From an uncultured Chloroflexus sp. (GTDB lineage: Bacteria; Chloroflexota; Chloroflexia; Chloroflexales; Chloroflexaceae), in assembly GCF_937951745.1 (NCBI RefSeq), contig NZ_CALFBQ010000019.1, positions 1 through 64,000 on the forward strand: a stretch of DNA of 64,000 nt. The letters run 5' to 3'. Positions 1 to 64,000 of the stretch are shown in pieces (the stretch's first letter is position 1; each line of letters begins with the position of its first letter). The notes beneath the pieces are model-generated. The model did no database searches. It saw only the letters and a program-made list of their open reading frames with translations, and was not told the origin of the DNA. The position numbers and the translations under genes were made by a program.

Positions 1-97
1 AGGGGCATGGTGCGTGCGTCAAAGATCACCGCGCGCGGAGCAGGCGTCCGCCCTTTGATTTCGCACAACCGCGTGCGCAGATTATGGACGAGCGCGA

Positions 98-117
98 CGT
101 GCTGAGCCTGTTGAAGC
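98..117 (-). repeat. Short repeat, copy 3, in transposase relic
   Basis: On the minus strand this reads GCTTCAACAGGCTCAGCACG, matching the consensus GCTTCGACAGGCTCAGCGCA of the other two copies. It sits between GVF and LVHNLR of the transposase reading and adds codons in frame. Confidence 0.6.
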
Positions 118-218
118 GTCGCAAAGACCCCAGCCTTCAGCTAGCGCTGGGTTTGCTGATAGATGGCGTACCACGGCGGCAGATCGTTGGGCATCATGCG
201 CTAGGGCGCTTCCGTGCG

Positions 219-239
219 ATGCGCTAAGGCTGCCGAAGC
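219..239 (-). repeat. Short repeat, copy 2, in transposase relic
   Basis: The minus strand reads GCTTCGGCAGCCTTAGCGCA, a diverged copy of the same repeat. It sits between WIVRA and RMMPNDLPPWY, where related transposases continue without a gap as I remember them. Confidence 0.5.
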
Positions 240-332
240 GCGGACGATCCAGCGCAATCCGTTCAAGACCTCGCGCAGCGAGTGGGTGCGCTGCGGGGCA
301 TCATCGGTCATGAAGGTCGGGGAGGGAGCGCG

Positions 333-353
333 GTGCGCTGAGCCTGTCGAAGC
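333..353 (-). repeat. Short repeat, copy 1, in transposase relic
   Basis: The minus strand reads GCTTCGACAGGCTCAGCGCA, the best copy. It sits directly after EWAIVA and is in frame with the flanking transposase codons. Confidence 0.6.
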
Positions 354-407
354 GACGATGGCCCACTCCGCGTCGCTCACATCGCTTGGATAGGGTTTGC
401 GTGTCAT

Positions 408-451
408 GCTGAAAGCATACCACGTTTATTTCCGAAGTGCATAACAGACTC
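408..451 (-). mobile_element. Probable IS terminus abutting the truncated aminotransferase
   Basis: Between the transposase start and the first aminotransferase-like codon lie about 44 bases. Read outward to inward on the minus strand they begin GAGTCTGTTATGCACTTCGG, which resembles an IS5-group terminal inverted repeat. The other end lies outside the window, so the inverted repeat and the target duplication cannot be confirmed. Confidence 0.5.
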
Positions 452-1020
452 TAGGGGCCGATTTCTATGGTGGCAATTGCCACAAATGGCTGTGCGCGCC
501 GAAGGGAGCCGGCTTTCTTTATGTCCGCCCTGAACACCAAGCCAGCCTTGAGCCGCTGGTGGTGAGTTGGGGCTGGCAACCGCCTACCCCGCTCCAAGGC
601 AGTTTTCTCGCTTACCCTGAAGGCCGCCCGCTCCAAGCCTATTACGAGTGGATGGGCACCGATGATCCGTCAGCCTTTCTCACCGTGCCGGCAGCGATCG
701 AGTTCCAGCGCCAGCATGGCTGGCCGACGGTGCGGCAAGCGTGCCACGAGCTGTTGCAAACTGCTTCACAACAGATCTTAGCGCTCAGCGACTTGCCACC
801 GCTGACTCCCGCTGATGCGGGTTGGTGGGTGCAGATGCGCGCGCTGCCCTTACCACCGTGCGATCCGGCACAGGTGCAGGCGCGTCTGTGGCGCGAGTGG
901 CGGGTCGAAGTGCCGTGTTTTAACTGGGAAGGCCGCCCGTTGATCAGGGTCTCGGTGCAGGCGTATAATGCTCCGGCAGATATTGAGCGGCTAATGGCGG
1001 GGTTACGGGCGGTGTTGTGA
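451..1020 (+). pseudogene. 5'-truncated class V aminotransferase (isopenicillin N epimerase-like)
   Basis: From base 451 one open frame reads LGADFYGGNCHKWLCAPKGA and continues to a stop at 1018-1020. NCHKW carries the lysine (codon 484-486) that binds pyridoxal phosphate in class V aminotransferases of the isopenicillin N epimerase or cysteine desulfurase type. About 190 C-terminal codons remain. The N-terminal half of the PLP fold is absent, a stop lies just upstream at 442-444, and the IS end abuts the homology. An internal ATG at 559 would omit the lysine, so I regard the gene as destroyed by the insertion. The family is well supported; the original substrate is not known. Confidence 0.75.
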
Positions 1021-1327
1021 ACCTTTGGGGGCTGGTACCACCGAGGGAGCGGAGGCGGTAGGGGCCAAGAGGAGGGGCGGCCAGCCGGAGCCGATGCCTC
1101 GCGCTTGCCCAGATGGAAGGGACAAACCCCCATACTCCCGTTCCTCAGCGGCACTCCCCTCTCGCCGTCAAATGGGAGCGAGGTTAGGGGTGAGAGCCTC
1201 CTCCATCCCTCACTGAGGGAAGGCTGGGGTAGGGGTTGGTACCACCGAGGCCACCGGGAATAGGTTTCAACCAGCAACAGCGCACCTTTTCGCATTGCTT
1301 TTGCAATATGCAGAAACATGCAAACCT
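1021..1327. other. Intergenic region with short repeats
   Basis: No gene is supported here. GGTACCACCGAGG occurs twice, near 1033 and 1237. The palindrome TCCCTCACTGAGGGA lies at 1206-1220. G-rich stretches of the GGGTGAGGG type resemble those at 7700-7900, 37385-37470 and 59830-60012. No clear terminator or promoter is visible. Confidence 0.5.
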
Positions 1328-2968
1328 ATGATCGAACTCGACCGCGTCACCTACACCTACCCCGGCGCCGGCGCGCCGATCCTGCGTGATCTGAGCATAC
1401 GGATCGCTGATGGCGAATTGTTGCTCGTCTGTGGGCCGAGCGGCGCCGGCAAGAGCACCCTCTTGCGCCTGTTCAATGGCCTCGTTCCCCACTTTTACGG
1501 CGGGCGGCTCAGCGGGCGAGTGCGCGTGTGGGGGCGTGATACACTCGCCCATCAGCCGCGCGATCTGGCCGATCTGATCGGTTTTGTGGTGCAAGACCCC
1601 GAAAGCCAGTTCGTCGTTGAGCGGGTCGAAGACGAGATCGTCTTTGCAATGGAAAATCTGGGGGTGCCACCGGCAGTGATGCGCCGGCGGGTGGAAGAGG
1701 TGCTTGATCAGTTGGCAATTGCCCATCTGCGCCACCGCCACGTCGCCACACTGAGCGGCGGCGAACAACAGCGAGTGGCGATTGCCGCCGCGCTCGCCGC
1801 CCAACCGCGTGCGTTGGTGCTCGATGAACCGACCAGCCAGCTCGATCCGCACGGCGCGGAAGAGGTCTTGACCGCGTTGCAAAAGCTCAACGCCGACCTT
1901 GGCATTACCATTGTGCTGTGCGAGCACCGGCTGGAACGGGTGGTGCAATACGCCGACCGCATTCTCTACCTCGCACCGGGTGGAAGGGTTGAGGTAGGTG
2001 CGCCGCGCGAGATGCTGGCTCGCATCGAGCTACGCCCGCCGCTGCAACAGCTTGGCGTTGAGTTGGGTTGGGAACCCTTGCCGTTGACGATCAAAGAAGG
2101 CCGGCGTTTTGTGACTGCTGATCTGCCTGTCTCACCACCATCTGCCCCCACGCCGCTGGAACATCAGCCACTAGCCCGTTTGCGGAACGTCACCGTGCAG
2201 TACGGCCAGCACGAGGCGCTCTATCGGTTGAATCTCGATCTACCGCGGGGTGCGCTCATTGCCCTTATGGGCCGCAATGGCAGCGGCAAGAGCACGCTGC
2301 TCAAGACGCTGATCGGATTGGTGCGGCCCGTTGAGGGGAAGATCGAAGTGGAAGGCCGTGATATTGCCCCTATTCCGGTGGAGGAGCTGGCTCGCCGGGT
2401 GGCGTATGTGCCGCAAGATCCGCGCAGTATGCTCTTTCACGACACCTTGCGCGAAGAGGTGGCATTCAGCTTGCACGGGCGCGGGTTGCAGCCATCGCCT
2501 ACTACTATTGCCGAGGTCTTAGCGCGTTTTGACATTCATCATCTGGCCGAGCGCTATCCGCGCGATCTCAGCGGCGGCGAAGCACAGCGAGCGGCGCTGG
2601 CCGCCGGTTTGGCCGGCGACCCATCGCTCATCTTGCTCGATGAACCGACCCGTGGCCTTGATTATCACGCCAAGGCCAGCTTGATCAGCATGTTGCGCCG
2701 CTTGTGCGACGAAGGGCGCACGGTGGTAATGGCGACCCACGATGTCGAGCTGGCCGCTGCATGCGCTGATCGGGTAGTGTTGCTTAGCGAAGGCGAGGTT
2801 GTGGTCGAAGGCCCGGCTACCGAATTGCTCGGCAACAGCCTGATCTTCTCGTCGCAGGTCGCCAAACTCTTCCCCGGTCGCGGCTGGCTGACGGTCGCGC
2901 AGGCGCTGGCTGGATTGCGGGGTGGATGTATGTTTACCGCAGGGGACGCAGAGAGTGGGAAACATTAA
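1328..2968 (+). CDS. Fused double ECF-type ABC transporter ATPase
   Basis: A 546-residue protein with two ABC ATPase domains in tandem, as in EcfA1-EcfA2 or YkoD-like fusions that power vitamin or cobalt/nickel uptake. Domain 1 has Walker A GPSGAGKST (about 36-44), signature LSGGEQQR (142-149), Walker B ALVLDEP and a switch histidine in CEHR. Domain 2 has GRNGSGKST, LSGGEAQR, LILLDEP and ATHD. Both sites look catalytically complete, unlike many half-degenerate ABC pairs. I chose the ATG at 1328 because homology begins at MIELDRV; an in-frame ATG at 1295 adds eleven unlikely residues. No EcfT or S component is adjacent, so the substrate is unknown. The last dozen codons appear to lie within a dispersed repeat. 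Confidence 0.85.
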   Translation: MIELDRVTYTYPGAGAPILRDLSIRIADGELLLVCGPSGAGKSTLLRLFNGLVPHFYGGRLSGRVRVWGRDTLAHQPRDLADLIGFVVQDPESQFVVERVEDEIVFAMENLGVPPAVMRRRVEEVLDQLAIAHLRHRHVATLSGGEQQRVAIAAALAAQPRALVLDEPTSQLDPHGAEEVLTALQKLNADLGITIVLCEHRLERVVQYADRILYLAPGGRVEVGAPREMLARIELRPPLQQLGVELGWEPLPLTIKEGRRFVTADLPVSPPSAPTPLEHQPLARLRNVTVQYGQHEALYRLNLDLPRGALIALMGRNGSGKSTLLKTLIGLVRPVEGKIEVEGRDIAPIPVEELARRVAYVPQDPRSMLFHDTLREEVAFSLHGRGLQPSPTTIAEVLARFDIHHLAERYPRDLSGGEAQRAALAAGLAGDPSLILLDEPTRGLDYHAKASLISMLRRLCDEGRTVVMATHDVELAAACADRVVLLSEGEVVVEGPATELLGNSLIFSSQVAKLFPGRGWLTVAQALAGLRGGCMFTAGDAESGKH

Positions 2969-3125
2969 AACCTTCGCTCCCTCTGCGCTCTTTGCATCTT
3001 GACGTTAGGAGCCTTGCGTTTCTTCGCGTCCTTGTGTCTTGGCGCTATCCAACTTTGCGTCTCTGGGCAGTCTTCGCGCCTTAGACCCCTTTGCGCCTCT
3101 GTGTGAGTCCGCCTCGTGTCTTCTT
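2932..3125. repeat. Dispersed CGCAGAGG/CGCAAAGG-type repeat, overlapping a gene end
   Basis: GTTTACCGCAGGGGACGC at 2934-2951 lies inside the end of the ATPase gene and recurs inverted near 37355-37372. It is followed by CTCTGCG, CTTTGC and CTTTGCGTCTCT-type stretches to about 3125. The same vocabulary appears in at least seven other intergenic regions of this window. No gene is supported between 2969 and 3124. Confidence 0.55.
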
Positions 3126-4588
3126 TACCCTCTCGCCACTACGGTGCTTGCCAACAGTGCCTTCACGCCGGCTTGCAGAGTGGCAAACGAGCGCATCCCA
3201 TTCCACGTCGATCCAGTATGGATCATGACCTCGGCCATATCGGGCCGGATGCCGCACAATGCCACCTGCGCCCCCATCAACCGCGCCCCATCGCTCAGGT
3301 GGCGCAAGGCGCGGGCAAGGTCTTGATCGAAGACGGTCAGCCCGGTCAAATCCACCAGCACTGTGCGCGCATTGCGTTCAGCAATTTCCGGCAGAATCAG
3401 GGTAACCAACGTTTGGCAACGAGCCGCATCAAACGCTCCGATCAGTGGTACAAGCAACACCGTTTCGCTCAGCGGGATGATCGGCAAGGTTAGCCGGCGC
3501 AACAACTCATCGCGCTGCTGCAACTCGGCCAGCGAACGCTCGAGTTCGGCGGTGCGTTCAGCCAGTGCTGCCCGTGACGTTAGCAACTCGGCTTGCTGCC
3601 GCTCCGAACGGGTAACGTCGCGCATCAGTACCACGCTTGACTTGCCCTGTTCATCGTTGATCGCCACTTCTGACACCAAGACAATCTTGCCATCGGTTGC
3701 GTGTGCAAACCGGCGCCGGCCCCGCTCTTGATCCTCAGCCGTTGTCTGCTCGTGAAAGCCACTCTCGGCCAGCATCCGCTCAAACGCCTGTCCATCTCTC
3801 ACGCAAGCCGGCACGAGCCGCTGCGCCGCGCGATTAGCAAACCGCACATGACGGCCAGCATCGAGGATGAGCACACCGTCGGGAAGATTCTCGATAGCGG
3901 CTTGCAAGGCGATTTGTGAAGGACGGAAAACTCCGTAGCGCAATGTCACCCAGCCGAAAGAAAGATGGAGTGGCAGCAAACTAACATAGGTGACTGCGAC
4001 TAATCCCAGTTCACGAAACATATAGCCCATCAAAAAGGTAAACACCGCTCCGGCGGTTAGCCAAAGCGCCGGTGTGCGCATCACCGGATGGCGAATAGCA
4101 ATCGTCACCAACATGGCGAGCGGCGCGAGCAGACAACCGATAATGTAGAGCGCAAACACCGGCCAGAATAGCGGGCCGCGCACAAAGCTGAGCACGCCCG
4201 TCTCAGCGCGAAAGACATCGCCACCCACGATATTCAACCGCCCATACCAATCTACGGCGAGAAAGACCGTCATAAAGGCATACGGTGCGATCATAGCCCA
4301 GCGCACCACTGGTTGCTGATAACGGTGCGGCATGAACAATATCATGATCAGCCAGACCAAAAAACCAAAGATCGCCGCAAGCAGTGAAGTGAGCAAGCCT
4401 GAGAGTAACCAAATTTCATCCGCGTTGCGGCTGGCAAAACGCACCGCACCGGCGCATGTCAACACCAACGAGCAGCCGGTAAAGAGAGCGAAAAGCCGGT
4501 TCGCTTGACCGCGCCAATCTTGCAGCAACACGTAGACGATGCTGGCAGCAAGGATGATGAGTGTAAAGAGCACGAGGAGTAGTTCCAT
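3125..4588 (-). CDS. 7TM-PAS-STAS membrane sensor, RsbR-like
   Basis: A 487-residue protein. Residues 1-220 form about seven hydrophobic segments resembling the 7TM input module of some histidine kinases. A PAS domain follows (about 225-335; NLPDGVLILDAGRHVRFAN), then a short coiled coil (about 335-372) and a C-terminal STAS domain (about 372-480; LVDLTGLTVFDQDLARAL). There is no kinase domain. STAS proteins of the RsbR type act as scaffolds in stressosome partner-switching. At the positions I align with the phosphorylated threonines of RsbR, this protein has Gln (VFDQDLA) and Val (MAEVMI). The start has a GAGGAAGG-type ribosome site just upstream. No RsbS, RsbT or RsbX gene is nearby, so its partners are unknown. 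Confidence 0.7.
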   Translation of the reverse strand: MELLLVLFTLIILAASIVYVLLQDWRGQANRLFALFTGCSLVLTCAGAVRFASRNADEIWLLSGLLTSLLAAIFGFLVWLIMILFMPHRYQQPVVRWAMIAPYAFMTVFLAVDWYGRLNIVGGDVFRAETGVLSFVRGPLFWPVFALYIIGCLLAPLAMLVTIAIRHPVMRTPALWLTAGAVFTFLMGYMFRELGLVAVTYVSLLPLHLSFGWVTLRYGVFRPSQIALQAAIENLPDGVLILDAGRHVRFANRAAQRLVPACVRDGQAFERMLAESGFHEQTTAEDQERGRRRFAHATDGKIVLVSEVAINDEQGKSSVVLMRDVTRSERQQAELLTSRAALAERTAELERSLAELQQRDELLRRLTLPIIPLSETVLLVPLIGAFDAARCQTLVTLILPEIAERNARTVLVDLTGLTVFDQDLARALRHLSDGARLMGAQVALCGIRPDMAEVMIHTGSTWNGMRSFATLQAGVKALLASTVVARG

Positions 4589-4929
4589 GACAGCCTTCCT
4601 CGGTTCCTAAAACAGTGACTGTTTTGCGAGCATTTCGGAATCGTGGGTAGTATTGCGGCGCTGCAATGATGGCTCAAGCGGGAAGTATATATCTGCCATT
4701 ATTATGGCCGTTTCGCAAGTGATTGTCAAAAATAGGTGAAAGAAAATTAGTTGCTGCTTAGCGAACGCTGTGACGAGATAACATTGCCTAGCAGAACATA
4801 AAAATTTGCTCGGTACCCAACTGGAATGCGAGAAGTAGCAGCTCTTCTCGCTACAACCTGCGCTAATGGTTTGGATACCGTCGTGAGATTCTCACGTCAA
4901 AAGCCCGCCAACCTTTGGTCTGACACCGA
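4589..4929. other. Intergenic region with one palindrome
   Basis: AT-rich DNA between two minus-strand genes. Apart from the palindrome at 4609-4625 I see no gene or RNA. It probably holds the promoter of the 7TM-STAS gene and the 3' end of the transglycosylase transcript. Confidence 0.4.
4609..4625. promoter_or_regulatory. Palindromic operator candidate
   Basis: AAAACAGTGACTGTTTT is a perfect 8-bp inverted repeat around one central base, 20-37 bases upstream of the 7TM-STAS start codon. Its place and symmetry suit a dimeric repressor site. No regulator can be assigned. Confidence 0.4.
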
Positions 4930-7272
4930 TTATCGCGTGTGCTCGTACATCCCTCGATACACCCCATAAAACGCATATACTGCCCACACATAGTTGCGCG
5001 TTTCGCTAAAATCGATTGTTTCGACAAAGCGGTCGGGATCAGCAACTACATTGCCGCCGGCCCAGCGTTGCGCGTTGCCTAAGCCACCGTTGTAGGCTGC
5101 CAACGCCCCGTGCAAGCTACCATTCATGTCCTTGATCCGGCGGCCAAGGTAGAAGGCGCCAAAGCGAATGCTAATGTCGGGCCGGTAGAGATCGTCGAGC
5201 TGAAAGTCGCCGATGCCGAGGTTTTGCGCGATGCCGCGCCCGGTGTCGGGCATGATTTGGGCTAAGCCGCGCGCACCGACCCACGAGGTCGCCGCTGGAT
5301 TAAAGAGACTTTCTTGGCGGATGAGGGCGTAGAACAAGAGCGGATCAACGCCGAATGCGGCTGCTTCCCGCTGCACGAGTTCAGGGTAAGGTGTCGGAAA
5401 ACGCAGGCGGAGCAGAGCAGGTGGGAGTGGGTTAGCTGCCGGCGGCGTTAGCCGCGCCAGCCGCTCGGCGGCCAGCAGCGCCGGGTAGGTTGCGCCGGCC
5501 TGATAGGCACGCTGGGCCAGATCGAGCAAGCGCAGCGGTTGCTCGCCCGCTTGCCGCAACCCATCAAGCCATTCGCTATCGGCTTCGTTGTACAAGCCTA
5601 CTTCACGCAAGAGACGCGCTCGTTCAGCGACACCGGCCAGCGCCGGTTGACCCTCGCTCGTGCTCCAACTCTGCACCCATTCGGCGAGCGCAATCCACTC
5701 GGAGGAATCGATCGGCGCTCCGATCGGCAGTGAGCCAGTCGGGATTTCGCCTAACTCTTCAGCGGCCCGCACCGCATAGTAGCTATCTGGCGCGGCAGCT
5801 TGCGCTTGCCGGAAGTAGTCAACCGCTGCCGGATCAGCGAGCTGCTGCGCCGCTTTACCGGCCCAAAATGCGCCGAGCGCCTGCCCGATCCCTTGCCCGC
5901 GTTGGGCCAGCGCACGCCAAAGTTCACCGGCGCCAGCGATGTCGCCGCTGTCAAAGCGGGCTAACGCCACCCGATGCAACGCGGCAATGCCGAGGGTTGT
6001 GGTTGGGTAGCGTTGTCCTAGTTCGAGCCGCACTTCAATCGCGGTCGTGCCGTCACCCAACCGGTCGTACAACTGGGCTGCCCGGTCGAGCGCCACTGGC
6101 GCGCGTGGTTCGTCGGGCCATGTCACGGCGTATTGCCGGTAGAGTTCGGCTGCTTCGGCCACCATCCCGCTCTGGCCGTAGGTCTGGATCCAATCAAGCG
6201 CTGCTTGCCGCCCGGTGTCGCTATTGGGATCGCGATCACGGGCCACAGCCAGATCAGCCAGCGCCCCGGCAAAATCTCCCAAGGCGCGCCGGGCTAGCCC
6301 GCGCTGGCGTAGCGCCTCGGCTTCGTTTTGCCCGGCAGCAATCGCCAAATCAAGCATGGCGATCGCATCGTTCCACCGTTCTACCGTGCGGTAGGCTTGG
6401 GCGGCAGCAAACGGATCGAGCGCCGGGTCATTGCCGGCCCGGAGGGCATCGGCGGCCAGCGCGGCGCTTACTCCGGCGTGAGTTGCAATCGCTTCGCGGC
6501 GCAGATCGCTGGCCGTGGCCGGGTCGCCGGCCTCGGCAGCTAAATCCGCCGCCCACGTCAAAATCCGGGCTCGGTAATCAGGCTGGGTGGCAAACGCGAG
6601 GATTTGGCGCGCATATTCCACCCCATCTGCCGGACGGCCCAGTGTAGCCGCTAACACCAGCGCTTGTTCATACGCAGCGGCACGCTGGCCTGCCGCCATC
6701 TCACCGGTGGCGGCGCGCAGGTAACGTGCCTCCGCTTCCGCTAAACGCCCCAACACGCGCAATTGGGCCGCCGCCCGCAGCGCCGCATAGGGCGCGAGCG
6801 GCGTACCGAGCTCTTCGTATTGGGTGTAAGCGACTACCGCTTCGGCATGCAGACCAGCCGCCTCGTGAGCGCGGGCCGTGAGGAAGAGCGCCGGGGCGTA
6901 GAGCGGCGTCGCTGGATCGGCCAACAATGGCCGCACCAATTCCGCCGCCGATGTCCAATTGCCGCGATCGCCATACGAGCGAGCCAGTAACAGACGGGCA
7001 ACTGGCGCTTCGGCGGCAGCAGGAAAGAGTTGTAACAACTGACTGAGTAAGCCAGCCGCTGTATCATCGTCGCCAATCTCACTAGCGACTAACGCGCGCT
7101 GCCAGAGTTCAGTCGCCGTGATCGGCGGTGGAGTTGGCGTAGCCGGCAGAGAAGTGGGGGGGACCGTCGGTGATGGTTGCGCTACCGGCATCAGGCAGCC
7201 CGCCAGCATGCAGCAGAGAAAGCAAGCGAGCCACACTGCGGCGCGCTGCCGGGGCAACTGCGTAAGCGCCAT
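4930..7272 (-). CDS. TPR-containing soluble lytic transglycosylase, lipoprotein
   Basis: A 780-residue exported protein. It has a signal peptide with lipobox MLAGC, then a long series of TPR-like helical repeats (about 50-610) and a C-terminal SLT domain. The domain shows catalytic Glu in IRQESLFNP, then GARGLAQIMPDTGRGIA and the AYNGGLGNAQRW motif. Lytic transglycosylases cleave peptidoglycan between MurNAc and GlcNAc with 1,6-anhydro product formation, in growth, recycling or septum work. The start at 7272 is preceded by AAAGGAGC at good spacing; an earlier in-frame ATG at 7290 overlaps that ribosome site and is less likely. The superhelix-plus-SLT layout recalls Slt70. It is a single gene with its own promoter. 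Confidence 0.88.
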   Translation of the reverse strand: MALTQLPRQRAAVWLACFLCCMLAGCLMPVAQPSPTVPPTSLPATPTPPPITATELWQRALVASEIGDDDTAAGLLSQLLQLFPAAAEAPVARLLLARSYGDRGNWTSAAELVRPLLADPATPLYAPALFLTARAHEAAGLHAEAVVAYTQYEELGTPLAPYAALRAAAQLRVLGRLAEAEARYLRAATGEMAAGQRAAAYEQALVLAATLGRPADGVEYARQILAFATQPDYRARILTWAADLAAEAGDPATASDLRREAIATHAGVSAALAADALRAGNDPALDPFAAAQAYRTVERWNDAIAMLDLAIAAGQNEAEALRQRGLARRALGDFAGALADLAVARDRDPNSDTGRQAALDWIQTYGQSGMVAEAAELYRQYAVTWPDEPRAPVALDRAAQLYDRLGDGTTAIEVRLELGQRYPTTTLGIAALHRVALARFDSGDIAGAGELWRALAQRGQGIGQALGAFWAGKAAQQLADPAAVDYFRQAQAAAPDSYYAVRAAEELGEIPTGSLPIGAPIDSSEWIALAEWVQSWSTSEGQPALAGVAERARLLREVGLYNEADSEWLDGLRQAGEQPLRLLDLAQRAYQAGATYPALLAAERLARLTPPAANPLPPALLRLRFPTPYPELVQREAAAFGVDPLLFYALIRQESLFNPAATSWVGARGLAQIMPDTGRGIAQNLGIGDFQLDDLYRPDISIRFGAFYLGRRIKDMNGSLHGALAAYNGGLGNAQRWAGGNVVADPDRFVETIDFSETRNYVWAVYAFYGVYRGMYEHTR

Positions 7273-7296
7273 ACATGCTCCTTTCGTCACGAGAGC

Positions 7297-7305
7297 AGTA
7301 TAGCA
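7297..7305 (-). promoter_or_regulatory. Extended -10 promoter for the transglycosylase gene
   Basis: On the minus strand this reads TGCTATACT, a TGn-extended -10 box, about 25 bases upstream of the chosen start. No good -35 box is visible. Confidence 0.4.
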
Positions 7306-7889
7306 TGGTGTGGTGGGCGTGGGCGGCTCTCAGATATTGTGTACTTCGACAAATCGCATGGCAATGTGGTGGTTCCACCCGCCCTAGCCCTCCCTCTTCG
7401 ACAGAGGATACAGCACCCCTCTCCATCCAAAGCTTAAAAATGGACAGAACACCTAAGCGGGGCACTATAGGTCATTGCGAGGGGACGGGACGATCCCGCT
7501 CGGCGGGGCGTCTTGCCCCCGAAGCAATCCCCCGCTGTAGCGGAACGTATGCCTAAGCGGGTATCTTGCGTGCTCGTGGGAGATTGTTTCGCTGCGCCGG
7601 GGGCAGAGATGCGCGACTCCGTCCTTGCTCTCCCCCGCTGGGAATTCACGGGCGGACAGAACGCATACGTACCGGTACCGTTGATCGCCTTGGGATGCGC
7701 CGGTTCACCCTCACCCTCAACCCCACCCCCAAGGCGGAAGGTGAGGGTCGATCACGCCGGCGCAAAGGTCTTCAACGCCAAGCCACAAAGGGTGCAGCGG
7801 GTTGGGAATGGAACGGAGGAAGGAAGTAGCCTTTCTGATCGCTCCTCCCCATTCCCTATGCGCTATCGCTCACACTTGCGAGGGCGGGG

Positions 7890-7921
7890 GCAGGGGAGTG
7901 ATGGTCATCAGCCCGCTGCGC
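7890..7921 (+). repeat. 32-bp direct repeat, copy 1
   Basis: Identical over 32 bases to 7966-7997; it begins GCAGGGGAGTGATGGTCATC. The period is 76 bases. Confidence 0.8.
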
Positions 7922-7965
7922 GGGCGGATAACCAAGTCGCATCGCTCGGCTTTTTAGCCATGCTG

Positions 7966-7997
7966 GCAGGGGAGTGATGGTCATCAGCCCGCTGCGC
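7966..7997 (+). repeat. 32-bp direct repeat, copy 2
   Basis: Second identical copy of the 32-base unit at 7890-7921, ending in GCCCGCTGCGC. Confidence 0.8.
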
Positions 7998-8015
7998 AGG
8001 CTTCGTAAGCCTAGC

Positions 8016-8033
8016 CCGGCCCTGAAGGGCCGG
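8016..8033 (-). terminator. Hairpin downstream of the GGDEF-EAL gene
   Basis: CCGGCCC, loop TGAA, GGGCCGG: a perfect 7-bp stem ten bases beyond the stop codon on the minus strand. There is no T-run, so termination is plausible rather than certain. Confidence 0.5.
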
Positions 8034-8042
8034 ATTCCTTAT

Positions 8043-10265
8043 CTATCGCGTCAAACCGGCTGCGTATCTCCCCCCGTTCATATTGCTGATCAACGCCTGC
8101 GCTTCCGCCTCACTCAAGGCCGGGGCAAACAGCCAGCCTTGCCCGTGACTGCACGCTAATTGTTTCAACTGCTCGAACTGTTCCGGGGTTTCAATCCCTT
8201 CAGCTACCACTTCCATATTGAGATTGTGCGCCAATTGAATGATCGTCTGCACAATGTCACCTTGGCTCGATTTCACATCGAGCCGGTTGACAAACGAGCG
8301 ATCAATCTTAAGTACATTCACCGGAAAGGTATGGAGATAACTTAATGAAGAATAACCAGTACCAAAATCATCAATACACAATTCAACGCCTAAACTACGA
8401 ATACCTTCGAGTAAATGATTGGTGAAATTACCAAACTCAATAAAGGTATGTTCGGTGATTTCTAGTTTCAAATACTGAGGTGGCAAACCGGTTTGATGGA
8501 GAATGTACTGCAGCCGGTCGATGAGATCGGGCTGGGTAAAGATCCGTCCACTCAGATTCACACTAATCGACAAGCGCGGTTCGGTAGGATTCTGCTCATG
8601 CCAGCGCTGCATCTGCCGACAAGCTTCTTCCAATACCCACCAAGTCATCGGCACAATCAGGCCGGTTTCTTCGGCCAGCGGCAAAAACTCACCGGGAGCC
8701 AGCAAGCCGCGTTGCGGGTGTTGCCAACGGATGAGCGCCTCAAACCCGACAATCGCGCCGGTACGCAAAAGTACAATCGGTTGGTAAAAGAGACGGAATT
8801 CGTTTCGTGCGAGTCCGAACCGCAAGTCTTGTTCGAGTTGCAATTTGGCCAGCGCTTCGGTATGCATCGAGGGATCAAAGCGCACGTAGCATGCTTTGCC
8901 GCGTAATTTGGCGTGGTACATCGCAGTATCAGCATCGCGGATCAGGTCGGCAGGTTGGGCATAACCACTGCTGCTATAGGCAATCCTGATGCTTGACGAA
9001 ATAACTATCTTGTGGCCTTGCAAGTAGAGCGGCGCTGACAAAGCGTGCTGGATGCGTTCGGCCACCTGCTCGGCTTGTTGTTCGTGCTCGATCGGCTCGA
9101 GCAGAATGGTAAACTCATCACCGCCAAGCCGGGCCACCGTATCATTAGGCCGCACCAATTCTTGTAGCCGCACGGCTACTGCTATGAGCAACCGATCACC
9201 GAATTCATGGCCAAGGCTGTCGTTAATAACTTTAAACCGGTCGAGATCGAGAAAGAGCACCGCGAAGTGGCGCTGCGGCTCACGGCGCAAGCGTACAATC
9301 GCGCGTTCAAGCCGGTCGGTAAACAGCACCCGATTGGGCAGACCAGTCAAGCTATCGTGTAGCGCATCGTGCTGAAGTTGCTGCTCGGCCTTTTTGCGAT
9401 CGGTAATATCAGTCTGTGAACCGGTAATCCGCACTGCTTGGTCATGCTGATCCCAAACCGCTAACCCGCGGCAGAGCATCCAGCGATACGAACCATCACG
9501 ATGCAGAATCCGGTATTCATGCTGGAAATTCGAGATCAGGCGACGGAAGTGGGCCATCAGCCGCACCTCGAACAACTCGCGATCATCTGGGTGGATGCGG
9601 TCAAACCACTCACTCGGCGTATCGCCAATCTCGTCTTCAGCGTAGCCAAGCATCTCTTTCCAACGCGGCGAAAAATAGATTGTACCCGCAGCAATATTCC
9701 AATCCCACAAACCATCGTTAGCGCCACGCGCGGCTAGCGCATAACGCTCTTCGCTGATACGCAAAGCTTCTTGAGAACGTTCGAGATCGGCAGTGCGTTC
9801 AGCAACCATCCGCTCAAGTTCGAGCCGATAGCGCCGCTCGCGGTCGCGCAACCGCTTGCGCTCCAGACTGGCATTGATCCGCGCATTCAGCAGCACAATA
9901 TTGTACGGTTTGAAGACATAATCATCGGCCCCATTACCGATACAGGTGACGATATGATCAATATCAATATCAGCCGAGACGACGATGACCGATAGATCGA
10001 AGAGATCAGGGTCGCTTTTCATGTGGTTCAACACCTGTATCCCATCCATCCCGGGCATCATAATATCGAGCAGGACAATATCAAAGGCGTGCTGCCGCAG
10101 CATTTGCAACGCCGTTGGCCCATCGGGCGCCTCATCAATCGTGTGACCAAGGGCAGTAAGCTCACGCCGCAACAGAAAACGCAGCACTTCCTGATCGTCA
10201 ACAATCAGAATCCTGCCGGGTTGCGTCTCAGCAACATCCGACGGGGGGCATTGGACGTGATTCAT
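8043..10265 (-). CDS. Response regulator with PAS, GGDEF and EAL domains
   Basis: A 740-residue cytoplasmic protein that probably makes and breaks cyclic di-GMP. Order: receiver (18-130; phospho-acceptor Asp67 in LLDIMMPGMDG, KPYN lysine), coiled coil, PAS/PAC (about 165-290), GGDEF (about 300-460; RLGGDEF intact, with RxxD inhibitory site RPND five residues before it) and EAL (about 475-720; EALIRW, LEITEHT, DDFGTGYSSL, EGIET). Both catalytic motif sets look intact, so the receiver may set the balance of activities. It is the last gene of a five-gene operon and is the likely output of the upstream hybrid kinase. The gap to the stand-alone receiver gene is 12 bases. Confidence 0.93.
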   Translation of the reverse strand: MNHVQCPPSDVAETQPGRILIVDDQEVLRFLLRRELTALGHTIDEAPDGPTALQMLRQHAFDIVLLDIMMPGMDGIQVLNHMKSDPDLFDLSVIVVSADIDIDHIVTCIGNGADDYVFKPYNIVLLNARINASLERKRLRDRERRYRLELERMVAERTADLERSQEALRISEERYALAARGANDGLWDWNIAAGTIYFSPRWKEMLGYAEDEIGDTPSEWFDRIHPDDRELFEVRLMAHFRRLISNFQHEYRILHRDGSYRWMLCRGLAVWDQHDQAVRITGSQTDITDRKKAEQQLQHDALHDSLTGLPNRVLFTDRLERAIVRLRREPQRHFAVLFLDLDRFKVINDSLGHEFGDRLLIAVAVRLQELVRPNDTVARLGGDEFTILLEPIEHEQQAEQVAERIQHALSAPLYLQGHKIVISSSIRIAYSSSGYAQPADLIRDADTAMYHAKLRGKACYVRFDPSMHTEALAKLQLEQDLRFGLARNEFRLFYQPIVLLRTGAIVGFEALIRWQHPQRGLLAPGEFLPLAEETGLIVPMTWWVLEEACRQMQRWHEQNPTEPRLSISVNLSGRIFTQPDLIDRLQYILHQTGLPPQYLKLEITEHTFIEFGNFTNHLLEGIRSLGVELCIDDFGTGYSSLSYLHTFPVNVLKIDRSFVNRLDVKSSQGDIVQTIIQLAHNLNMEVVAEGIETPEQFEQLKQLACSHGQGWLFAPALSEAEAQALISNMNGGRYAAGLTR

Positions 10266-10277
10266 AGCCTACTCATC

Positions 10278-10649
10278 CTAAGCAGTGCGGCTAAGGAGGG
10301 CTTGCACTTTTTCTCGGAAACGTCCAAAATCGATCGGTTTGGTGTCGAAGTCATCACAGCCGGCAGCTAACGAGCGCAGCCGATCTTCATTCAGAGCGTA
10401 GGCTGTTAGCGCCAACACCGGAATGTGGCTCGTTCCCGGTTGAGACTTGATGCGATGGGTTGCCTGCCAACCATTGAGCACCGGCAAACCCATATCCATG
10501 ATGATCAAGTCAGGTTGCATGCTACGTGCTAGCGCCACTCCTTGCGCACCGTCTACCGCCAGTATCGGTTCGTGCCCCATTAATTCCACAATACGCGCGA
10601 TAAGATCGCGATTATTGGCATCATCTTCTACGATCAGAATCTTAGTCAT
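10278..10649 (-). CDS. Stand-alone response regulator receiver
   Basis: A 123-residue CheY/Spo0F-like single-domain receiver: acidic pair in VEDDANN, phospho-acceptor Asp in IIMDMGLPVLNGW, the switch Thr in LTAYALN and Lys in DTKPIDF. With no output domain it would act as a phosphate shuttle or an allosteric partner. It lies between the hybrid kinase and the REC-PAS-GGDEF-EAL gene, so a relay kinase - receiver - c-di-GMP enzyme is plausible. I chose the ATG at 10649 (MTKILIVEDD), preceded by GAGGTGGG; a GTG at 10664 in the same frame is possible. Confidence 0.9.
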   Translation of the reverse strand: MTKILIVEDDANNRDLIARIVELMGHEPILAVDGAQGVALARSMQPDLIIMDMGLPVLNGWQATHRIKSQPGTSHIPVLALTAYALNEDRLRSLAAGCDDFDTKPIDFGRFREKVQALLSRTA

Positions 10650-10696
10650 AGCTGTAGCGCCCACCTCATCATATAATCCTTAGTCATGCAACCCGT

Positions 10697-13447
10697 TTAG
10701 TTTGAGGTAGTATTAGCAACAGACGATGCCGGATTGCGTTGCATCATCTGCTGGATGCGGATGACGATCTGTTCTAGATCCAATTCTGCCTTGCGTTGGA
10801 TCGCACTAACGGCTTGGGCCAGCCGTTCGCGATCGTCGGCTGTCAGATCGCGGGCAGTCATGAAAATCACCGGGATGCTCTGCCCTACGGGATCGGCCCG
10901 CAAATGTTCAAGCAGTTGCAAACCATCCATCTTCGGCAGCATATAATCGAGCAAGATCAAGCCCGGTGGACGGGTAAGAGCATCCGTTAGACCAGTCTCA
11001 CCATCAAACGCCACCTCAACCGGCCAGCCAGCGGTGCGCAGCGTGCGCGCCACGAGTTCGGCGAGCGCCTGATCGTCCTCGATGATCAGAATGTGGGACG
11101 GTGTCCCTTCCTCTGGGCGGCGGCAATAGCGTTTGACCACCGTGAGCAATTTCTCTGGCTCAATCGGCTTAACTAAATATTCGGCCACTTCCAACGTCAA
11201 ACCACGTCGTGCCTGATCGTCAATCGTCAAGACCACGACCGGGATAGCAGCCACTTCAGGCGTTTCGCGGAGTTGGGCTAACACTTCGATCCCATTCAAA
11301 TCAGGCAGTTTCAGATCAAGCACGATCAGATCGGGCAGCAGATCGGTTGCCAAGCGCAACCCTTCCGCGCCGGTCTCGGCAGTTACTACGTAGACCTCAT
11401 TGCTTGGCGCTATCCGTCGGATCAGATCGCTAACTGTCGGATCGTCATCAATCACCAGCACGATAGCATTGCTAACCGGCACGGCAGTATCAACCGCCAC
11501 CTGTAACGGCTCCCTCGCAACCTCTGCTGGCGGCAGATCGGCTAAGCTCAGGGTTGGCGCGGGCAACACATGACCCAGCTCAGCCGGTATCTCCATCGTG
11601 AAGACCGACCCTTTACCAACGGTACTTTGAACCGTGATCCGCCCACCGATCAGTTCGCACAAACGCTGGCTGAGTGCCAAGCCCAAGCCGGTACCGCCAT
11701 ACTTACGGGTCGGCGAGTCATCAACTTGCGAGAAGGCTTTGAACAGCTTACCGAGTTTGTCAGGGGATATGCCAATCCCGGTATCGGCCACTTCAAAGCG
11801 AAACCACGTCTGATCATCTTGCTCGTGGCGCGTGACGGTCAACGTCACGTCGCCGTCTTCGGTAAACTTGGCCGCATTGCTGAGCAGGTTGATCAACGCT
11901 TGTCGCACTTTGGTGGCATCGCTATTGAGCAGCCCAATATCAGACGGACAATCGACTTGGAAACGGTTGCGGTTTTTATCCATCTGGGGCAACACCGTAT
12001 TCACCGCAGTGCGCACCAGATCGGCCACATCGGCATACTCAGCGCTGATCGTCATCCGCCCGGCCTCAATCTTCGAGATGTCGAGAATATCGTTGATGAG
12101 GGACAACAGATGCATGCCAGCGGCCCGGATGCGTCCCACATCGTGAGTCACGGTCTCGTAGATGTTCTTGTTGACCAGTTGTTCCATCAGTTGGCTATAG
12201 CCAATGATCGCCGTCAACGGCGTGCGCAGCTCGTGACTCATGGTAGCAAGGAAGGTGCTCTTGGCGCGCGAGGCGGCTTCGGCAGCATCGCGCGCTTTGA
12301 TCAATTCTTGTTCAACCCGGCGACGCTCTTGAATCTCGGCTTTCAAACTCTCAGTCTGTTTGGCAATCTCAGCGTTGCGCATGCGTAGTTGATGCATCAT
12401 GGCATTAAAAGCACGCCCCACCTCTGCCACTTCCCGCTCCGAGCGCACCAGCAGCGGGTGCGTTAAGTCGCCGCTGCCGATCCGTTCGGCGCCTTGGCGC
12501 AACTCGTCGAGCACGCGGAAAACAAAGCGGTTGAGCAAATAGTTGGTAGCCAGCAAAAGGAGGAGGCCAAACACAATCAGGCTTAAGGTAAAGGTTACTC
12601 CCGCTCGCGTTGACAGCTCGGTCGCTTCAGCTTCGGGCACTTCAGTGAATAAGCGCCACGAAGTGTCGGGGATATTGAGGGCAACACCAAGTGTCTCTTT
12701 ACCAGCGAGGTTAATATAATATTGTTGGCTACCGTCGGGGGGAAGCGTGCGAAATTCAGGCCGATTGCCGATAGTGGTGTAGGCGAGCACCACTTGAGGA
12801 TCAGGGTGAGCAATAATGACCCCATCCTCATTGACAATATATGCGCTGCCAGTGCGGCCAAACCGGATCGTCGCCACCGTTTCCCACAGCAGGTTCATGC
12901 GCAACCGTCCGGCTACTACCCCACCATCGTTGGTTGGGATGGCCATAATAATGTACGGCTCGGTATCTGCGGTAATAAAGAGCGGGCCAAGGTAGCGTTG
13001 GCCGGCCCGCGCTTGCTGAAACCAGTTGGACAGCGGGATCGTCACTAAATTACCGAGCAGAGGGCGATCACGGGTTATTTCCGCTATGATGCGGCCATCG
13101 CGATCAACCCGCACGATCTCGATCCACGCCGGTACCCGGTTCAAAATCTCTGGCAACAGATCAGGCGAGCGTTCGACTTGTTCGACCGACAACGCACCTA
13201 CCAGCGTTAAGGTATCTTCGATGCGCAGCAGAAAATCGTCAATGGTGCGCACGGCGTTCTGGGCCGCCTCACGTTGGCGGCCAGCCCAGCCCTCATGTTC
13301 AATCGACTCGATGAACAGGAAGACGCCATACGCTGCTACCAGCAAGATCAAGGCTAGCATCAAGCTCAGAAAGAGCGTCAGCTTAGCCTGCAAGCTCGTA
13401 TTGAGACGGTGCTCAAGAGAACGCAGCCAAATCTGCAAACGTCGCAC
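10697..13447 (-). CDS. Hybrid sensor histidine kinase with extracytoplasmic Cache-like domain and two receivers
   Basis: A 916-residue membrane protein. TM1 (about 20-46), an extracytoplasmic double-Cache-like sensor (about 50-275; RTGSAYIVNEDGVIIAHPD), TM2 (about 280-305), HAMP, coiled coil, HisKA (phospho-His in TMSHELRTPL), HATPase (NLLSNAAKFTEDG, DTGIGIS, GGTGLGLALS), then two receivers (VLDLKLPDLNG and LLDYMLPKMDG). In the second receiver the usual KP lysine region reads IQRKAELD, so its switch may be atypical. It starts at a GTG two bases after the stop of the upstream binding-protein gene. The site GGAGAGG overlaps that gene's end, which suggests translational coupling. Confidence 0.9.
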   Translation of the reverse strand: MRRLQIWLRSLEHRLNTSLQAKLTLFLSLMLALILLVAAYGVFLFIESIEHEGWAGRQREAAQNAVRTIDDFLLRIEDTLTLVGALSVEQVERSPDLLPEILNRVPAWIEIVRVDRDGRIIAEITRDRPLLGNLVTIPLSNWFQQARAGQRYLGPLFITADTEPYIIMAIPTNDGGVVAGRLRMNLLWETVATIRFGRTGSAYIVNEDGVIIAHPDPQVVLAYTTIGNRPEFRTLPPDGSQQYYINLAGKETLGVALNIPDTSWRLFTEVPEAEATELSTRAGVTFTLSLIVFGLLLLLATNYLLNRFVFRVLDELRQGAERIGSGDLTHPLLVRSEREVAEVGRAFNAMMHQLRMRNAEIAKQTESLKAEIQERRRVEQELIKARDAAEAASRAKSTFLATMSHELRTPLTAIIGYSQLMEQLVNKNIYETVTHDVGRIRAAGMHLLSLINDILDISKIEAGRMTISAEYADVADLVRTAVNTVLPQMDKNRNRFQVDCPSDIGLLNSDATKVRQALINLLSNAAKFTEDGDVTLTVTRHEQDDQTWFRFEVADTGIGISPDKLGKLFKAFSQVDDSPTRKYGGTGLGLALSQRLCELIGGRITVQSTVGKGSVFTMEIPAELGHVLPAPTLSLADLPPAEVAREPLQVAVDTAVPVSNAIVLVIDDDPTVSDLIRRIAPSNEVYVVTAETGAEGLRLATDLLPDLIVLDLKLPDLNGIEVLAQLRETPEVAAIPVVVLTIDDQARRGLTLEVAEYLVKPIEPEKLLTVVKRYCRRPEEGTPSHILIIEDDQALAELVARTLRTAGWPVEVAFDGETGLTDALTRPPGLILLDYMLPKMDGLQLLEHLRADPVGQSIPVIFMTARDLTADDRERLAQAVSAIQRKAELDLEQIVIRIQQMMQRNPASSVANTTSN

Positions 13448-13450
13448 GAA

Positions 13451-14518
13451 TCACCTCTCCATTGCTGCCAGTAGTTGCTCCCACAACTGATGCCGGTATG
13501 CGGCTAGATCAGCCGGCAGTTCCAGCATATATTCCGCTCTCAACAAAGCTTCCCCGTTCGGAAAGATCCACGGGTGATGCTGCAAAGCCGGATCGATCAA
13601 CGGCATTGCTTGATCGTTCGCAGTCGCCACGTAGATTTCATTCGTAATCAGCGCACACATTTCCGGCTGCAAGACAACATTGATGAATTGGAAGGCAGCC
13701 ACTTTGCGCTCGCTTTGCGCCGGCACAACGAACGTGTCAATCCAAAGCAGTGCCCCCTCTTCAGGAAGAACGAATGTTACCGCCGGATTGAGGGCATAGG
13801 CCGCGAGCGCATCATACGACCAGCCGTACAACACCGGATAGTCGCCGTTGGCAACCAGCTCGGCGGCATTGGGCATTGACAGGTCAAGCTCCGTCACATT
13901 CGGCAAGAGCTGGCGCAACCGTTCGGCAGCCTGATCGAACACAGCCGGGTCGGTAACTGTGAGAGTCTGGCCCATTGCCTTCAGTGTGATCATGAAGAGT
14001 TGGTCTTCTTCGGGCCACATCGCTATCTTGCCGGCCAAGGCCGGATCCCACAGATCGGCCCAGCGCGTAATCGGGCGGTCGAGCAGATCGGGCCGCACCA
14101 CCAGCCCGCCTACGCCCCATTGATAAACGACTGAATAACGGCTACCCGGATCGTAGGTCAGATCGCGAAAATTGGCGCTGACATAACGAAAATTCGGGAT
14201 TTGGCTGTAATCAATCGGGGCCAGCAGCCCTTCCGCAACCAAGGTTGGAATCAGCGTATTACCCATTACTACAACATCGTATTCGGCGCCAGCGCGCAAT
14301 TGGTCAATAACGTCAAATTGGCTTTCGTAGCTGACATATTCCACCGCGATCCCCGTTTCGGCGCGAAAGGCGTCGAGTACCGCTTGCGGCATATACCCGG
14401 CCCAGCCGGCCACAATGAGCTTTTTCAGTGCCGGCGTAGCGGATGGTTGCGTGGCCATTGGCGTGGCGCTGCACGCAGTAAGGAATAAGAGCAGGATGAG
14501 GTGCAAGGAGTGACGCAT
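13451..14518 (-). CDS. PotD-like extracellular binding lipoprotein, copy 1
   Basis: A 355-residue lipoprotein (lipobox FLTAC) of the type 2 periplasmic-binding fold most like spermidine/putrescine binding protein PotD: LIVAGWAGYMPQAVLDAFRAETG, YDVVVMGN, YSVVYQWGVGGLVVRPDLL, RWADLWDPALAGKIAMW, VLYGWSYDA, LWIDTFVVP. It lies three bases after its paralogue and overlaps the translation signal of the kinase. No permease or ATPase is in the operon. I infer a sensory role, presenting a ligand to the kinase at the cell surface, rather than transport. The ligand is unproven; polyamines are suggested only by the fold family. Confidence 0.82.
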   Translation of the reverse strand: MRHSLHLILLLFLTACSATPMATQPSATPALKKLIVAGWAGYMPQAVLDAFRAETGIAVEYVSYESQFDVIDQLRAGAEYDVVVMGNTLIPTLVAEGLLAPIDYSQIPNFRYVSANFRDLTYDPGSRYSVVYQWGVGGLVVRPDLLDRPITRWADLWDPALAGKIAMWPEEDQLFMITLKAMGQTLTVTDPAVFDQAAERLRQLLPNVTELDLSMPNAAELVANGDYPVLYGWSYDALAAYALNPAVTFVLPEEGALLWIDTFVVPAQSERKVAAFQFINVVLQPEMCALITNEIYVATANDQAMPLIDPALQHHPWIFPNGEALLRAEYMLELPADLAAYRHQLWEQLLAAMER

Positions 14519-14521
14519 AGA

Positions 14522-15580
14522 TTATGGTTTAGCAACGAAAAATGCATTCCAAATTTCATCGTACTTTGCCTGCGTTTCCGGATCAAGGGGCAATTCCAAT
14601 TCAGCCCGTTGCAAGGTAGTAAGCGAAGGGAAAATGATCTCGCTATCGCGAAATTCTGGCTTAACGAGGGGCCACGATGCTTCATTCGCGGTTGCCGTCG
14701 CTAGTTCATTCGTCACTAACGCGCTGATATCCGGTCGCAAAAAGAAATCAATAAATTGTTCGGCGAGCGCCTGCTGCATGCTAACGGCTGGAATCACAAA
14801 ACTGTCAACCCAGAGAATTGTCCCTTCACCGGGAGTAATGTAGGCGATCTGGTCGCTTTGGCGTTGCGCATCGAGCGCATCATACGCCCAGCCTAACCCT
14901 ACTACGTATTCGCCGGATACGAGGTATGGGGTTACGGTTTCGACCCCTTCCCCAACCCAGCCAACCCGGCGGGCAAAATCGGGCGCTCGTTCAAGCGCGG
15001 TGGCAAGATGGGCAGGATTCGTGGTATTGATGGAAAAACCGAGCGATTTCAGCAATACGTTCACCGCATCGCGCGGTATTGGCCAGAGCAGAATTTTACC
15101 GTCAAGCGCTGGTTCCCACAAATCAGACCAGCGCATAATTGGGCGGTCGAGCAGATCAGTGCGTATGAGCAGGCCAGTGGTGCCCCACTGGTAAACCACC
15201 GAATAGCGATTGCCCGGATCGAACGCCAAATCGCGGAAGTTGGCGCTCAAGTTGCGCGTGTTGGGGATGTTGGCGTAGTTAATAGGGACGATCGCACCGC
15301 TGCTGATCAGATCAGGAATGAACTGGTAGCTGACTATCATCAAATCATACCCGGCGCCCTGTTCAAGCGCAGCAATTGCCGCTTCGGTGGTGTCATACCC
15401 GATATATTCCACCACAACACCCATTTCGGCGCTGAATGCGTCAAGCAGCTCTTGCGGCATATAACCAAGCCAGCCAGTAATAGTAAGTTTTCGTGCTTCG
15501 GGCATGGGTGTTAGTGGGGGAATGAACGAACATGCCATAAGAAGCAATAAACATATAGCTACAAAATTTTGAGTTCTCAT
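14522..15580 (-). CDS. PotD-like extracellular binding lipoprotein, copy 2
   Basis: A 352-residue paralogue of the next gene, sharing the same order of motifs: LTITGWLGYMPQELLDAFSAEMG, YDLMIVSYQF, YSVVYQWGTTGLLIRTDLL, RWSDLWEPALDGKILLWP, VGLGWAYDA and ILWVDSFVIP. The lipobox is LLMAC. It is the first gene of the operon. The copies are clearly duplicates but differ across much of their length, so they may bind different ligands or form a heterodimer. Ligand-contact residues cannot be assigned from sequence alone. The start follows a modest GATGGG ribosome site and a candidate extended -10 box about 25 bases upstream. Confidence 0.82.
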   Translation of the reverse strand: MRTQNFVAICLLLLMACSFIPPLTPMPEARKLTITGWLGYMPQELLDAFSAEMGVVVEYIGYDTTEAAIAALEQGAGYDLMIVSYQFIPDLISSGAIVPINYANIPNTRNLSANFRDLAFDPGNRYSVVYQWGTTGLLIRTDLLDRPIMRWSDLWEPALDGKILLWPIPRDAVNVLLKSLGFSINTTNPAHLATALERAPDFARRVGWVGEGVETVTPYLVSGEYVVGLGWAYDALDAQRQSDQIAYITPGEGTILWVDSFVIPAVSMQQALAEQFIDFFLRPDISALVTNELATATANEASWPLVKPEFRDSEIIFPSLTTLQRAELELPLDPETQAKYDEIWNAFFVAKP

Positions 15581-15604
15581 CTTGACCCATCTTTAATAAA
15601 CTAT

Positions 15605-15613
15605 ATTATGACA
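15605..15613 (-). promoter_or_regulatory. Candidate extended -10 box for the sensor operon
   Basis: On the minus strand this reads TGTCATAAT, 25-33 bases before the first start codon of the binding-protein/kinase operon. The upstream DNA is AT-rich; no convincing -35 box is visible. Confidence 0.35.
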
Positions 15614-15714
15614 TAGAAAGTGTACCATACCATTATTACCAATACCTCTTCACTAGCAACTAATAACCGTTGGCTAAGATGACAATTTGTTCATCAGGAC
15701 AAGATTGGGTTAGA

Positions 15715-15748
15715 AATAAACAATGGTGGGGTGCGCGCCCCCACCATT
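15715..15748 (-). terminator. Intrinsic terminator of the aldehyde dehydrogenase gene
   Basis: AATGGTGGGG (15722-15731), a 7-base loop and CCCCACCATT (15739-15748) form a perfect 10-bp stem. On the minus strand it is followed by TTGTTTATTT. It stands 26 bases after the dehydrogenase stop codon. Confidence 0.8.
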
Positions 15749-15773
15749 AGGACATTATTTAACAAAACAGCTA

Positions 15774-17270
15774 TCAATCGGCATTATCAATCTGCGCCCG
15801 CTGCAACGCGCCGCTGTAATCGATATACACGCTCTTCCACTCCGAGAAGACGTCGAGCATGGTCGGGCCGGCTTCGCGATGGCCGTTGCCGGTGGCTTTG
15901 ACGCCGCCGAAGGGCAGGTGAATCTCGGCGCCGATGGTGGGTGCATTGATGTAGACAATGCCGGCTTGCAGCGCCTGCATAGCGCGGAAGGCGGCGTTGA
16001 TATCGCGGGTGTAGATCGCCGAGCTGAGACCGTAGGCCACATCATTCGCCACTGCCACCGCTTCATCGAGACTATCCACCTCGATCACGCTTAGCACCGG
16101 CCCGAAGATCTCTTCGCGAGCGATGCGCATCTGCGGCGTGACGTTGGTGAAGACAGTGGGGGCAATGAAATGGCCGTAGTCGTAGTCACCGCCGGTCAGC
16201 CGGTAGCCGCCGCATAGCAGGGTGGCACCCTCTTGCTTGCCGATTTCGATGTAGTTGAGCACACGCTGCATCTGCTTCTCATTCACCAGCGGCCCCATCT
16301 CGGTCGCCGGGTCGAGACCGTTACCAATCCGTAACGATTGAGCGCGGGCGACGATCCGATCCACGAGCGTTCTGGCCACGGCTCGGTGGACGATCAGGCG
16401 ACTGGTGGCGGTGCAACGCTGGCCGGTCGTGCCAAAGGCCGCCCACACGACACCATCGAGCGCCAGATCGAGATCGGCGTCAGGCATAACAATCAGCGGG
16501 TTCTTGCCGCCCATCTCAAGACTGACTCGCTTGATCCGTCGCGCACCGAGTTCATACACGAGCCGACCGGTCTCGGTGCTACCGGTGAACGAAATGACCG
16601 GTACATCGGGGTGTTCGACCAGCGGTTGGCCAGCTTTGGGGCCATAGCCGGTAACGATGTTGACCACACCGGGCGGCAGGCCGGCCTCCATCAAGCACTG
16701 AACCAAATTGTAGGTACTGACCGAAGCGTCTTCTCCCGGCTTGATCACGACGGTATTACCGCAGACAATCGCGGGGAGCATTTTCCACGACGCGATCGCC
16801 ATGGGGAAGTTCCACGGCGTGATCAAACCCACTACGCCAATCGGCTGGCGAATGCTCATCTGAAACTTGTTGGGCAGTTCCGAGGGGGTGGTGACGCCGT
16901 GCATGCGGCGGCCCTCACCGCCGGCGTACTGGGCCATACCGATCGCTTCCACAATATCGCCGCCGGCCTCGAAGAGCGGCTTGCCCATTTCGCGGGTCAG
17001 ATCGCGGCTGTACTGCTCTTTGCGCGCTTGCAGCAACTCGGCGGCGCGGAGCAGAATCTCACCGCGCTTGGGCGCCGGCACTTTGCTCCACGTGGCAAAC
17101 GCCACCTTTGCGGCTTCAACTGCTGCGTGAACATCACGCTCATCGCTGTCGGCAAATACTCCCACCACATCACGGGTATCGGCAGGGTTGCGGCGCTCGA
17201 AGGTCTTGCCGCTCTGGGCAGGCACAAACTCGCCGCCGATGAGATTGTGAAAGATCCGCGGTGCGGACAT
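15774..17270 (-). CDS. NAD(P)-dependent aldehyde dehydrogenase
   Basis: A 498-residue enzyme of the ALDH superfamily. It shows cofactor-fold motifs [19 protein letters not shown] and [10 protein letters not shown], the general-base Glu in [12 protein letters not shown] and the catalytic Cys in [12 protein letters not shown]. The C-terminal [12 protein letters not shown] and [17 protein letters not shown] are typical. GQRCTA and the [11 protein letters not shown] ending recall the ALDH7/aminoadipate-semialdehyde dehydrogenase side of the family, but the substrate cannot be fixed. The start has AAGGAGGACGAAG before it. It is divergent from the phosphatase gene and ends in a strong terminator, so it is monocistronic. 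Confidence 0.88.
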
Positions 17271-17308
17271 CTTCGTCCTCCTTGTGTCAAGAACTGGTAA
17301 CGCTCTGA

Positions 17309-17317
17309 ATTATAGCA
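17309..17317 (-). promoter_or_regulatory. Extended -10 promoter for aldehyde dehydrogenase
   Basis: The minus strand reads TGCTATAAT, a consensus extended -10 box about 40 bases upstream of the start codon. Confidence 0.5.
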
Positions 17318-17329
17318 CGGGGCAACTTG

Positions 17330-17338
17330 TGGTATGCT
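17330..17338 (+). promoter_or_regulatory. Extended -10 promoter for the phosphatase-LCP operon
   Basis: TGGTATGCT lies about 38 bases before the phosphatase ATG. It is only 12 bases from the opposing -10 box at 17309-17317, so the two promoters overlap back to back. Confidence 0.35.
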
Positions 17339-17375
17339 GTAACGGATATTGGGCGATCAAGAGGGGAAGCGGGCA

Positions 17376-18137
17376 ATGGCAGAGTTAGAGATGCGGGTCG
17401 CAATTGCGAAAGTGCCCCGCGCTGGCGAGATCGAGAGCGGCGACACACTAGAGATGATTGAGCGTCCGGGAGGCGGGTTTTCGTTTGTGCTCGCCGATGG
17501 GCAGGGTAGCGGGCGAAGCGCCAAAACGTTGTCGCATCTGGTAGCTACGCGGGCAATTGCGCTGCTCAAAGATGGCGCTCGGGATGGAGCCGTTGCGCGC
17601 GCTGTCCACGATTACCTTTATACCTATCGGATGGGGCAGGCAGCAGCGACGCTCAATATCCTTTCGGTCGATTTTGCCGCGCACAAAATCTTGGTGACAC
17701 GCAATAATCCAGCACCGTTTTTCGCTGTTACGCCGCAGGGCTTGCGCAGCTTTAACGCGCCCTCGGCGCCGATCGGCTTACAGCCGCTGATTCGGCCCCA
17801 GATCAGCGAATTGCCGATTACGGCCTACACGTATGTCGTCATGTTTACCGATGGCCTGCTACGGGCGGGTGAACGATCCGGCGAGGATTTGGGGCTGCCG
17901 AATTACCTTGCCGCGTGGCCGGCACGCGAGGGGCGTGATCCGCAAACGCTAGTGGATAGCGTGATGCAACGGGCGCTCGAGCTTGATGATGGCCAACCCA
18001 GCGATGATATGAGCATCGTGGTGCTGGCGATCTTGCCGCGCAGCGATGCCCCCGGCTTGCGACGCCTAATGGTGAGTGCGCCGATCATTGCTACCGGCCA
18101 TTACGAACCGCCCGATGAGCCGGAGATTGAAGAATAA
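17376..18137 (+). CDS. PP2C/SpoIIE-type serine phosphatase
   Basis: A 253-residue single-domain protein of the PPM/SpoIIE kind: SFVLADGQGSGRSAKTLS near the N-terminus supplies the first metal-binding Asp, YVVMFTDGLL a second and DGQPSDDMSIVVL the last acidic cluster. Such enzymes dephosphorylate Ser/Thr on anti-sigma antagonists or kinase targets and need Mn/Mg. It has no sensor or membrane segment. I chose the ATG at 17376, just after GAGGGGAAG; an in-frame TTG at 17349 is less likely. The gene is followed after 15 bases by an LCP-family gene, which suggests a role in envelope control. No anti-sigma partner is adjacent. Confidence 0.8.
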   Translation: MAELEMRVAIAKVPRAGEIESGDTLEMIERPGGGFSFVLADGQGSGRSAKTLSHLVATRAIALLKDGARDGAVARAVHDYLYTYRMGQAAATLNILSVDFAAHKILVTRNNPAPFFAVTPQGLRSFNAPSAPIGLQPLIRPQISELPITAYTYVVMFTDGLLRAGERSGEDLGLPNYLAAWPAREGRDPQTLVDSVMQRALELDDGQPSDDMSIVVLAILPRSDAPGLRRLMVSAPIIATGHYEPPDEPEIEE

Positions 18138-18152
18138 CAGGGTACGGCGGCG

Positions 18153-19541
18153 ATGGATTGGCAGGATGATGAGCGACGACAGCCACGGGTGAGTGCGCGC
18201 GAACGGGTGGCCGCTCTGCGCGCGCAACGGCGACGGGGCTGGTGGCGCTTCCTCAGGTTTGGCGGTTTGGCGCTGGCAGTACTGGTGACGGTGTGGGGCT
18301 TGGGATGGCTTTGGAACGCCTTCGCCGCCAGTATGCGTCTGAGTGATCCGCGTCCGGTGACTGGTGGGGCGACGCCGGCGAATACCGTCTTTCGCCAGCC
18401 ATTTACTGTCTTGCTGCTTGGCATTGACCAGCGCGACGATGGCGCTGAAGGGGTGCGTAGCGACACCCTGATCTTGGCCTACGTTAATCCGAATGAACGC
18501 TGGGTCAGCCTGCTCTCGATCCCACGCGATACGGTGGCTGTGATCCGCGGGCTGGGCGAGCAGAAGATCAATGCGGCGTATAGCTACGGCTATCACCATG
18601 CCGCCGATCTGTACGGGCGCGGGGTTGACCCGGCGGCGGCTGGGGCGGCGCTCGCTACCGAGACGGTGGCCACTCTGCTCAATCTACCGATCGATTATGT
18701 CGCCCAGATTGATTTTGCCGGCTTCGAGCGGCTGATTGATGCGATCGGTGGCGTGGTCATCGATGTGCCTTACCCCTTGCTCGATAGTAGTTTCCCGACC
18801 GCTGATTATGGGTACGAACGGATTTTCATTCCTGCTGGCTTGCAAGTGCTCGACGGCGCGACAGCGTTGCGTTATGCCCGCTCGCGCCATGGATCGAGCG
18901 ATTTTGACCGCGCCCGCCGCCAGCAGGCCATTGTGCGCGCGGCGCTGGCGACAGTGCGCTCGCGCGGGATGCTCGATCAGGCCAGCGCTCTGTCAGCATT
19001 GCTAGCCGAAGCCCGGCGTAGCATCAAGACAACACTGCCGATTGACGATCCAGCGGCGTTACGCGAACTGATTGCACTGGCCCAGTCGCTCGAGGCCGAT
19101 CGGATTGCAACCTTCAGCATTAACCCGCGTGAGGTGGCAGTTGTGGCCGAAATCGGCTCAGACATCTACTGGAACCGGCGCGATTTGGCGGCGTTGGTCG
19201 AGCGGGTGCGGGCCGGGCCGCGGCTCGATCATGAACCAGCGACAGTGCAGGTGCTGAATGGGACGCCGGTGAATGGGCTGGCGGCGCGGGTTAGCCGGGC
19301 GCTGGATAATGCCGGCTTTCACACCTTGCCGCCTGCTAATACCGAGCGCCGCGAGACGACAGTCATTATCGATTATGCCGGCAAACCGACGGCGCTCGCC
19401 CGCTTGGCCGCTCATCTGGGGTTGCCGGCGACGCAGGTCTTTGCCAACCCGCCGGCTGATGCGCCGCCCCAACCGCTCGGAGCCGATATTGTCTTGCTGT
19501 TGGGGCGTGATTACAACCCGGCGTGGGCCTTGACCCCGTGA
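18153..19541 (+). CDS. LytR-CpsA-Psr (LCP) family cell-wall glycopolymer ligase
   Basis: A 462-residue membrane protein. A basic cytoplasmic start precedes one TM helix (about 31-52). The LCP domain follows (about 84-300) with LLLGIDQR, SDTLILAYVN, SIPRDT, KINAAYSYG and LRYARSRHGSSDFDRARRQQ, which holds the conserved Arg and Asp residues. A LytR_C-type domain (about 355-455; VQVLNGTPVNGLA) ends it. LCP proteins transfer undecaprenyl-linked glycopolymers to peptidoglycan. Its neighbours are a phosphatase and a LysM protein, fitting an envelope operon. A degenerate second copy of its last 70 bases lies just downstream. Confidence 0.9.
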   Translation: MDWQDDERRQPRVSARERVAALRAQRRRGWWRFLRFGGLALAVLVTVWGLGWLWNAFAASMRLSDPRPVTGGATPANTVFRQPFTVLLLGIDQRDDGAEGVRSDTLILAYVNPNERWVSLLSIPRDTVAVIRGLGEQKINAAYSYGYHHAADLYGRGVDPAAAGAALATETVATLLNLPIDYVAQIDFAGFERLIDAIGGVVIDVPYPLLDSSFPTADYGYERIFIPAGLQVLDGATALRYARSRHGSSDFDRARRQQAIVRAALATVRSRGMLDQASALSALLAEARRSIKTTLPIDDPAALRELIALAQSLEADRIATFSINPREVAVVAEIGSDIYWNRRDLAALVERVRAGPRLDHEPATVQVLNGTPVNGLAARVSRALDNAGFHTLPPANTERRETTVIIDYAGKPTALARLAAHLGLPATQVFANPPADAPPQPLGADIVLLLGRDYNPAWALTP

Positions 19542-19712
19542 TATGGGGAGCCGCACGTCCGTGCGGGTGCGCCCCAATCGCTGCGGGCCGATATGCGCGC
19601 TGACCATCTGGCGTGGGCCGTGACGCCGCGATCTGATGCTGGGCTTAGGCATGATAGGCGGGGACATTGATGATGGGGAAGCGCACGGCCGCGCGGCTCT
19701 ACGAGGATATAC
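19542..19712 (+). repeat. Degenerate duplicate of the LCP gene 3' end
   Basis: 19571-19632 resembles 19468-19540 in the gene end: both have GCCCCAA..CGCT, GCCGATAT, then GGCGTGGGCC.TGAC.CCG.GAT. The copy is shifted about 100 bases and is no longer open as the gene is. ATGGGGAGCCGCACG (about 19543-19557) and ATGGGGAAGCGCACG (about 19672-19686) form a second pair. CCGCAC/GTGCGG makes a small hairpin near 19551. Confidence 0.5.
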
Positions 19713-20315
19713 ATGGTGTTATCGGAAACAATGCTGTGGTTGTTATTGGCGCTGGCGCTGGTGGCGCCACCGATCGGCGCTATCATCCTACGGCTGCTGC
19801 AAAACCGCATCAGCAATGCTGGGATGGCGGCAGGGGCAGGCTTGTTGCTGCTCATCGCAGCAGTGGCATCGCTGACCATCGCCCGTTCTTCGTTGCCGCC
19901 ATTGCGGATCGGCGATCTGACTTTGCTACCGGCGTGGTCACCGCCGGTCATCGAAGCAATTGAAACTCAAGAAGCGCCTGATCTGCCAACCGTCACCCCG
20001 CCGCCAGCGGTGCCAACCTCAACCCCGCGGCCAACGCAGACCCCAACCCTGACGGCAACGCTGGAACCAACGCTAACTCCGGAACCGACACCAACGCCGG
20101 AGCCAACGCCAACACTGGAACCAACGCCGGAACCAACCCCGACACCGGAACCACCTGCCGCCGGGCCGCGCCGTTATACGGTGCAGGCTGGCGACACCCT
20201 CCGCGCTATTGCCGAACGATTTGGGGTTACAATTGAAGCGATCTTGCAGGCGAATAATCTGACCCCGGCGCAAGGCGACAACCTGCGCGTCGGGCAAGAA
20301 TTGGTGATTCCATGA
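19713..20315 (+). CDS. Membrane-anchored LysM domain protein
   Basis: A 200-residue protein with two N-terminal hydrophobic helices (about 5-28 and 37-58), a Pro/Thr/Glu-rich spacer (about 92-150, many PTPEPT-like units) and one LysM domain at the C-terminus (154-199; [19 protein letters not shown]). LysM binds peptidoglycan GlcNAc. The spacer would let the domain reach the wall from the membrane. GAGGATATAC precedes the ATG. The stop overlaps the next start as ATGA, so it is co-transcribed and coupled with the esterase gene. Confidence 0.85.
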
Positions 20316-20977
20316 CTACGATTCGCACCGTTGAACGGCGCCCGCTAGTCGAGACCGGGCCGGCGCCATTGTTGCTGATGTTGCACGGATTTGGTAGCCA
20401 CGAACGCGATCTATTTGAGCTGGCCGATTTGATCGACGACCGGATGCATATTGTCAGCGCGCGTGCGCCGATTGCACTGCCGTGGGGCGGGTTTGCATGG
20501 TACGAACTGAGCGGCGCTCCCGGTCGCTTGATTCCCGATCCGGTGGGGAGGGCGCGAGCGGTTGAACTGTTGATTAAGTTCGTCAGCGAATTGCCGGGCC
20601 GGATCGGCACCGATCCGCAGCGCACCTATCTGTTTGGCTTCAGCCAAGGCGCGATCCTTAGTCTAGCGTTGGCGTGGCGCATTCCCGAAAAGCTAGCCGG
20701 CGTGATAGCAGCTAACGGTTATCTCGATCCGGCCTTGGCAACCGATCCGCCAGCGGCAGGGTTGGCCCGGCTGCCGATCTTGCAACTGCACGGCAGCTAC
20801 GATGATGTTATCCCAGTCGAACAGGCCCGCGCCACCCGCGATCTGTTGGCTCAACACGCACCGCGCCACCATTACCACGAAGACCCGGTCGGGCATAGCC
20901 TGCACCCGCACGGGTTGAACCTGATGCAGCGCTGGCTAGCCGAGCAGCTCGATGGCCCGCCGCCGCACGAGGGGTAA
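20312..20977 (+). CDS. Phospholipase/carboxylesterase family alpha/beta hydrolase
   Basis: A 221-residue alpha/beta hydrolase of the carboxylesterase (YpfH/YtpA-like) type. The oxyanion region [12 protein letters not shown], nucleophile elbow GFSQG, and DD in [13 protein letters not shown] with His in [11 protein letters not shown] form the catalytic triad. There is no signal peptide, so it is cytoplasmic. These small esterases act on short acyl or choline esters, and the natural substrate is rarely known. It overlaps the LysM gene by four bases and ends the phosphatase-LCP-LysM run. Confidence 0.85.
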
Positions 20978-20995
20978 GACAAGGGTGCGAAGGGT

Positions 20996-21108
20996 ATAAC
21001 GCAAAGGCGCGAAGAGTAGGGATGCATCCCTGCTATGGAGTACGAAGCTTGGAAGTTGGGAGTGTAAGGTTGGCTGTGTACCTTAGCGTCTTTGCGCCTT
21101 TGCGTTAT
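20996..21108. repeat. Inverted-repeat element with CGCAAAGGCGC arms
   Basis: ATAACGCAAAGGCGC (20996-21010) and its exact complement GCGCCTTTGCGTTAT (21094-21108) flank 83 bases. Inside lies the perfect palindrome AGGGATGCATCCCT (21018-21031). A matching layout occurs at 63186-63304 and a looser one at 45920-46045. No gene lies between 20978 and 21150. Confidence 0.65.
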
Positions 21109-21150
21109 GATATCTTTAGCGTCTTATTGTTCATTTAGACAAGGTGCGCG

Positions 21151-21843
21151 ATGCCGGTTGATCTTTCGCACTGCGCCAGTTGCGGACAACCGTTAACGAA
21201 TGGCTATTATGTCTTGATTGACCGACCTGACCGGTTTTGCCCGCAGTGCATTGCGACCCGGCCCCGTTGCGACACCTGCGGCGCGCCGCTCGGTAATCGC
21301 TTTTGGAATTTGCACGATGGCCGGCGGCAGTGCGACACTTGCTATACGGTTGCGATCTACGATCCGGCGCAGGCGCAGCAACTCTTTCAGCAGACGGCCA
21401 GTATGCTGACCGAAGGGCTAGGCTTACGCCTGAATGTCGGGGTAGCTTTTCGGTTAGTCGATGCCCCCACTATGACTCGGCTGCGCGGCCCGGTGCAGCC
21501 CGGTTTACATACGCTTGGTCTCTATCAGCGCCAGAACCATATTCGCGTCATTTATCTGCTCTATGGGCTGCCAAGGCTGGTATTTCGTATTACCGCTGCT
21601 CACGAATATGCTCATGCGTGGCAAACCGAACATTGTCCGCTCTTACGCAACGAGTTTTTGCGCGAAGGGCATGCCGAATGGGTGGCGTATCGGCATCTGT
21701 TGCAGCTCGGTAGTCAAAAAGCAGCCGCCCGCATGCTCGATGAAAACCATCCGTATCATCAACCGCTGCGCCATCTGTTGGCCCTTGAGGCACAATTAGG
21801 CGTGGCAGGGGTGAATGCGTATTTGACGCGGGTGGATGGGTGA
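21151..21843 (+). CDS. LIM/zinc-ribbon plus DA1-like zinc metallopeptidase
   Basis: A 230-residue soluble protein. The N-terminal 65 residues carry four CxxC pairs (Cys 8/11, 30/33, 40/43, 61/64), a LIM-like double zinc finger. The C-terminal half has HEYAHAW (151-157), an HExxH zinc-peptidase motif, with a downstream Glu in REGHAEW (171-177). A treble-clef/LIM unit in front of HExxHAW is the layout of the DA1 peptidases of plant growth control and their bacterial relatives. That assignment is from motif memory. AAGGTGCGCG before the ATG supports the start. Its target is unknown. Confidence 0.65.
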   Translation: MPVDLSHCASCGQPLTNGYYVLIDRPDRFCPQCIATRPRCDTCGAPLGNRFWNLHDGRRQCDTCYTVAIYDPAQAQQLFQQTASMLTEGLGLRLNVGVAFRLVDAPTMTRLRGPVQPGLHTLGLYQRQNHIRVIYLLYGLPRLVFRITAAHEYAHAWQTEHCPLLRNEFLREGHAEWVAYRHLLQLGSQKAAARMLDENHPYHQPLRHLLALEAQLGVAGVNAYLTRVDG

Positions 21844-22105
21844 TAGATGCGCGGCGAGAAGATGTCCTATCATCGCTATCCGGCCAACGCGGTGAAGGAT
21901 GATTGACAAACAATGAAAGGAAAGCGCATATTTAGCACTCTGTGATCGAACTGAAAAAAATATGGAGACTAAAGGTTGTCCAAATAACAAAAGAGACGAT
22001 TTTGAAATAAACAGACAAAATGCAGCTCAACATGTTGCTCTAAATATTGCGTGATTTCTACTCGTACATTCCGTTGTTTCTCATATACTCTTCATATTTT
22101 TACTT
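21844..22105. other. AT-rich intergenic promoter region
   Basis: There is a sharp rise in A/T after 21930. TATACT at 22084-22089 would place a start of transcription about ten bases before the ATG at 22106, with no Shine-Dalgarno sequence, so the message may be near-leaderless. No gene is supported. Confidence 0.35.
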
Positions 22106-23224
22106 ATGCACATCTGGTGGCTTGATCCCTTTCACGGCGGTTCACATGCGGCGGTCGCTAGCGGTTACGCCGCGCACAGCGCGCACCACGTGACACTGAT
22201 TACGCTCAGCCAAGCCGGCGGTTGGCGTTGGCGCATGCGGGGTGGAGCGGTGACGCTCGCCCGGCAGGTGGCCGAGCGCCGCGATGCGCCTGATCTGATC
22301 GTGACCACCGATATGCTCGATGTAGCTACTTTTCGGGCCTTGACCCAGCGCCAGGTGGGGCATGTGCCGGTAGTAGTCTATTTTCACGAAAATCAATTGA
22401 CCTACCCACTACCGCCGGGCCGCAAGCGCGACTACACGTTCGGGTGGATCAACTTCACCAGCGCACTGGTCGCCGATGCCGTGATCTTCAATTCTGAGTT
22501 TCACCGCCGCGACTTTTTGACGGCGCTGCCGGCTATGTTGCGGCGCTATCACGATTATCACGAATTGCAGACGGTTGATCAGATTGCAGCCAAAGCGCAG
22601 GTGTTACCACCCGGCCTTGATCTGCCGTCGCTGCTGCCGCGCCCGCCGCGCGATCCCGCCACGCCACCAGTGATCCTGTGGAATGCGCGCTGGGAATACG
22701 ATAAGCAGCCGCAGGTGGTGATGGCGGCGCTGGAATATCTGGCGGCGCAAGGGATCACCTTCCGCCTGATTGTGACCGGTGAGCATATTGACCCCACGAT
22801 GCCTGATTTGGTGGCCGCGCGCGAACGGTGGCAGGCGCAGACGATCCATTGGGGCTATGCCGCCAACCGCGCGGCCTATCTCCAATTGTTGCTACAGGCT
22901 GACATTGTAGTCTCGGCGGCGATCCAAGAGTATTTCGGAGTAGCAATCGTCGAGGCAATTGCCTGCGGCTGCATCCCACTTTTGCCGGCGCGGCTCAACT
23001 ATCCCGATTTGATCCCGCCAGCATGGCAGAACGACTGCTTATACGCTACCGATGACGACTTGCCGGCGGCGCTCGCTCGGCTCATCACTAAGCTGCCGGA
23101 GTTACGACAACGCGATTGGCCGGCGCTAGCCGCGCCGTACCGCTGGGAAACGCTGGCGTCGCGCTATGATGCGGTGTTGAATGAGATCTGGGCTAAACAA
23201 TCTTTTGGCAAGGGGTCGCGTTGA
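22106..23224 (+). CDS. Probable tRNA-queuosine mannosyltransferase-like glycosyltransferase
   Basis: A 372-residue GT-B glycosyltransferase. FHENQLTYP (93-101) near the end of the N-terminal domain, FNSEFHRRDFL, NARWEYDKQP and the nucleotide-sugar region QEYFGVAIVEAIACGCIPLLP match the DUF3524 / GTDC1 group. Its animal member QTMAN mannosylates queuosine in tRNA-Asp. By analogy it may transfer mannose from GDP-mannose to queuosine in the wobble position. No other queuosine gene is in the window. The start lacks a ribosome site and has an AT-rich promoter directly upstream. The fold is sure, the substrate is inferred. Confidence 0.72.
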   Translation: MHIWWLDPFHGGSHAAVASGYAAHSAHHVTLITLSQAGGWRWRMRGGAVTLARQVAERRDAPDLIVTTDMLDVATFRALTQRQVGHVPVVVYFHENQLTYPLPPGRKRDYTFGWINFTSALVADAVIFNSEFHRRDFLTALPAMLRRYHDYHELQTVDQIAAKAQVLPPGLDLPSLLPRPPRDPATPPVILWNARWEYDKQPQVVMAALEYLAAQGITFRLIVTGEHIDPTMPDLVAARERWQAQTIHWGYAANRAAYLQLLLQADIVVSAAIQEYFGVAIVEAIACGCIPLLPARLNYPDLIPPAWQNDCLYATDDDLPAALARLITKLPELRQRDWPALAAPYRWETLASRYDAVLNEIWAKQSFGKGSR

Positions 23225-23325
23225 TGCGCGTTGGTGGAGGAGATTGCGGCGGCTTCCTGCTCCTAAACCCTAGCGGGGAAGTTGGGAGAGAGCCAGATGT
23301 GTACCAATTAGAAAGAGGTAACTTC

Positions 23326-23829
23326 ATGCGACATGAAGATCAGGTGGCGCTGCGCAAGCTTATCGACGAAAGCCATACCGCCGCGCTTGGCACTGTTACC
23401 GGAGACGGTGCGCCGTTTGTTTCGTATGTACTGTACGCCGTCGAGCGGCGCGACGGACATGCGCCAACCCTCTTGCTGCTGCTGAGCCGGTTGGCAGCGC
23501 ATACGGGCCATCTGCTGGCCGAACCGCGCCTCTCGTTGCTGATCACCGCTGCGCCGGGCAGCGTCGCCGATCCGCAGGCGCTGGCGCGGGTAACGCTGCA
23601 AGGCACGGCGCAGCCGGTTGGGCGCGAGGCGCCTGATTATGCGGCAGCGCAAGCATGTTATCTAGACCAACTGCCCGGCCAGCAGCATCTCTTCGCCTTA
23701 CCCGATTTCACCCTGTTTCGGGTTGAGCTGCGCGAAGCGCGGTATGTCGGTGGTTTTGGCCGCGCCTTTACCCTCGACGCGGCTAAGCTGGCGGCAGCGT
23801 TGACGGTAAGTGTAGCGAACCCGGCGTAA
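23326..23829 (+). CDS. Pyridoxamine 5'-phosphate oxidase-like FMN-binding split-barrel protein (HugZ-like)
   Basis: A 167-residue protein of the FMN-binding split-barrel family: ALGTVTGDGAPFVSYVLYA, a leucine-rich strand LLLLLSRLAAHTGHLLAEPRL and the C-terminal RYVGGFGRAFTL that is typical of HugZ-type heme-utilisation oxidases. The heme or flavin ligands cannot be fixed. I chose the ATG at 23326, after GAAAGAGGTAACTTC. An in-frame start at 23221 overlaps the glycosyltransferase gene and adds 35 residues with no family likeness. A role in heme or flavin redox chemistry is likely but unproven. Confidence 0.75.
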   Translation: MRHEDQVALRKLIDESHTAALGTVTGDGAPFVSYVLYAVERRDGHAPTLLLLLSRLAAHTGHLLAEPRLSLLITAAPGSVADPQALARVTLQGTAQPVGREAPDYAAAQACYLDQLPGQQHLFALPDFTLFRVELREARYVGGFGRAFTLDAAKLAAALTVSVANPA

Positions 23830-23998
23830 AGGGCGATCATCAGTGCGTATCCGTGGTATCATGGAAAAAGTAGGCAGAGATCAAGGCATCGGGCCGCAAC
23901 CCCATCTTGCCATAGTGTCAGCGACGACGCGAACTGCTGGGACAAGCTGACCTCGGCTACGATGCTCTTCAATATCATTGAAAGACATAGGTGCAGTT

Positions 23999-24691
23999 GT
24001 GCCAGACCAAGAACGCCGTTCGACCACCTTGCTCTTAATCCGCCATGGCATGAATGACTGGGTGCATGGTCGGTTAGCCGGTTGGTTGCCGGGGGTGCAT
24101 CTGAGCGAAGAGGGCCGGCGGCAAGCGGCGGCGCTGAGCGAACGGCTGGGCGATTTGCCCATCACAGCTCTGTATACCAGCCCGCTCGACCGTTGTATCG
24201 AGACGGCGCGTGCGATTGCCGAACCGCGCGGGTTACCGTTGCGGATTGTCGAGCAGATCGGTGAGGTACGGTACGGCGAGTGGGAAGGGGCCGAATTGAA
24301 AGAGCTGTACAAGCACGAGCTGTGGCCCGGAGTACAGCACTATCCGAGTGGGACGCGCTTTCCTAAAGGTGAGACGCTCGGTGAAGCACAGATGCGGATG
24401 GTGAGTGCGCTTGATCAATTGCGTGCTCGTCATCAGGGTGAGCTGATTGCCGTTGTGTCGCACGCCGATCTGATCCGGTTGGCGCTGGCGTATTATATTG
24501 GTATGCACATCGATTTATTTCAGCGGCTGGTCATCAATCCGTGCTCGTTGAGCGCCGTCGCCTTCGAGCCGATGGGGCCTCGCCTGCTGGCCTACAATGA
24601 GACCGGGTCGCTTGAACATCTTCGCCCTAAATCACCCACACCGCCGGCCGAACCGGCGGCAACGTCCCCGTCGTCAACGGAGGCAGTGTAG
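23999..24691 (+). CDS. Histidine phosphatase-family probable phosphomutase, MSMEG_4193-like
   Basis: About 230 residues of the phosphoglycerate mutase superfamily: LLLIRHGMNDW holds the phospho-His, LYTSPLDRCIETA the second Arg, and VVSHADLIRLAL the second His. The C-terminal tail is Pro/Ala/Ser-rich. It heads a run with a DUF3090 gene and a PI-kinase-like gene, the same trio known from Actinobacteria, where the mutase role was proposed from context. The start is uncertain: a GTG at 23999 follows ATAGGTG, while a TTG at 23978 is in frame without a ribosome site. Four bases separate the stop from the next ATG. Confidence 0.82.
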   Translation: MPDQERRSTTLLLIRHGMNDWVHGRLAGWLPGVHLSEEGRRQAAALSERLGDLPITALYTSPLDRCIETARAIAEPRGLPLRIVEQIGEVRYGEWEGAELKELYKHELWPGVQHYPSGTRFPKGETLGEAQMRMVSALDQLRARHQGELIAVVSHADLIRLALAYYIGMHIDLFQRLVINPCSLSAVAFEPMGPRLLAYNETGSLEHLRPKSPTPPAEPAATSPSSTEAV

Positions 24692-24695
24692 GATT

Positions 24696-25223
24696 ATGGC
24701 AGAGTTTACGTTTGACTTGGAATCGGTGCATCGCATCACCGCTGGTGCGGTCGGGCCGCGTGGCCGGCGCGTCTTCTACTTGCAGGCCCGGCGTGGCAGT
24801 CGGTTAGTCACTTTGTTGGCCGAGAAAGAGCAGATCCGCGAGTTGGCCAACGCGATCAACCGCTTGCTCGAAACAATCGGCGAACGGAATCCCCGCTTAG
24901 CAACCTCTGACGATCTGATCGTGGCCGATATGAGCCTCGAAGAGCCACTTGAGCCGGAATTCCGCATTTATCAATTGGGCTTGGGCTACGATAGCGAGCG
25001 CGATCGGGTGGTGTTGCTGGCGCAAGGTATGCCAGAAGGCAACGACGAAGAACCGCTCTCGGCCCGTTTTTACGCCACCCGCGAGCAGATGAAGGCGTTG
25101 AGCATTCACGCTGAGCGGGTCGTCGCCGCTGGACGCCCGATCTGCGGTAATTGCGGTCGCCCGATCGATCCGAGCGGTCATTTCTGCCCGCACCGCAACG
25201 GCCATGGGCCGGTGTATAGCTGA
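24696..25223 (+). CDS. DUF3090 (TIGR03847-like) conserved protein of unknown function
   Basis: A 175-residue soluble protein: FTFDLESVHRITAGAVGPRG, FYLQARRGSRLVTLLAEKEQ, EFRIYQLGLGYD, ARFYATREQMKALSIHAERV and, near the C-terminus, CGNCGRPIDPSGHFCPHRNGH, which could bind zinc through Cys/His. This order matches the DUF3090 family as I remember it, always seen with the flanking phosphomutase and kinase-like genes. Its function is unknown. ACGGAGG lies inside the end of the preceding gene, just before the ATG at 24696. I judge longer upstream starts to be false. Confidence 0.8.
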   Translation: MAEFTFDLESVHRITAGAVGPRGRRVFYLQARRGSRLVTLLAEKEQIRELANAINRLLETIGERNPRLATSDDLIVADMSLEEPLEPEFRIYQLGLGYDSERDRVVLLAQGMPEGNDEEPLSARFYATREQMKALSIHAERVVAAGRPICGNCGRPIDPSGHFCPHRNGHGPVYS

Positions 25224-25279
25224 GCCGCTGTTGCGTCTTGGCGTTGAGCGGCCAATCCATCAGACGGCAAGGGGACGGT

Positions 25280-26029
25280 ATGGAGCTTGATCGCAGCCAC
25301 TCGCGTGAATTGAGCGTCGCCCGCGTGTTGACGGCGCTAGCGCAGGGTGAGATGAACATCGAAGCGGCGATGCCGTACAGCAGCAACTACACCTTGCTTA
25401 CCAGCATTGTGTACGAGGACCTGCATCTGTTGGCGGTGTATAAGCCGCAGCGCGGCGAGCGCCCGCTGTGGGATTTTCCGCGTGGCACACTCTACCGGCG
25501 CGAGGCAGCGGCGTATGTGGTCAGCGAGGCGCTCGGCTTTCATTTCGTACCGCCGACTGTGGTACGCGATGGGCCATATGGGGTAGGTATGGTGCAGCTC
25601 TTCATTGACAATGATGAGGAGGTGCATCTGTTTACGATGTTGAAGCAGGGCGGTTACGAGCAGGAGATTAAACAGCTCTGCGCGTTTGATTGTCTGGTTA
25701 ACAATGCTGATCGTAAGAGCGGCCACTGCCTACAAGGACGTGATGGTCGGTTATGGGCAATCGATCACGGTATCTGCTTTCATGTCGAACCCAAGCTGCG
25801 CACGGTGTTATGGGATTTTGTCGGTGAACCGTTGCCTGATGAGGTGATGGCAGCGTTTACCGCCTTTCGCCAGCAGCTCGAGCAGAATGATCAGGTGGCG
25901 CAAGCGCTGCACATGCTGCTCGATCGAGCTGAGGTGCGCGCATTGCGCCGCCGACTGAACAACTTGCTTGAGAGCGGTCGCTATCCGCCGCCCGGTCCCG
26001 GCCCGCACGTGCCTTGGCCGCCAGTGTGA
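25280..26029 (+). CDS. SCO1664-family PI3/4-kinase-like protein
   Basis: A 249-residue protein distantly like phosphatidylinositol kinases and HipA-type kinases. VYKPQRGERPLWDFP (Lys55) is a candidate ATP lysine. AFDCLVNNADRKSGHCL (about 135-151) matches a catalytic-loop DxxxxNxDR/K pattern. WAIDHGICF (Asp162) is a likely metal-binding Asp. The chosen ATG at 25280 follows AAGGGGACGGT; 56 bases separate it from the DUF3090 gene. It is the third member of the conserved trio and ends at a bidirectional hairpin. Phosphotransfer to a small sugar or lipid alcohol is a guess from the mutase next door. Confidence 0.8.
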   Translation: MELDRSHSRELSVARVLTALAQGEMNIEAAMPYSSNYTLLTSIVYEDLHLLAVYKPQRGERPLWDFPRGTLYRREAAAYVVSEALGFHFVPPTVVRDGPYGVGMVQLFIDNDEEVHLFTMLKQGGYEQEIKQLCAFDCLVNNADRKSGHCLQGRDGRLWAIDHGICFHVEPKLRTVLWDFVGEPLPDEVMAAFTAFRQQLEQNDQVAQALHMLLDRAEVRALRRRLNNLLESGRYPPPGPGPHVPWPPV

Positions 26030-26084
26030 TGATTTGGCTCCCCTCCCAATCCCCCCGCTAGGGAAGTGGTGCTGTTTACCGCCG

Positions 26085-26208
26085 AGGACGCGGAGGACGA
26101 TCACTATCCCAATGATGCCGTGCCCTTGGTGGGGCCAGACGGCCGTCCGGCGCTAGGGCGGCTTGGTCCCCTTTGCGGCTTTGCATTAGACCTTCTGCAC
26201 CCTTAGCG
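26085..26208. repeat. Intergenic CGCGGAGGACG-type repeat
   Basis: GTTTACCGCCGAGGACGCGG at 26087 resembles the copies at 2934 and (inverted) 37372. CTTTGCGGCTTTGC follows at about 26171. No gene is present between the two convergent genes. Confidence 0.4.
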
Positions 26209-26230
26209 GGGCCGGACAATCGTCCGGCCC
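26209..26230. terminator. Bidirectional terminator hairpin
   Basis: GGGCCGGAC, loop AATC, GTCCGGCCC: a perfect 9-bp stem between convergent genes ending at 26029 (+) and 26251 (-). There is no long T-run on either side. Confidence 0.6.
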
Positions 26231-26250
26231 TATGGTGTCTTTGCGTTACC

Positions 26251-28689
26251 CTACGCCACCAGCTCGAAAGGCGCGCTCAGCCGGATGTCTGCCGCCGAAC
26301 GGCCCACCAACGCCACGAATGCACCCGGTTCGGCTACCCACCCCGGCCCTGCTGGATCGTAGTAGCTCAGCGCCTCGCGATCAATGGTGAACGTGACCGT
26401 TGTCGTTTCGCCGGGTTGCAGCGCGATCTTAGCAAAGCCTTTCAGCTCTTTGTCGGGGCGCATCAGCCGCGCTACGCTGTCACGCACGTAGAGTTGCACC
26501 ACGTCCGTGCCGGGGCGTGAGCCAGTATTGGTGACATCAACGCTCACGGTGATTGTCTCGTCGGGTCGCATCGTTGTGGCTGAGAGGCGGAGATTGCGGT
26601 AAGCAAATGTGGTATAGCTCAACCCAAACCCAAACGGGAAGAGCGGTTCGATGCCTTTGCGGTCGTAATAGCGGTAGCCAACAAACAAGCCCTCGCCGTA
26701 CAGGACGTGGCCGTTTTCGCCGGGGTAATTGATGTAGGCCGGATTGTCGGCCAGCCGCTTGGGGAAGGTGGTGGGCAGGCGTCCACCCGGATCGGCTACT
26801 CCAAAGAGGACATCGGCAATCGCATTGCCCGCCTCTTGGCCGCCATACCACGCGAGTACCACAGCTGCTACTTCGTCGAGCCAAGGCATGCGCAATGGAG
26901 AGCCAGCATTCAGTACCACGATAGTACGTGGATTGACCGCAGCTACTCGCTGAATGAGTTCGTTCTGTCGGCCCGGCAGCTCCATATCGCTGCGATCAAA
27001 GCCTTCGCTTTCCCACTCTTTGGTCAAGCCGGCAAAGACGATTGCCACCTGCGAGCGGGCGGCCAACGCCACTGCTTCCTCAATCGGATCATCCTCCCGT
27101 TCCGGCCAGAGACCAACCTGCACCGCGCGCCAGTTGCCGGGCGCTGGCCAGCGGTACTCGACCACCAAGCGGTAGCGCCGACTCGCCATCAGCGTTACCG
27201 TCTGGCGTTGCTCGTTGCCGTCCATCAGCTCTTTGTTCCAGCCATCTAGCACCAGCTCATCATCGAGCCAGAGCCGGGCTTGCCCAATGCACGACAGCCC
27301 TAGTTGGTAGCGTCCACTCTGCGGCGGCAGTAAATCACAGCTTAGCCGGGTCGCGAAGGTGGCAAGGTTCAGATATTCGATCTGGTCGCCAAACCAACTC
27401 GCTTCGAGGGTCATCAGGCGATCGGTACGCACCGGCGCGCCGCTGAGGTCGAGATCGGTAAAGTAGTCGATCCGTACCCCGGACTGGTTGCTGCCGGGCA
27501 CCCGAATCCACTCCGGATCGAGGTTGGGCAAGCGGCGGAAGATCGGCGTGCCGATGGCATAATCAATGACGCATTGCGCGCCGGCGCGAGCGCGGATGCC
27601 CTGCAACGGCGTGACGACATAGTGCGGCGCGACTTCCGAGCTGCCACCGCCCATGATCGCAGCCCAATGCGCATTGGCCCCGATCACGGCAATCGTTTGC
27701 GGGAGTTCGGGATTGAGCGGCAACACCTGCCCGTCATTCTTGAGCAACACGATCGACTCGACGCCGGCCCGCCGGATAAGCGCGCGGTGTTCAGGCCGGT
27801 CGTTAGCCTGTTCCGCCGCCGGCGTAGGGTTGGCAAAGCCGCCGACCCGCTCAATGGTACGCAACAACCGGCGCACCTTATCATCGAGGTCAGCCTCGCT
27901 CAGATCTCCCCGCTCAATCGCCGCCAGCACATGCTCACGGCTTAGCCAGCGCGCCGGCCCCGGCATCTCTAGATCAAGACCGTTGCTGGTGGCGCGCTCG
28001 CTGTAGGTGCCGTACCAGTCTGACATCACCAACCCATCGAACTGCCATTCGCCCTTGAGAGTCTCCACCAGCAACCGACGGTTTTCGCTGGCCCAGACAC
28101 CGTTGATCCGGTTATAAGCCGACATGATCGTCCACGGCTTGGCCTGCTTGATCGCCATCTCGAATGGGCGCAGATAAATTTCACGCAGTGGTCGCTCACC
28201 CACGTCAGAACTCATACTAAATCGCTCGAATTCCGAATCGTTGCAGACGAAGTGCTTAATGCACGCCCCCACACCTCTGCTCTGCAAGCCGGTGATGTAG
28301 GCCGAAGCCATCACGCCGGTGAGGTAGGGATCTTCGGAAAAGCACTCGAAGTTACGCCCGGCTAGGGGCGAGCGATGAATGTTAACGGTTGGCGCGAGCA
28401 AAATGTGTGCGCCCTTGTCTTTCGTTTCGGTGGCCAGCGCCTCGCCGATCTCGCGTATCAGTTCTGGGTTCCACGTTGCGCCCATCGCCACGCCGACCGG
28501 GAAACAGGCCGAAGGATGGGAGCCGTTACGGCTAGCGCCGCGTGCGCCGTTAGGGCCATCGGTAACTTTAATTGCCGGAATGCCGAGGCGCGGGATTGCG
28601 ACGGTGTGCCACGCATCGGCCCCGGCCACGAGCGCAATCTTCTCGTCGAGTGTGAGTTGCGCAAGGAGTGTTTCGGTGTGATTAGTCAT
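26251..28689 (-). CDS. GH3 beta-glucosidase with PA14 insert
   Basis: An 812-residue glycoside hydrolase family 3 enzyme, apparently cytoplasmic (no signal peptide). The N-terminal barrel shows VTDGPNGARG, ECFSEDPYLTG, CIKHFVCNDSE and the nucleophile Asp in LVMSDWYGTY. The second domain holds VLLKNDGQVLPL, a PA14-like insert (about residues 390-540; GVRIDYFTDLD, LWLDDELVLDGW) and FAGLTKEWESEGFDR. A fibronectin III-like domain ends it. The start at 28689 follows AGAGGAACATC; an upstream in-frame start would add 48 unconserved residues. It is the last gene of the beta-glucan locus and would release glucose from imported oligosaccharides. Confidence 0.92.
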   Translation of the reverse strand: MTNHTETLLAQLTLDEKIALVAGADAWHTVAIPRLGIPAIKVTDGPNGARGASRNGSHPSACFPVGVAMGATWNPELIREIGEALATETKDKGAHILLAPTVNIHRSPLAGRNFECFSEDPYLTGVMASAYITGLQSRGVGACIKHFVCNDSEFERFSMSSDVGERPLREIYLRPFEMAIKQAKPWTIMSAYNRINGVWASENRRLLVETLKGEWQFDGLVMSDWYGTYSERATSNGLDLEMPGPARWLSREHVLAAIERGDLSEADLDDKVRRLLRTIERVGGFANPTPAAEQANDRPEHRALIRRAGVESIVLLKNDGQVLPLNPELPQTIAVIGANAHWAAIMGGGSSEVAPHYVVTPLQGIRARAGAQCVIDYAIGTPIFRRLPNLDPEWIRVPGSNQSGVRIDYFTDLDLSGAPVRTDRLMTLEASWFGDQIEYLNLATFATRLSCDLLPPQSGRYQLGLSCIGQARLWLDDELVLDGWNKELMDGNEQRQTVTLMASRRYRLVVEYRWPAPGNWRAVQVGLWPEREDDPIEEAVALAARSQVAIVFAGLTKEWESEGFDRSDMELPGRQNELIQRVAAVNPRTIVVLNAGSPLRMPWLDEVAAVVLAWYGGQEAGNAIADVLFGVADPGGRLPTTFPKRLADNPAYINYPGENGHVLYGEGLFVGYRYYDRKGIEPLFPFGFGLSYTTFAYRNLRLSATTMRPDETITVSVDVTNTGSRPGTDVVQLYVRDSVARLMRPDKELKGFAKIALQPGETTTVTFTIDREALSYYDPAGPGWVAEPGAFVALVGRSAADIRLSAPFELVA

Positions 28690-28883
28690 GATGTTCCTCT
28701 GGGTGAATGTTAAGGATAGCCGCAAAGAGACGCAAACAGATCTTGATGTCGATGCTCGCCGATCCGCCGGCGCCCATCGATTGTCATCGCTAGAGCGCGG
28801 AACGCCCGCAATCTTGCGCATCATGGCGAACAATATGCACCCGCTAGCCGCCTGTCAACCAACTCAACTATGGCGCGGGCCGT
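28690..28883. other. Gap between GH3 and GH16 genes
   Basis: 194 bases with one CCGCAAAGAGACGCAAAC-type repeat stretch near 28721. No hairpin or promoter is convincing. Confidence 0.3.
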
Positions 28884-29717
28884 TCACCCGTTCTTTTGAT
28901 ACACCCGTACATAATCAATCAACATCTGCTGCGGGAAGACGGTTGTTTCATCGGGATACCCCGGCCAGTTGCCGCCTACCGCCAGATTGAGAATGATAAA
29001 GAACGGATGATCGAACACCCACTCGCCCGGCGTTTGATCGCGGCGCAGGGTATGGTAGAGCTGGTCGTCAACGTACCACCGGATTTCGTCCGGCTCCCAT
29101 TCCACAGCATAGAGATGAAAGTCATCGGCTAACGACACTGGGCTGGTAAACGATTTGGTAATCGCGTTGCCGGCGGAATAGCCGGGGCCATGCACCGAGC
29201 CATGCACGGTCATCGGGTCGCCAATGTTCTCCATAATGTCAATCTCGCCGCAGTTGGGCCAGCGCGCCGTCGCAATATTCTCGCCGAGCATCCAGAAGGC
29301 GGGCCAGATTCCTTTGCCGCCGGATGGCAGCTTGATGCGCGCCTCGATCCGGCCATACGTCCATGCGTGTAGGTAATGGGTCTTGATCCGGGCGGACGTA
29401 TATTCCCACGCTAGATACTCTTCGTTACGGGCCTCGATCACCAGCGCGCCGTTTTCGATCCGCGCGTTTTCAGGCCGGTCGGTGTAAAATTGCAACTCGT
29501 TATTGCCCCAGCCACCGGCGCCCTTGTCAAACAGCCAATTGCGCGGATTGAGCGCCTCGCCGTCGAACTCATCACTCCAGACCAGCGTCCATGGCGAGAC
29601 GGTTGGCACCGGTTTCAACGGGGCTGGCGCTGTCGGCGCGGTCGCGCATCCTGCCAGCAGCAGCACCAGCCAAAGCAAGCAGAGATGTTGAGTTATTTGC
29701 ATTCGTAGGTACAACAC
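28884..29717 (-). CDS. GH16 endo-beta-1,3-glucanase (laminarinase-like) lipoprotein
   Basis: A 277-residue glycoside hydrolase family 16 enzyme. The lipoprotein signal has lipobox LLAGC and a short Pro/Thr spacer. VWSDEFDG, the catalytic GEIDIMENIG (two Glu and an Asp in ExDxxE), WPAFWMLG and HLYAVEWEPDEIRWYVDD are typical of bacterial laminarinases or lichenases. It would cut beta-glucan outside the cell for import by the adjacent ABC system. The start is probably a GTG at 29717, 8 bases after AGGA; the ATG at 29702 is possible but poorly spaced. It lies 31 bases after the second GH3 gene. Confidence 0.92.
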   Translation of the reverse strand: MLYLRMQITQHLCLLWLVLLLAGCATAPTAPAPLKPVPTVSPWTLVWSDEFDGEALNPRNWLFDKGAGGWGNNELQFYTDRPENARIENGALVIEARNEEYLAWEYTSARIKTHYLHAWTYGRIEARIKLPSGGKGIWPAFWMLGENIATARWPNCGEIDIMENIGDPMTVHGSVHGPGYSAGNAITKSFTSPVSLADDFHLYAVEWEPDEIRWYVDDQLYHTLRRDQTPGEWVFDHPFFIILNLAVGGNWPGYPDETTVFPQQMLIDYVRVYQKNG

Positions 29718-29747
29718 CGTCGTATTCCTGTGTAAACGGGTTACTGG

Positions 29748-31604
29748 CTAAGGAGTCAAGCCAAATCCATACGGAAAGAGCGGCTCGCCATTGCCGCTTC
29801 CCAACGGCAATTGGTCTAGACTACGCGGCCAAGTCACCGGCAAGCGTCCGCGGAAGGGCCGGTCGCCGAAGAGGACATCGGCCACGCCGGCGCCTTCACT
29901 ACCCGGCAGCCACGCGACGACTAAGGCGTCCCAACGGGGTAGCGAATCGGTAACGATGAGCGGTCGTCCGGCAATGAGCACTACCACCAAGCGCGCACAC
30001 GTTTCTTCCATGCGGTACAACACTCGTTGTTCGTTGATCGGGAGGCTCAGGCTGGCGCTATCGCCGCGCCCTTCGGCGTAAGGCAACTCGCCAACCACGG
30101 CGATGCATACCGCATCGGCGGCGCCCGGATCACCCGTAAAGCGACCGTGTTCGTTGTATTCAACGACTGTCTGCGGTGAGACCGCAGCCTGAATACCGGC
30201 CAAAATAGTGGTGCCGGGAATAATAGAACCAACCCGTCCCTGCCACTCGATCGTCCAGCCGCCAGCTTGGATGCCGAGATCGTTGGCAGCTTGACCACCA
30301 ATGTAAAGGTGTCGAATATCTTTAGTCAACGGGAGCAGTTGCTGTTCGTTTTTGAGTAACACCAGCGACTCGGCGACTGCTGTGCGGGCTAGTTCGCGGT
30401 GCATGGTGCTGCCGATCTGCGGTAGCAAATTGGTCTGAGCAAAGGGCTGCTCGAACAGACCCATCGCGAACTTGACGGTCAAGATGCGGCGCACAGCGTC
30501 GTTGATCCGCTCTTCGCTCACTGCTCCCGCCTCTACCGCCCGCGTCAAAGCGTTGATAAAGCGCCGAGCATCGTAAGGAACCATGTTCATATCAATCCCG
30601 GCATTGATGGCGGTTATCACAGCGCGATCGTAGTTGGGGTCAATCTGGTCGATGGCTGCCCAATCAGAGACGACAAACCCACTGAACCCCAACTCTTGCT
30701 TGAGCACATCGCTCAGCCAATACGAGCTAGCATGCATCTTTTGACCGTTCCAGCTCGAATATGACGCCATGATCACCTGTGCTCCGGCTGCGATGGTGGC
30801 GCGGTAGGGCGGCAAATGCACAGCGCGCAGGATGGCTTCGTCACCCATCGTTTCACCCTGATCAAGCTGGTAGTTTTCGGTCGTTGATGACCCCCACGCC
30901 GTGCCGCCGTCGCCGAGGTAGTGCTTGGGAGTTCCGATCACCCGATTAGGGGCAGCGATGTCAGGGGCTTGCAACCCGCGCACGAAAGCGGCAGCCAGTG
31001 TGGCCACGTGGTCAGGCCGTTCGGCATAACCCTCATACGTTCGCCCCCAGCGCACATCTCGCACGACCATGACGCCCGGTGCATAGTTCCAGAAAACCCC
31101 GGTTGCCGCCATCTCGGTAGCGGTAGCTCGCCCAATCTGCTCAACCAGCACCGGATTGTTCGCTGCCCCTAGCCCGATGTTGTGTGGAAAAATCACCGCA
31201 CCGTAGAGATTGTTATGTCCATGCACGCCGTCAGCGCCATAGATGATTGGAATGCCGAGCCGCGTGCTCAGTGCTGCGTGTTGAAAGGTATTGACCATCT
31301 CGGCCCATGCTGCCGGTGAGTTGTCGGTGGCGGGGTAGCCGCCACCCCCACTGAGCACACCGCCAATAAACAGATCGCGCACCTGATCAGCCGTAAGACT
31401 ATTTTTCTCGATCAGGGTCATCTGCCCAATCTTTTCGGCCAGCGTCATCCGTTGCAACAAATCTTCGACCCGTGCAGGAATAGGTACTGCCGGATCACGA
31501 TAGATTGCGATGGTGACGGTTGGCGAGGGGGCCGTCATGGCTCCACCGCATGCGCTGAGCATTGCCAACATCCATGGAAGCAAGAGGAACGATCGCCATC
31601 GCAT
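29748..31604 (-). CDS. GH3 exo-beta-glucosidase lipoprotein
   Basis: A 618-residue GH3 enzyme with a lipoprotein signal (lipobox LSAC). It has only the two core domains: IYGADGVHGHNN, RTYEGYAERPD, GTPKHYLGDGGT and the nucleophile Asp in GFVVSDWAAIDQ, then SLVLLKNEQQLLPL and GELPYAEGRGD, whose Glu is a candidate acid/base. Its short form and ADGVHGHNN resemble plant and bacterial exo-beta-glucan glucohydrolases. With the GH16 protein it would process beta-glucan at the cell surface. I chose the ATG at 31604 after GTAGGCAG. The preceding permease stop overlaps this site, so the two are co-transcribed. Confidence 0.9.
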   Translation of the reverse strand: MRWRSFLLLPWMLAMLSACGGAMTAPSPTVTIAIYRDPAVPIPARVEDLLQRMTLAEKIGQMTLIEKNSLTADQVRDLFIGGVLSGGGGYPATDNSPAAWAEMVNTFQHAALSTRLGIPIIYGADGVHGHNNLYGAVIFPHNIGLGAANNPVLVEQIGRATATEMAATGVFWNYAPGVMVVRDVRWGRTYEGYAERPDHVATLAAAFVRGLQAPDIAAPNRVIGTPKHYLGDGGTAWGSSTTENYQLDQGETMGDEAILRAVHLPPYRATIAAGAQVIMASYSSWNGQKMHASSYWLSDVLKQELGFSGFVVSDWAAIDQIDPNYDRAVITAINAGIDMNMVPYDARRFINALTRAVEAGAVSEERINDAVRRILTVKFAMGLFEQPFAQTNLLPQIGSTMHRELARTAVAESLVLLKNEQQLLPLTKDIRHLYIGGQAANDLGIQAGGWTIEWQGRVGSIIPGTTILAGIQAAVSPQTVVEYNEHGRFTGDPGAADAVCIAVVGELPYAEGRGDSASLSLPINEQRVLYRMEETCARLVVVLIAGRPLIVTDSLPRWDALVVAWLPGSEGAGVADVLFGDRPFRGRLPVTWPRSLDQLPLGSGNGEPLFPYGFGLTP

Positions 31605-31611
31605 ACGCTGC

Positions 31612-32670
31612 CTACTTTTCAATATTGGTAATCACCACACCTTCGAGGAAGATGCGCTGGGCAAAGAAAAAGACGACAATGGGAATGACTGCCGAGATGA
31701 GCGATGCCGCCTGAATCAGGTTGGCCGACTGCGAGTAGAGATTGTTGAACGCGGTCAGGCCAACGGTAATCGGGAACTTATCAGGATGGCCGGCCAGATA
31801 GATCAACGGGCCGAAGAAGTCGTTCCACGCCCAGAAGAAGTGGAAGAGGGCGACGGCGGTGAGGGCTGGACGCGACATCGGCAAGATAATCGAGAAAAAG
31901 ATACGGAGCGGGCTAGCGCCGTCGATCTGAGCTGCCTCTTCTAGATCGCGCGGAATGCCAAGGAAGAACTGGCGCAGCAAAAAGACGTTGGTACCCCACG
32001 AGAAAAACGCCGGCACAATCAACGGTAACCACGTGCCCACCCAGCCGATCTGCAAGAAGACAAAGTAGGTGGGAATCAATGTCACTGCGCCGGGCAGGAT
32101 TACCGTCGAGAGCATAATCATAAAGAGAATGTTCTTACCGGGAATGCGAAACCGGGCAAAGCCGTAAGCGACCAGCGCCGCCGACAGTACTGCGCCAAAG
32201 GTGGTGATACCGGCGTACATCAGTGTGTTGCGCAACAGGTTCGGAAAGTTGATCGTGTTCCATGCCCGGGTGAAGTTATTCCATTGAATATCGAGTACCC
32301 ATGAACGTTCGAGTTGTCGCCACTGCCCTTGCCATTCAAACGGCCCTGCCGCCGGATTTTCTGGATCGACAAACAAGCTGCTTTGGCGGCCGGGACGGTA
32401 GAGCGCCAATTCCCGAATCTCGCCATCAATCGGGACGAGATACACGTCATACGCCTTGCCTTCGTATTCGAAGGTACGTTCGCGAGCCGGCCACCACGGC
32501 GCGCCGGTTTTGGCGATCTGGCTGTCGGTTTTGACGGCCGTGGTGATGCCGTAGACCATCGGGATCAAGAACAGGGTCAGCACTGCGATGGTAAGGCTGG
32601 TCAGGGCGATACGTGTAAGCGCGACTCGCGTCGCTTTGGGCAAGGTCGTCAATTGTTGTGCGCGTACCAT
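31612..32670 (-). CDS. Sugar ABC transporter permease, MalG-like, with extracytoplasmic insert
   Basis: A 352-residue permease of the MalG/CUT1 kind: TM1 (about 21-46), further helices, and the EAA loop LEEAAQIDGASPLRIFFSIILP that contacts the ATPase. Between TM1 and TM2 lies an unusually long segment (about 50-145) with FEYEGKAYDVYLVPIDG and WQGQWRQLERSW, which looks like a small beta-rich extracytoplasmic domain. The start at 32670 overlaps the stop of the other permease as TGATG and follows GGGGAGGAACGGTG; the longer in-frame start is not credible. The matching ATPase is absent, as is usual for CUT1 systems that share MsmK/MalK. Confidence 0.88.
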   Translation of the reverse strand: MVRAQQLTTLPKATRVALTRIALTSLTIAVLTLFLIPMVYGITTAVKTDSQIAKTGAPWWPARERTFEYEGKAYDVYLVPIDGEIRELALYRPGRQSSLFVDPENPAAGPFEWQGQWRQLERSWVLDIQWNNFTRAWNTINFPNLLRNTLMYAGITTFGAVLSAALVAYGFARFRIPGKNILFMIMLSTVILPGAVTLIPTYFVFLQIGWVGTWLPLIVPAFFSWGTNVFLLRQFFLGIPRDLEEAAQIDGASPLRIFFSIILPMSRPALTAVALFHFFWAWNDFFGPLIYLAGHPDKFPITVGLTAFNNLYSQSANLIQAASLISAVIPIVVFFFAQRIFLEGVVITNIEK

Positions 32671-33659
32671 CACCGTTCCTCCCCTGCGTAAAAGACCCAG
32701 AAGCGCGAGGTGCCAAAGAGCACGATCGTAATGATCATGGCGATAATCAACATGAGCCATGCCAGCGTCGCGCCGTAGCCCATGCTAAAAAAGCTGAACG
32801 ACTGCTTGTAGAAGTAGACCATAAAGAAGCGGGTCATGCCTTCAGGGAAGCCGGTGCCGCCATTGAGGACGAAGGGGGCGAGGAAGTATTGCAACGAACC
32901 GATGACCCCTAACACCAGTTGATAGAAGATGACCGGTGTAATTAGCGGAATGGTGATAAAGATCAGGCGTTGAAACCAGTTGGCGCCGTCAATCTGGGCT
33001 GCTTCGTAGAGTTCGGTTGGCACGCCTTGCAAGCCGGCCAGAAAGATGATCATCGCATTGCCGACACCCCATAACCCGAACATCGTGTAGGCATAATAGA
33101 CCAGATTAGGGTCGGCCAGCCAGCGTAAGCCTTGCGTGCCGGTAGCGCGAATGCCGGTTAGTCGCTCGATGATCACATTGATCCAGCCGGTCTGTTCATT
33201 AAGGACGCCATTCCAGATGAGCACTGTTGCTACGAGCGGGATCATGGTCGGCATGTAGAACAGCGTGCGGTAGACGCTCTTGCCCAAGACGTGCTCGGAG
33301 TTGAGCAACACCGCCAGAAAGAGTGAGAAGAGTAACGAGATTGGTAATGAAATGGCGGCAAAATGAAATGTGCGGCGCAGCGACAGCCAGACCTCGGTAT
33401 CTTGAAACAACGCCCGCTGCCAATTGGCAAAACCGATAAAGCGCGCTTGATCAGGTGTGGCTGGGTTGAAATCGTAGAGCGAAAAACCGAACGATGCAAT
33501 CATTGGCAATAGGTAAAAGAGCAGAAAGCCAACGATCCATGGACTAATGAAGAATAAGCCCCAACGGATCTCTTTCTTTTCTAATCTGCTCAGCCGACGC
33601 CGTTTCGTTGTGGCGGTCTGCTTGCGTAATATGCCGCTGAGTTCTGGTAAGGGAGCCAT
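32670..33659 (-). CDS. Sugar ABC transporter permease, MalF/LacF-like
   Basis: A 329-residue CUT1 permease with about six membrane helices and the EAA motif LYEAAQIDGANWFQRLIFITIP. FYMPTMIPLVATVLIWNGVLN and GFANWQRALF are typical of the MalF/UgpA branch. The ATG at 33659 follows AAGGAGG at ideal spacing; a GTG two codons earlier is less likely. It pairs with the MalG-like protein, whose start overlaps its stop, and with the solute-binding lipoprotein upstream. Confidence 0.92.
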   Translation of the reverse strand: MAPLPELSGILRKQTATTKRRRLSRLEKKEIRWGLFFISPWIVGFLLFYLLPMIASFGFSLYDFNPATPDQARFIGFANWQRALFQDTEVWLSLRRTFHFAAISLPISLLFSLFLAVLLNSEHVLGKSVYRTLFYMPTMIPLVATVLIWNGVLNEQTGWINVIIERLTGIRATGTQGLRWLADPNLVYYAYTMFGLWGVGNAMIIFLAGLQGVPTELYEAAQIDGANWFQRLIFITIPLITPVIFYQLVLGVIGSLQYFLAPFVLNGGTGFPEGMTRFFMVYFYKQSFSFFSMGYGATLAWLMLIIAMIITIVLFGTSRFWVFYAGEER

Positions 33660-33782
33660 TGTCACGCCTCCTTGTCGGCAGGGTGGGGCAGGGTGGTACG
33701 AGTATACCGTTCTACCTTCAACCCAACACCTTCCTCATCTTGCGCCGTTGATATAGTGCGTCAACGTGGTCTCGTCATTGAT

Positions 33783-33816
33783 GACGGCCCTGCGACTGCC
33801 TAGCAGGGCCGCCGTC
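33783..33816 (-). terminator. Attenuator-like hairpin between binding protein and permease
   Basis: GGCCCTGC (33786-33793) pairs with GCAGGGCC (33803-33810), and GACG/CGTC outside extends it with a bulge. It lies 12 bases after the binding-protein stop. Hairpins here often give more binding protein than permease by protecting or partly ending the message. Confidence 0.6.
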
Positions 33817-33827
33817 GTGTAAAGTGA

Positions 33828-35318
33828 TTATCGCTTCGCCGCGTCGAAGATTTTTTGCAGGTCGGCTTTGAGCTTGGCTACCTCGGCGTCAAAGTCGGCA
33901 TTCGGCGTGTTGGCAAGGTAGTTCCAGAACTCGTTGTAGCGGTCGGTCGTCTCTTGGAAGCTCGGCATCCAGCTCTCGTGGTTGGGATTGTCGGCATACG
34001 CCATCGCCTCCACCACCACATCCCAGTTAATATCGGTCTTGTTGGGGAAGCTGGTTTGATTATATCGGGCGAAGTAGTTGTCTTGCAGCGAGAGCCGGGC
34101 CGGCATACCGCCGTAGATAGTCAGTAGTTCGTTGACGTGCTCGGCGCTCAGCATGTAGCTCAATACCTCGAAGGCAGCGTCGGGGTACGGGCACCCCTTG
34201 AGAATACCGAAGGTATCGGCATGCATCTTGGCCGTAATGGTGCCTTTGTAGCTCGGCGTCGCGGCCAGATTCCAGTCGAAGTTAACATTGCCTAATGCCC
34301 ACGGCGCAACGTACCACATATGAATGTGGATCATCGCCAGATTACCCGATGAGAAGGGACCGCCGGGGCCTTGCAGGAAGTCAGCGCCGCTGTAAGGGCC
34401 ATTCGGAATGAACCAATCTTTCCACCAGCCGTCATACGTCCACTTCCACGCTGCCTTCCAGTGCTCTGGAATCTGGGCATTGCCATTCTCATCAACCAGC
34501 GAGCCTGAGCCAAAGAAGGTACCGATACCGCGTAGATCTGTCCACTGGTTCATCCAGCCAAACTGTACGATCTTTTCAGGGTTGAAGTCGGGCGATGTCG
34601 CATCGTTGCCATTGACGTCCACGGTCAGCTTCTTAGCCAGTTCCGTAAGCGTTTCGATGTTCCACTCGCGTTCAACCCCGTTCTCGTCAATCCATGGCGC
34701 ACCGTGGGTCGCCGGTGGATACGGCAGGCCGGCCTCGTCAAAGAGGTCTTTGTTGTAGATGATGAACGAGGGGAAGATCGCGAATGGAATGCCGAGCTGG
34801 CCCTCTTCTTTGACCTGATAGAACTTGACCAGATTCGGGTCGAAATCACTCAGATCGTAGTTGTATTTCTCGATCAATGGTTGCAGGTCGAGCCATGCGC
34901 CTTTGAAGCTGTCGCGTCCCCGGATGCCAACCGGACCAACGAGACAGGGAGCGTTGCCGGCAGCAATCTGAGTGGCGAGCGTATCGAAAGCGACGTTGTT
35001 GTCAACGATCTCAAGCAACAGTTCGATCTTGTCTTGACTGGCGTTAAACCGCTCGACGAAGGCATTCTGCGGCGGGATAGCGCCTTCATCGGTGCCAGCA
35101 CCCAAGCCAACAAACCAACGTACTTTGACGCGGTTGGAGGTTGAGGCTGTGTTTGGGGCGGGAGCGGTAGTAGGCGCGACTGCGGCAGTTGGTTCGCTGG
35201 CTGCCGGAGCACTGGTTGATTGGGCCGGCGTCGTTGCGCCACCGCTGCCACAGGCGGCATTGACCAGTGCAGCCACGATCAACATGAGACTAACAAGTAA
35301 CGGTTTCAGCGATTTCAT
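33828..35318 (-). CDS. Family 1 sugar-binding lipoprotein of ABC transporter
   Basis: A 496-residue solute-binding protein. It has a lipoprotein signal with lipobox VNAAC, a Thr/Pro/Ala-rich spacer (about 25-65), then a CUT1 binding fold: RVKWFVGLG-type first strand (VKVRWFVGLGAG-like), FNASQDKIELLLEI, AGNAPCLVGP, NKDLFDEAGLPYPP and the C-terminal FEVLSYMLSAEHV. GGAGGAGATTC before the ATG is a strong ribosome site. It feeds the two permeases downstream. From its neighbours the ligand is probably a beta-glucan oligosaccharide such as laminaribiose or cellobiose. Confidence 0.9.
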   Translation of the reverse strand: MKSLKPLLVSLMLIVAALVNAACGSGGATTPAQSTSAPAASEPTAAVAPTTAPAPNTASTSNRVKVRWFVGLGAGTDEGAIPPQNAFVERFNASQDKIELLLEIVDNNVAFDTLATQIAAGNAPCLVGPVGIRGRDSFKGAWLDLQPLIEKYNYDLSDFDPNLVKFYQVKEEGQLGIPFAIFPSFIIYNKDLFDEAGLPYPPATHGAPWIDENGVEREWNIETLTELAKKLTVDVNGNDATSPDFNPEKIVQFGWMNQWTDLRGIGTFFGSGSLVDENGNAQIPEHWKAAWKWTYDGWWKDWFIPNGPYSGADFLQGPGGPFSSGNLAMIHIHMWYVAPWALGNVNFDWNLAATPSYKGTITAKMHADTFGILKGCPYPDAAFEVLSYMLSAEHVNELLTIYGGMPARLSLQDNYFARYNQTSFPNKTDINWDVVVEAMAYADNPNHESWMPSFQETTDRYNEFWNYLANTPNADFDAEVAKLKADLQKIFDAAKR

Positions 35319-35474
35319 TGAATCTCCTCCTCTGGAATGAGTACGCCATTGCTATTTACGTGCCGAAATGGGTTTGAACTGATGGGGAGTTGGGCGGCTG
35401 CAACGACTGGAATGCATGGTGCTCTTCCCGCATCCCCGGCGCTGGATTCATTGCCTGATCGCTTGCACCTCCTT

Positions 35475-36494
35475 TCAACGTTGGCGAACGCAACTGTCGC
35501 GGATCACCAATTCGGTTGGCAACATCACCCGCTGGGTCACGGGTGCGAGAGGAGCGGTCACGAGCCGGTCGAGCAGCAACCGGGCTGCTGTCTGACCCAA
35601 TTCGCCGATCGGCTGACGCACGGTAGTGAGCGCCGGGGTCATCGCTGCCGCCAGCGGAATATCGTCAAACCCGGCCAAGCCAATGTCACCGGGAACGCTG
35701 AGGCCAGCGGCCCGCAACGCCTTCAACGCGCCGAGCGCCATCATGTCACTGGCGGCAAAGACCGCATCGGGGATCGGCACAAGGCGCAAGAGCGTCTGCA
35801 TCGCGCTAAACCCACTCTGCTCGCTGAAATTGCCTTCGACGACGAGTTCGGGCATCACCGGCAACCCGGCGGCGTACAGCGCATCGCTATAACCGGCAAA
35901 CCGGTCACGGCCAGCCACAATATTCATCGGGCCGGTAATGGTCGCGATCCGGCGATACCCTTGCCCGAGCAGATGCTCGACCAGCATGCGTGCGCCGTGA
36001 CGATTATTGACATCCACATAGGGAATCGCCTGCTGCGACATAATCCGCCCCACCGACACCACCGGGATCGTCTCTTGGGCTAGCCACTGTAAAAGGAACT
36101 GGTCTTCGACCGCAGAAGCGACAATCGCGCCTTCAAGAAACCCGCGCCGGCCAAGGTGGCGATACGGGTCGCCGTCAGTCGTGGTGGCCAGATCGAGCAT
36201 GATCGAAAACTGCCGTTCATTGCAGACGTGGGCAATCCCCTCGATTAGCAGCGGGAAGTAGGGATCGGCAAAGAGGGTGTGGATCGACTGCGGAATAATG
36301 ATCCCAATCACCTGCGAGCGGCGGCTGGCCAACGAGCGCGCCGGTAAATTGGGCTGATAATTCGTCTCGCGGATCGCCTGCCACACCCGCTCGCGCACTG
36401 CCGGATTGACGTGTGGGTGATTGTTGATCACCCGCGAGGCAGTTGCTCGCGAAACCCCGGCCCGCCGGGCGATGTCGTCAAGGGTGATATTCAT
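35475..36494 (-). CDS. LacI-family transcriptional repressor
   Basis: A 339-residue repressor: N-terminal helix-turn-helix TLDDIARRAGVSRATASRVIN with hinge helix NLPARSLASRRS, then a periplasmic-binding-like effector domain (IGIIIPQS, FEGAIVASA-like, RIATITGPMNI, FDDIPLAAAMTPALTTVRQP). It heads the beta-glucan locus; 156 bases separate it from the binding-protein gene. Two LacI-type palindromes lie upstream of its own start, so autoregulation and control of the whole run by an imported sugar are likely. Confidence 0.92.
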   Translation of the reverse strand: MNITLDDIARRAGVSRATASRVINNHPHVNPAVRERVWQAIRETNYQPNLPARSLASRRSQVIGIIIPQSIHTLFADPYFPLLIEGIAHVCNERQFSIMLDLATTTDGDPYRHLGRRGFLEGAIVASAVEDQFLLQWLAQETIPVVSVGRIMSQQAIPYVDVNNRHGARMLVEHLLGQGYRRIATITGPMNIVAGRDRFAGYSDALYAAGLPVMPELVVEGNFSEQSGFSAMQTLLRLVPIPDAVFAASDMMALGALKALRAAGLSVPGDIGLAGFDDIPLAAAMTPALTTVRQPIGELGQTAARLLLDRLVTAPLAPVTQRVMLPTELVIRDSCVRQR

Positions 36495-36511
36495 CGCTTG
36501 CCACCGCTGAC

Positions 36512-36525
36512 TGGAAACGCTTCCA
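36512..36525. promoter_or_regulatory. LacI-family operator O1
   Basis: TGGAAACGCTTCCA, a 14-bp palindrome with central CG typical of LacI-family sites, 18-31 bases upstream of the repressor start. It lies just after a TATACG-like -10 candidate (36532-36537 on the complement). Confidence 0.75.
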
Positions 36526-36595
36526 ACTAATCGTATAGTACCGAAACGGCGGTGCGGTGGCTTTTCAAAAAGCGCGAATCAGTTGCACAAAACCG

Positions 36596-36609
36596 TGAAA
36601 GCGCTTTCA
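36596..36609. promoter_or_regulatory. LacI-family operator O2
   Basis: TGAAAGCGCTTTCA is a perfect 14-bp palindrome of LacI-operator type, 84 bases from O1. Two operators eight helical turns apart could support looping. Confidence 0.75.
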
Positions 36610-37522
36610 GGGTGAAGTTGTGCTCGCTACTTTTTTCATTGCGTGTTCTTTCTTCTACTAATACTCATCTGGATGGGTTAGTCTCGACTTAACGTAAAGG
36701 TGGTTGGGTGGTGCTTGATTGGATTGCTTAGTGCTCAAATTGATCGCTTCCTGCCGCCGTATGGGTTGTTCATCCATATCGTTGGTCATATGTCGCTCTT
36801 AATCATCCTCTCGCAGCAGGTACGTGATTTCCTCTGACAGAGGGCATTGCGTCCGGTAAGCGCTTCGTCCTGCCGCGATCGCGCAATGAGGTTGCTTGGC
36901 TGAGGAGGAACGCGACGATGACAAGTAGTCGTGCCAGTTGACGATGCCACCGGAGTTGCAATGTACACTTCACTCGCCCAAAGCATAACCCTCGCCGCAA
37001 GAGGCAATGCGGCATTGCCCGCACCGGCAGCGGTGAATCCCGGTGATGTCTCCCCGGATAACCTTGCCTTCCGGTCGGGCGAGTATGTCCGCTTCGCCCC
37101 GCGTGGTTGGCGCGGATCAGGGAAGAGGGAGTCACGACGTTACTCGTGGATGATCCGGTGCCAAACGCTACCGCCGGTAGTCCGCCGGTGGGTTTTGGCG
37201 GTGACGGTGCCCGGTGCGGATGAACTATTGCCTCCAGCCTCCAGTCAAAGGCGCAGGAGCACCAGACGGCTGGCTCCGCAATGGCGCAGAGGCACGGAGA
37301 ATGCAAAGGTCGCAGAGGGGGTTGGAATAATCCTCACCCTCTGCGTCCTCGGCGTCCCCTGCGGTAAACGTTAACTAGCCTCACTCTAGTGCCTCCCCCT
37401 ACAGCGGAGGGAACAAGCGGCTCCCCCTCGCTCGTCGTCAGGAGGGAGAGGGGGGCGGGGGGGTGAGGGCGACCATCGCCAGCAATCGTTTTGTGGCTAC
37501 TCCCTTCCTCCCCGCAGCAAAC
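36610..37522. other. Long gap; repeats and possible gene debris
   Basis: No intact gene is supported. At 36955-37240 the plus strand reads NPGDVSPDNLAFRSGEYVRF and then, one frame over, TTLLVDDPVPNATAGSPP, which could be the remains of a secreted protein, but this is weak. 37268-37372 carries the CGCAGAGG-type repeat with an inverted pair CGCAGAGGG/CCCTCTGCG (about 37311-37345). 37385-37470 is GGGTGAGGG-type repeat DNA. Confidence 0.35.
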
Positions 37523-39139
37523 TTACCGCTGCACCAACGGCACATGGAGAAAGACGCGCTCGACAGCTCCCATATCGCACGCGCCACCCTGTGGTCGGCT
37601 CACGCCGCGTTGGTCAATCGAGTTACCAATCCCGCACAAACCGCTATTTATCGCCGGCGAACCGTGTTGCAAGGCGCGGGTCGGCGTAAAACCGCCGTTA
37701 TTCGCCAACGCACCTAGCAATGGATCAAGCTGCAGATTATTGCCGCCATCGGTGCCGCATGAACCATTCCATACCCCAGCGGTAAAGCAACTTTGCACAT
37801 CGCTATACGAAATTGTTGGGTTGCTCGAAAAATTGTGGATTCCACTACCATTCGTGGCAGAATTACCCCAAATGATCACATTCTTAAGCAACGGATTGCT
37901 AAAGCTGTCGTTGTACATGCCGCCGCCATTCGTGCTGGCACTATTACCCGCCACAGTAATGTTGGTCAAGGTCGGGCTGCTGTTGCTGTAGAGGTAGATC
38001 CCGCCGCCAAAACTGTTGGCGCTATTCTGGCTGAAGGTGACATTCACCCACGTTCCCGTCGCGCTCTGCAGAAACACGCCGCCGCCGTAATCAGCCACAT
38101 TCGCATAGAAGGTCACGCCGGTCATAGCGAGGGTCAGGTTACGGCTAAAGATCCCCCCGCCCCAATTGGTAGCGGCATTGAGCGAAAGCACGACATCTTC
38201 CAGAATGATGGTGCTGTCAGCGTTAGCCATGCCGCCGCCATTCCGGTTCGCATTGTTGCTGAGGAAGGTGACGTTTTTGAGGTAAGCGGCGCTGAAGCTG
38301 TTATATATGCCGCCGCCATCGCTGTTGGTATCGCCCATGGCGTCATTGCCGCTGAACGTGACATTGCTCAGCGTTGTTCCACTGTTTAGATTAGCCATGC
38401 CGCCACCTCGGTGCGCCCGGTTACCCTGAAAAGTAACGTTAAACAAGCTGGCAGAACCACCGATATTCACCATACCGCCGCCGATCTGAGCGTTATTTTG
38501 CCGAAAGGTGACATCGATGACGATTGGAAAGCCAAATTCATTTGCGATCCCGCCGCCTTGGCTAGCTGCATTACCGCCAATGATCAGATTGCTCAAGCTG
38601 GGACTGCTATTAGAGAGCCACATACCCCCGCCTTTGTCGGTACCGGCGTTGCCGCCAGTGATGGTGAAACCATCGAGGATGGCCGTATTATTGACCCCGA
38701 TCGCCGTCACGACGTGATAGCTATTCGTGCCGTTGATGCTCGTGACGATGCTGTTGCTGTTATAGGTGTCATTATCGTCAATGTCACCGGTAAGAACTGT
38801 CCGGTGAGCAGTAGGGTTGCGTTCGTTCAAGCTCGCTTCGTTGCCGGCAAACCCGCCGTATATCGCGACGTTGCTTTTGAGCGCAAAGCTATCGCTCTGG
38901 GTGAGACCGGGTTGATAAAATCCGGCCGCAACCCAAATCTCGCTGCACGACAGGTTTGTAAGCGCCGATTGGAGGTCATTGTACGCATTCGCCCACGATG
39001 AGCCGTTGTTCGCACCCAACGCATTCCATTTCACATAGCAACGAATATCCGCCGCCCGGATTGGCGCAGTATCCACGCCGCCAGTAAGTACTACAGCTAG
39101 AATTATCAAGAACCAGTGCTGACAGGCACGGATGGTCAT
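37523..39139 (-). CDS. Secreted right-handed beta-helix protein with choice-of-anchor Q-type C-terminus
   Basis: A 538-residue exported protein. After a signal peptide (about 1-30) come FYVKWNA-like and GSSWANAYNDLQSAL, then about twelve repeats of the NNGGGMAN/NVTFSGNSA type that build a parallel beta-helix (polymorphic outer-membrane/pectate-lyase-like). The end has NNGGFTPTRALQHGSPAINSG and DQRGVSRPQGGACDMGAVE, the choice-of-anchor Q signature, followed by RVFLHVPLVQR. The ligand is unknown; a surface adhesin or polysaccharide-binding role is plausible. I chose the ATG at 39139 after GGGGATGAACG; the longer frame upstream has no signal-peptide character. Confidence 0.8.
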   Translation of the reverse strand: MTIRACQHWFLIILAVVLTGGVDTAPIRAADIRCYVKWNALGANNGSSWANAYNDLQSALTNLSCSEIWVAAGFYQPGLTQSDSFALKSNVAIYGGFAGNEASLNERNPTAHRTVLTGDIDDNDTYNSNSIVTSINGTNSYHVVTAIGVNNTAILDGFTITGGNAGTDKGGGMWLSNSSPSLSNLIIGGNAASQGGGIANEFGFPIVIDVTFRQNNAQIGGGMVNIGGSASLFNVTFQGNRAHRGGGMANLNSGTTLSNVTFSGNDAMGDTNSDGGGIYNSFSAAYLKNVTFLSNNANRNGGGMANADSTIILEDVVLSLNAATNWGGGIFSRNLTLAMTGVTFYANVADYGGGVFLQSATGTWVNVTFSQNSANSFGGGIYLYSNSSPTLTNITVAGNSASTNGGGMYNDSFSNPLLKNVIIWGNSATNGSGIHNFSSNPTISYSDVQSCFTAGVWNGSCGTDGGNNLQLDPLLGALANNGGFTPTRALQHGSPAINSGLCGIGNSIDQRGVSRPQGGACDMGAVERVFLHVPLVQR

Positions 39140-39331
39140 ACGTTCATCCCCTATGTATCGAGTGTAATATGTCTGAACCTTGCTCACACAGAGACACGGC
39201 GGCACGAAAGTGAGTGGTAAGCTGCGCTGCGCGCTCATCACGTTGCCGGTGCCCAGCCCATAGCCACCTAGCTCTAGTCCGCTTCAGATATATGCGAAGA
39301 CAAGCGAAAGAACGTTATCTGCTGCACGCAA

Positions 39332-40354
39332 TCATTTGAATGTGCAACTCCAGCGGCCCTTCAACCGGCCAGCCTCAAACGTGCCGGACTTTCCATCCGC
39401 TGCGACGATCACTGTCCCTTCGCCCGCAAACATCTGCGGCTCATCGGAACGGCCAAGCCCGACCTCAAAACTGGCCGGCGACGGTTGATTGGGCTTCACG
39501 CCGCCGGAAGCCGAGAGGGTAAAAACGCCGACCGGCGTGGGCGGGTCTTCACCGGGCCGCGCGATAAACGAGACGACAAATGGATCGGCTGCTGGATCGA
39601 ATGAGCACATCGCAAAACCGGCAATCGATACGATATTCAGACTCTCTAGGGTGGTCACGCCAGCCATATTCGCCGGCTCCTCGATCACCACCTCCATCCC
39701 GATCAACGCACCGGGCTGAGAGGCAGGCTGTTCGGCTACATCACCCGCTGGCGGCGGCGTGAACGCTACCAGCCGATCGGTAAGCAACCGGCCTATCGCG
39801 ATAACTTCTTCACGGCTCAGCTTATAGCCGTAAAGAGTGACACTCCAACCATTCACCACGGCATACAGCGAGAATTCGCCGTCGCTCTCAACGATCGCTG
39901 CGCTCTCGCCGATATCGACTTGCTCGACGGTTTTGCCAGAGTCTTGGTTGAATTGGATCACCTTGGCAAAGGCTTCAGCGCCGGGATTGCGCAGGTCAAT
40001 GCCGAGATTGGCGTTGCTCTGATCTTGGTCGTTGAACACATAAGCGCAGGTGGCGAAGAAGCGATCGTTCCCCGGAAACGCATTCAACAATGGCACGCCG
40101 GTGATGGCCGCCAACTCATCAGGGTTGAAGACAGCGCACGGTTCTGCCGCACGCGGGTCAAACTGACCGGCTACCGTCGGTGCGGTTGTGGGTACTGGCG
40201 CTTGGGTGGGGGCAGGAGCCGGCGCCGTGGTGGGTGCCGGCGCTTGGGTGGGGGCAGGAGCCGGCGCGGTAGTGGGTACGCTGGTGGTAGGCGTCCCGCC
40301 CCCGCAGGCGGAAAGCAACAGCAAGACAACGAGTAACAGGAGCGTTGGACGCAT
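39332..40354 (-). CDS. Putative lipoprotein with Pro/Thr/Ala spacer
   Basis: A 340-residue lipoprotein (lipobox LLSAC) with a spacer built of two 14-residue Pro/Ala/Thr units. The body begins DPRAAEPCAVFNPDELAAITG, resembling DUF3558-like lipoproteins, and has two domains: one about 85-215, another about 235-340 ending in GRLKGRWSCTF. Cys pairs near the start and end of the domains may form disulfides. There is no known function. The ATG at 40354 follows AGAGGTGTTCG. It lies in a run of minus-strand envelope genes but has its own flanking gaps. Confidence 0.65.
   Translation of the reverse strand: MRPTLLLLVVLLLLSACGGGTPTTSVPTTAPAPAPTQAPAPTTAPAPAPTQAPVPTTAPTVAGQFDPRAAEPCAVFNPDELAAITGVPLLNAFPGNDRFFATCAYVFNDQDQSNANLGIDLRNPGAEAFAKVIQFNQDSGKTVEQVDIGESAAIVESDGEFSLYAVVNGWSVTLYGYKLSREEVIAIGRLLTDRLVAFTPPPAGDVAEQPASQPGALIGMEVVIEEPANMAGVTTLESLNIVSIAGFAMCSFDPAADPFVVSFIARPGEDPPTPVGVFTLSASGGVKPNQPSPASFEVGLGRSDEPQMFAGEGTVIVAADGKSGTFEAGRLKGRWSCTFK
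40197..40280 (-). repeat. 42-bp tandem repeat coding the lipoprotein spacer
   Basis: Two head-to-tail 42-base units (40197-40238 and 40239-40280) differ at a few bases and encode the Pro/Ala/Thr spacer. Such repeats can change copy number by slippage. Confidence 0.7.
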
Positions 40355-40730
40355 ACGAACACCTCTAGGAACGTGACTGCTGATACAAAAAGCACCCAGC
40401 CTGCAAGCATGGCCGAGCATTCGTAGTGTAGCAGGCGAGCGTCCTCAAAACGTCCTCGACTCCAAGGCACAGCAGCAAAGCATGCACTGCGGTTATACAA
40501 GCCTCACTAGAGGCTCGAAAACTTCAGTGCAGCGAATCTGTGCCGGCAAGAAGGGGATGGGTAGTTTTCGCGATAGCCCATGGCAGACGATGCCATCGTA
40601 ACGCGCGTTCCTTACAGAGGGGAAACTTTGTCAGCCGATGGAGATAGGCATAGCAGCACCATCAGCAACCTATGCCGCGATCGCGCACCGCTCGCCGGGG
40701 TTCCTTAAAGTAATTGAGACTGCCCCAGTG
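40355..40730. other. Intergenic gap
   Basis: About 376 bases between two minus-strand genes. I see no gene, RNA or convincing terminator. Confidence 0.3.
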
Positions 40731-43700
40731 CTACGAGCTTGCCCGCCGTTTGCGCTGCGCAACCACCTGCACCGACGAATGGGAACTCAGACTATCGAGG
40801 CAGTACTGACGCAACCGGCCAGCCTCTGGCAACCCGAGTGGGATCATAAGCGGTGCAAAAGACCGGTGCGCGATAGCTTGTACTTCAGCCAACGCAGCCT
40901 GCGCCCTCACTGTATCTCCTAGCTGCAAGCAAATGTCGCTTAGCACCAGCAAGCTCTCGCCGAGCAACGGCATATCAGGACAAGCACGCGACAGCATCAC
41001 CGCCTGCTCGGCTGCTGATGCAGCTTGAGCTACGTGACCGAGCAACAACCAGCCATTCGCTTGCGCTAATGCCACCACCGCTTGCGTCGGCAATTCTCCG
41101 GTATGCTTGGCCTGTGCGCAAAGTGCCTCAAGTTCGGCAAAGAGGTCGCTGTTTGGCGTCATCACCAAGCGCCGGCCCAGATAACGTGCGCGTGCCAACA
41201 TGACGCACGTTGGCACATTAATCTCTCGCGCAGCATGATACGCCTGCTCATACATCGCCAGCGCCTGTTCCGGTTGAGCAAGCAACTCCCAGATTTGTCC
41301 CGCCAGCAAGCTGGCAATATACAGAACGGGATAGATCCGGGCAACTTCAGCTTGCTTGATCAATTGCGCGAGTGACCAATGTGCCGGTTGGCCTTGGGCG
41401 AGATCAACGATTGTCAAGTAGCTCTGCATCAAGAGCATACCGTACTGACTTTTCACATGCGTGGCGATGTGCAATCCGCTGGTAAAATCGTGCCGGGCTG
41501 CATCACCTTCGCCGATACGCACATAGACCCAACCGCGACCGGCAAATCTGCCCCACATCCCCGGCTTATACGATTCACCGGCAATCTCGATCGCGCGGGT
41601 ATACACCCGTTCTGCCTCATTGTAACGGCCACAGTTCAGCAGCATCTGGCCGATCATTGTCAATGCCGCCGCTTCTAATCGACGCAAACCACTCCGTTGA
41701 GCAATCGCGACCGTCTGCTCAAGCACGTTACGGGCATGAGCATACTCTTGCGCAAAAACCAAGGCCGTACCAAGATGATTCAGACTTTGTGCCGTCTGCA
41801 CGATAATCCCCGCCGCAGACTCATCACTCGACTGAATGGCTTCAACGCTAACGCACGCTTGACGCAGATCGGCAATTGCTTCCGCAACATGGCCCAACAT
41901 CAGAGCACTAATACCGCGAATATTGAGCGCGCGCACCAGATTGGCAGTGTCGTCGAGCAATAATGCCAGCTCCAGCGCCTGCGTTGCCGTGGCATACGCT
42001 TCGCTGGCATAATCGCGGGTATAGAGCGTGTAGGCTCGCATGACTAACGCCTGCATATAGAGCGATGGAAACTCTTGGCTCACAACCACTGCCTGCTCGA
42101 GCAACGAGAGTGCCAACGCCGAATCACCTTGATACAGCGCCACAATACCCCGTTGAATGGTGCTGCGTGCTTGCAATTCTCGCTCGGCCCGACTCGCACC
42201 GAACAGGAGCGACTCGGCACGGGTAATGGCTTCAATTGCCAGTGCAAACACCGCCAGATCGGTGCTCTCACGAGCATGATCGAGCCAATACCGAGCGGCT
42301 AACAACCGGCAACCAGCTTGCTCGTAATGATCCGCAATCCGCGCAGCATATCCGCTCTGACCGGCATATACTGTTGCTAACGCACACGCAGCCCGCTTGT
42401 GCAACGCGATAGTACGATCAGCAGGAATATCGTTTACGATAAGTTCGTGAATCAGATGATGTGAAAAAGCGTAGTCATCGGTGCCGTGAATAACTGTATC
42501 CACTAAGAAGCGGCGCGAACTCAACTCATCGAGCGCTGACGCATATACCGCTGGCCGCCAACTAAGCATCTCTTGCAACACCGCATCGGCGCAGGAAAAA
42601 CCCAAAATCGCTGCTGCTTCCAACATCTGGCGATTGTTCTCGCTCAACTCGCGCAACCTCAGCCTGAGCGAGTCGCGTAGACCGGTCAGACCGTTCTTCA
42701 CCACACGACTCGCCTCGCGCAGACTTACTACCGCCTCTTGCAGCAAGAGCGGCAACCCACCTGTATACCGTTGGATATCGTCCAGCATTGATCTATCGAT
42801 CGATTGTCGGTCAAAAGTATTAACAAGAAACTGATCGGTTTCCTCAGGCGTAAACGGTTGTATGGTTATATCATGCGCATGATGCTGGCGGCGCAATCTC
42901 CGCTTCGTCGCCATCAATGCAGGAGTAATAGCACCAGAACGGTGCGTAACAATAATCAGGAGGGGCAACAAACGACACAAATCAGCCACTTCAACCAACA
43001 CCTCAAGCGAGGCTTGGTCGATCCAATGCACATCTTCGATGATCAGCAAGAGCGGCCGAGCCAATGCCAACGCCCGTACCCCTTGTCGAATCGCCAATCG
43101 CAGCTCAACAGCATCGGGTTGCTCCGGCGCAGTCAATTTGGGATGCAGGGCTGCCAGATCAGGAACCAGCGGCAACAACCGCTCGATCCAATCACCGGTC
43201 AGCGTCACCTGTGCCAAAGACGGCGCCGCTGCGGCAAAGATCTGCCGCCACGGCAAATAGGGCTGCTGCTCACTCATCGTGTGGGTCGGTTGACAATAGC
43301 CCCACAACACATGCAGTTTGGGTACACGTGCTACATCGTCGCACCGCCGTACCACTTCTTGCACTAGCGAGGTCTTGCCAACACCGGTTGGCCCGGAAAT
43401 AACGACGATTTGCCCCTGACATTGCTCGGCCTGATGGATGAATTCGAGTAGTTGCCGGAGTTGGGCATCGCGTCCGATAAACAGTGGCTTCAACGGCAAC
43501 CGACGGGAAGGCGTCTGAGCAGGTGCTAGGCGGTGATGCAGAATATCGTCATACAACGCCATCGTTTCCGTGGCCGGTTGCGTGCCTAATTCACGTGTGA
43601 GATCTCCTGCCAGTGTGCGATAGATATCAAGCGCTGCGGTGCGCTGGCCGGCCAGTGTTGCCGCAGTCATTGCCCACCGTACCACCTCTTCATCCCACGG

Positions 43701-44252
43701 ATCGAGGGCCAGCGCGTGACGCGCCCAAGCACCTGCTCGCTCCCAATCACCACGATCCAGCCATACTCGGGTTAGCGTTTTAAGCAGCAGGAGGTAGCGC
43801 TGATGAAGCATCGTGCGCCGACTGAGAATCTCGTCATCGGTATCAATACCGGGGGCCAACTCACCGTGGTATAGCGCTGCCGCCGCCTCCATCTCTGCTA
43901 CAGTTGTCCATTCCTGTTCAAAGGCAGTGACATCGACATAGCAATCAGATGGTGCATTCCAAGCAATTTCTTGTGTAGACACGACCAACCACGATCGCAT
44001 CATCGGCGGCAACACTTCGCGCAAGAGATAGAGATGTCGGCGCAGATTCGCTAATGCCTCGGCCGGTTCGACATCGGGCCATAGCATAAACGCCAGTTGT
44101 TTGCGCCCAAACGGCCGGCGCGGACTTAGGACCAGCCGAACTATCAATCGGCGCAGGCTCTCGCGGTGGGGAAATGTAATGCATTCTGATCCGGTCTCAA
44201 AACGAACGTCACCGAGTAGAAAGATGCGAGCGGAGAGGGTGACCAAACCCAT
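40731..44252 (-). CDS. SARP/BTAD-AAA-TPR transcriptional regulator
   Basis: A 1173-residue regulator. It starts with an OmpR-like winged-helix of the SARP type (FLLGDVRFETG, RRPFGRKQLAFMLWPD, ANLRRHLYLLREVL), then a BTAD domain (about 95-250), an AAA/STAND ATPase (Walker A ISGPTGVGKTSL, Walker B LLLIIEDVHWIDQ) and a long TPR region to the C-terminus. STAND regulators of this build integrate a ligand or protein signal through the TPRs and activate nearby genes. The start at 44252 is preceded by GGAGAGCATCT. A TATAAT box at 44294-44299 places transcription downstream of an alternative GTG at 44288. The target genes are unknown. Confidence 0.88.
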   Translation of the reverse strand: MGLVTLSARIFLLGDVRFETGSECITFPHRESLRRLIVRLVLSPRRPFGRKQLAFMLWPDVEPAEALANLRRHLYLLREVLPPMMRSWLVVSTQEIAWNAPSDCYVDVTAFEQEWTTVAEMEAAAALYHGELAPGIDTDDEILSRRTMLHQRYLLLLKTLTRVWLDRGDWERAGAWARHALALDPWDEEVVRWAMTAATLAGQRTAALDIYRTLAGDLTRELGTQPATETMALYDDILHHRLAPAQTPSRRLPLKPLFIGRDAQLRQLLEFIHQAEQCQGQIVVISGPTGVGKTSLVQEVVRRCDDVARVPKLHVLWGYCQPTHTMSEQQPYLPWRQIFAAAAPSLAQVTLTGDWIERLLPLVPDLAALHPKLTAPEQPDAVELRLAIRQGVRALALARPLLLIIEDVHWIDQASLEVLVEVADLCRLLPLLIIVTHRSGAITPALMATKRRLRRQHHAHDITIQPFTPEETDQFLVNTFDRQSIDRSMLDDIQRYTGGLPLLLQEAVVSLREASRVVKNGLTGLRDSLRLRLRELSENNRQMLEAAAILGFSCADAVLQEMLSWRPAVYASALDELSSRRFLVDTVIHGTDDYAFSHHLIHELIVNDIPADRTIALHKRAACALATVYAGQSGYAARIADHYEQAGCRLLAARYWLDHARESTDLAVFALAIEAITRAESLLFGASRAERELQARSTIQRGIVALYQGDSALALSLLEQAVVVSQEFPSLYMQALVMRAYTLYTRDYASEAYATATQALELALLLDDTANLVRALNIRGISALMLGHVAEAIADLRQACVSVEAIQSSDESAAGIIVQTAQSLNHLGTALVFAQEYAHARNVLEQTVAIAQRSGLRRLEAAALTMIGQMLLNCGRYNEAERVYTRAIEIAGESYKPGMWGRFAGRGWVYVRIGEGDAARHDFTSGLHIATHVKSQYGMLLMQSYLTIVDLAQGQPAHWSLAQLIKQAEVARIYPVLYIASLLAGQIWELLAQPEQALAMYEQAYHAAREINVPTCVMLARARYLGRRLVMTPNSDLFAELEALCAQAKHTGELPTQAVVALAQANGWLLLGHVAQAASAAEQAVMLSRACPDMPLLGESLLVLSDICLQLGDTVRAQAALAEVQAIAHRSFAPLMIPLGLPEAGRLRQYCLDSLSSHSSVQVVAQRKRRASS

Positions 44253-44293
44253 AGATGCTCTCCGAGACGCGGAACGGATAGGCGACACTGCAC

Positions 44294-44299
44294 ATTATA
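44294..44299 (-). promoter_or_regulatory. -10 box of the BTAD regulator gene
   Basis: The minus strand reads TATAAT about 42 bases before the ATG at 44252. No matching -35 box is clear. Confidence 0.4.
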
Positions 44300-44342
44300 G
44301 CTTGTCTCACCACGAGATGCTAGGGGAACAATAGAAGAAGGA

Positions 44343-44384
44343 GGACGCATAAGCGCGAATACGTGTCTGTTCGCTTATGCGTCC
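44343..44384 (-). terminator. Intrinsic terminator of the fumarase/aspartase-like gene
   Basis: GGACGCATAAGCG (44343-44355) and CGCTTATGCGTCC (44372-44384) form a perfect 13-bp stem with a 16-base loop. On the minus strand it is followed by TCCTTCTTCTATTGTT. It stands 16 bases after the lyase stop codon. Confidence 0.85.
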
Positions 44385-44399
44385 CTCTCTCGTTCACTC

Positions 44400-45818
44400 T
44401 TACCCTGCGGCAGCAATACCCTGAATACCGCCTTCAGTCATCTTGTAAACATCGAGCAGCTCATCAACCTGTTCGGCGGTGAGCAACCCTTTCTCAACCA
44501 CCACCTCTTTGATCGTCTTGCCGGTGGCCATGGCCTCTTTCGCCACCGCCGCGCCATTCAGGTAGCCGATCACCGGATTGAGCGCTGTGACCAGAATCGC
44601 ATTCTTGGCTAGCCAGCCCGCCGCCTTCTCGCGGTTAGCGGTGATCCCGACCACACATTTAGTGGTAAAGGCGTTAATCGCGCCGATCAGCACATGCATC
44701 ATCTCAAACAGGTTGTGCGCGATAATCGGCATCATTACGTTCAACTCTAGCTGACCAGCCTGCGCCGCGAGTGCCACCGTCAGATCACAGCCTTGCACGT
44801 GATAGCATGCCATGTTCAGCATCTCAGCCAGCACCGGGTTGACCTTACCCGGCATAATCGACGACCCCGGTTGCACGGCGGGCAGGCGAATTTCATCGAG
44901 GCCGGTTGCAGGGCCGGACGAGAGCAGGCGGAAGTCGTTAGCGATGCGGCCCAGCGTAATGCATAGCGTGCGCAGACTGGCCGAGAAGTCAGCAGGATCG
45001 GCCATGCTTTGCATCGACTCAAACAGATTGCCCGATGAGCGCAGTTCGTGGCCGGTTAATTCGCTCAGCTTCGCCACCATGCGAGCGTGGTATTCGGGAT
45101 GCGCATTCAGGCCAGTGCCAGTGGCGGTGCCGCCGATGCCTAGGCGACGCAACCGGTCAGCAGCAGCGACAATTCGCTCTTTGTCATTGCGCACCGCCTT
45201 CGCATACGCGCCAAACTCTTGACCAAGCCGTACCGGCACGGCGTCTTGCAGGTGAGTGCGGCCCGACTTCACCACGTCGTCGAATTCGACCGCTTTTGCT
45301 TCTAGGGCATCAGCTAGATTATCAATCGCACCCAGTAGTTCAGGCAACCGCCACAAACATCCAAGCCGGATCGCGGTTGGAATGGTGTCGTTGGTCGATT
45401 GGGCCATGTTCACGTGGTCGTTCGGGCTAACCGGCTTCTTGGGGTCGTCAAGGCTATAGCCCAAAATCTGATTGGCGCGATTGGCCAGTACCTCGTTGAC
45501 GTTCATGTTGTGCGACGTGCCGGCGCCAGCCTGAAACGGATCAACCACGAACTGATCGGCGTGCTGACCGGCTAAAACCTCTTCGGCGGCTTGAATGATT
45601 GCATTGGCGATCTGCGGATCAAGCAGACCCAAATCGCGATTGACTTCAGCCGCCGCCCGCTTGATCATCGTCTGCGCCCAGACAAAGGCGCGGTAGGGGC
45701 GCATCCCGCTCACCGGAAAGTTTAACACCGCCCGTTGCGTCTGCGCGCCGTACAGTGCATCAGCCGGCACCTGCATCTCGCCTAACGAATCGCGTTCAAT
45801 GCGGTAACGCTCAGCCAT
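44400..45818 (-). CDS. Class II fumarase/aspartase superfamily lyase
   Basis: A 472-residue enzyme with the superfamily signature GSSIMPGKVNP and the conserved regions AGAGTSHNMNVNEVLANRA, QSTNDTIPTAIRL, GRTHLQDAVPVRLGQEF. It converts fumarate by adding water (malate) or ammonia (aspartate). The diagnostic residues are mixed: GKVNPVLAEM, QAGQLELNVM and DAVPVRLGQEF lean to aspartase, while THLQDA and IIAHNLFE are not decisive. In a Chloroflexus the 3-hydroxypropionate bicycle and the TCA cycle need fumarase, which is a contextual reason to expect it. The start at 45818 follows AAAGGAGC. It ends in a strong terminator. Confidence 0.85.
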   Translation of the reverse strand: MAERYRIERDSLGEMQVPADALYGAQTQRAVLNFPVSGMRPYRAFVWAQTMIKRAAAEVNRDLGLLDPQIANAIIQAAEEVLAGQHADQFVVDPFQAGAGTSHNMNVNEVLANRANQILGYSLDDPKKPVSPNDHVNMAQSTNDTIPTAIRLGCLWRLPELLGAIDNLADALEAKAVEFDDVVKSGRTHLQDAVPVRLGQEFGAYAKAVRNDKERIVAAADRLRRLGIGGTATGTGLNAHPEYHARMVAKLSELTGHELRSSGNLFESMQSMADPADFSASLRTLCITLGRIANDFRLLSSGPATGLDEIRLPAVQPGSSIMPGKVNPVLAEMLNMACYHVQGCDLTVALAAQAGQLELNVMMPIIAHNLFEMMHVLIGAINAFTTKCVVGITANREKAAGWLAKNAILVTALNPVIGYLNGAAVAKEAMATGKTIKEVVVEKGLLTAEQVDELLDVYKMTEGGIQGIAAAG

Positions 45819-45889
45819 GAGTTTAGCTCCTTTCATGCGGCAGGGGCGCTCATTGCGCCCTGTTTGGCATAGGGCATCTCACTACAACC

Positions 45890-46085
45890 CGATTGTAAAC
45901 GCAAAGATGTAAAGGGGCAAACGTAAAGGCGCAGAGGAAGCAGCGACATAAATGCCAAGGTGCAACGGAAATAAGAGCAAGAGACAAAGCGCGGCATGAT
46001 CCCAAACAACTATCCCTGCTGCACCCTTCATACCTCTGCGTTTCCCTTCCTTTGCGACTTTGTTGCGTCTTGGCATCCCTAAAAA
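45890..46085. repeat. CGCAAAG/CGCAGAGG-type inverted-repeat region
   Basis: CGCAGAGG (45930-45937) and CCTCTGCG (46033-46040) face each other across 95 bases. Imperfect flanks of the CAAAGATG and GACTTTG sort lie outside them. The region lies between the divergent lyase and dnaE genes and holds no gene. Confidence 0.5.
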
Positions 46086-46110
46086 ACCCCTTACAGTTTG
46101 ACAAATGCCT

Positions 46111-46139
46111 ATTCGCAACGATCCACTCATGTGCTATAA
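46111..46139 (+). promoter_or_regulatory. Candidate dnaE promoter
   Basis: TGCTATAAT (46131-46139) is a consensus extended -10 box with a weak TTCGCA -35 at 17-base spacing. It leaves a leader of about 155 bases. A second TATAAT lies at 46180-46185. Confidence 0.45.
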
Positions 46140-46299
46140 TCAGACCAAACCGCCGCGCCATTGGGCGCGATTTATGTCGATATAATACCAAAAAACCGAC
46201 ACCTCAATCAGCATTTCGGACAAATGTTTCAGGTTTAGATCACCTATCTGCCCTTGATCACGCTTGTCAAGTGTAAAGATTTTTTAACGCGAGCATACC

Positions 46300-49200
46300 A
46301 TGCGCGACTTTGTTCACTTGCATGTCCATTCCGAATATAGCCTGCTCGACGGCTACGCCACCACCAAAGGTATTGCCCAGCGCGCCGCCGATTTGGGCAT
46401 GGATAGCATCGCCCTCACCGACCACGGGGTGCTGTACGGCGCGATGGAGTTTTACGAGGCAGCCAAAAAAGCCGGTATTCGCCCAATCCTCGGCGTCGAA
46501 GCCTATATGGCCCCCGGTTCGCTCAGCGACCCCGTGACCAAAGGGGCCAAGAATTATTTCCACCTGCTGCTGCTGGCCCAAAACGAGACCGGCTACCGTA
46601 ATTTGGTTAAGCTCACCACCCGCGCCCACCTTGAAGGCATGGGCAAAGGTGTCTTCGCCCGTCCCCGCATTGATCGCAATCTGCTCGAAGCCCACCACGA
46701 GGGCCTGATCGTCACTTCGGCCTGTCTGGCCGGCGAGGTATTGCACTATCTCAAGAGCGGCGATCGCCGCACCGCCGTCGAGACAGCGGCCTACTACCGC
46801 GATCTGCTCGGTCCCGATCGCTACTACATCGAGCTGCAACTGCACGATAATACGCCCGAACTTGAATCGCTCAATGATGAATTGGTGCGCATTGCCCGCG
46901 AACTTGGCATTCCCCTCGTTGCCACCAGCGATGCCCATTTCGTCCGTCCTGAAGATAAAGCGACGCAGCATAAAGTGATGGCGATGGGCATGAATATGAC
47001 CTTCGCCGAATTCTGTGCACGCGAATATGCGATGGACGAAACCTACCACATTATGTCGGGCGAAGAGATGTGGGCGCGCTTTAAGCGGTACGGTACCGAG
47101 CCATTGGAAAATACCCGCCGCATCTCAGATATGTGCCGACTCAAGCTGGAGTTTGGCCGCGTCCAGTTGCCGGTATTCGAGCTACCTGAAGGACATACTG
47201 CTGCGTCATACCTGCGCCTCGTCTGTGAAGAGGGCTTGATGCGCCGTTTTCACGGCCAGCCGCCCGACGAGTATATGCGCCGGCTGGAGTATGAGCTGGA
47301 CGTGATCAATAAGACCGGCTTCCCCGATTATATGTTGATCGTGTGGGATTACGTCAAGTTTGCCCGCTCGCGCGGGATTCCCTGTCTGCCGCGTGGCTCG
47401 GCGGGCGCGTCGCTTGTGCTCTACGCTCTCGGCATTACCGATGTCGATCCGGTCAAGAACAAGCTGCTCTTCGAGCGGTTTCTCTCGCCCGAACGGCTTG
47501 AGATGCCCGATATTGATACCGACTTCGCCGATTCACGCCGCCAAGAGATTCTTGATTACATTGCCCAAAAGTATGGCCGCGAGAATGTGGCCCAGATTAT
47601 CACCTACGGCACCCTCGGCGCCAAGGCGGCTATTCGCGATATGGGCCGCGTGCTCGGCCTCGATCCCGGCGAGGTTGACCGGGTGGCGAAGCTGATCCCG
47701 TCGCTGCCGGTTGGCACCACCATCGCGCAGGCACTCGAGCGGGTGCCTGAATTAAAGCAGATATATGAGACCCAGCCCCACTTGCGCGAGCTGATTATCG
47801 AAGCGCAGAAGGTGGAAGGCCGCATGCGCTCGGTTGGCACCCATGCATGTGGCGTGGTGGTCAGCCGCACCCCGCTCGAAGAGATTGTACCGCTGCAACG
47901 CACTACCAAAGACGAGAATGCGCTAATGGCGGCGTTTGAGGGGTCAACGCTGGCGAAGATGGGTCTGCTCAAGATGGATATCCTCGGTCTCACTAACTTA
48001 TCGGTGGTGGCCGAGGCGCTGAAGTATATCGAGCAGACCACCGGACGCCGTATGTGGCTTGATGAGATTCCGCTCGATGATCAGAAGGTGTTTGAGGCTT
48101 TGGGTCGCGGCGAGACCAAGAATGTGTTCCAACTTGAATCAGCGGGTATGACCCGCTACCTGATGCAGTTGAAGCCAACCCGGGTTGAAGACCTCTACGC
48201 TATGGTCGCGCTCTACCGGCCCGGCCCGCTCGAGCAGATTCCGGTTTATATCCAGAACAAGAACAATCCTTCACAGATTCGGTATCTCCATCCAGTGCTT
48301 GAGCCGATCTTGTCTGATACCTACGGCGTGATTGTCTACCAAGAGCAGATTATGCAACTGCTCCAGACGGTGGCCGATTATACGCTTGGTCAAGCCTATA
48401 TCGTGATCAAGGCCATTAGCAAGAAGAACAAGGAGCTTATGGCCGAAAACGAGGCGATCTTTAAGCAGGGGTGCCAGCGCAAAGGCATTAGTAAAGAGGT
48501 GGCCGACCAGCTTTGGGAGCTGATCCTACCCTTCGCCGGTTATTCGTTCAACCGCCCCCACGCCACCCTCTACGGCTTGCTCAGCTATCAGACGGCATGG
48601 CTCAAGGTCAATTATCCGGTTGAGTATATGACCGCGGTGCTGACCGGCGCCGGCGGCGTGATTGAAGATGTGACCAAGGCCGCGCTTGAAGCGCGCCGGT
48701 TGGGGGTGGCGGTGCTGCCGCCCGATGTCAACCGTTCGCAGAAGGGCTTTACCATCGAGCCGCTGGCGAAGCCATTGCCCACCGGCGTCACTCACGATCG
48801 CGGGATTCGCTTTGGTCTGATGGCGATTAAAAATGTCGGCGAGGGGCCGGTCGAGGCGATTATCGCTGCCCGCGAGGCCGGTGGCCCGTTCCAGTCGCTC
48901 GAAGACCTCTGCGCCCGCGTCGATCGTCACGCCCTCAACAAGCGCACGCTGGAAAGTTTGATCAAGGCCGGCGCGCTCGATTCGCTGCCCGGCACTCGCC
49001 GCCAAAAGCTGGCCATCCTTGATCAGGCGGTCAACGCCGGCGTTGAAGCACAGAAGGCGCGTGAAATCGGCCAAAGCAGCCTGTTCGATATTTTCGGCGA
49101 GAGCAGCAATAGCGGCCCGACTGTTGCCCGCATCCCGCTGCCGCTCATTACCGAGACTCCCGCCGAGCAGAAAGAGGTGCTGCTGTGGGAGAAAGAGCTG

Positions 49201-50094
49201 TTGGGACTGAATATTTCAGACGATCCGATCGCCAAAGCGCTAGAAGGGATTGACCTCAGCGGGGCCACCGAGCTTGGCTCGATCAACGAAGAGCTGATCG
49301 GCGAGACGCTGACCTTCGTTGGCGTGTTGAGCGGTGTGCGCCGGATTGCAACCAAGAAGGGTGATTCGATGCTGGTGGCGATGCTCGAAGATCTCACCGG
49401 CAGCATCGAGATTGTGGTCTTCCCCAAGGTACTGGCGAAGTCCGCCGATCTCTTACAGAACGATGCGGTTGTGCGGGTAACGGCGAAAGTCGATAACCGA
49501 CGTGATACGCCGCAGTTGGTGGTTGAGAGCGTGGAAGCGCCAAGTACGATTGATGTCGCCGCTAGCGCGCAACCGGTTGAGATGGATTTGGAAGGGATGG
49601 GTGAGGAATTGATCGGCGATATGGTGATTGAGTTGCCGGTGCCCGCATCCGCCGCGCAACCGGCGCCAACACCCCCTGCTGCTCCCGCCAGCGCGCCCGC
49701 CGCCGCTATGCCTGCCGCTGCCCCGCCAGCGGCCAAGCCGCCGGCAGTGCGTCCGCGCCAGCCGGTTAAGCTAGCCAGCAACGGCAATGGTAACGGGCAT
49801 AGCAATGGCAACGGCCACGGGAAGACAGTCGAACCGGCCCGCGCCGATGGCCCGCCAGCGCGCAATCTGCGCATCTACCTGCCGCGCAGCAACGACTTCG
49901 ACGCTGACGTTGCCTTGATGCAGCACATCCACAGCTTGCTTAGCGCCAACCACGGCCATGATCAGGTCACGCTTTACCTGCCCAATGGCGTCGGTATGGT
50001 GGTGCTGCAATCTCAACAAACTATCGAACTATCAGAGGAGCTGATCAAAGAACTACAGCAGATACTCGGCCACGAGCGGGTATTGGCGGCATAA
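46300..50094 (+). CDS. dnaE: DNA polymerase III alpha subunit
   Basis: A 1264-residue replicative polymerase. Order: PHP domain (1-280; FVHLHVHSEYSLLDG, ALTDHGVLYG, ATSDAHF), polymerase palm and fingers (PRGSAGASLVLYALGITDVDP, the catalytic aspartates in MPDIDTDFAD, VGTHACGVVVS, YRPGPLEQIP, SFNRPHATLYGLLSYQTAWLK), helix-hairpin-helix, OB fold (GETLTFVGVLSGVRRIATKKG) and a C-terminal domain. An unusual low-complexity linker of Pro/Ala then Asn/Gly/His residues (about 1113-1177) separates OB and C-terminal domains. The PHP histidines and acidic residues look complete, so PHP may be an active proofreading site, but that is inferred. The ATG at 46300 has only a weak ribosome site. Confidence 0.97.
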   Translation: MRDFVHLHVHSEYSLLDGYATTKGIAQRAADLGMDSIALTDHGVLYGAMEFYEAAKKAGIRPILGVEAYMAPGSLSDPVTKGAKNYFHLLLLAQNETGYRNLVKLTTRAHLEGMGKGVFARPRIDRNLLEAHHEGLIVTSACLAGEVLHYLKSGDRRTAVETAAYYRDLLGPDRYYIELQLHDNTPELESLNDELVRIARELGIPLVATSDAHFVRPEDKATQHKVMAMGMNMTFAEFCAREYAMDETYHIMSGEEMWARFKRYGTEPLENTRRISDMCRLKLEFGRVQLPVFELPEGHTAASYLRLVCEEGLMRRFHGQPPDEYMRRLEYELDVINKTGFPDYMLIVWDYVKFARSRGIPCLPRGSAGASLVLYALGITDVDPVKNKLLFERFLSPERLEMPDIDTDFADSRRQEILDYIAQKYGRENVAQIITYGTLGAKAAIRDMGRVLGLDPGEVDRVAKLIPSLPVGTTIAQALERVPELKQIYETQPHLRELIIEAQKVEGRMRSVGTHACGVVVSRTPLEEIVPLQRTTKDENALMAAFEGSTLAKMGLLKMDILGLTNLSVVAEALKYIEQTTGRRMWLDEIPLDDQKVFEALGRGETKNVFQLESAGMTRYLMQLKPTRVEDLYAMVALYRPGPLEQIPVYIQNKNNPSQIRYLHPVLEPILSDTYGVIVYQEQIMQLLQTVADYTLGQAYIVIKAISKKNKELMAENEAIFKQGCQRKGISKEVADQLWELILPFAGYSFNRPHATLYGLLSYQTAWLKVNYPVEYMTAVLTGAGGVIEDVTKAALEARRLGVAVLPPDVNRSQKGFTIEPLAKPLPTGVTHDRGIRFGLMAIKNVGEGPVEAIIAAREAGGPFQSLEDLCARVDRHALNKRTLESLIKAGALDSLPGTRRQKLAILDQAVNAGVEAQKAREIGQSSLFDIFGESSNSGPTVARIPLPLITETPAEQKEVLLWEKELLGLNISDDPIAKALEGIDLSGATELGSINEELIGETLTFVGVLSGVRRIATKKGDSMLVAMLEDLTGSIEIVVFPKVLAKSADLLQNDAVVRVTAKVDNRRDTPQLVVESVEAPSTIDVAASAQPVEMDLEGMGEELIGDMVIELPVPASAAQPAPTPPAAPASAPAAAMPAAAPPAAKPPAVRPRQPVKLASNGNGNGHSNGNGHGKTVEPARADGPPARNLRIYLPRSNDFDADVALMQHIHSLLSANHGHDQVTLYLPNGVGMVVLQSQQTIELSEELIKELQQILGHERVLAA

Positions 50095-50119
50095 GTAAAG
50101 CCGCCCGACGGTGCGGCTC
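50094..50119 (+). terminator. Hairpin after dnaE, copy 1 of a repeat
   Basis: AAAGCCGCCCGACGGTGCGG; AGCCGC pairs with GCGGCT over an 8-base loop. It starts at the last base of the dnaE stop. An identical 26-base copy lies at 50233-50258. No T-run follows, so its role as a terminator is uncertain. Confidence 0.4.
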
Positions 50120-50135
50120 AGGTGCAGCAGTTGAC

Positions 50136-50170
50136 AAACGCAAAGACGCGAAGGACGCAAAGGCGCGTCA
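50136..50170 (+). repeat. CGCAAAGACGCGAAGG-type repeat
   Basis: Direct G/A-rich units AACGCAAAGACGCG, AAGGACGCAAAGGCGCG belonging to the dispersed intergenic family. Confidence 0.5.
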
Positions 50171-50232
50171 AGTGATTGTTGTTAGACCAATCCCCGGCGC
50201 TATCCCCCCTCCGGGTGCAGAGACCCCCACCT

Positions 50233-50258
50233 AGTAAAGCCGCCCGACGGTGCGGCTC
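50233..50258 (+). repeat. Second copy of the post-dnaE hairpin
   Basis: Identical over 26 bases to 50094-50119, 139 bases downstream. It lies between the convergent dnaE and secreted-protein genes. Confidence 0.7.
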
Positions 50259-50289
50259 TCTCCCGCGCGGCCGTGCAGCTCACGACGCT

Positions 50290-51522
50290 TCATGGGGATG
50301 CGGCCACCGCAAACCCGCCCACGAACGTCTGTTGCGAATGATGACTAAACAACACGAACGAATACTCACCAGCAGGGACATCACGCAGCGACAGCTCACC
50401 ACTCACCCGCCCATCACCATCGGCGCGCACCGTTGTTACCGCCACCGGCGGCGCACCATCAGGTGGGTTATACCAAATCCCTACTGGCTCGCCGGGAGCA
50501 AAGCCAGCGGCAGCATAGGTGAGCGTTGAACCAGCCACCGTAATCTCCGGCGCGCGCCAGTGGTTCAATTCTGGGCCGGGGCCAATGGTGGTGCGCGGCA
50601 CATTACTCTGCCCGTGGCCAAAGTCAGTCACGCTGTCACGGTAGGCCAAACGAGCCACGCGGCCAATCGCAACCCCATGCGGCGCATCATCCCGCACCCG
50701 GAAGCGGATAGTCATCCTCACTAGATCACGGTTAGCGGCCAGCGGGCCGGTGCGGATCGTAATCAACCCCGACTGCACCTCGCTCACCCACACCCCAGCC
50801 CGGCTCGGCGTCGCATCAAGCAAGATCAACGTATTGTCATCAAAGGGTAGCTCGATCGTTGCATCAAACACCGACCCACGGCCATAATTCTCCAGCACCA
50901 GATCGAGCGTCACCACCTCGCCGGGCCGTGCCACATCATCCACTCGCTGCGCTAAGGTAAGACGAGCCGGACGCCCGCCGCGCGCCAGATCCACCGTGTA
51001 CTGGACATCATCGATCAGCCACGTGTCGCGCGTGCCGCTAACCTCAATCGTCGCGATAGTCTGGTTCGGCGGCGCGGTCAGCGTCACCCGATCAAGCTGA
51101 CCGGTAAAGGTATTCGGCACAACCACCGCCGTCCCCAACACGATGCCGCCAGCAGCGAATGCCGTGAAGGTGAGCGGGTCTGAGGTGGAGGCTGCCGCAC
51201 TAAATGCAACCACACCCGCCGGTAGTGCAATCGCTCCGGTACCGGCACCGCTCACCCGCGCAAAACCGTTGCCATTCACCGCAAAGGCGCAGGTGCCGCC
51301 GAAATCAGGGCATGACGCGGGGAAAGGTGCGTTGTAGCGCCCGCTGCGCAGATCGCCAAACCGCCAGCCAAATTGAAACACTAGCCCGCCGTAAGCGTCG
51401 ATCGATTGATTATCAGGAAAACCTTCAAAATCGAGGGTAAATGTTCGCTGCGATTGGGCAGCCGCCACCGATACCGAAAGCAGCGAGCAAACGATCAATA
51501 CGATGGCAACATAACAGCGCAT
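50290..51522 (-). CDS. Secreted protein with two or three beta-sandwich domains
   Basis: A 410-residue exported protein. After a signal peptide (about 1-23, AAAQS cleavage region) there is a first domain (about 25-180; FTLDFEGFPDNQSI, DTWLIDDVQYTVD) resembling the lectin-like modules of PEP-CTERM-type extracellular proteins. A middle domain (about 185-310) resembles DUF11/cohesin-like repeats: LTLAQRVDDVARPGEVVTLD, LENYGRGSVFDATIELPFDD. The end has an Ig-like module. There is no membrane anchor at the C-terminus. The start has AGGGGGGATTGC before it. The function is unknown; adhesion or matrix building is likely. Confidence 0.65.
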   Translation of the reverse strand: MRCYVAIVLIVCSLLSVSVAAAQSQRTFTLDFEGFPDNQSIDAYGGLVFQFGWRFGDLRSGRYNAPFPASCPDFGGTCAFAVNGNGFARVSGAGTGAIALPAGVVAFSAAASTSDPLTFTAFAAGGIVLGTAVVVPNTFTGQLDRVTLTAPPNQTIATIEVSGTRDTWLIDDVQYTVDLARGGRPARLTLAQRVDDVARPGEVVTLDLVLENYGRGSVFDATIELPFDDNTLILLDATPSRAGVWVSEVQSGLITIRTGPLAANRDLVRMTIRFRVRDDAPHGVAIGRVARLAYRDSVTDFGHGQSNVPRTTIGPGPELNHWRAPEITVAGSTLTYAAAGFAPGEPVGIWYNPPDGAPPVAVTTVRADGDGRVSGELSLRDVPAGEYSFVLFSHHSQQTFVGGFAVAASP

Positions 51523-51953
51523 GCAATCCCCCCTCGCAGCAGCGGCGGTCGCTTTCTATTATAGGGGGTAGCACCGGATACTTAGATGGCAAATTTGTCA
51601 GGAATGGAACGCCAGAGATAACGGTTTTGCGAGTAATACGCTTCCCGCACAGACTGGCGCTTGGCTGACCGCCGAGCATGCCGGGGAAACGCCGATCGAC
51701 TCCAAATCTCGTCGTCTCGTGTGCGCCTCTAAAGACGTATGGGTCAACACTTTGCCCAGACCCGCTCCCAATATGCTCCTCTCCTTGACGAAAATCCAAG
51801 CGATTGATCAACTTAGCTGCTACGCTGCCTCAAGAATAAAGTTGTTTCCTTTCTATAACATTTTGCAATTTTAGGATATTGACAATAACACCTTCACGAC
51901 ATAGGCCAAGAACCATTCAACACAGTGTATGGTGCATTCGGAAGGAGATCGAT
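51523..51953. other. Intergenic gap
   Basis: A TATAAT box on the minus strand (51558-51563) probably serves the secreted-protein gene. Otherwise I see no gene or RNA. The KAP relic's missing N-terminal half is not recognisable here. Confidence 0.35.
51558..51563 (-). promoter_or_regulatory. -10 box for the secreted-protein gene
   Basis: The complement reads TATAAT, 36 bases from the start codon at 51522. No -35 at proper spacing is seen. Confidence 0.35.
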
Positions 51954-52864
51954 GTGACCGAGCCACAATCGCAGACGAATCGCTCCAAATCCCTCTGGCC
52001 ATTCTACCGTGATGACGTGAAGGGCAAGATGGCCGAGTTAGTCGAGGCCATTCTGGACAGCGCGCACGAAGCTGATGCAACGAAGCAGAAACAATACCGG
52101 CTGGTTATCTTCATTGATGACCTTGACCGTTGCTCGCCCGAACAAATGGTGCGCATGTTTGAGTGGCTGAAGGTGCATATGCTGGTGGAAGGATGCACCT
52201 ATGTGCTGGCGCTTGATCACATTGCCGCTGCTCGCGCTATTGTTGGCCGATACCGCGAATACTTAAGCGAAGACCAAGATCTTGCTTATGGGTTGCGCTA
52301 TCTAGAAAAGTTGATCGAGGTGGAATACGAATTAGGCATTGCGCGCAATGTCGAGCAGATGGCTATTAGGCAAGTACATCTTCCACACAAAGTGCCGTAC
52401 CGAAGAGTTAGTGAAATGGCCCAACAATGACGCGGTGGCGACTTCCCCGGTGTGCAGCAAATTGATCAATTACTGTCACTACGCTCGCTGCTCGTACCGC
52501 GCACTATGCTCAAGATCGTGAACCGGTTTAAGCGGGTGATGGAATTTATCAAGAACATCCGCTAGCAAACCAATTGCCTGAGTCGTATCCGTTCTGGGTA
52601 TTGTTCTTGATCGCTATGTACTACCGGCTCAACCCAGACCATCTTGATGATTTCGTGCGCGGGCGCGGCGTGATGTATGAACTGTTGAAGAATCCGGGAT
52701 CGGTGCAATCAGACAAATGGGGAACAGGCCCGTTTCGTGAATGTTGCCAGTATGCCGATCGTTTCGGCGCATCGGCAGGATCAAGTTTACAAGTACTTCG
52801 CGTAGAACATCTCCTTGCCTTGGCGTCAATCGTCCGTGAAAGCACATTTGATAGTCAGTTGTGA
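51954..52864 (+). pseudogene. KAP-family P-loop NTPase relic
   Basis: RLVIFIDDLDRCSPEQMVRMFEWLKVHML and YVLALDHIAAARAIV are the Walker B and following region of KAP NTPases, membrane-linked STAND ATPases known from defence and mobile loci. The Walker A half is missing. The frame fails near 52370-52430. The conserved LRSLLVPRTMLKIVNRFKRVM appears in a second frame (52480-52560), and PFWVLFLIAMYYRLNPDHLDDF in a third (52574-52864). A strong site GGAAGGAGATCGAT stands before a GTG at 51954, so expression signals survive, but at least two frameshifts make the gene dead. Confidence 0.75.
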
Positions 52865-53149
52865 ATAATAAGCGAACCTCTTTGCGTATCACGGCGCCTA
52901 TATGCTCTGTTAGGATGAAGCATATGGGTACTGCTGCTTCCCGCTGCCACTATCGTGAAAATCCCCCATTCCCTCTAGCCCCACGCAATGCTATAGTAGC
53001 AGTACGATCTGTCTGCCGGCAGTGCAACCTCTCTGCAGATAGAGCGTATATGCATGCAACCTTCACGGTTGCTCAAATTCGATACCACAAGGTCGTTTAC
53101 CGTCTTAAATGGCAAGACGGCAGGAAAGCGCTCGTTGTAGGGAGGCTGT

Positions 53150-54386
53150 ATGTTTTTCGCTCACCGGTACTGGTTCGTCGCCTTTGTCGGTCTGCTCATC
53201 GTTGCCCTCACCGCTTGCAGCGGTGGCAATGCCACGCCGACCGCAACCCCCACCCAAGCCGCTGCCGCTCCCACCCGCACCCCTCGCCCCACCCGCCCGC
53301 CTGAACCAACCGCCACGCCACGCCCATCGCCGCCCGCTGCCTCAACCCAAAGCGGCCAATTAGCGCTGGTCGATATTGGCCCACTCGTAACCTATCGCCA
53401 TGCGAGCGGCGTGTTCCGCATCGATGTGCCTAACAACTGGACGCTGCAAGACAATAGTTCGCCCGATGAGCTGTTGCTGATCTGGACGGACCCAACCGGC
53501 AATGGTGCGATTTTAGTGAATATCTTTGAGGATAACCGTAGCTTTACCGATCGCCAGTTGGTCAATCTACTCAACACCTTCCTCGCAGATCGCTTTGGCA
53601 ATCAGCCCGACTTTCTCTACGAAGATCCCCGCCCCCAGAATGATGGTAGCCAACTGGTAGTCTGGTCGTATACCGCCACCGCCGATAACAATCTCAAAGT
53701 CACCTTGCTCGGCAACAGCTTTGTCGAACAGCGTGGCAACAAGGTCTCAATCTTGACCACCCTCGTGCCGGATGAGCAGTTTGACACCTTGCGCAACCAG
53801 ACCGACGACATCATCAAGACGTATGCCATCGATCCCAGCGCCACGCTCGGCAGCACTACCATCGGCGGCGGCAATACGAGCAGCGGCAGTCTGGCCCCGG
53901 TTGAGATCGGCCAGTTGCGCACCTATTCGCACCCGTCGGGTGTCTTTAGTATCGATCTGCCGGTTAACTGGACGCTCACCGACAGTAGCCGGCCCGGTGA
54001 GTTGATAATGGTCTGGACCGATCCCACGAACAATGCCGTGATTATCGTGGATGTACTCGAAGATCGCACGCAGTATAGCGATGATCAATTGGTGGATAAG
54101 TTTGGTTGCCTATCTCGTGAATGTATTCGGCAACCAGCCCGATTTCTTCTACGAAGACCCTCGCCCACAGAACGACGGCAGCATTCTACTTGTCTGGGGA
54201 TACACGTCCACCGCATCAAATAATGTGCAGGCGTCAATGTTGGGCAACAGCTTCATCGAACAGCGCGGCAATAAAGTGGCCGTATTGACTACACTGGTGC
54301 CGGAAGAGCAGTTTGACACGCTGATCGACAAGACGAACGCGATCATTAACACGTACCGGATTAACCCGGACGCGCGGGTGCCATAA
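53150..54386 (+). pseudogene. Two-repeat lipoprotein gene broken by one extra base
   Basis: A lipoprotein (lipobox LTACS) with a Pro/Thr spacer (about 30-65) and two copies of a domain of about 160 residues that starts TYRHASGVFRIDVPNNWTL or TYSHPSGVFSIDLPVNWTL and ends near QFDTL..QTDDIIKTYAI or QFDTLIDKTNAIINTYRI. It recalls PsbP/DUF1795-like folds. In the second copy the frame breaks at 54104-54105. Removing one G restores QLVDKFVAYLVNVFGNQPDF, matching copy 1, and gives a protein of 411 residues. It could be a real mutation or a sequence error. The start follows GTAGGGAGGCTGT. Confidence 0.8.
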
Positions 54387-54405
54387 GCAGGCTGAGCGCC
54401 CGTAA

Positions 54406-54446
54406 CCAACCCCACTATTCCCGGCGGCTGGGAATAGTGGGGTTGG
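54406..54446 (+). terminator. 17-bp perfect stem-loop
   Basis: CCAACCCCACTATTCCC (54406-54422), loop GGCGGCT, then its exact complement (54430-54446). It follows the lipoprotein stop by about 20 bases. There is no T-run; the stem is strong enough to stop or protect the message. Confidence 0.7.
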
Positions 54447-54917
54447 AGTGTGTATGTGTAAGGTAAGTCCGACCCTTCATAGACAACAACATTCGCCTTA
54501 TCGTTCGTCCCCACAAATATAGCCCAAGTTGTGACGAAGAATGCGTTGCAGATTCTCAACGAGACGACACGCAGATTACGCATGTTTGAACATCAAGACA
54601 GGAATACAATACGAACAACTTATATTAAGCAAAGTAATGAATTTGCCGCATAAACGCCCAAGATTTTTGCAACAGACCTGCACAGCAAACATGAAGATGA
54701 TCGAAGTTGCTGTCGATAGTGATGAACCGTGCTAGATGCTCCGCTGGCATCGCCTTAGACAAGATAGTACCGCAGCTCACACCACTTATTCAGTTTAGCG
54801 TTAGTATATTAGATCGGAATTCGTTTCAATAATTTATTATTTAGATACTTCTCTCCACAAGGTCGCCTTCCAACTTATCAATAACTCGCATCAGCAACCA
54901 TCAGGAAGGAGATCGCA
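54447..54917. other. AT-rich intergenic gap
   Basis: No gene is supported. The DNA becomes AT-rich before the next gene, as in a promoter region, and AGGAAGGAGATCGCA precedes its start. Confidence 0.35.
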
Positions 54918-57092
54918 ATGTCCCGCTTCATTCGCCGGATCAGTCTCGTGTTCGCCTTGTGCTATAGCGTAGCAACAGCCTTCCCGACAGCCGTTTCGGC
55001 AACTACCACGGCCGATCTCATACCGGTAGCAACGGCTACGTTTACGAGGCCCGGCACAGTAAGGGTTCTTGTCCCGCTTAGCGGCGATCGTATGCTGATA
55101 GCGGGGGAATTTATCGCAATTGGCAACCATCCCGCCCAAGGGATAGCCATCTTGGACGCCGACGGTTCGATCGATCCATCGTTTCGAGTTGACCCACGCC
55201 TCAAGATACGGCTTATTAACGCGGCAGCCGTGCAGCCGGACGGTAAGATACTGATTGGCGGATGGTTTAGGATTCAGTCATTACCCGGATCGCGCTATCT
55301 CCTCCGCCTGCATGCCAATGGCCAAATTGATGACTCATTGCGATTCGAGACTCTTGGTATCGTGCATACACTTTTGTTCGATAACAACAAGATCGTCGTC
55401 GGCGGAAACTTCTGGCAACCTACCCCTTATCTTGCTCGGCTCAATCTTGACGGCTCCGCCGACACGTTGTTTCAACCGGGAACAGGCCCCAATGCCGCTG
55501 TGTACAGTATTGCCCGCCAAAACGATGGCAGATATCTCATTGCCGGCGATTTCACAACGTACAATGACGTGACGCAAGCCGGACTAGCGCGGTTGCAGCC
55601 GAATGGCGCGCTTGATACCGATTTCGTGCCGAGAGGTTGGCGAATCAGCCGGCGGATCGCCGTCCTGAAGGATGGAACGATAGTCGTGGGATCTTCGACG
55701 CCGTGCAATGATGAGTCGTTTGCATGGTATACGCCACAGGGTATACGCAAACCACTTCCCGAAACGCCGCCGTCGTGGCTGGCAGAGATCACCGCGCTGC
55801 TGCCGCTGCCCGACGGGGGTTTTCTGGTTGGCGGCTGGTATACTTTCAGTTGCGTACAGGGATCACCGGTAATTCACCGCGGCGAGGTATGGCGTTATGC
55901 CGCCAATGGCACATTCCACACGCTTACACAATTTAGTGAGACTTCTGATGTATTTGCTCTCGCCTTGCGGGATGATGAGAAACTGTGGGTTGGCGGCAAC
56001 AGTGCGCCACAGCACGCAAGCCAAATCGGAATTTTCAATGGGTTGGCACTGCTTGATCTTGCCAATGATGGCCTCGAACGCATACCCGCCTACAATCTAG
56101 TGGTAAGCAACGAAGCCGACATTATGGGTATGAGCCTCTATCCAGACGGGCGTGTGCTGGTGGTTGGATCGTTCTCGCATGTGAACGGGCAACCCCGTTA
56201 CGGGATCGCCCGCCTGCTCGCCGATGGCCGTCTCGAGCCTGATTTCGCGCCGTTCGCCGATCAACCGCGCAGGTGGGGCAGAATCGCTTTAGCGTTGGCT
56301 GATGGCCGCGCCCTCGTGGGGACAAATGACGGATTATATCTCATCAATACCGATCAGCAAGTCACAAATCTATCAGCTCTGAACAATTACAATGATCCAT
56401 GGGTGTTAGCCCAGCAACCCGATGGCAAGGTGCTAATCGGCAACAACGGCTCGCTGCGCCGCTTGCGCGCCGATCTCAGTGCGGTAGATATGGACATCAG
56501 TACGAGTGGAGCTGTCTACGATGTGGCAATCATTGCTGGCGGCAAGATACTGGTTGCCGGCACGATGGGGGTGATCCGGCTGCATAATGATGGGACGATT
56601 GACAATCAATTTACTGCCCCCGCCTTTACCAACGACGCCGGTGATCCATCAACAGTGAATAGTCTGGCCGTCTTAAGTGATGGCTCGATCATCGCCGGCG
56701 GGATCTTCACCCGAGTCAACAATACAGCCCAACCAACCATAGCCCGTCTCACCAGCACAGGCGCCTTTGACAACACATTTCCGGGACTGAACGGCGTCCA
56801 GTCGGTCAACACGATCTGCGCCCAAAACACCGATAATGCAATCTGGCTAGGTGGCTCATCTTCAGCGGGTCAGCCGCTTATTGCCAACATCTCGGCAACC
56901 GGCGCCCAACAGACTATCGCCACCTATACCGCGCTTAGCAATATCGGCTCCATTAGAAGTGTCTTATGCGCTTCCGATCACATGCGTTGGGCCGGCGGCA
57001 CATTTTCGCTGATCGACAACCAGTCGTTTTACGGAGTAGCGCGCTATCTACAGGTTCGGAGCCGGGTGTTTACGCCATTAGTGATACGGTAA
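54918..57092 (+). CDS. Secreted delta-60 repeat beta-propeller-like protein
   Basis: A 724-residue exported protein with a signal peptide (about 1-28, VSATT). The rest is about twelve repeats of some 50-60 residues with the delta-60 pattern: QPDGKILIGGWF, RLHANGQIDDSL, LDGSADTLFQPG, LSDGSIIAGGIFTRVN, IARLTSTGAFDNTF. Such repeats form propellers and occur in large surface proteins of unknown role. It ends in RSRVFTPLVIR, like the tail of the beta-helix protein at 37523. AGGAAGGAGATCGCA lies just before the ATG. Confidence 0.85.
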   Translation: MSRFIRRISLVFALCYSVATAFPTAVSATTTADLIPVATATFTRPGTVRVLVPLSGDRMLIAGEFIAIGNHPAQGIAILDADGSIDPSFRVDPRLKIRLINAAAVQPDGKILIGGWFRIQSLPGSRYLLRLHANGQIDDSLRFETLGIVHTLLFDNNKIVVGGNFWQPTPYLARLNLDGSADTLFQPGTGPNAAVYSIARQNDGRYLIAGDFTTYNDVTQAGLARLQPNGALDTDFVPRGWRISRRIAVLKDGTIVVGSSTPCNDESFAWYTPQGIRKPLPETPPSWLAEITALLPLPDGGFLVGGWYTFSCVQGSPVIHRGEVWRYAANGTFHTLTQFSETSDVFALALRDDEKLWVGGNSAPQHASQIGIFNGLALLDLANDGLERIPAYNLVVSNEADIMGMSLYPDGRVLVVGSFSHVNGQPRYGIARLLADGRLEPDFAPFADQPRRWGRIALALADGRALVGTNDGLYLINTDQQVTNLSALNNYNDPWVLAQQPDGKVLIGNNGSLRRLRADLSAVDMDISTSGAVYDVAIIAGGKILVAGTMGVIRLHNDGTIDNQFTAPAFTNDAGDPSTVNSLAVLSDGSIIAGGIFTRVNNTAQPTIARLTSTGAFDNTFPGLNGVQSVNTICAQNTDNAIWLGGSSSAGQPLIANISATGAQQTIATYTALSNIGSIRSVLCASDHMRWAGGTFSLIDNQSFYGVARYLQVRSRVFTPLVIR

Positions 57093-57125
57093 GCGGTACC
57101 CGTGCAAAGAGAGTGAAAACCATAA

Positions 57126-57150
57126 AGTGCGGCAGCCAAGCTGCCGCACT
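57126..57150. terminator. Bidirectional terminator between convergent genes
   Basis: AGTGCGGCAGC, loop CAA, GCTGCCGCACT: a perfect 11-bp stem between the delta-60 gene (+) and superoxide dismutase (-). Confidence 0.65.
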
Positions 57151-57169
57151 CCAGCCGACTGTCGTTGTC

Positions 57170-57784
57170 TTAACCCTTCGCCGCCGCGTAATGCTCGGCC
57201 ACCTTCGCCCAATTCACCACATTCCACCACGCATCAACATAGGCGGCCCGCTTGTACTGATACTTCAGATAGTAGGCATGCTCCCAAACATCAATGCCGA
57301 GGATGGCTGTCTTGCCCTCCATCAGCGGATTGTCTTGGTTCGGCGTGCTCATAATGCTCAGGCTGCCATCCTTGCCGGCAACCAGCCATGCCCATCCCGA
57401 ACCGAAACGGCCCAGCGCCGCCGCCTTGAACTGCTCTTTGAAGGCATCGAAGCTACCGAAGGCCGCGTCAATCGCAGCGGCTAGCTCACCAGTGGGCGCA
57501 CCGCCGGCGTTCGGCCCCATAATCTCCCAGAAGAAGGTGTGATTCCAATGCCCGCCACCGTTATTGCGTACCGCAGTGCGGATAGCTTCGGGAATGGCTT
57601 CCAGATTGCTCAGCAGCTCTTCGATCGTCTTACCCTGCAAATCGGGGTAGTTGGTCAAGGCGTTGTTCAGGTTGGTGACGTAGGTCTGATGGTGATTATC
57701 GTGATGATAATGCATCGTCGCTTCGTCAATGTACGGCTCGAGCGCGTTATAGGCGTAAGGCAACGGTGGAACTTCAAATGCCAT
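57170..57784 (-). CDS. Fe/Mn superoxide dismutase
   Basis: A 204-residue enzyme that turns superoxide into peroxide and oxygen. The helical N-terminal part holds [13 protein letters not shown] with the first His ligand and [14 protein letters not shown] with the second. The C-terminal [15 protein letters not shown] holds Asp and His ligands three and four. Fe versus Mn cannot be told apart with confidence. There is no signal peptide. The start at 57784 follows GGAGGTTACTC; an in-frame ATG 24 bases upstream is less likely. It lies 93 bases downstream of the SufR-like gene on the same strand and may be co-transcribed. Confidence 0.96.
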
Positions 57785-57877
57785 GAGTAACCTCCGAGAC
57801 ATTTTCAAACAATGACGGCCACCATTGGCCGTCAGCTCACGCGTATCTCTATTGTACCGCGAATTATCAAACTAATG

Positions 57878-58510
57878 CTACACCGGAATACGATAGCGGC
57901 AGCAATGCCCGCCTTCGGCAATCGTCATATCACGGGTGATCGATGTTGCCAACAGATCTTCGTAGAGCCGCAACTCTTGATCGCAAATCTGCGGGTAACG
58001 GCGCGCAACACAATCGAATGGGCAGTTGTACTGCGTCATGAGCAAATCGCCATTATCAAGCTGCTCGCATTCGCACATATATCCCTGTGAGGCGAGCATA
58101 TCAGCTAACGCGGCCACCTGCACCGCTCGCGGCTTGCCGGCCAATTTGGGCGCAAGATCAGCATTGAGTGTTTTACGCCGTTGCTCAAGCACTTCACTCA
58201 CTGCCGCGTCACCGCCAACTGCCGCCATGCTCTCGATCAGCTCGCAGACCAGCCGTTCGTAATGCTTGGGAAAGAACGACTCTGCCCGCTCAGTAAGCGC
58301 ATACAGATGCGCTGGCCGGCCAACGTTCCGGCGCAAGCCGCTAATGTAGACTAGCCCTTCCCGCTCGAGCGCGGTCAAGTGCTGGCGGATGCCAACCGCG
58401 CCGATTTCGAGCGCGGCGCTCAATTCAACGGCGCTCATCTCTCCGTGCCGGCGCAACAATTGCAAGATGCTGCGCCGCGTCGCCCCTTGTTCTCTGCGCT
58501 CAACTTTCAT
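57878..58510 (-). CDS. SufR-like iron-sulfur-sensing transcriptional regulator
   Basis: A 210-residue DeoR/ArsR-like regulator. A winged helix at the N-terminus (RRSILQLLRRHGEMSAVELSAAL, GIRQHLTALEREGLV, RNVGRPAHLYALTERAE) is followed by a C-terminal domain with many cysteines: YMCECEQ, NCPFDCVARRYPQICDQE and GGHCCRYRI. This layout is that of SufR, which holds a 4Fe-4S cluster and represses Fe-S assembly genes. Start choice is uncertain: ATG at 58510, with ATG 58519 or GTG 58525 also possible. It faces an Mrp carrier gene across a shared 180-base promoter region and precedes superoxide dismutase. I infer a redox and Fe-S regulator. Confidence 0.8.
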   Translation of the reverse strand: MKVERREQGATRRSILQLLRRHGEMSAVELSAALEIGAVGIRQHLTALEREGLVYISGLRRNVGRPAHLYALTERAESFFPKHYERLVCELIESMAAVGGDAAVSEVLEQRRKTLNADLAPKLAGKPRAVQVAALADMLASQGYMCECEQLDNGDLLMTQYNCPFDCVARRYPQICDQELRLYEDLLATSITRDMTIAEGGHCCRYRIPV

Positions 58511-58525
58511 GGCCGGCATCACCAC

Positions 58526-58690
58526 TTTACGTATATGATCCTATCGATATGGCCTTATGGTGAGTATATCAATCGCGCTATGGCCTGTCAAGGAAGAAGC
58601 GCGAATTTTGCCACTTTAGTAACATCATTCTTTCTTAATTCTCTGGTATAATGCTAAGAGATACGCAGTTAGGTTTTATGGAGTAGAGGG
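58526..58690. promoter_or_regulatory. Divergent promoter region of the SufR-like gene and mrp
   Basis: TGGTATAAT at 58644-58652 is an extended -10 box for mrp, leaving a 35-base leader. A loose pair GATAT/ATATC occurs near 58547-58571. No convincing SufR-type operator is seen. Confidence 0.45.
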
Positions 58691-59785
58691 ATGGGTCTCT
58701 TTTCTGGCAAGCAGCCGGCACAGGTGACAGAAGAGCAGATTTTGGCCGCGTTGCGGCAGGTGCAAGAGCCAGAGTTGGGCGGCGATCTGGTGTCGCGCCA
58801 AATGGTGAAGCATGTTGCGATTTGTGATGGGATCGTCCGCTGTACGATTGAGTTGACCACCCCGGCGTGCCCGCTTAAAGATCAGATCCGCGATGAGGTC
58901 GTCGCCGCGGTGAGCGCCGTTCCCGGCGTGAAAGAGGTACATGTCGATTTTAGCGCGAATGTGCGCCGGCCCGCCGGCATTCCTGAGCAGTCGGCCATTC
59001 CCGGGGTGGCCAATGTCATCGCTGTAGCTGCCGGCAAGGGTGGTGTCGGCAAAAGCACTGTAGCAGCCAATCTGGCCGTGGCGTTGGCTCAAATGGGCGC
59101 ACAGGTCGGGTTGCTCGACGCCGATGTCTTTGGGCCGAGCTTGCCGTTGATGTTGGGAGTGCGCGGCCAGCCAACTGCGGTAAGCGACGCTAACGGCCAG
59201 CCGATGATGCTGCCGCTGAGCAATCACGGCGTTAAGGTGATGTCGGTTGGCTTTTTGATCGATGAGTCGCAGCCGGTGATCTGGCGCGGGCCGATGGTCA
59301 GCCAATTGCTGCGCCAGTTCCTCTATCAAGTGGCATGGGCGCCGCTCGATTATCTGATTATCGATATGCCCCCCGGCACCGGCGATGTGGCCCTGACCCT
59401 CGCTCAAAGCCTGCCGCTGACTGGCGCGCTGATTGTCACCACGCCCCAGCAGGTGGCGACGATCGATGTGATCAAGGCGATGGAGATGTTTCGCAAGGTG
59501 AATGTGCCGTTGCTCGGCGTGGTCGAGAATATGGCCTATTTCATTGCACCTGATACCGGCAAGCGTTACGACATCTTTGGCAGTGGCGGCGCCGAGCGGC
59601 TGGCCCATCAACTAGGGGTGCCGGTGCTCGGCCAGATTCCGCTTGGTATGAGCGTGCGCGAGGGTGGCGATACCGGCCAGCCCGCTGTGATTAGCGACGC
59701 GCCCGATGCCTACGCCAATATCTTTCGCGAATTGGCCCGTCAAGTTGCTGCCCGGATTTCGGTGTTGCAGTACGCGACGGTGTAA
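58691..59785 (+). CDS. mrp: Mrp/ApbC-family Fe-S cluster carrier ATPase
   Basis: A 364-residue protein: an N-terminal MIP18/DUF59 domain (about 12-90), then a deviant-Walker P-loop NTPase with GKGGVGKST (115-123), DADVFGPSLP, YLIIDMPPGTGD and TTPQQVATIDV. Mrp/ApbC/NBP35 proteins bind and pass on Fe-S clusters. The usual CxxC near ENMSYF is replaced here by AYFIAPDTG, so the C-terminal bridging cluster site of the common form is absent. The DUF59 part holds Cys60 in TTPACPLKD, which could supply a ligand. The start follows GGAGTAGAGGG. It is divergent from the SufR-like gene. Confidence 0.9.
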   Translation: MGLFSGKQPAQVTEEQILAALRQVQEPELGGDLVSRQMVKHVAICDGIVRCTIELTTPACPLKDQIRDEVVAAVSAVPGVKEVHVDFSANVRRPAGIPEQSAIPGVANVIAVAAGKGGVGKSTVAANLAVALAQMGAQVGLLDADVFGPSLPLMLGVRGQPTAVSDANGQPMMLPLSNHGVKVMSVGFLIDESQPVIWRGPMVSQLLRQFLYQVAWAPLDYLIIDMPPGTGDVALTLAQSLPLTGALIVTTPQQVATIDVIKAMEMFRKVNVPLLGVVENMAYFIAPDTGKRYDIFGSGGAERLAHQLGVPVLGQIPLGMSVREGGDTGQPAVISDAPDAYANIFRELARQVAARISVLQYATV

Positions 59786-60079
59786 GGAAACTCGAAGACC
59801 CGGTTCGTAGCTCCCCGCTCGGCGGCAAGCACTATCCCCCTCCCCCTTGGGGTGAGGGCTAGGGTGGGAGCTACCTCCCCCTCCAAGCGAGAGCTAGGGT
59901 GGAGGCTGCACGGGGCGCAGACCGCTGGCCCGCTTATCAAGGGGACCATCGCCCCTAGCCTAGGGTACTCATCGCCCTCCCCTTCCGGGCGAGAGCTTGG
60001 GTGAGGGTGAATGCTGTTCACATCTTTAGTTGGTTTGGCTGTTCGTTGCGTCGTTGCGTGTTCACGATGAGGTGTATGC
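59786..60079. repeat. GGGTGAGGG/CCCTCCCC-type intergenic repeats
   Basis: Several imperfect copies of CTCCCCCTTGGGGTGAGGGC and GAGAGCTAGGGTGGAGG. They are partly self-complementary and resemble those at 1100-1240 and 7690-7900. No gene is present. Confidence 0.5.
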
Positions 60080-61141
60080 ATGGCTGCTAAGCCGCTCCCC
60101 GGCACAATTCCAATCACCTTCTACGAGCCATCCCGCCATCCCCGCTACGCCACCGATACTCCCGCTCTCGACCAGTATGGCCGCAGGATCGACTATTTGC
60201 GCGTTTCGCTCACCGACCGCTGCAATATGCGCTGTGTGTATTGCATGCCTGCGGTCGGCATGCAGTTTGCTCCCCGCCCTGAGTTGCTCACCAACGATGA
60301 GTTGCTGCTCGTCATTCGCGCCGCCGCTCGCGCCGGTTTCCGCAAGTTGCGCCTGACCGGCGGCGAGCCGACGCTGCGTCACGATCTGATTAATCTGGTG
60401 CGCGAACTGAAACGGATTTCCGGGATTGAGCATATCGCGATGACCACCAACGCTCTGCGCTTGCGCAAGCTGGCCCAACCATTGCGTGAGGCTGGGCTGG
60501 ATAGGGTCAACATTAGTATTGATACGCTCGATCCGGTGAAGTTTCGCATAATGACCCGCGGCGGCAATCTTGATGAGGTGTGGGCTGGGATCGAAGCGGC
60601 TGACGCTGCCGGTTTGCATCCGATTAAGCTGAATGCGGTCGTGGTGCGCGGGATGAACGATGAAGAGGTCGTGCGCTTGGCTGGGCTGACGCTGGAACGA
60701 CCGTGGGAATTTCGCTTTATCGAGGTGATGCCGCTGACCGGAGTGGCCGGCTTGGCCGAAGAGGGAATTGTGTCAAGCGCCGAGCTGATTGCTCGCCTCG
60801 AACAGCACTACGGCCCGCTCGAAGAGATTGGCCATGCGCCGAGTGATCCGGCTCGCACTTACCGTTTGCCCGGTGCCAAGGGGGTGATCGGCTTTATTTC
60901 GAGCGTGAGCGATCCCTTCTGTTCGACCTGCAACCGTATGCGCCTCACTGCCGATGGCCGCCTCCACCTCTGCCTCTTGCGCGACGATGAGGTCGATCTG
61001 CGGGCCGCCGTCCGCAATGGCGCTACTGTTGATGAAATCGAGCAGATAATTCGCCACGCCGTTTACATCAAACCGTGGGGCCACGGCCTCCCCGAAGGCG
61101 TGAAACCAACCCTGCGCGGGATGTCGGAATTGGGCGGCTGA
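60080..61141 (+). CDS. moaA: GTP 3',8-cyclase (molybdenum cofactor synthesis)
   Basis: A 353-residue radical SAM enzyme. CNMRCVYCMP (Cys 48, 52, 55) binds the SAM cluster, then RLTGGEPTLRHDL, and near the C-terminus FCSTCNRMRLTADGRLHLC supplies the second 4Fe-4S cluster, with the family's GG end (ELGG). It converts GTP to 3',8-cyclo-7,8-dihydro-GTP, the first step of molybdopterin synthesis. The N-terminal 30 residues are an extension before YLRVSLTDRC. No other moa gene is in the window, and the gene seems to stand alone. Confidence 0.96.
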   Translation: MAAKPLPGTIPITFYEPSRHPRYATDTPALDQYGRRIDYLRVSLTDRCNMRCVYCMPAVGMQFAPRPELLTNDELLLVIRAAARAGFRKLRLTGGEPTLRHDLINLVRELKRISGIEHIAMTTNALRLRKLAQPLREAGLDRVNISIDTLDPVKFRIMTRGGNLDEVWAGIEAADAAGLHPIKLNAVVVRGMNDEEVVRLAGLTLERPWEFRFIEVMPLTGVAGLAEEGIVSSAELIARLEQHYGPLEEIGHAPSDPARTYRLPGAKGVIGFISSVSDPFCSTCNRMRLTADGRLHLCLLRDDEVDLRAAVRNGATVDEIEQIIRHAVYIKPWGHGLPEGVKPTLRGMSELGG

Positions 61142-61181
61142 GCGCGCCGATTTCCAACATGTCTCTAACGATCAAGCGCCG

Positions 61182-61264
61182 GCTGAGAGATTACAATGCA
61201 TGGTAGCATTGGTGGTATGCGCTTAGCGTTGTGGGTGCTTGCCAAGGTTCATTCATCTCTCAGC
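61182..61264. promoter_or_regulatory. Inverted repeat around the htpG promoter
   Basis: GCTGAGAGAT (61182-61191) and ATCTCTCAGC (61255-61264) are exact complements separated by 63 bases. TACAAT at 61192-61197 is a -10 candidate directly after the left arm. This is not a CIRCE element. Confidence 0.4.
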
Positions 61265-61281
61265 AATAGCGAGGGAGGCGT

Positions 61282-63171
61282 ATGACAACGGAACCGTTGA
61301 CGGAAACCGGACGACAATCTCATACCTTCAAGGCCGAAGTACAGCAGGTGCTGTACATTCTGGCCCATTCACTCTACACCGACCGCGAAATCTTCCTGCG
61401 TGAGTTGATCTCGAACGCTTCCGACGCGATCAACCGGGTGCAGTTCGAGATGCTGACCAACCGCGAGGTGCGCAATCCTGAACTCGAACCGCAAATCACG
61501 ATTGAGGTCAACAAAGAGGCGCGCACGCTTTCAATCAGCGATACCGGTATCGGTATGACCGCCGAGGAGATGGTCGAGCATCTCGGTACGATTGCCCAGT
61601 CGGCGGCGCGCGCGTTTGTGAAACAGGCCGGCGAAGGGGCTAAGCAAACCGCCAGCGAAATCATTGGTCAATTTGGCGTCGGCTTCTACTCAGTATTTAT
61701 GGTTGCCGATAAGGTGACGGTCGTGTCGCAGTCGTATCGGCCCGATGCGCCGGCGGCGATGTGGGAATCGAGCGGAGGCGATAGCTTTACTGTTGGCCCC
61801 GCCGAGCGCGCCCAACGCGGCACCACGATTACCCTCCATCTCAAAGAGGATGCAACCGAGTTCGCTGATCCGTGGCGGATCGAACAGATTGTCCGCCGCC
61901 ACTCGAACTATGTCGCCTTCCCGATTATGCTCGATGGCCGCCAGATTAACGCCCGCACCGCGATCTGGCGTAAGGCGCCGCGCGATGTCACCGCCGAAGA
62001 GTACAATGACTACTACCGCCAACTGACCCTTGATAGTCAGCCGCCGCTCAGCTATATTCATATCTCGACCGACGCGCCGGTTGATCTGCACGCAATTCTC
62101 TACATCCCGTCCCGCCGCGAGCGTGGTATCCTCGAACGGCGGATCGAAGGCCAGATTAAGCTCTATTCGCGCAAGGTGTTGATCCTCGAAGAGGCAAAGG
62201 ATCTGCTGCCGGCCCACTTCCGCTTTATCGAAGGTGTGGTTGACAGCGAAGACTTACCGCTAAATGTCTCGCGCGAGAGTGTGCAGAGCGGTACTGCTGG
62301 CGGCTCGCCGGTGATGCAGCGCTTGCGCAAGACGCTCACTGCTCGCCTGAACAAAGAGCTGAACGAGCTGGCCGAACGCGATCCCGAAAAATACCGCACT
62401 TTCTGGCAAGAGTTTGGCCCCTTTATCAAAGAGGGGATCGCAACCGATTACGAGCACCGTAACGATTTGCTCAAGCTACTGCGCGTGCAGACGACTAAGA
62501 GCGGTGACGAGTGGATCACGCTGGCTACCTACAAAGAGCGCATGGTGCCCGGCCAGAAGGAGATTTACTACCTCATGGCGGCCAGCCGCGAGGCGGCGCT
62601 CAGTAGCCCGCACCTCGATCCGCTGCGCGCACGCGACATCGAGGTCATTCTCTTTACTGACCTCATGGACGGCTTTATGCTGTCGGGGTTGCGCGAGTAT
62701 GAGGGTCTGCGCTTACGCAACATTGACGAGGGTGAGCTTGATTTGCCCGGTGAGGTTGAGCGGCCCACACCGGCGATTGACGATGCCCAATTTACCGCAC
62801 TGGCCGAACGGATTGCAGCAACCTTGGGCGAGCGGCTGAAAGAGGTGCGCGCCTCGAAGGTGCTGCGCGATAGCCCGGCCCGCTTGGTCGCCGATGAGGC
62901 GGCGTTTGGCCGCGAGATGCAGCGCATCCAGCAGATGTTGGGCCATGAGGTGCAGACCGGACCGCGCATCTTGGAACTTAACCCGGCTCACCCCTTGATC
63001 GCTGCGCTAGCTCGCCGCGCTGCCGCTGATCCCAACGACCCGCTGATCCCGCTGGCCGCCGAGCAACTCTACGATAACGCGCTGTTGATCGAGGGCCTGC
63101 ACCGCGACCCGGCAGCAATGGCGCCACGCATTTTGCGGCTGCTTGAATTAGCCGCCAATGTTGAACGGTAG
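61282..63171 (+). CDS. htpG: Hsp90-family chaperone HtpG
   Basis: A 629-residue ATP-dependent chaperone. The N-terminal GHKL ATPase shows YTDREIFLRELISNASDA, SISDTGIGMTAEE, HLGTIAQSAARAF and IGQFGVGFYSVFMVAD. The middle domain has PIMLDGRQIN and VVDSEDLPLNVSRE with the catalytic Arg region. The C-terminal dimerisation domain ends in LELAANVER. There is no eukaryotic MEEVD tail, as is normal for bacteria. GCGAGGGAGGCGT lies just before the ATG. It helps fold or hold proteins under heat and other stress. Confidence 0.97.
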   Translation: MTTEPLTETGRQSHTFKAEVQQVLYILAHSLYTDREIFLRELISNASDAINRVQFEMLTNREVRNPELEPQITIEVNKEARTLSISDTGIGMTAEEMVEHLGTIAQSAARAFVKQAGEGAKQTASEIIGQFGVGFYSVFMVADKVTVVSQSYRPDAPAAMWESSGGDSFTVGPAERAQRGTTITLHLKEDATEFADPWRIEQIVRRHSNYVAFPIMLDGRQINARTAIWRKAPRDVTAEEYNDYYRQLTLDSQPPLSYIHISTDAPVDLHAILYIPSRRERGILERRIEGQIKLYSRKVLILEEAKDLLPAHFRFIEGVVDSEDLPLNVSRESVQSGTAGGSPVMQRLRKTLTARLNKELNELAERDPEKYRTFWQEFGPFIKEGIATDYEHRNDLLKLLRVQTTKSGDEWITLATYKERMVPGQKEIYYLMAASREAALSSPHLDPLRARDIEVILFTDLMDGFMLSGLREYEGLRLRNIDEGELDLPGEVERPTPAIDDAQFTALAERIAATLGERLKEVRASKVLRDSPARLVADEAAFGREMQRIQQMLGHEVQTGPRILELNPAHPLIAALARRAAADPNDPLIPLAAEQLYDNALLIEGLHRDPAAMAPRILRLLELAANVER

Positions 63172-63185
63172 CCGCAAAGAATTGG

Positions 63186-63304
63186 AAACGCAAGGGCGCA
63201 GAGAACGCAACGTGCGCAAAGGTGTTTGAAATTGGGGGTGTTAGTACAGTCGTACTTAAGCCCCCTACAATAATAAACTCTACCCCCTCTGCGCCTTTGC
63301 GTTT
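63186..63304. repeat. Inverted-repeat element with CGCAAAGGCGC arms
   Basis: AAACGCAAGGGCGCAGAG (63186-63203) and CTCTGCGCCTTTGCGTTT (63287-63304) are complementary at 17 of 18 bases with 83 bases between. AGTAC, loop AGTC, GTACT forms a small hairpin inside. The right arm runs two bases into the end of the pullulanase gene. The layout matches 20996-21108. Confidence 0.65.
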
Positions 63305-64000
63305 ACCGCTGACGGCGTGCAACGATCAACCCCGCCCCACCCAACGCTATCACTGCCAGCACCATCCACACCCACCACCGCGCGCCACTACCGCCAGCAA
63401 CCGGTGCCGGTTCGGCCGTGGGGGTAGGAACCGCCTCGGTAGGCGCTGACACCGAGGTAGCCGTTGGCACGGGATCAGGCGCTGCCACCAACGGACGCGG
63501 GCCAACGAACACCACTGTGGTGCGACCGAGCACACTGAATGTCCCATCAGCGCTGTAGCGCGATTGTGTCACCCGCTCGTCGCTCGAAGCGACCTGCACA
63601 TCGTGCAAGCGTAGATCGCCGTTGGCCAGTTCGGGAATGGTGATTGTCACCGGATCAGGCCGGGCGTTGAACAGCACCACCACCTGCCCAATGTTCGGAT
63701 CAAGTCGCGTCAGGCCGTTGTCGCTGATGCTCATCACGATCAGGCCGGGGATCTGATCCGGCCCATGATTGAAGAACGAGACCATCCGCTCGACCTCTGC
63801 GGCGGTACGTAGCCGGAAGAGTGGCGTACTACGACGAATACGCAGCATCTCGCGGAAGTGGTCGTAAGTGGCCCGCATCAGCGTTGCATCGGGTTTGAGA
63901 TCAGGATTGGCCAACAATGGCGCCATGATCGGCCAGTTACTCTGATTGTCTCCCGCCGGCGGCAATCCCGATCCAAACGTGTTTTCTTGGCCACGCCAAT
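63303..64000 (-). CDS. Surface-anchored pullulanase-type glycosidase, C-terminal part (partial)
   Basis: The frame enters from the right edge: RGQENTFGSGLPPAGDNQSN then NWPIMAPLLANP, matching the end of the GH13 catalytic domain of alpha-1,6-glucosidase pullulanases. A beta-sandwich follows (MVSFFNHGPDQIPGLIVMSI, VVVLFNARPDPVTI), as in the DUF3372 C-terminal module. After FVGPRPLV come a Pro/Thr/Ala spacer, one membrane helix (WWVWMVLAVIALGGAGLIV) and the basic end ARRQR, so the enzyme is held at the cell surface. The catalytic acids lie outside the window. It would cut alpha-1,6 links in pullulan or starch. No start is visible in the window. Confidence 0.85.
   Translation of the reverse strand, partial: WRGQENTFGSGLPPAGDNQSNWPIMAPLLANPDLKPDATLMRATYDHFREMLRIRRSTPLFRLRTAAEVERMVSFFNHGPDQIPGLIVMSISDNGLTRLDPNIGQVVVLFNARPDPVTITIPELANGDLRLHDVQVASSDERVTQSRYSADGTFSVLGRTTVVFVGPRPLVAAPDPVPTATSVSAPTEAVPTPTAEPAPVAGGSGARWWVWMVLAVIALGGAGLIVARRQR

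Follow-up and report, generated by a model that had tools for sequence, protein, structure and literature searches.

Three adjacent genes of a Chloroflexus-like genome, coding for an annotated 'phosphomutase', a DUF3090 protein and a relative of phosphatidylinositol kinases, raise the question of which common task their products might fulfil. The genes were analyzed within a stretch of 64,000 nucleotides from an uncultured Chloroflexus sp., hereafter called the window.

Layout of the locus and family membership

The locus comprises the following features, each given with the evidence on which it was assigned.

23999-24691, + strand: histidine phosphatase of the MSMEG_4193 family (annotated 'phosphomutase'), GTG start; TIGR03848, PF00300, catalytic residues
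24696-25223, + strand: DUF3090 / TIGR03847 protein, ATG start; TIGR03847, PF11290, AlphaFold2 (AF2) model
25143-25190, + strand: putative CxxC...HxC zinc site of DUF3090 (C150/C153/H162/C164); alignment, weak zinc-ribbon profile matches
25280-26029, + strand: kinase of the SCO1664 family with a predicted PI4K-II/FAM20-like fold, ATG start; TIGR03843, AF2 model, profile search
26209-26230, strand unassigned: inverted repeat with a perfect 9-bp stem, located in the spacer ahead of the convergent gene, without a T-run

A sequence-only reading of the window had described three same-strand genes belonging to the MSMEG_4193, DUF3090 and SCO1664 families. The open reading frames agreed exactly with its coordinates, the gaps being exactly 4 bases (phosphatase-DUF3090) and 56 bases (DUF3090-kinase), and all three family models that it had named were passed. 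The phosphatase scored 272.7 bits with TIGR03848 (curated cut-off 203.85) and matched PF00300 at 4e-51. The DUF3090 protein gave 204 bits with TIGR03847 (curated cut-off 117.25) and 163.8 bits with PF11290 (4.5e-48; cut-off 27 bits), and the kinase matched TIGR03843 over its full length with 303.9 bits (curated cut-off 172.4). The function of the trio is unproven, as had also been stated, and few of the papers searched mention any of the family names. The window contains a canonical member of a set already catalogued. It shares the curated families and the gene order with the actinobacterial trio (TIGR03848/TIGR03847/TIGR03843) but has no adjoining mshC and resides in a Chloroflexus-like host. 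The original observation is correct and the family assignment ordinary, while the biological question is sharper now.

Comparison with five congeneric genomes gave dN/dS values of 0.01-0.07 for each of the three genes. In the window organism, a bacterium of the Chloroflexaceae type, they are under strong purifying selection and are old residents. The inverted repeat at 26209-26230, with which the trio had been said to end, does exist, and its perfect 9-bp stem had an expectation of 0 in shuffled sequence. However, the repeat lies approximately 180 bases beyond the last stop codon of the trio, immediately ahead of the convergent gene, and lacks a T-run. Folding of the whole intergenic region 3' of the trio was not better than that of shuffles (z -1.12), and a terminator scan disclosed only a weak site (26055-26069). 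We therefore regard the repeat as a hairpin of the convergent-gene spacer rather than as an established terminator. Two further genes were recorded upstream. The gene at 22106-23224 (+), two genes 5' of the trio, encodes the N-terminal domain of a tRNA-queuosine mannosyltransferase (PF12038 QTMAN_N, E 4e-60), and the one at 21151-21843 (+) a putative bacterial DA1-like peptidase with LIM/zinc-ribbon motifs, a HEYAHAW motif and a weak DA1-like peptidase match.

Co-occurrence, range and gene order

The kinase was present in 50 of 50 DUF3090-positive versus 0 of 20 DUF3090-negative Actinomycetota genomes (p 6e-18) and in 43 of 49 versus 1 of 13 Chloroflexota genomes (p 1e-7), p-values that ignore shared ancestry and hence overstate independence; the Chloroflexota genomes tested came from dozens of families. 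Co-occurrence at chance level, upon which the sequence-only reading was to be abandoned, is itself refuted by these counts. The trio is conserved, as that reading had claimed, with kinase and DUF3090 genes adjacent in all 50 actinomycetotal pairs (median of 56 bases between the matches). One Actinomycetota genome contains two SCO1664-family kinases (G282:C17:153588 and 398696). In 14 of 39 Chloroflexota genomes both genes have been retained at separate loci, so that linkage by itself does not account for the pattern in this phylum. Six Chloroflexota genomes harbor DUF3090 without the kinase, and a close TIGR03848 match was absent from 23 of the 44 kinase-bearing ones; both counts speak against a common module. 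The TIGR03848 cut-off was passed in only 14 of 62 Chloroflexota genomes, and the phosphatase is the loosest member of the trio.

The presence in the window had been thought to widen the range of the trio. The range indeed covers much of the Chloroflexota (DUF3090 in 163 of 251 sampled genomes), but the window copy is only one of very many. DUF3090 was also found in 90 of 198 Actinomycetota genomes. From the phylum that includes the 'Rokuibacteriota' bins, 44 of 95 genomes contained the kinase family. Thus, the trio occurs in a third phylum as well, the Methylomirabilota ("Rokuibacteria"), and two or three phyla keep its genes together. The kinase tree resolves Chloroflexota and Actinomycetota into largely separate clades and places the window copy inside the Chloroflexaceae/Oscillochloridaceae, from which we conclude that Chloroflexota have long possessed the trio and that the window copy was not imported recently. 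Rokubacterial copies are nested in Acidimicrobiia-like Actinomycetota, and this position suggests one transfer into Rokubacteria. A substantial part of the Chloroflexota and of the Actinomycetota, the latter including Streptomyces and Mycobacterium, has kept the trio.

The genes were found together above chance in the order phosphatase-DUF3090-kinase, which recurs on one strand in distant Chloroflexota classes, in Actinomycetota and in Rokubacteria. Across the Chloroflexota loci compared, there were no conserved neighbors beyond the trio, and mshC lies 3' of the trio only in loci of Actinomycetes. A cysteinyl-tRNA ligase located near the pair at three Thermoflexales loci proved to be ordinary CysS (484-486 aa) and not MshC.

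Predicted folds and catalytic residues

The AF2 model of the kinase (pLDDT 92.7) matched PI4K-IIbeta with Z 19.3 over 227 residues, followed by FAM20 (Z 16.1) and the HipA-like CtkA (14.7). A profile search independent of the model retrieved FAM20A (E 2e-5) and PI4K2B (E 7e-5), and K55, E75, D144 and D162 were invariant in 113 of 113 homologues. With the PI3/PI4 kinase profile PF00454 the window protein remained below the gathering cut-off (25.2 versus 27.1 bits); 30 of 35 homologues gave matches at E<=1. Fold match, profile hits and invariant residues together indicate that the SCO1664-type protein is very probably an active kinase of the atypical PI4K-II/FAM20 group. It resembles PI4K type II and FAM20 kinases in its predicted fold, in the DR and DxG-type catalytic motifs and in the Lys and Glu of the N-lobe. 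It differs from them by its minimal size (249 aa), by the lack of membrane or secretory elements, by a His replacing the metal-binding Asn past the catalytic Asp (His149 in 112 of 113 homologues), and by DHG in place of DNG. The fold does not discriminate between lipid, sugar and protein as the substrate class.

In the phosphatase, RH 15-16, R65, E89 and H155 are conserved among homologues. It shares the catalytic RH, R, E and H residues with branch 1 of the histidine phosphatases (CobC, PspA, Rv2135c), but the MSMEG_4193 family is a subfamily of its own whose gene often adjoins DUF3090. We take Rv2135c to be the M. tuberculosis orthologue of this family. It was described as an acid phosphatase devoid of mutase activity and with weak activity on generic substrates (PMC3866925), the latter being uninformative about the true substrate. 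Given these properties of the presumed orthologue, the label 'phosphomutase' is probably a misnomer and should better read 'phosphatase'. Of the earlier predicted pairing of a kinase with a phosphomutase, to which the sequence-only reading had referred, a kinase/phosphatase pairing is thus retained.

The AF2 model of DUF3090 (pLDDT 90) is predicted to consist of a PUR/Whirly-like core (residues 5-147) followed by a C-terminal zinc-ribbon-like tail. Its best match among solved folds was PURA 8cht (Z 9.7, 112 residues). PUR-repeat proteins as a group gave Z 9.7-9.3 over 109-115 residues, the next rows 6.8, and Whirly proteins 5.3-5.7; Foldseek matches were weak (best E 0.02). A sequence search against solved structures found nothing, and a PUR match was absent from a Pfam search at a loose threshold. 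From the model we infer a PUR/Whirly-like fold, i.e., a beta-sheet/helix double repeat, which in DUF3090 is accompanied by the additional tail and by neither detected sequence similarity to these proteins nor their conserved nucleic-acid motif. E43 and R147 were invariant in 109 of 109 copies, and G20, G23, R25, K44 and Q46 nearly so. The putative CxxC..HxC metal site has been noted previously (PMC9425974). It had also been taken as a hint at a regulator or scaffold; the putative site is present in the window protein but is a weak key to function, since its three cysteines are jointly missing from 13 of the 109 copies while E43 and R147 stay invariant. Judged by this alignment, zinc would not belong to the core function and the tail appears secondary and dispensable.

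A candidate phosphorylation module and its alternatives

Deviating arrangements provided further information on the relation of DUF3090 to phosphatases. Phosphatase-DUF3090 fusions were detected at two Chloroflexota loci, one of which (L171) could reflect the loss of a stop codon in a single metagenome assembly. Moreover, a DSP/PTP-type phosphatase (CDKN3/PTP-SAK-type; PF22784 9e-11, PF05706 4e-10) lies directly 3' of DUF3090 in five genomes of family f15 (G021, G040, G083, G099, G107) and in G065.

L171:6771-7952: phosphatase-DUF3090 fusion ORF of 393 aa, Candidatus Aquidulcis
L144:6545-7925: phosphatase-DUF3090 fusion and, 3' of it, a further, separate DUF3090, both without the zinc cysteines
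L065:7613-8215, L219:6913-7506, L220:6565-7149, L221:3660-4172, L222:6908-7459, L074:3583-4176: DSP/PTP-type phosphatase replacing the histidine phosphatase beside DUF3090

Among the 251 Chloroflexota genomes, six of the seven closest homologues of the swapped phosphatase adjoin DUF3090. The seventh belongs to G008, also of f15, in which DUF3090 was not found. The kinase was found neither in G021 nor in G008, the two f15 members tested. The substitution of an unrelated phosphatase for the histidine phosphatase speaks for DUF3090 functioning together with a phosphatase. Fusions and swap may be regarded as natural experiments and serve as pointers for binding searches.

Co-occurrence, fixed order, intact catalytic residues, the fusions and the exchange of the phosphatase are consistent with a module for reversible phosphorylation in which DUF3090 is the adaptor, a reading whose probability we place slightly below even. 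The small PI4K-II/FAM20-like kinase would add a phosphate to some molecule and the MSMEG_4193-type histidine phosphatase would take it off, while DUF3090, with its predicted PUR/Whirly fold and dispensable zinc tail, would recruit either the common substrate or the partner enzyme to phosphatase and kinase. We infer that both enzymes share one substrate and that DUF3090 is an adaptor and not the substrate itself. More tentatively, the trio might represent a phosphorylation system that is ancient and has not been described so far, with DUF3090 as a PUR/Whirly-fold adaptor assisting both a minimal FAM20/PI4K-II-like kinase and a phosphatase that can be exchanged, being of either the histidine or the tyrosine phosphatase type. 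Through the present analysis, the vague 'uncharacterised trio' becomes a testable proposal comprising an active kinase and phosphatase, a phosphatase-bound DUF3090 and a common purpose other than mycothiol.

DUF3090 could also be what the kinase phosphorylates, or a regulator of this kinase, with the phosphatase resetting it. Kinase and DUF3090 form the tightest pair, the fold relatives FAM20 and HipA/CtkA are protein kinases, and many members of the DSP/PTP family, to which the swapped enzyme belongs, are protein phosphatases. However, the alignment of DUF3090 contains no invariant Ser, Thr, Tyr or His, and the fusions fit an adaptor better than a substrate, so that we consider such a protein switch unlikely. 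It is very improbable that the trio modifies nucleic-acid ends or RNA, DUF3090 binding ssRNA or ssDNA in a PUR-like manner and the two enzymes adding and removing an RNA phosphate. PUR-repeat proteins, followed by Whirly proteins, are the top fold matches and the tail is zinc-ribbon-like, but the match derives from a predicted model and is weak by Foldseek, the tail is dispensable and many homologues possess acidic loops. Furthermore, the KxNxR nucleic-acid motif of PUR repeats (PMC4764581) is not among the residues conserved in the DUF3090 alignment, a comparison made at the sequence level and not by superposing the positions in 3D.

An involvement in inositol metabolism, in which the phosphatase would be the one still missing from the synthesis of inositol lipids or mycothiol, and inositol or phosphatidylinositol would be phosphorylated by the kinase, is suggested by Streptomyces, where SCO1664 adjoins mshC and a shared mycothiol/inositol network was proposed (PMC4255298). 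The mshC genes 3' of the trio in Actinomycetes, PI4K-II as the nearest solved fold of the kinase and the inositol-phosphate synthase present in 58 of 62 Chloroflexota genomes tested point in the same direction. But of the 50 Actinomycetota genomes with the trio, only 7 contained an MshC above its cut-off, and in Chloroflexota the kinase was not associated with MshC-like genes (22 of 44 versus 8 of 18, p 0.78), this test covering MshC-like proteins only, all of them below the cut-off. Neither was the kinase associated with Ino1, which is near-universal in Chloroflexota but went undetected in three genomes with the kinase. We therefore hold the inositol explanation to be quite improbable. A mycothiol phosphatase (MshA2) as the general function was rejected, because many trio genomes lack MshC, and an obligate inositol link is unsupported. 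The SCO1664-mshC link is a matter of local synteny or lineage-specific use.

In the window's genome (L201:7456-8550; G000 contig C8), a second, short MshC-like cysteine ligase was identified, which scored 393.6 bits, below the TIGR03447 cut-off, and adjoins ftsZ/ftsA and murein genes. An enzyme of this MshC-like type may serve Chloroflexota for a thiol not yet described.
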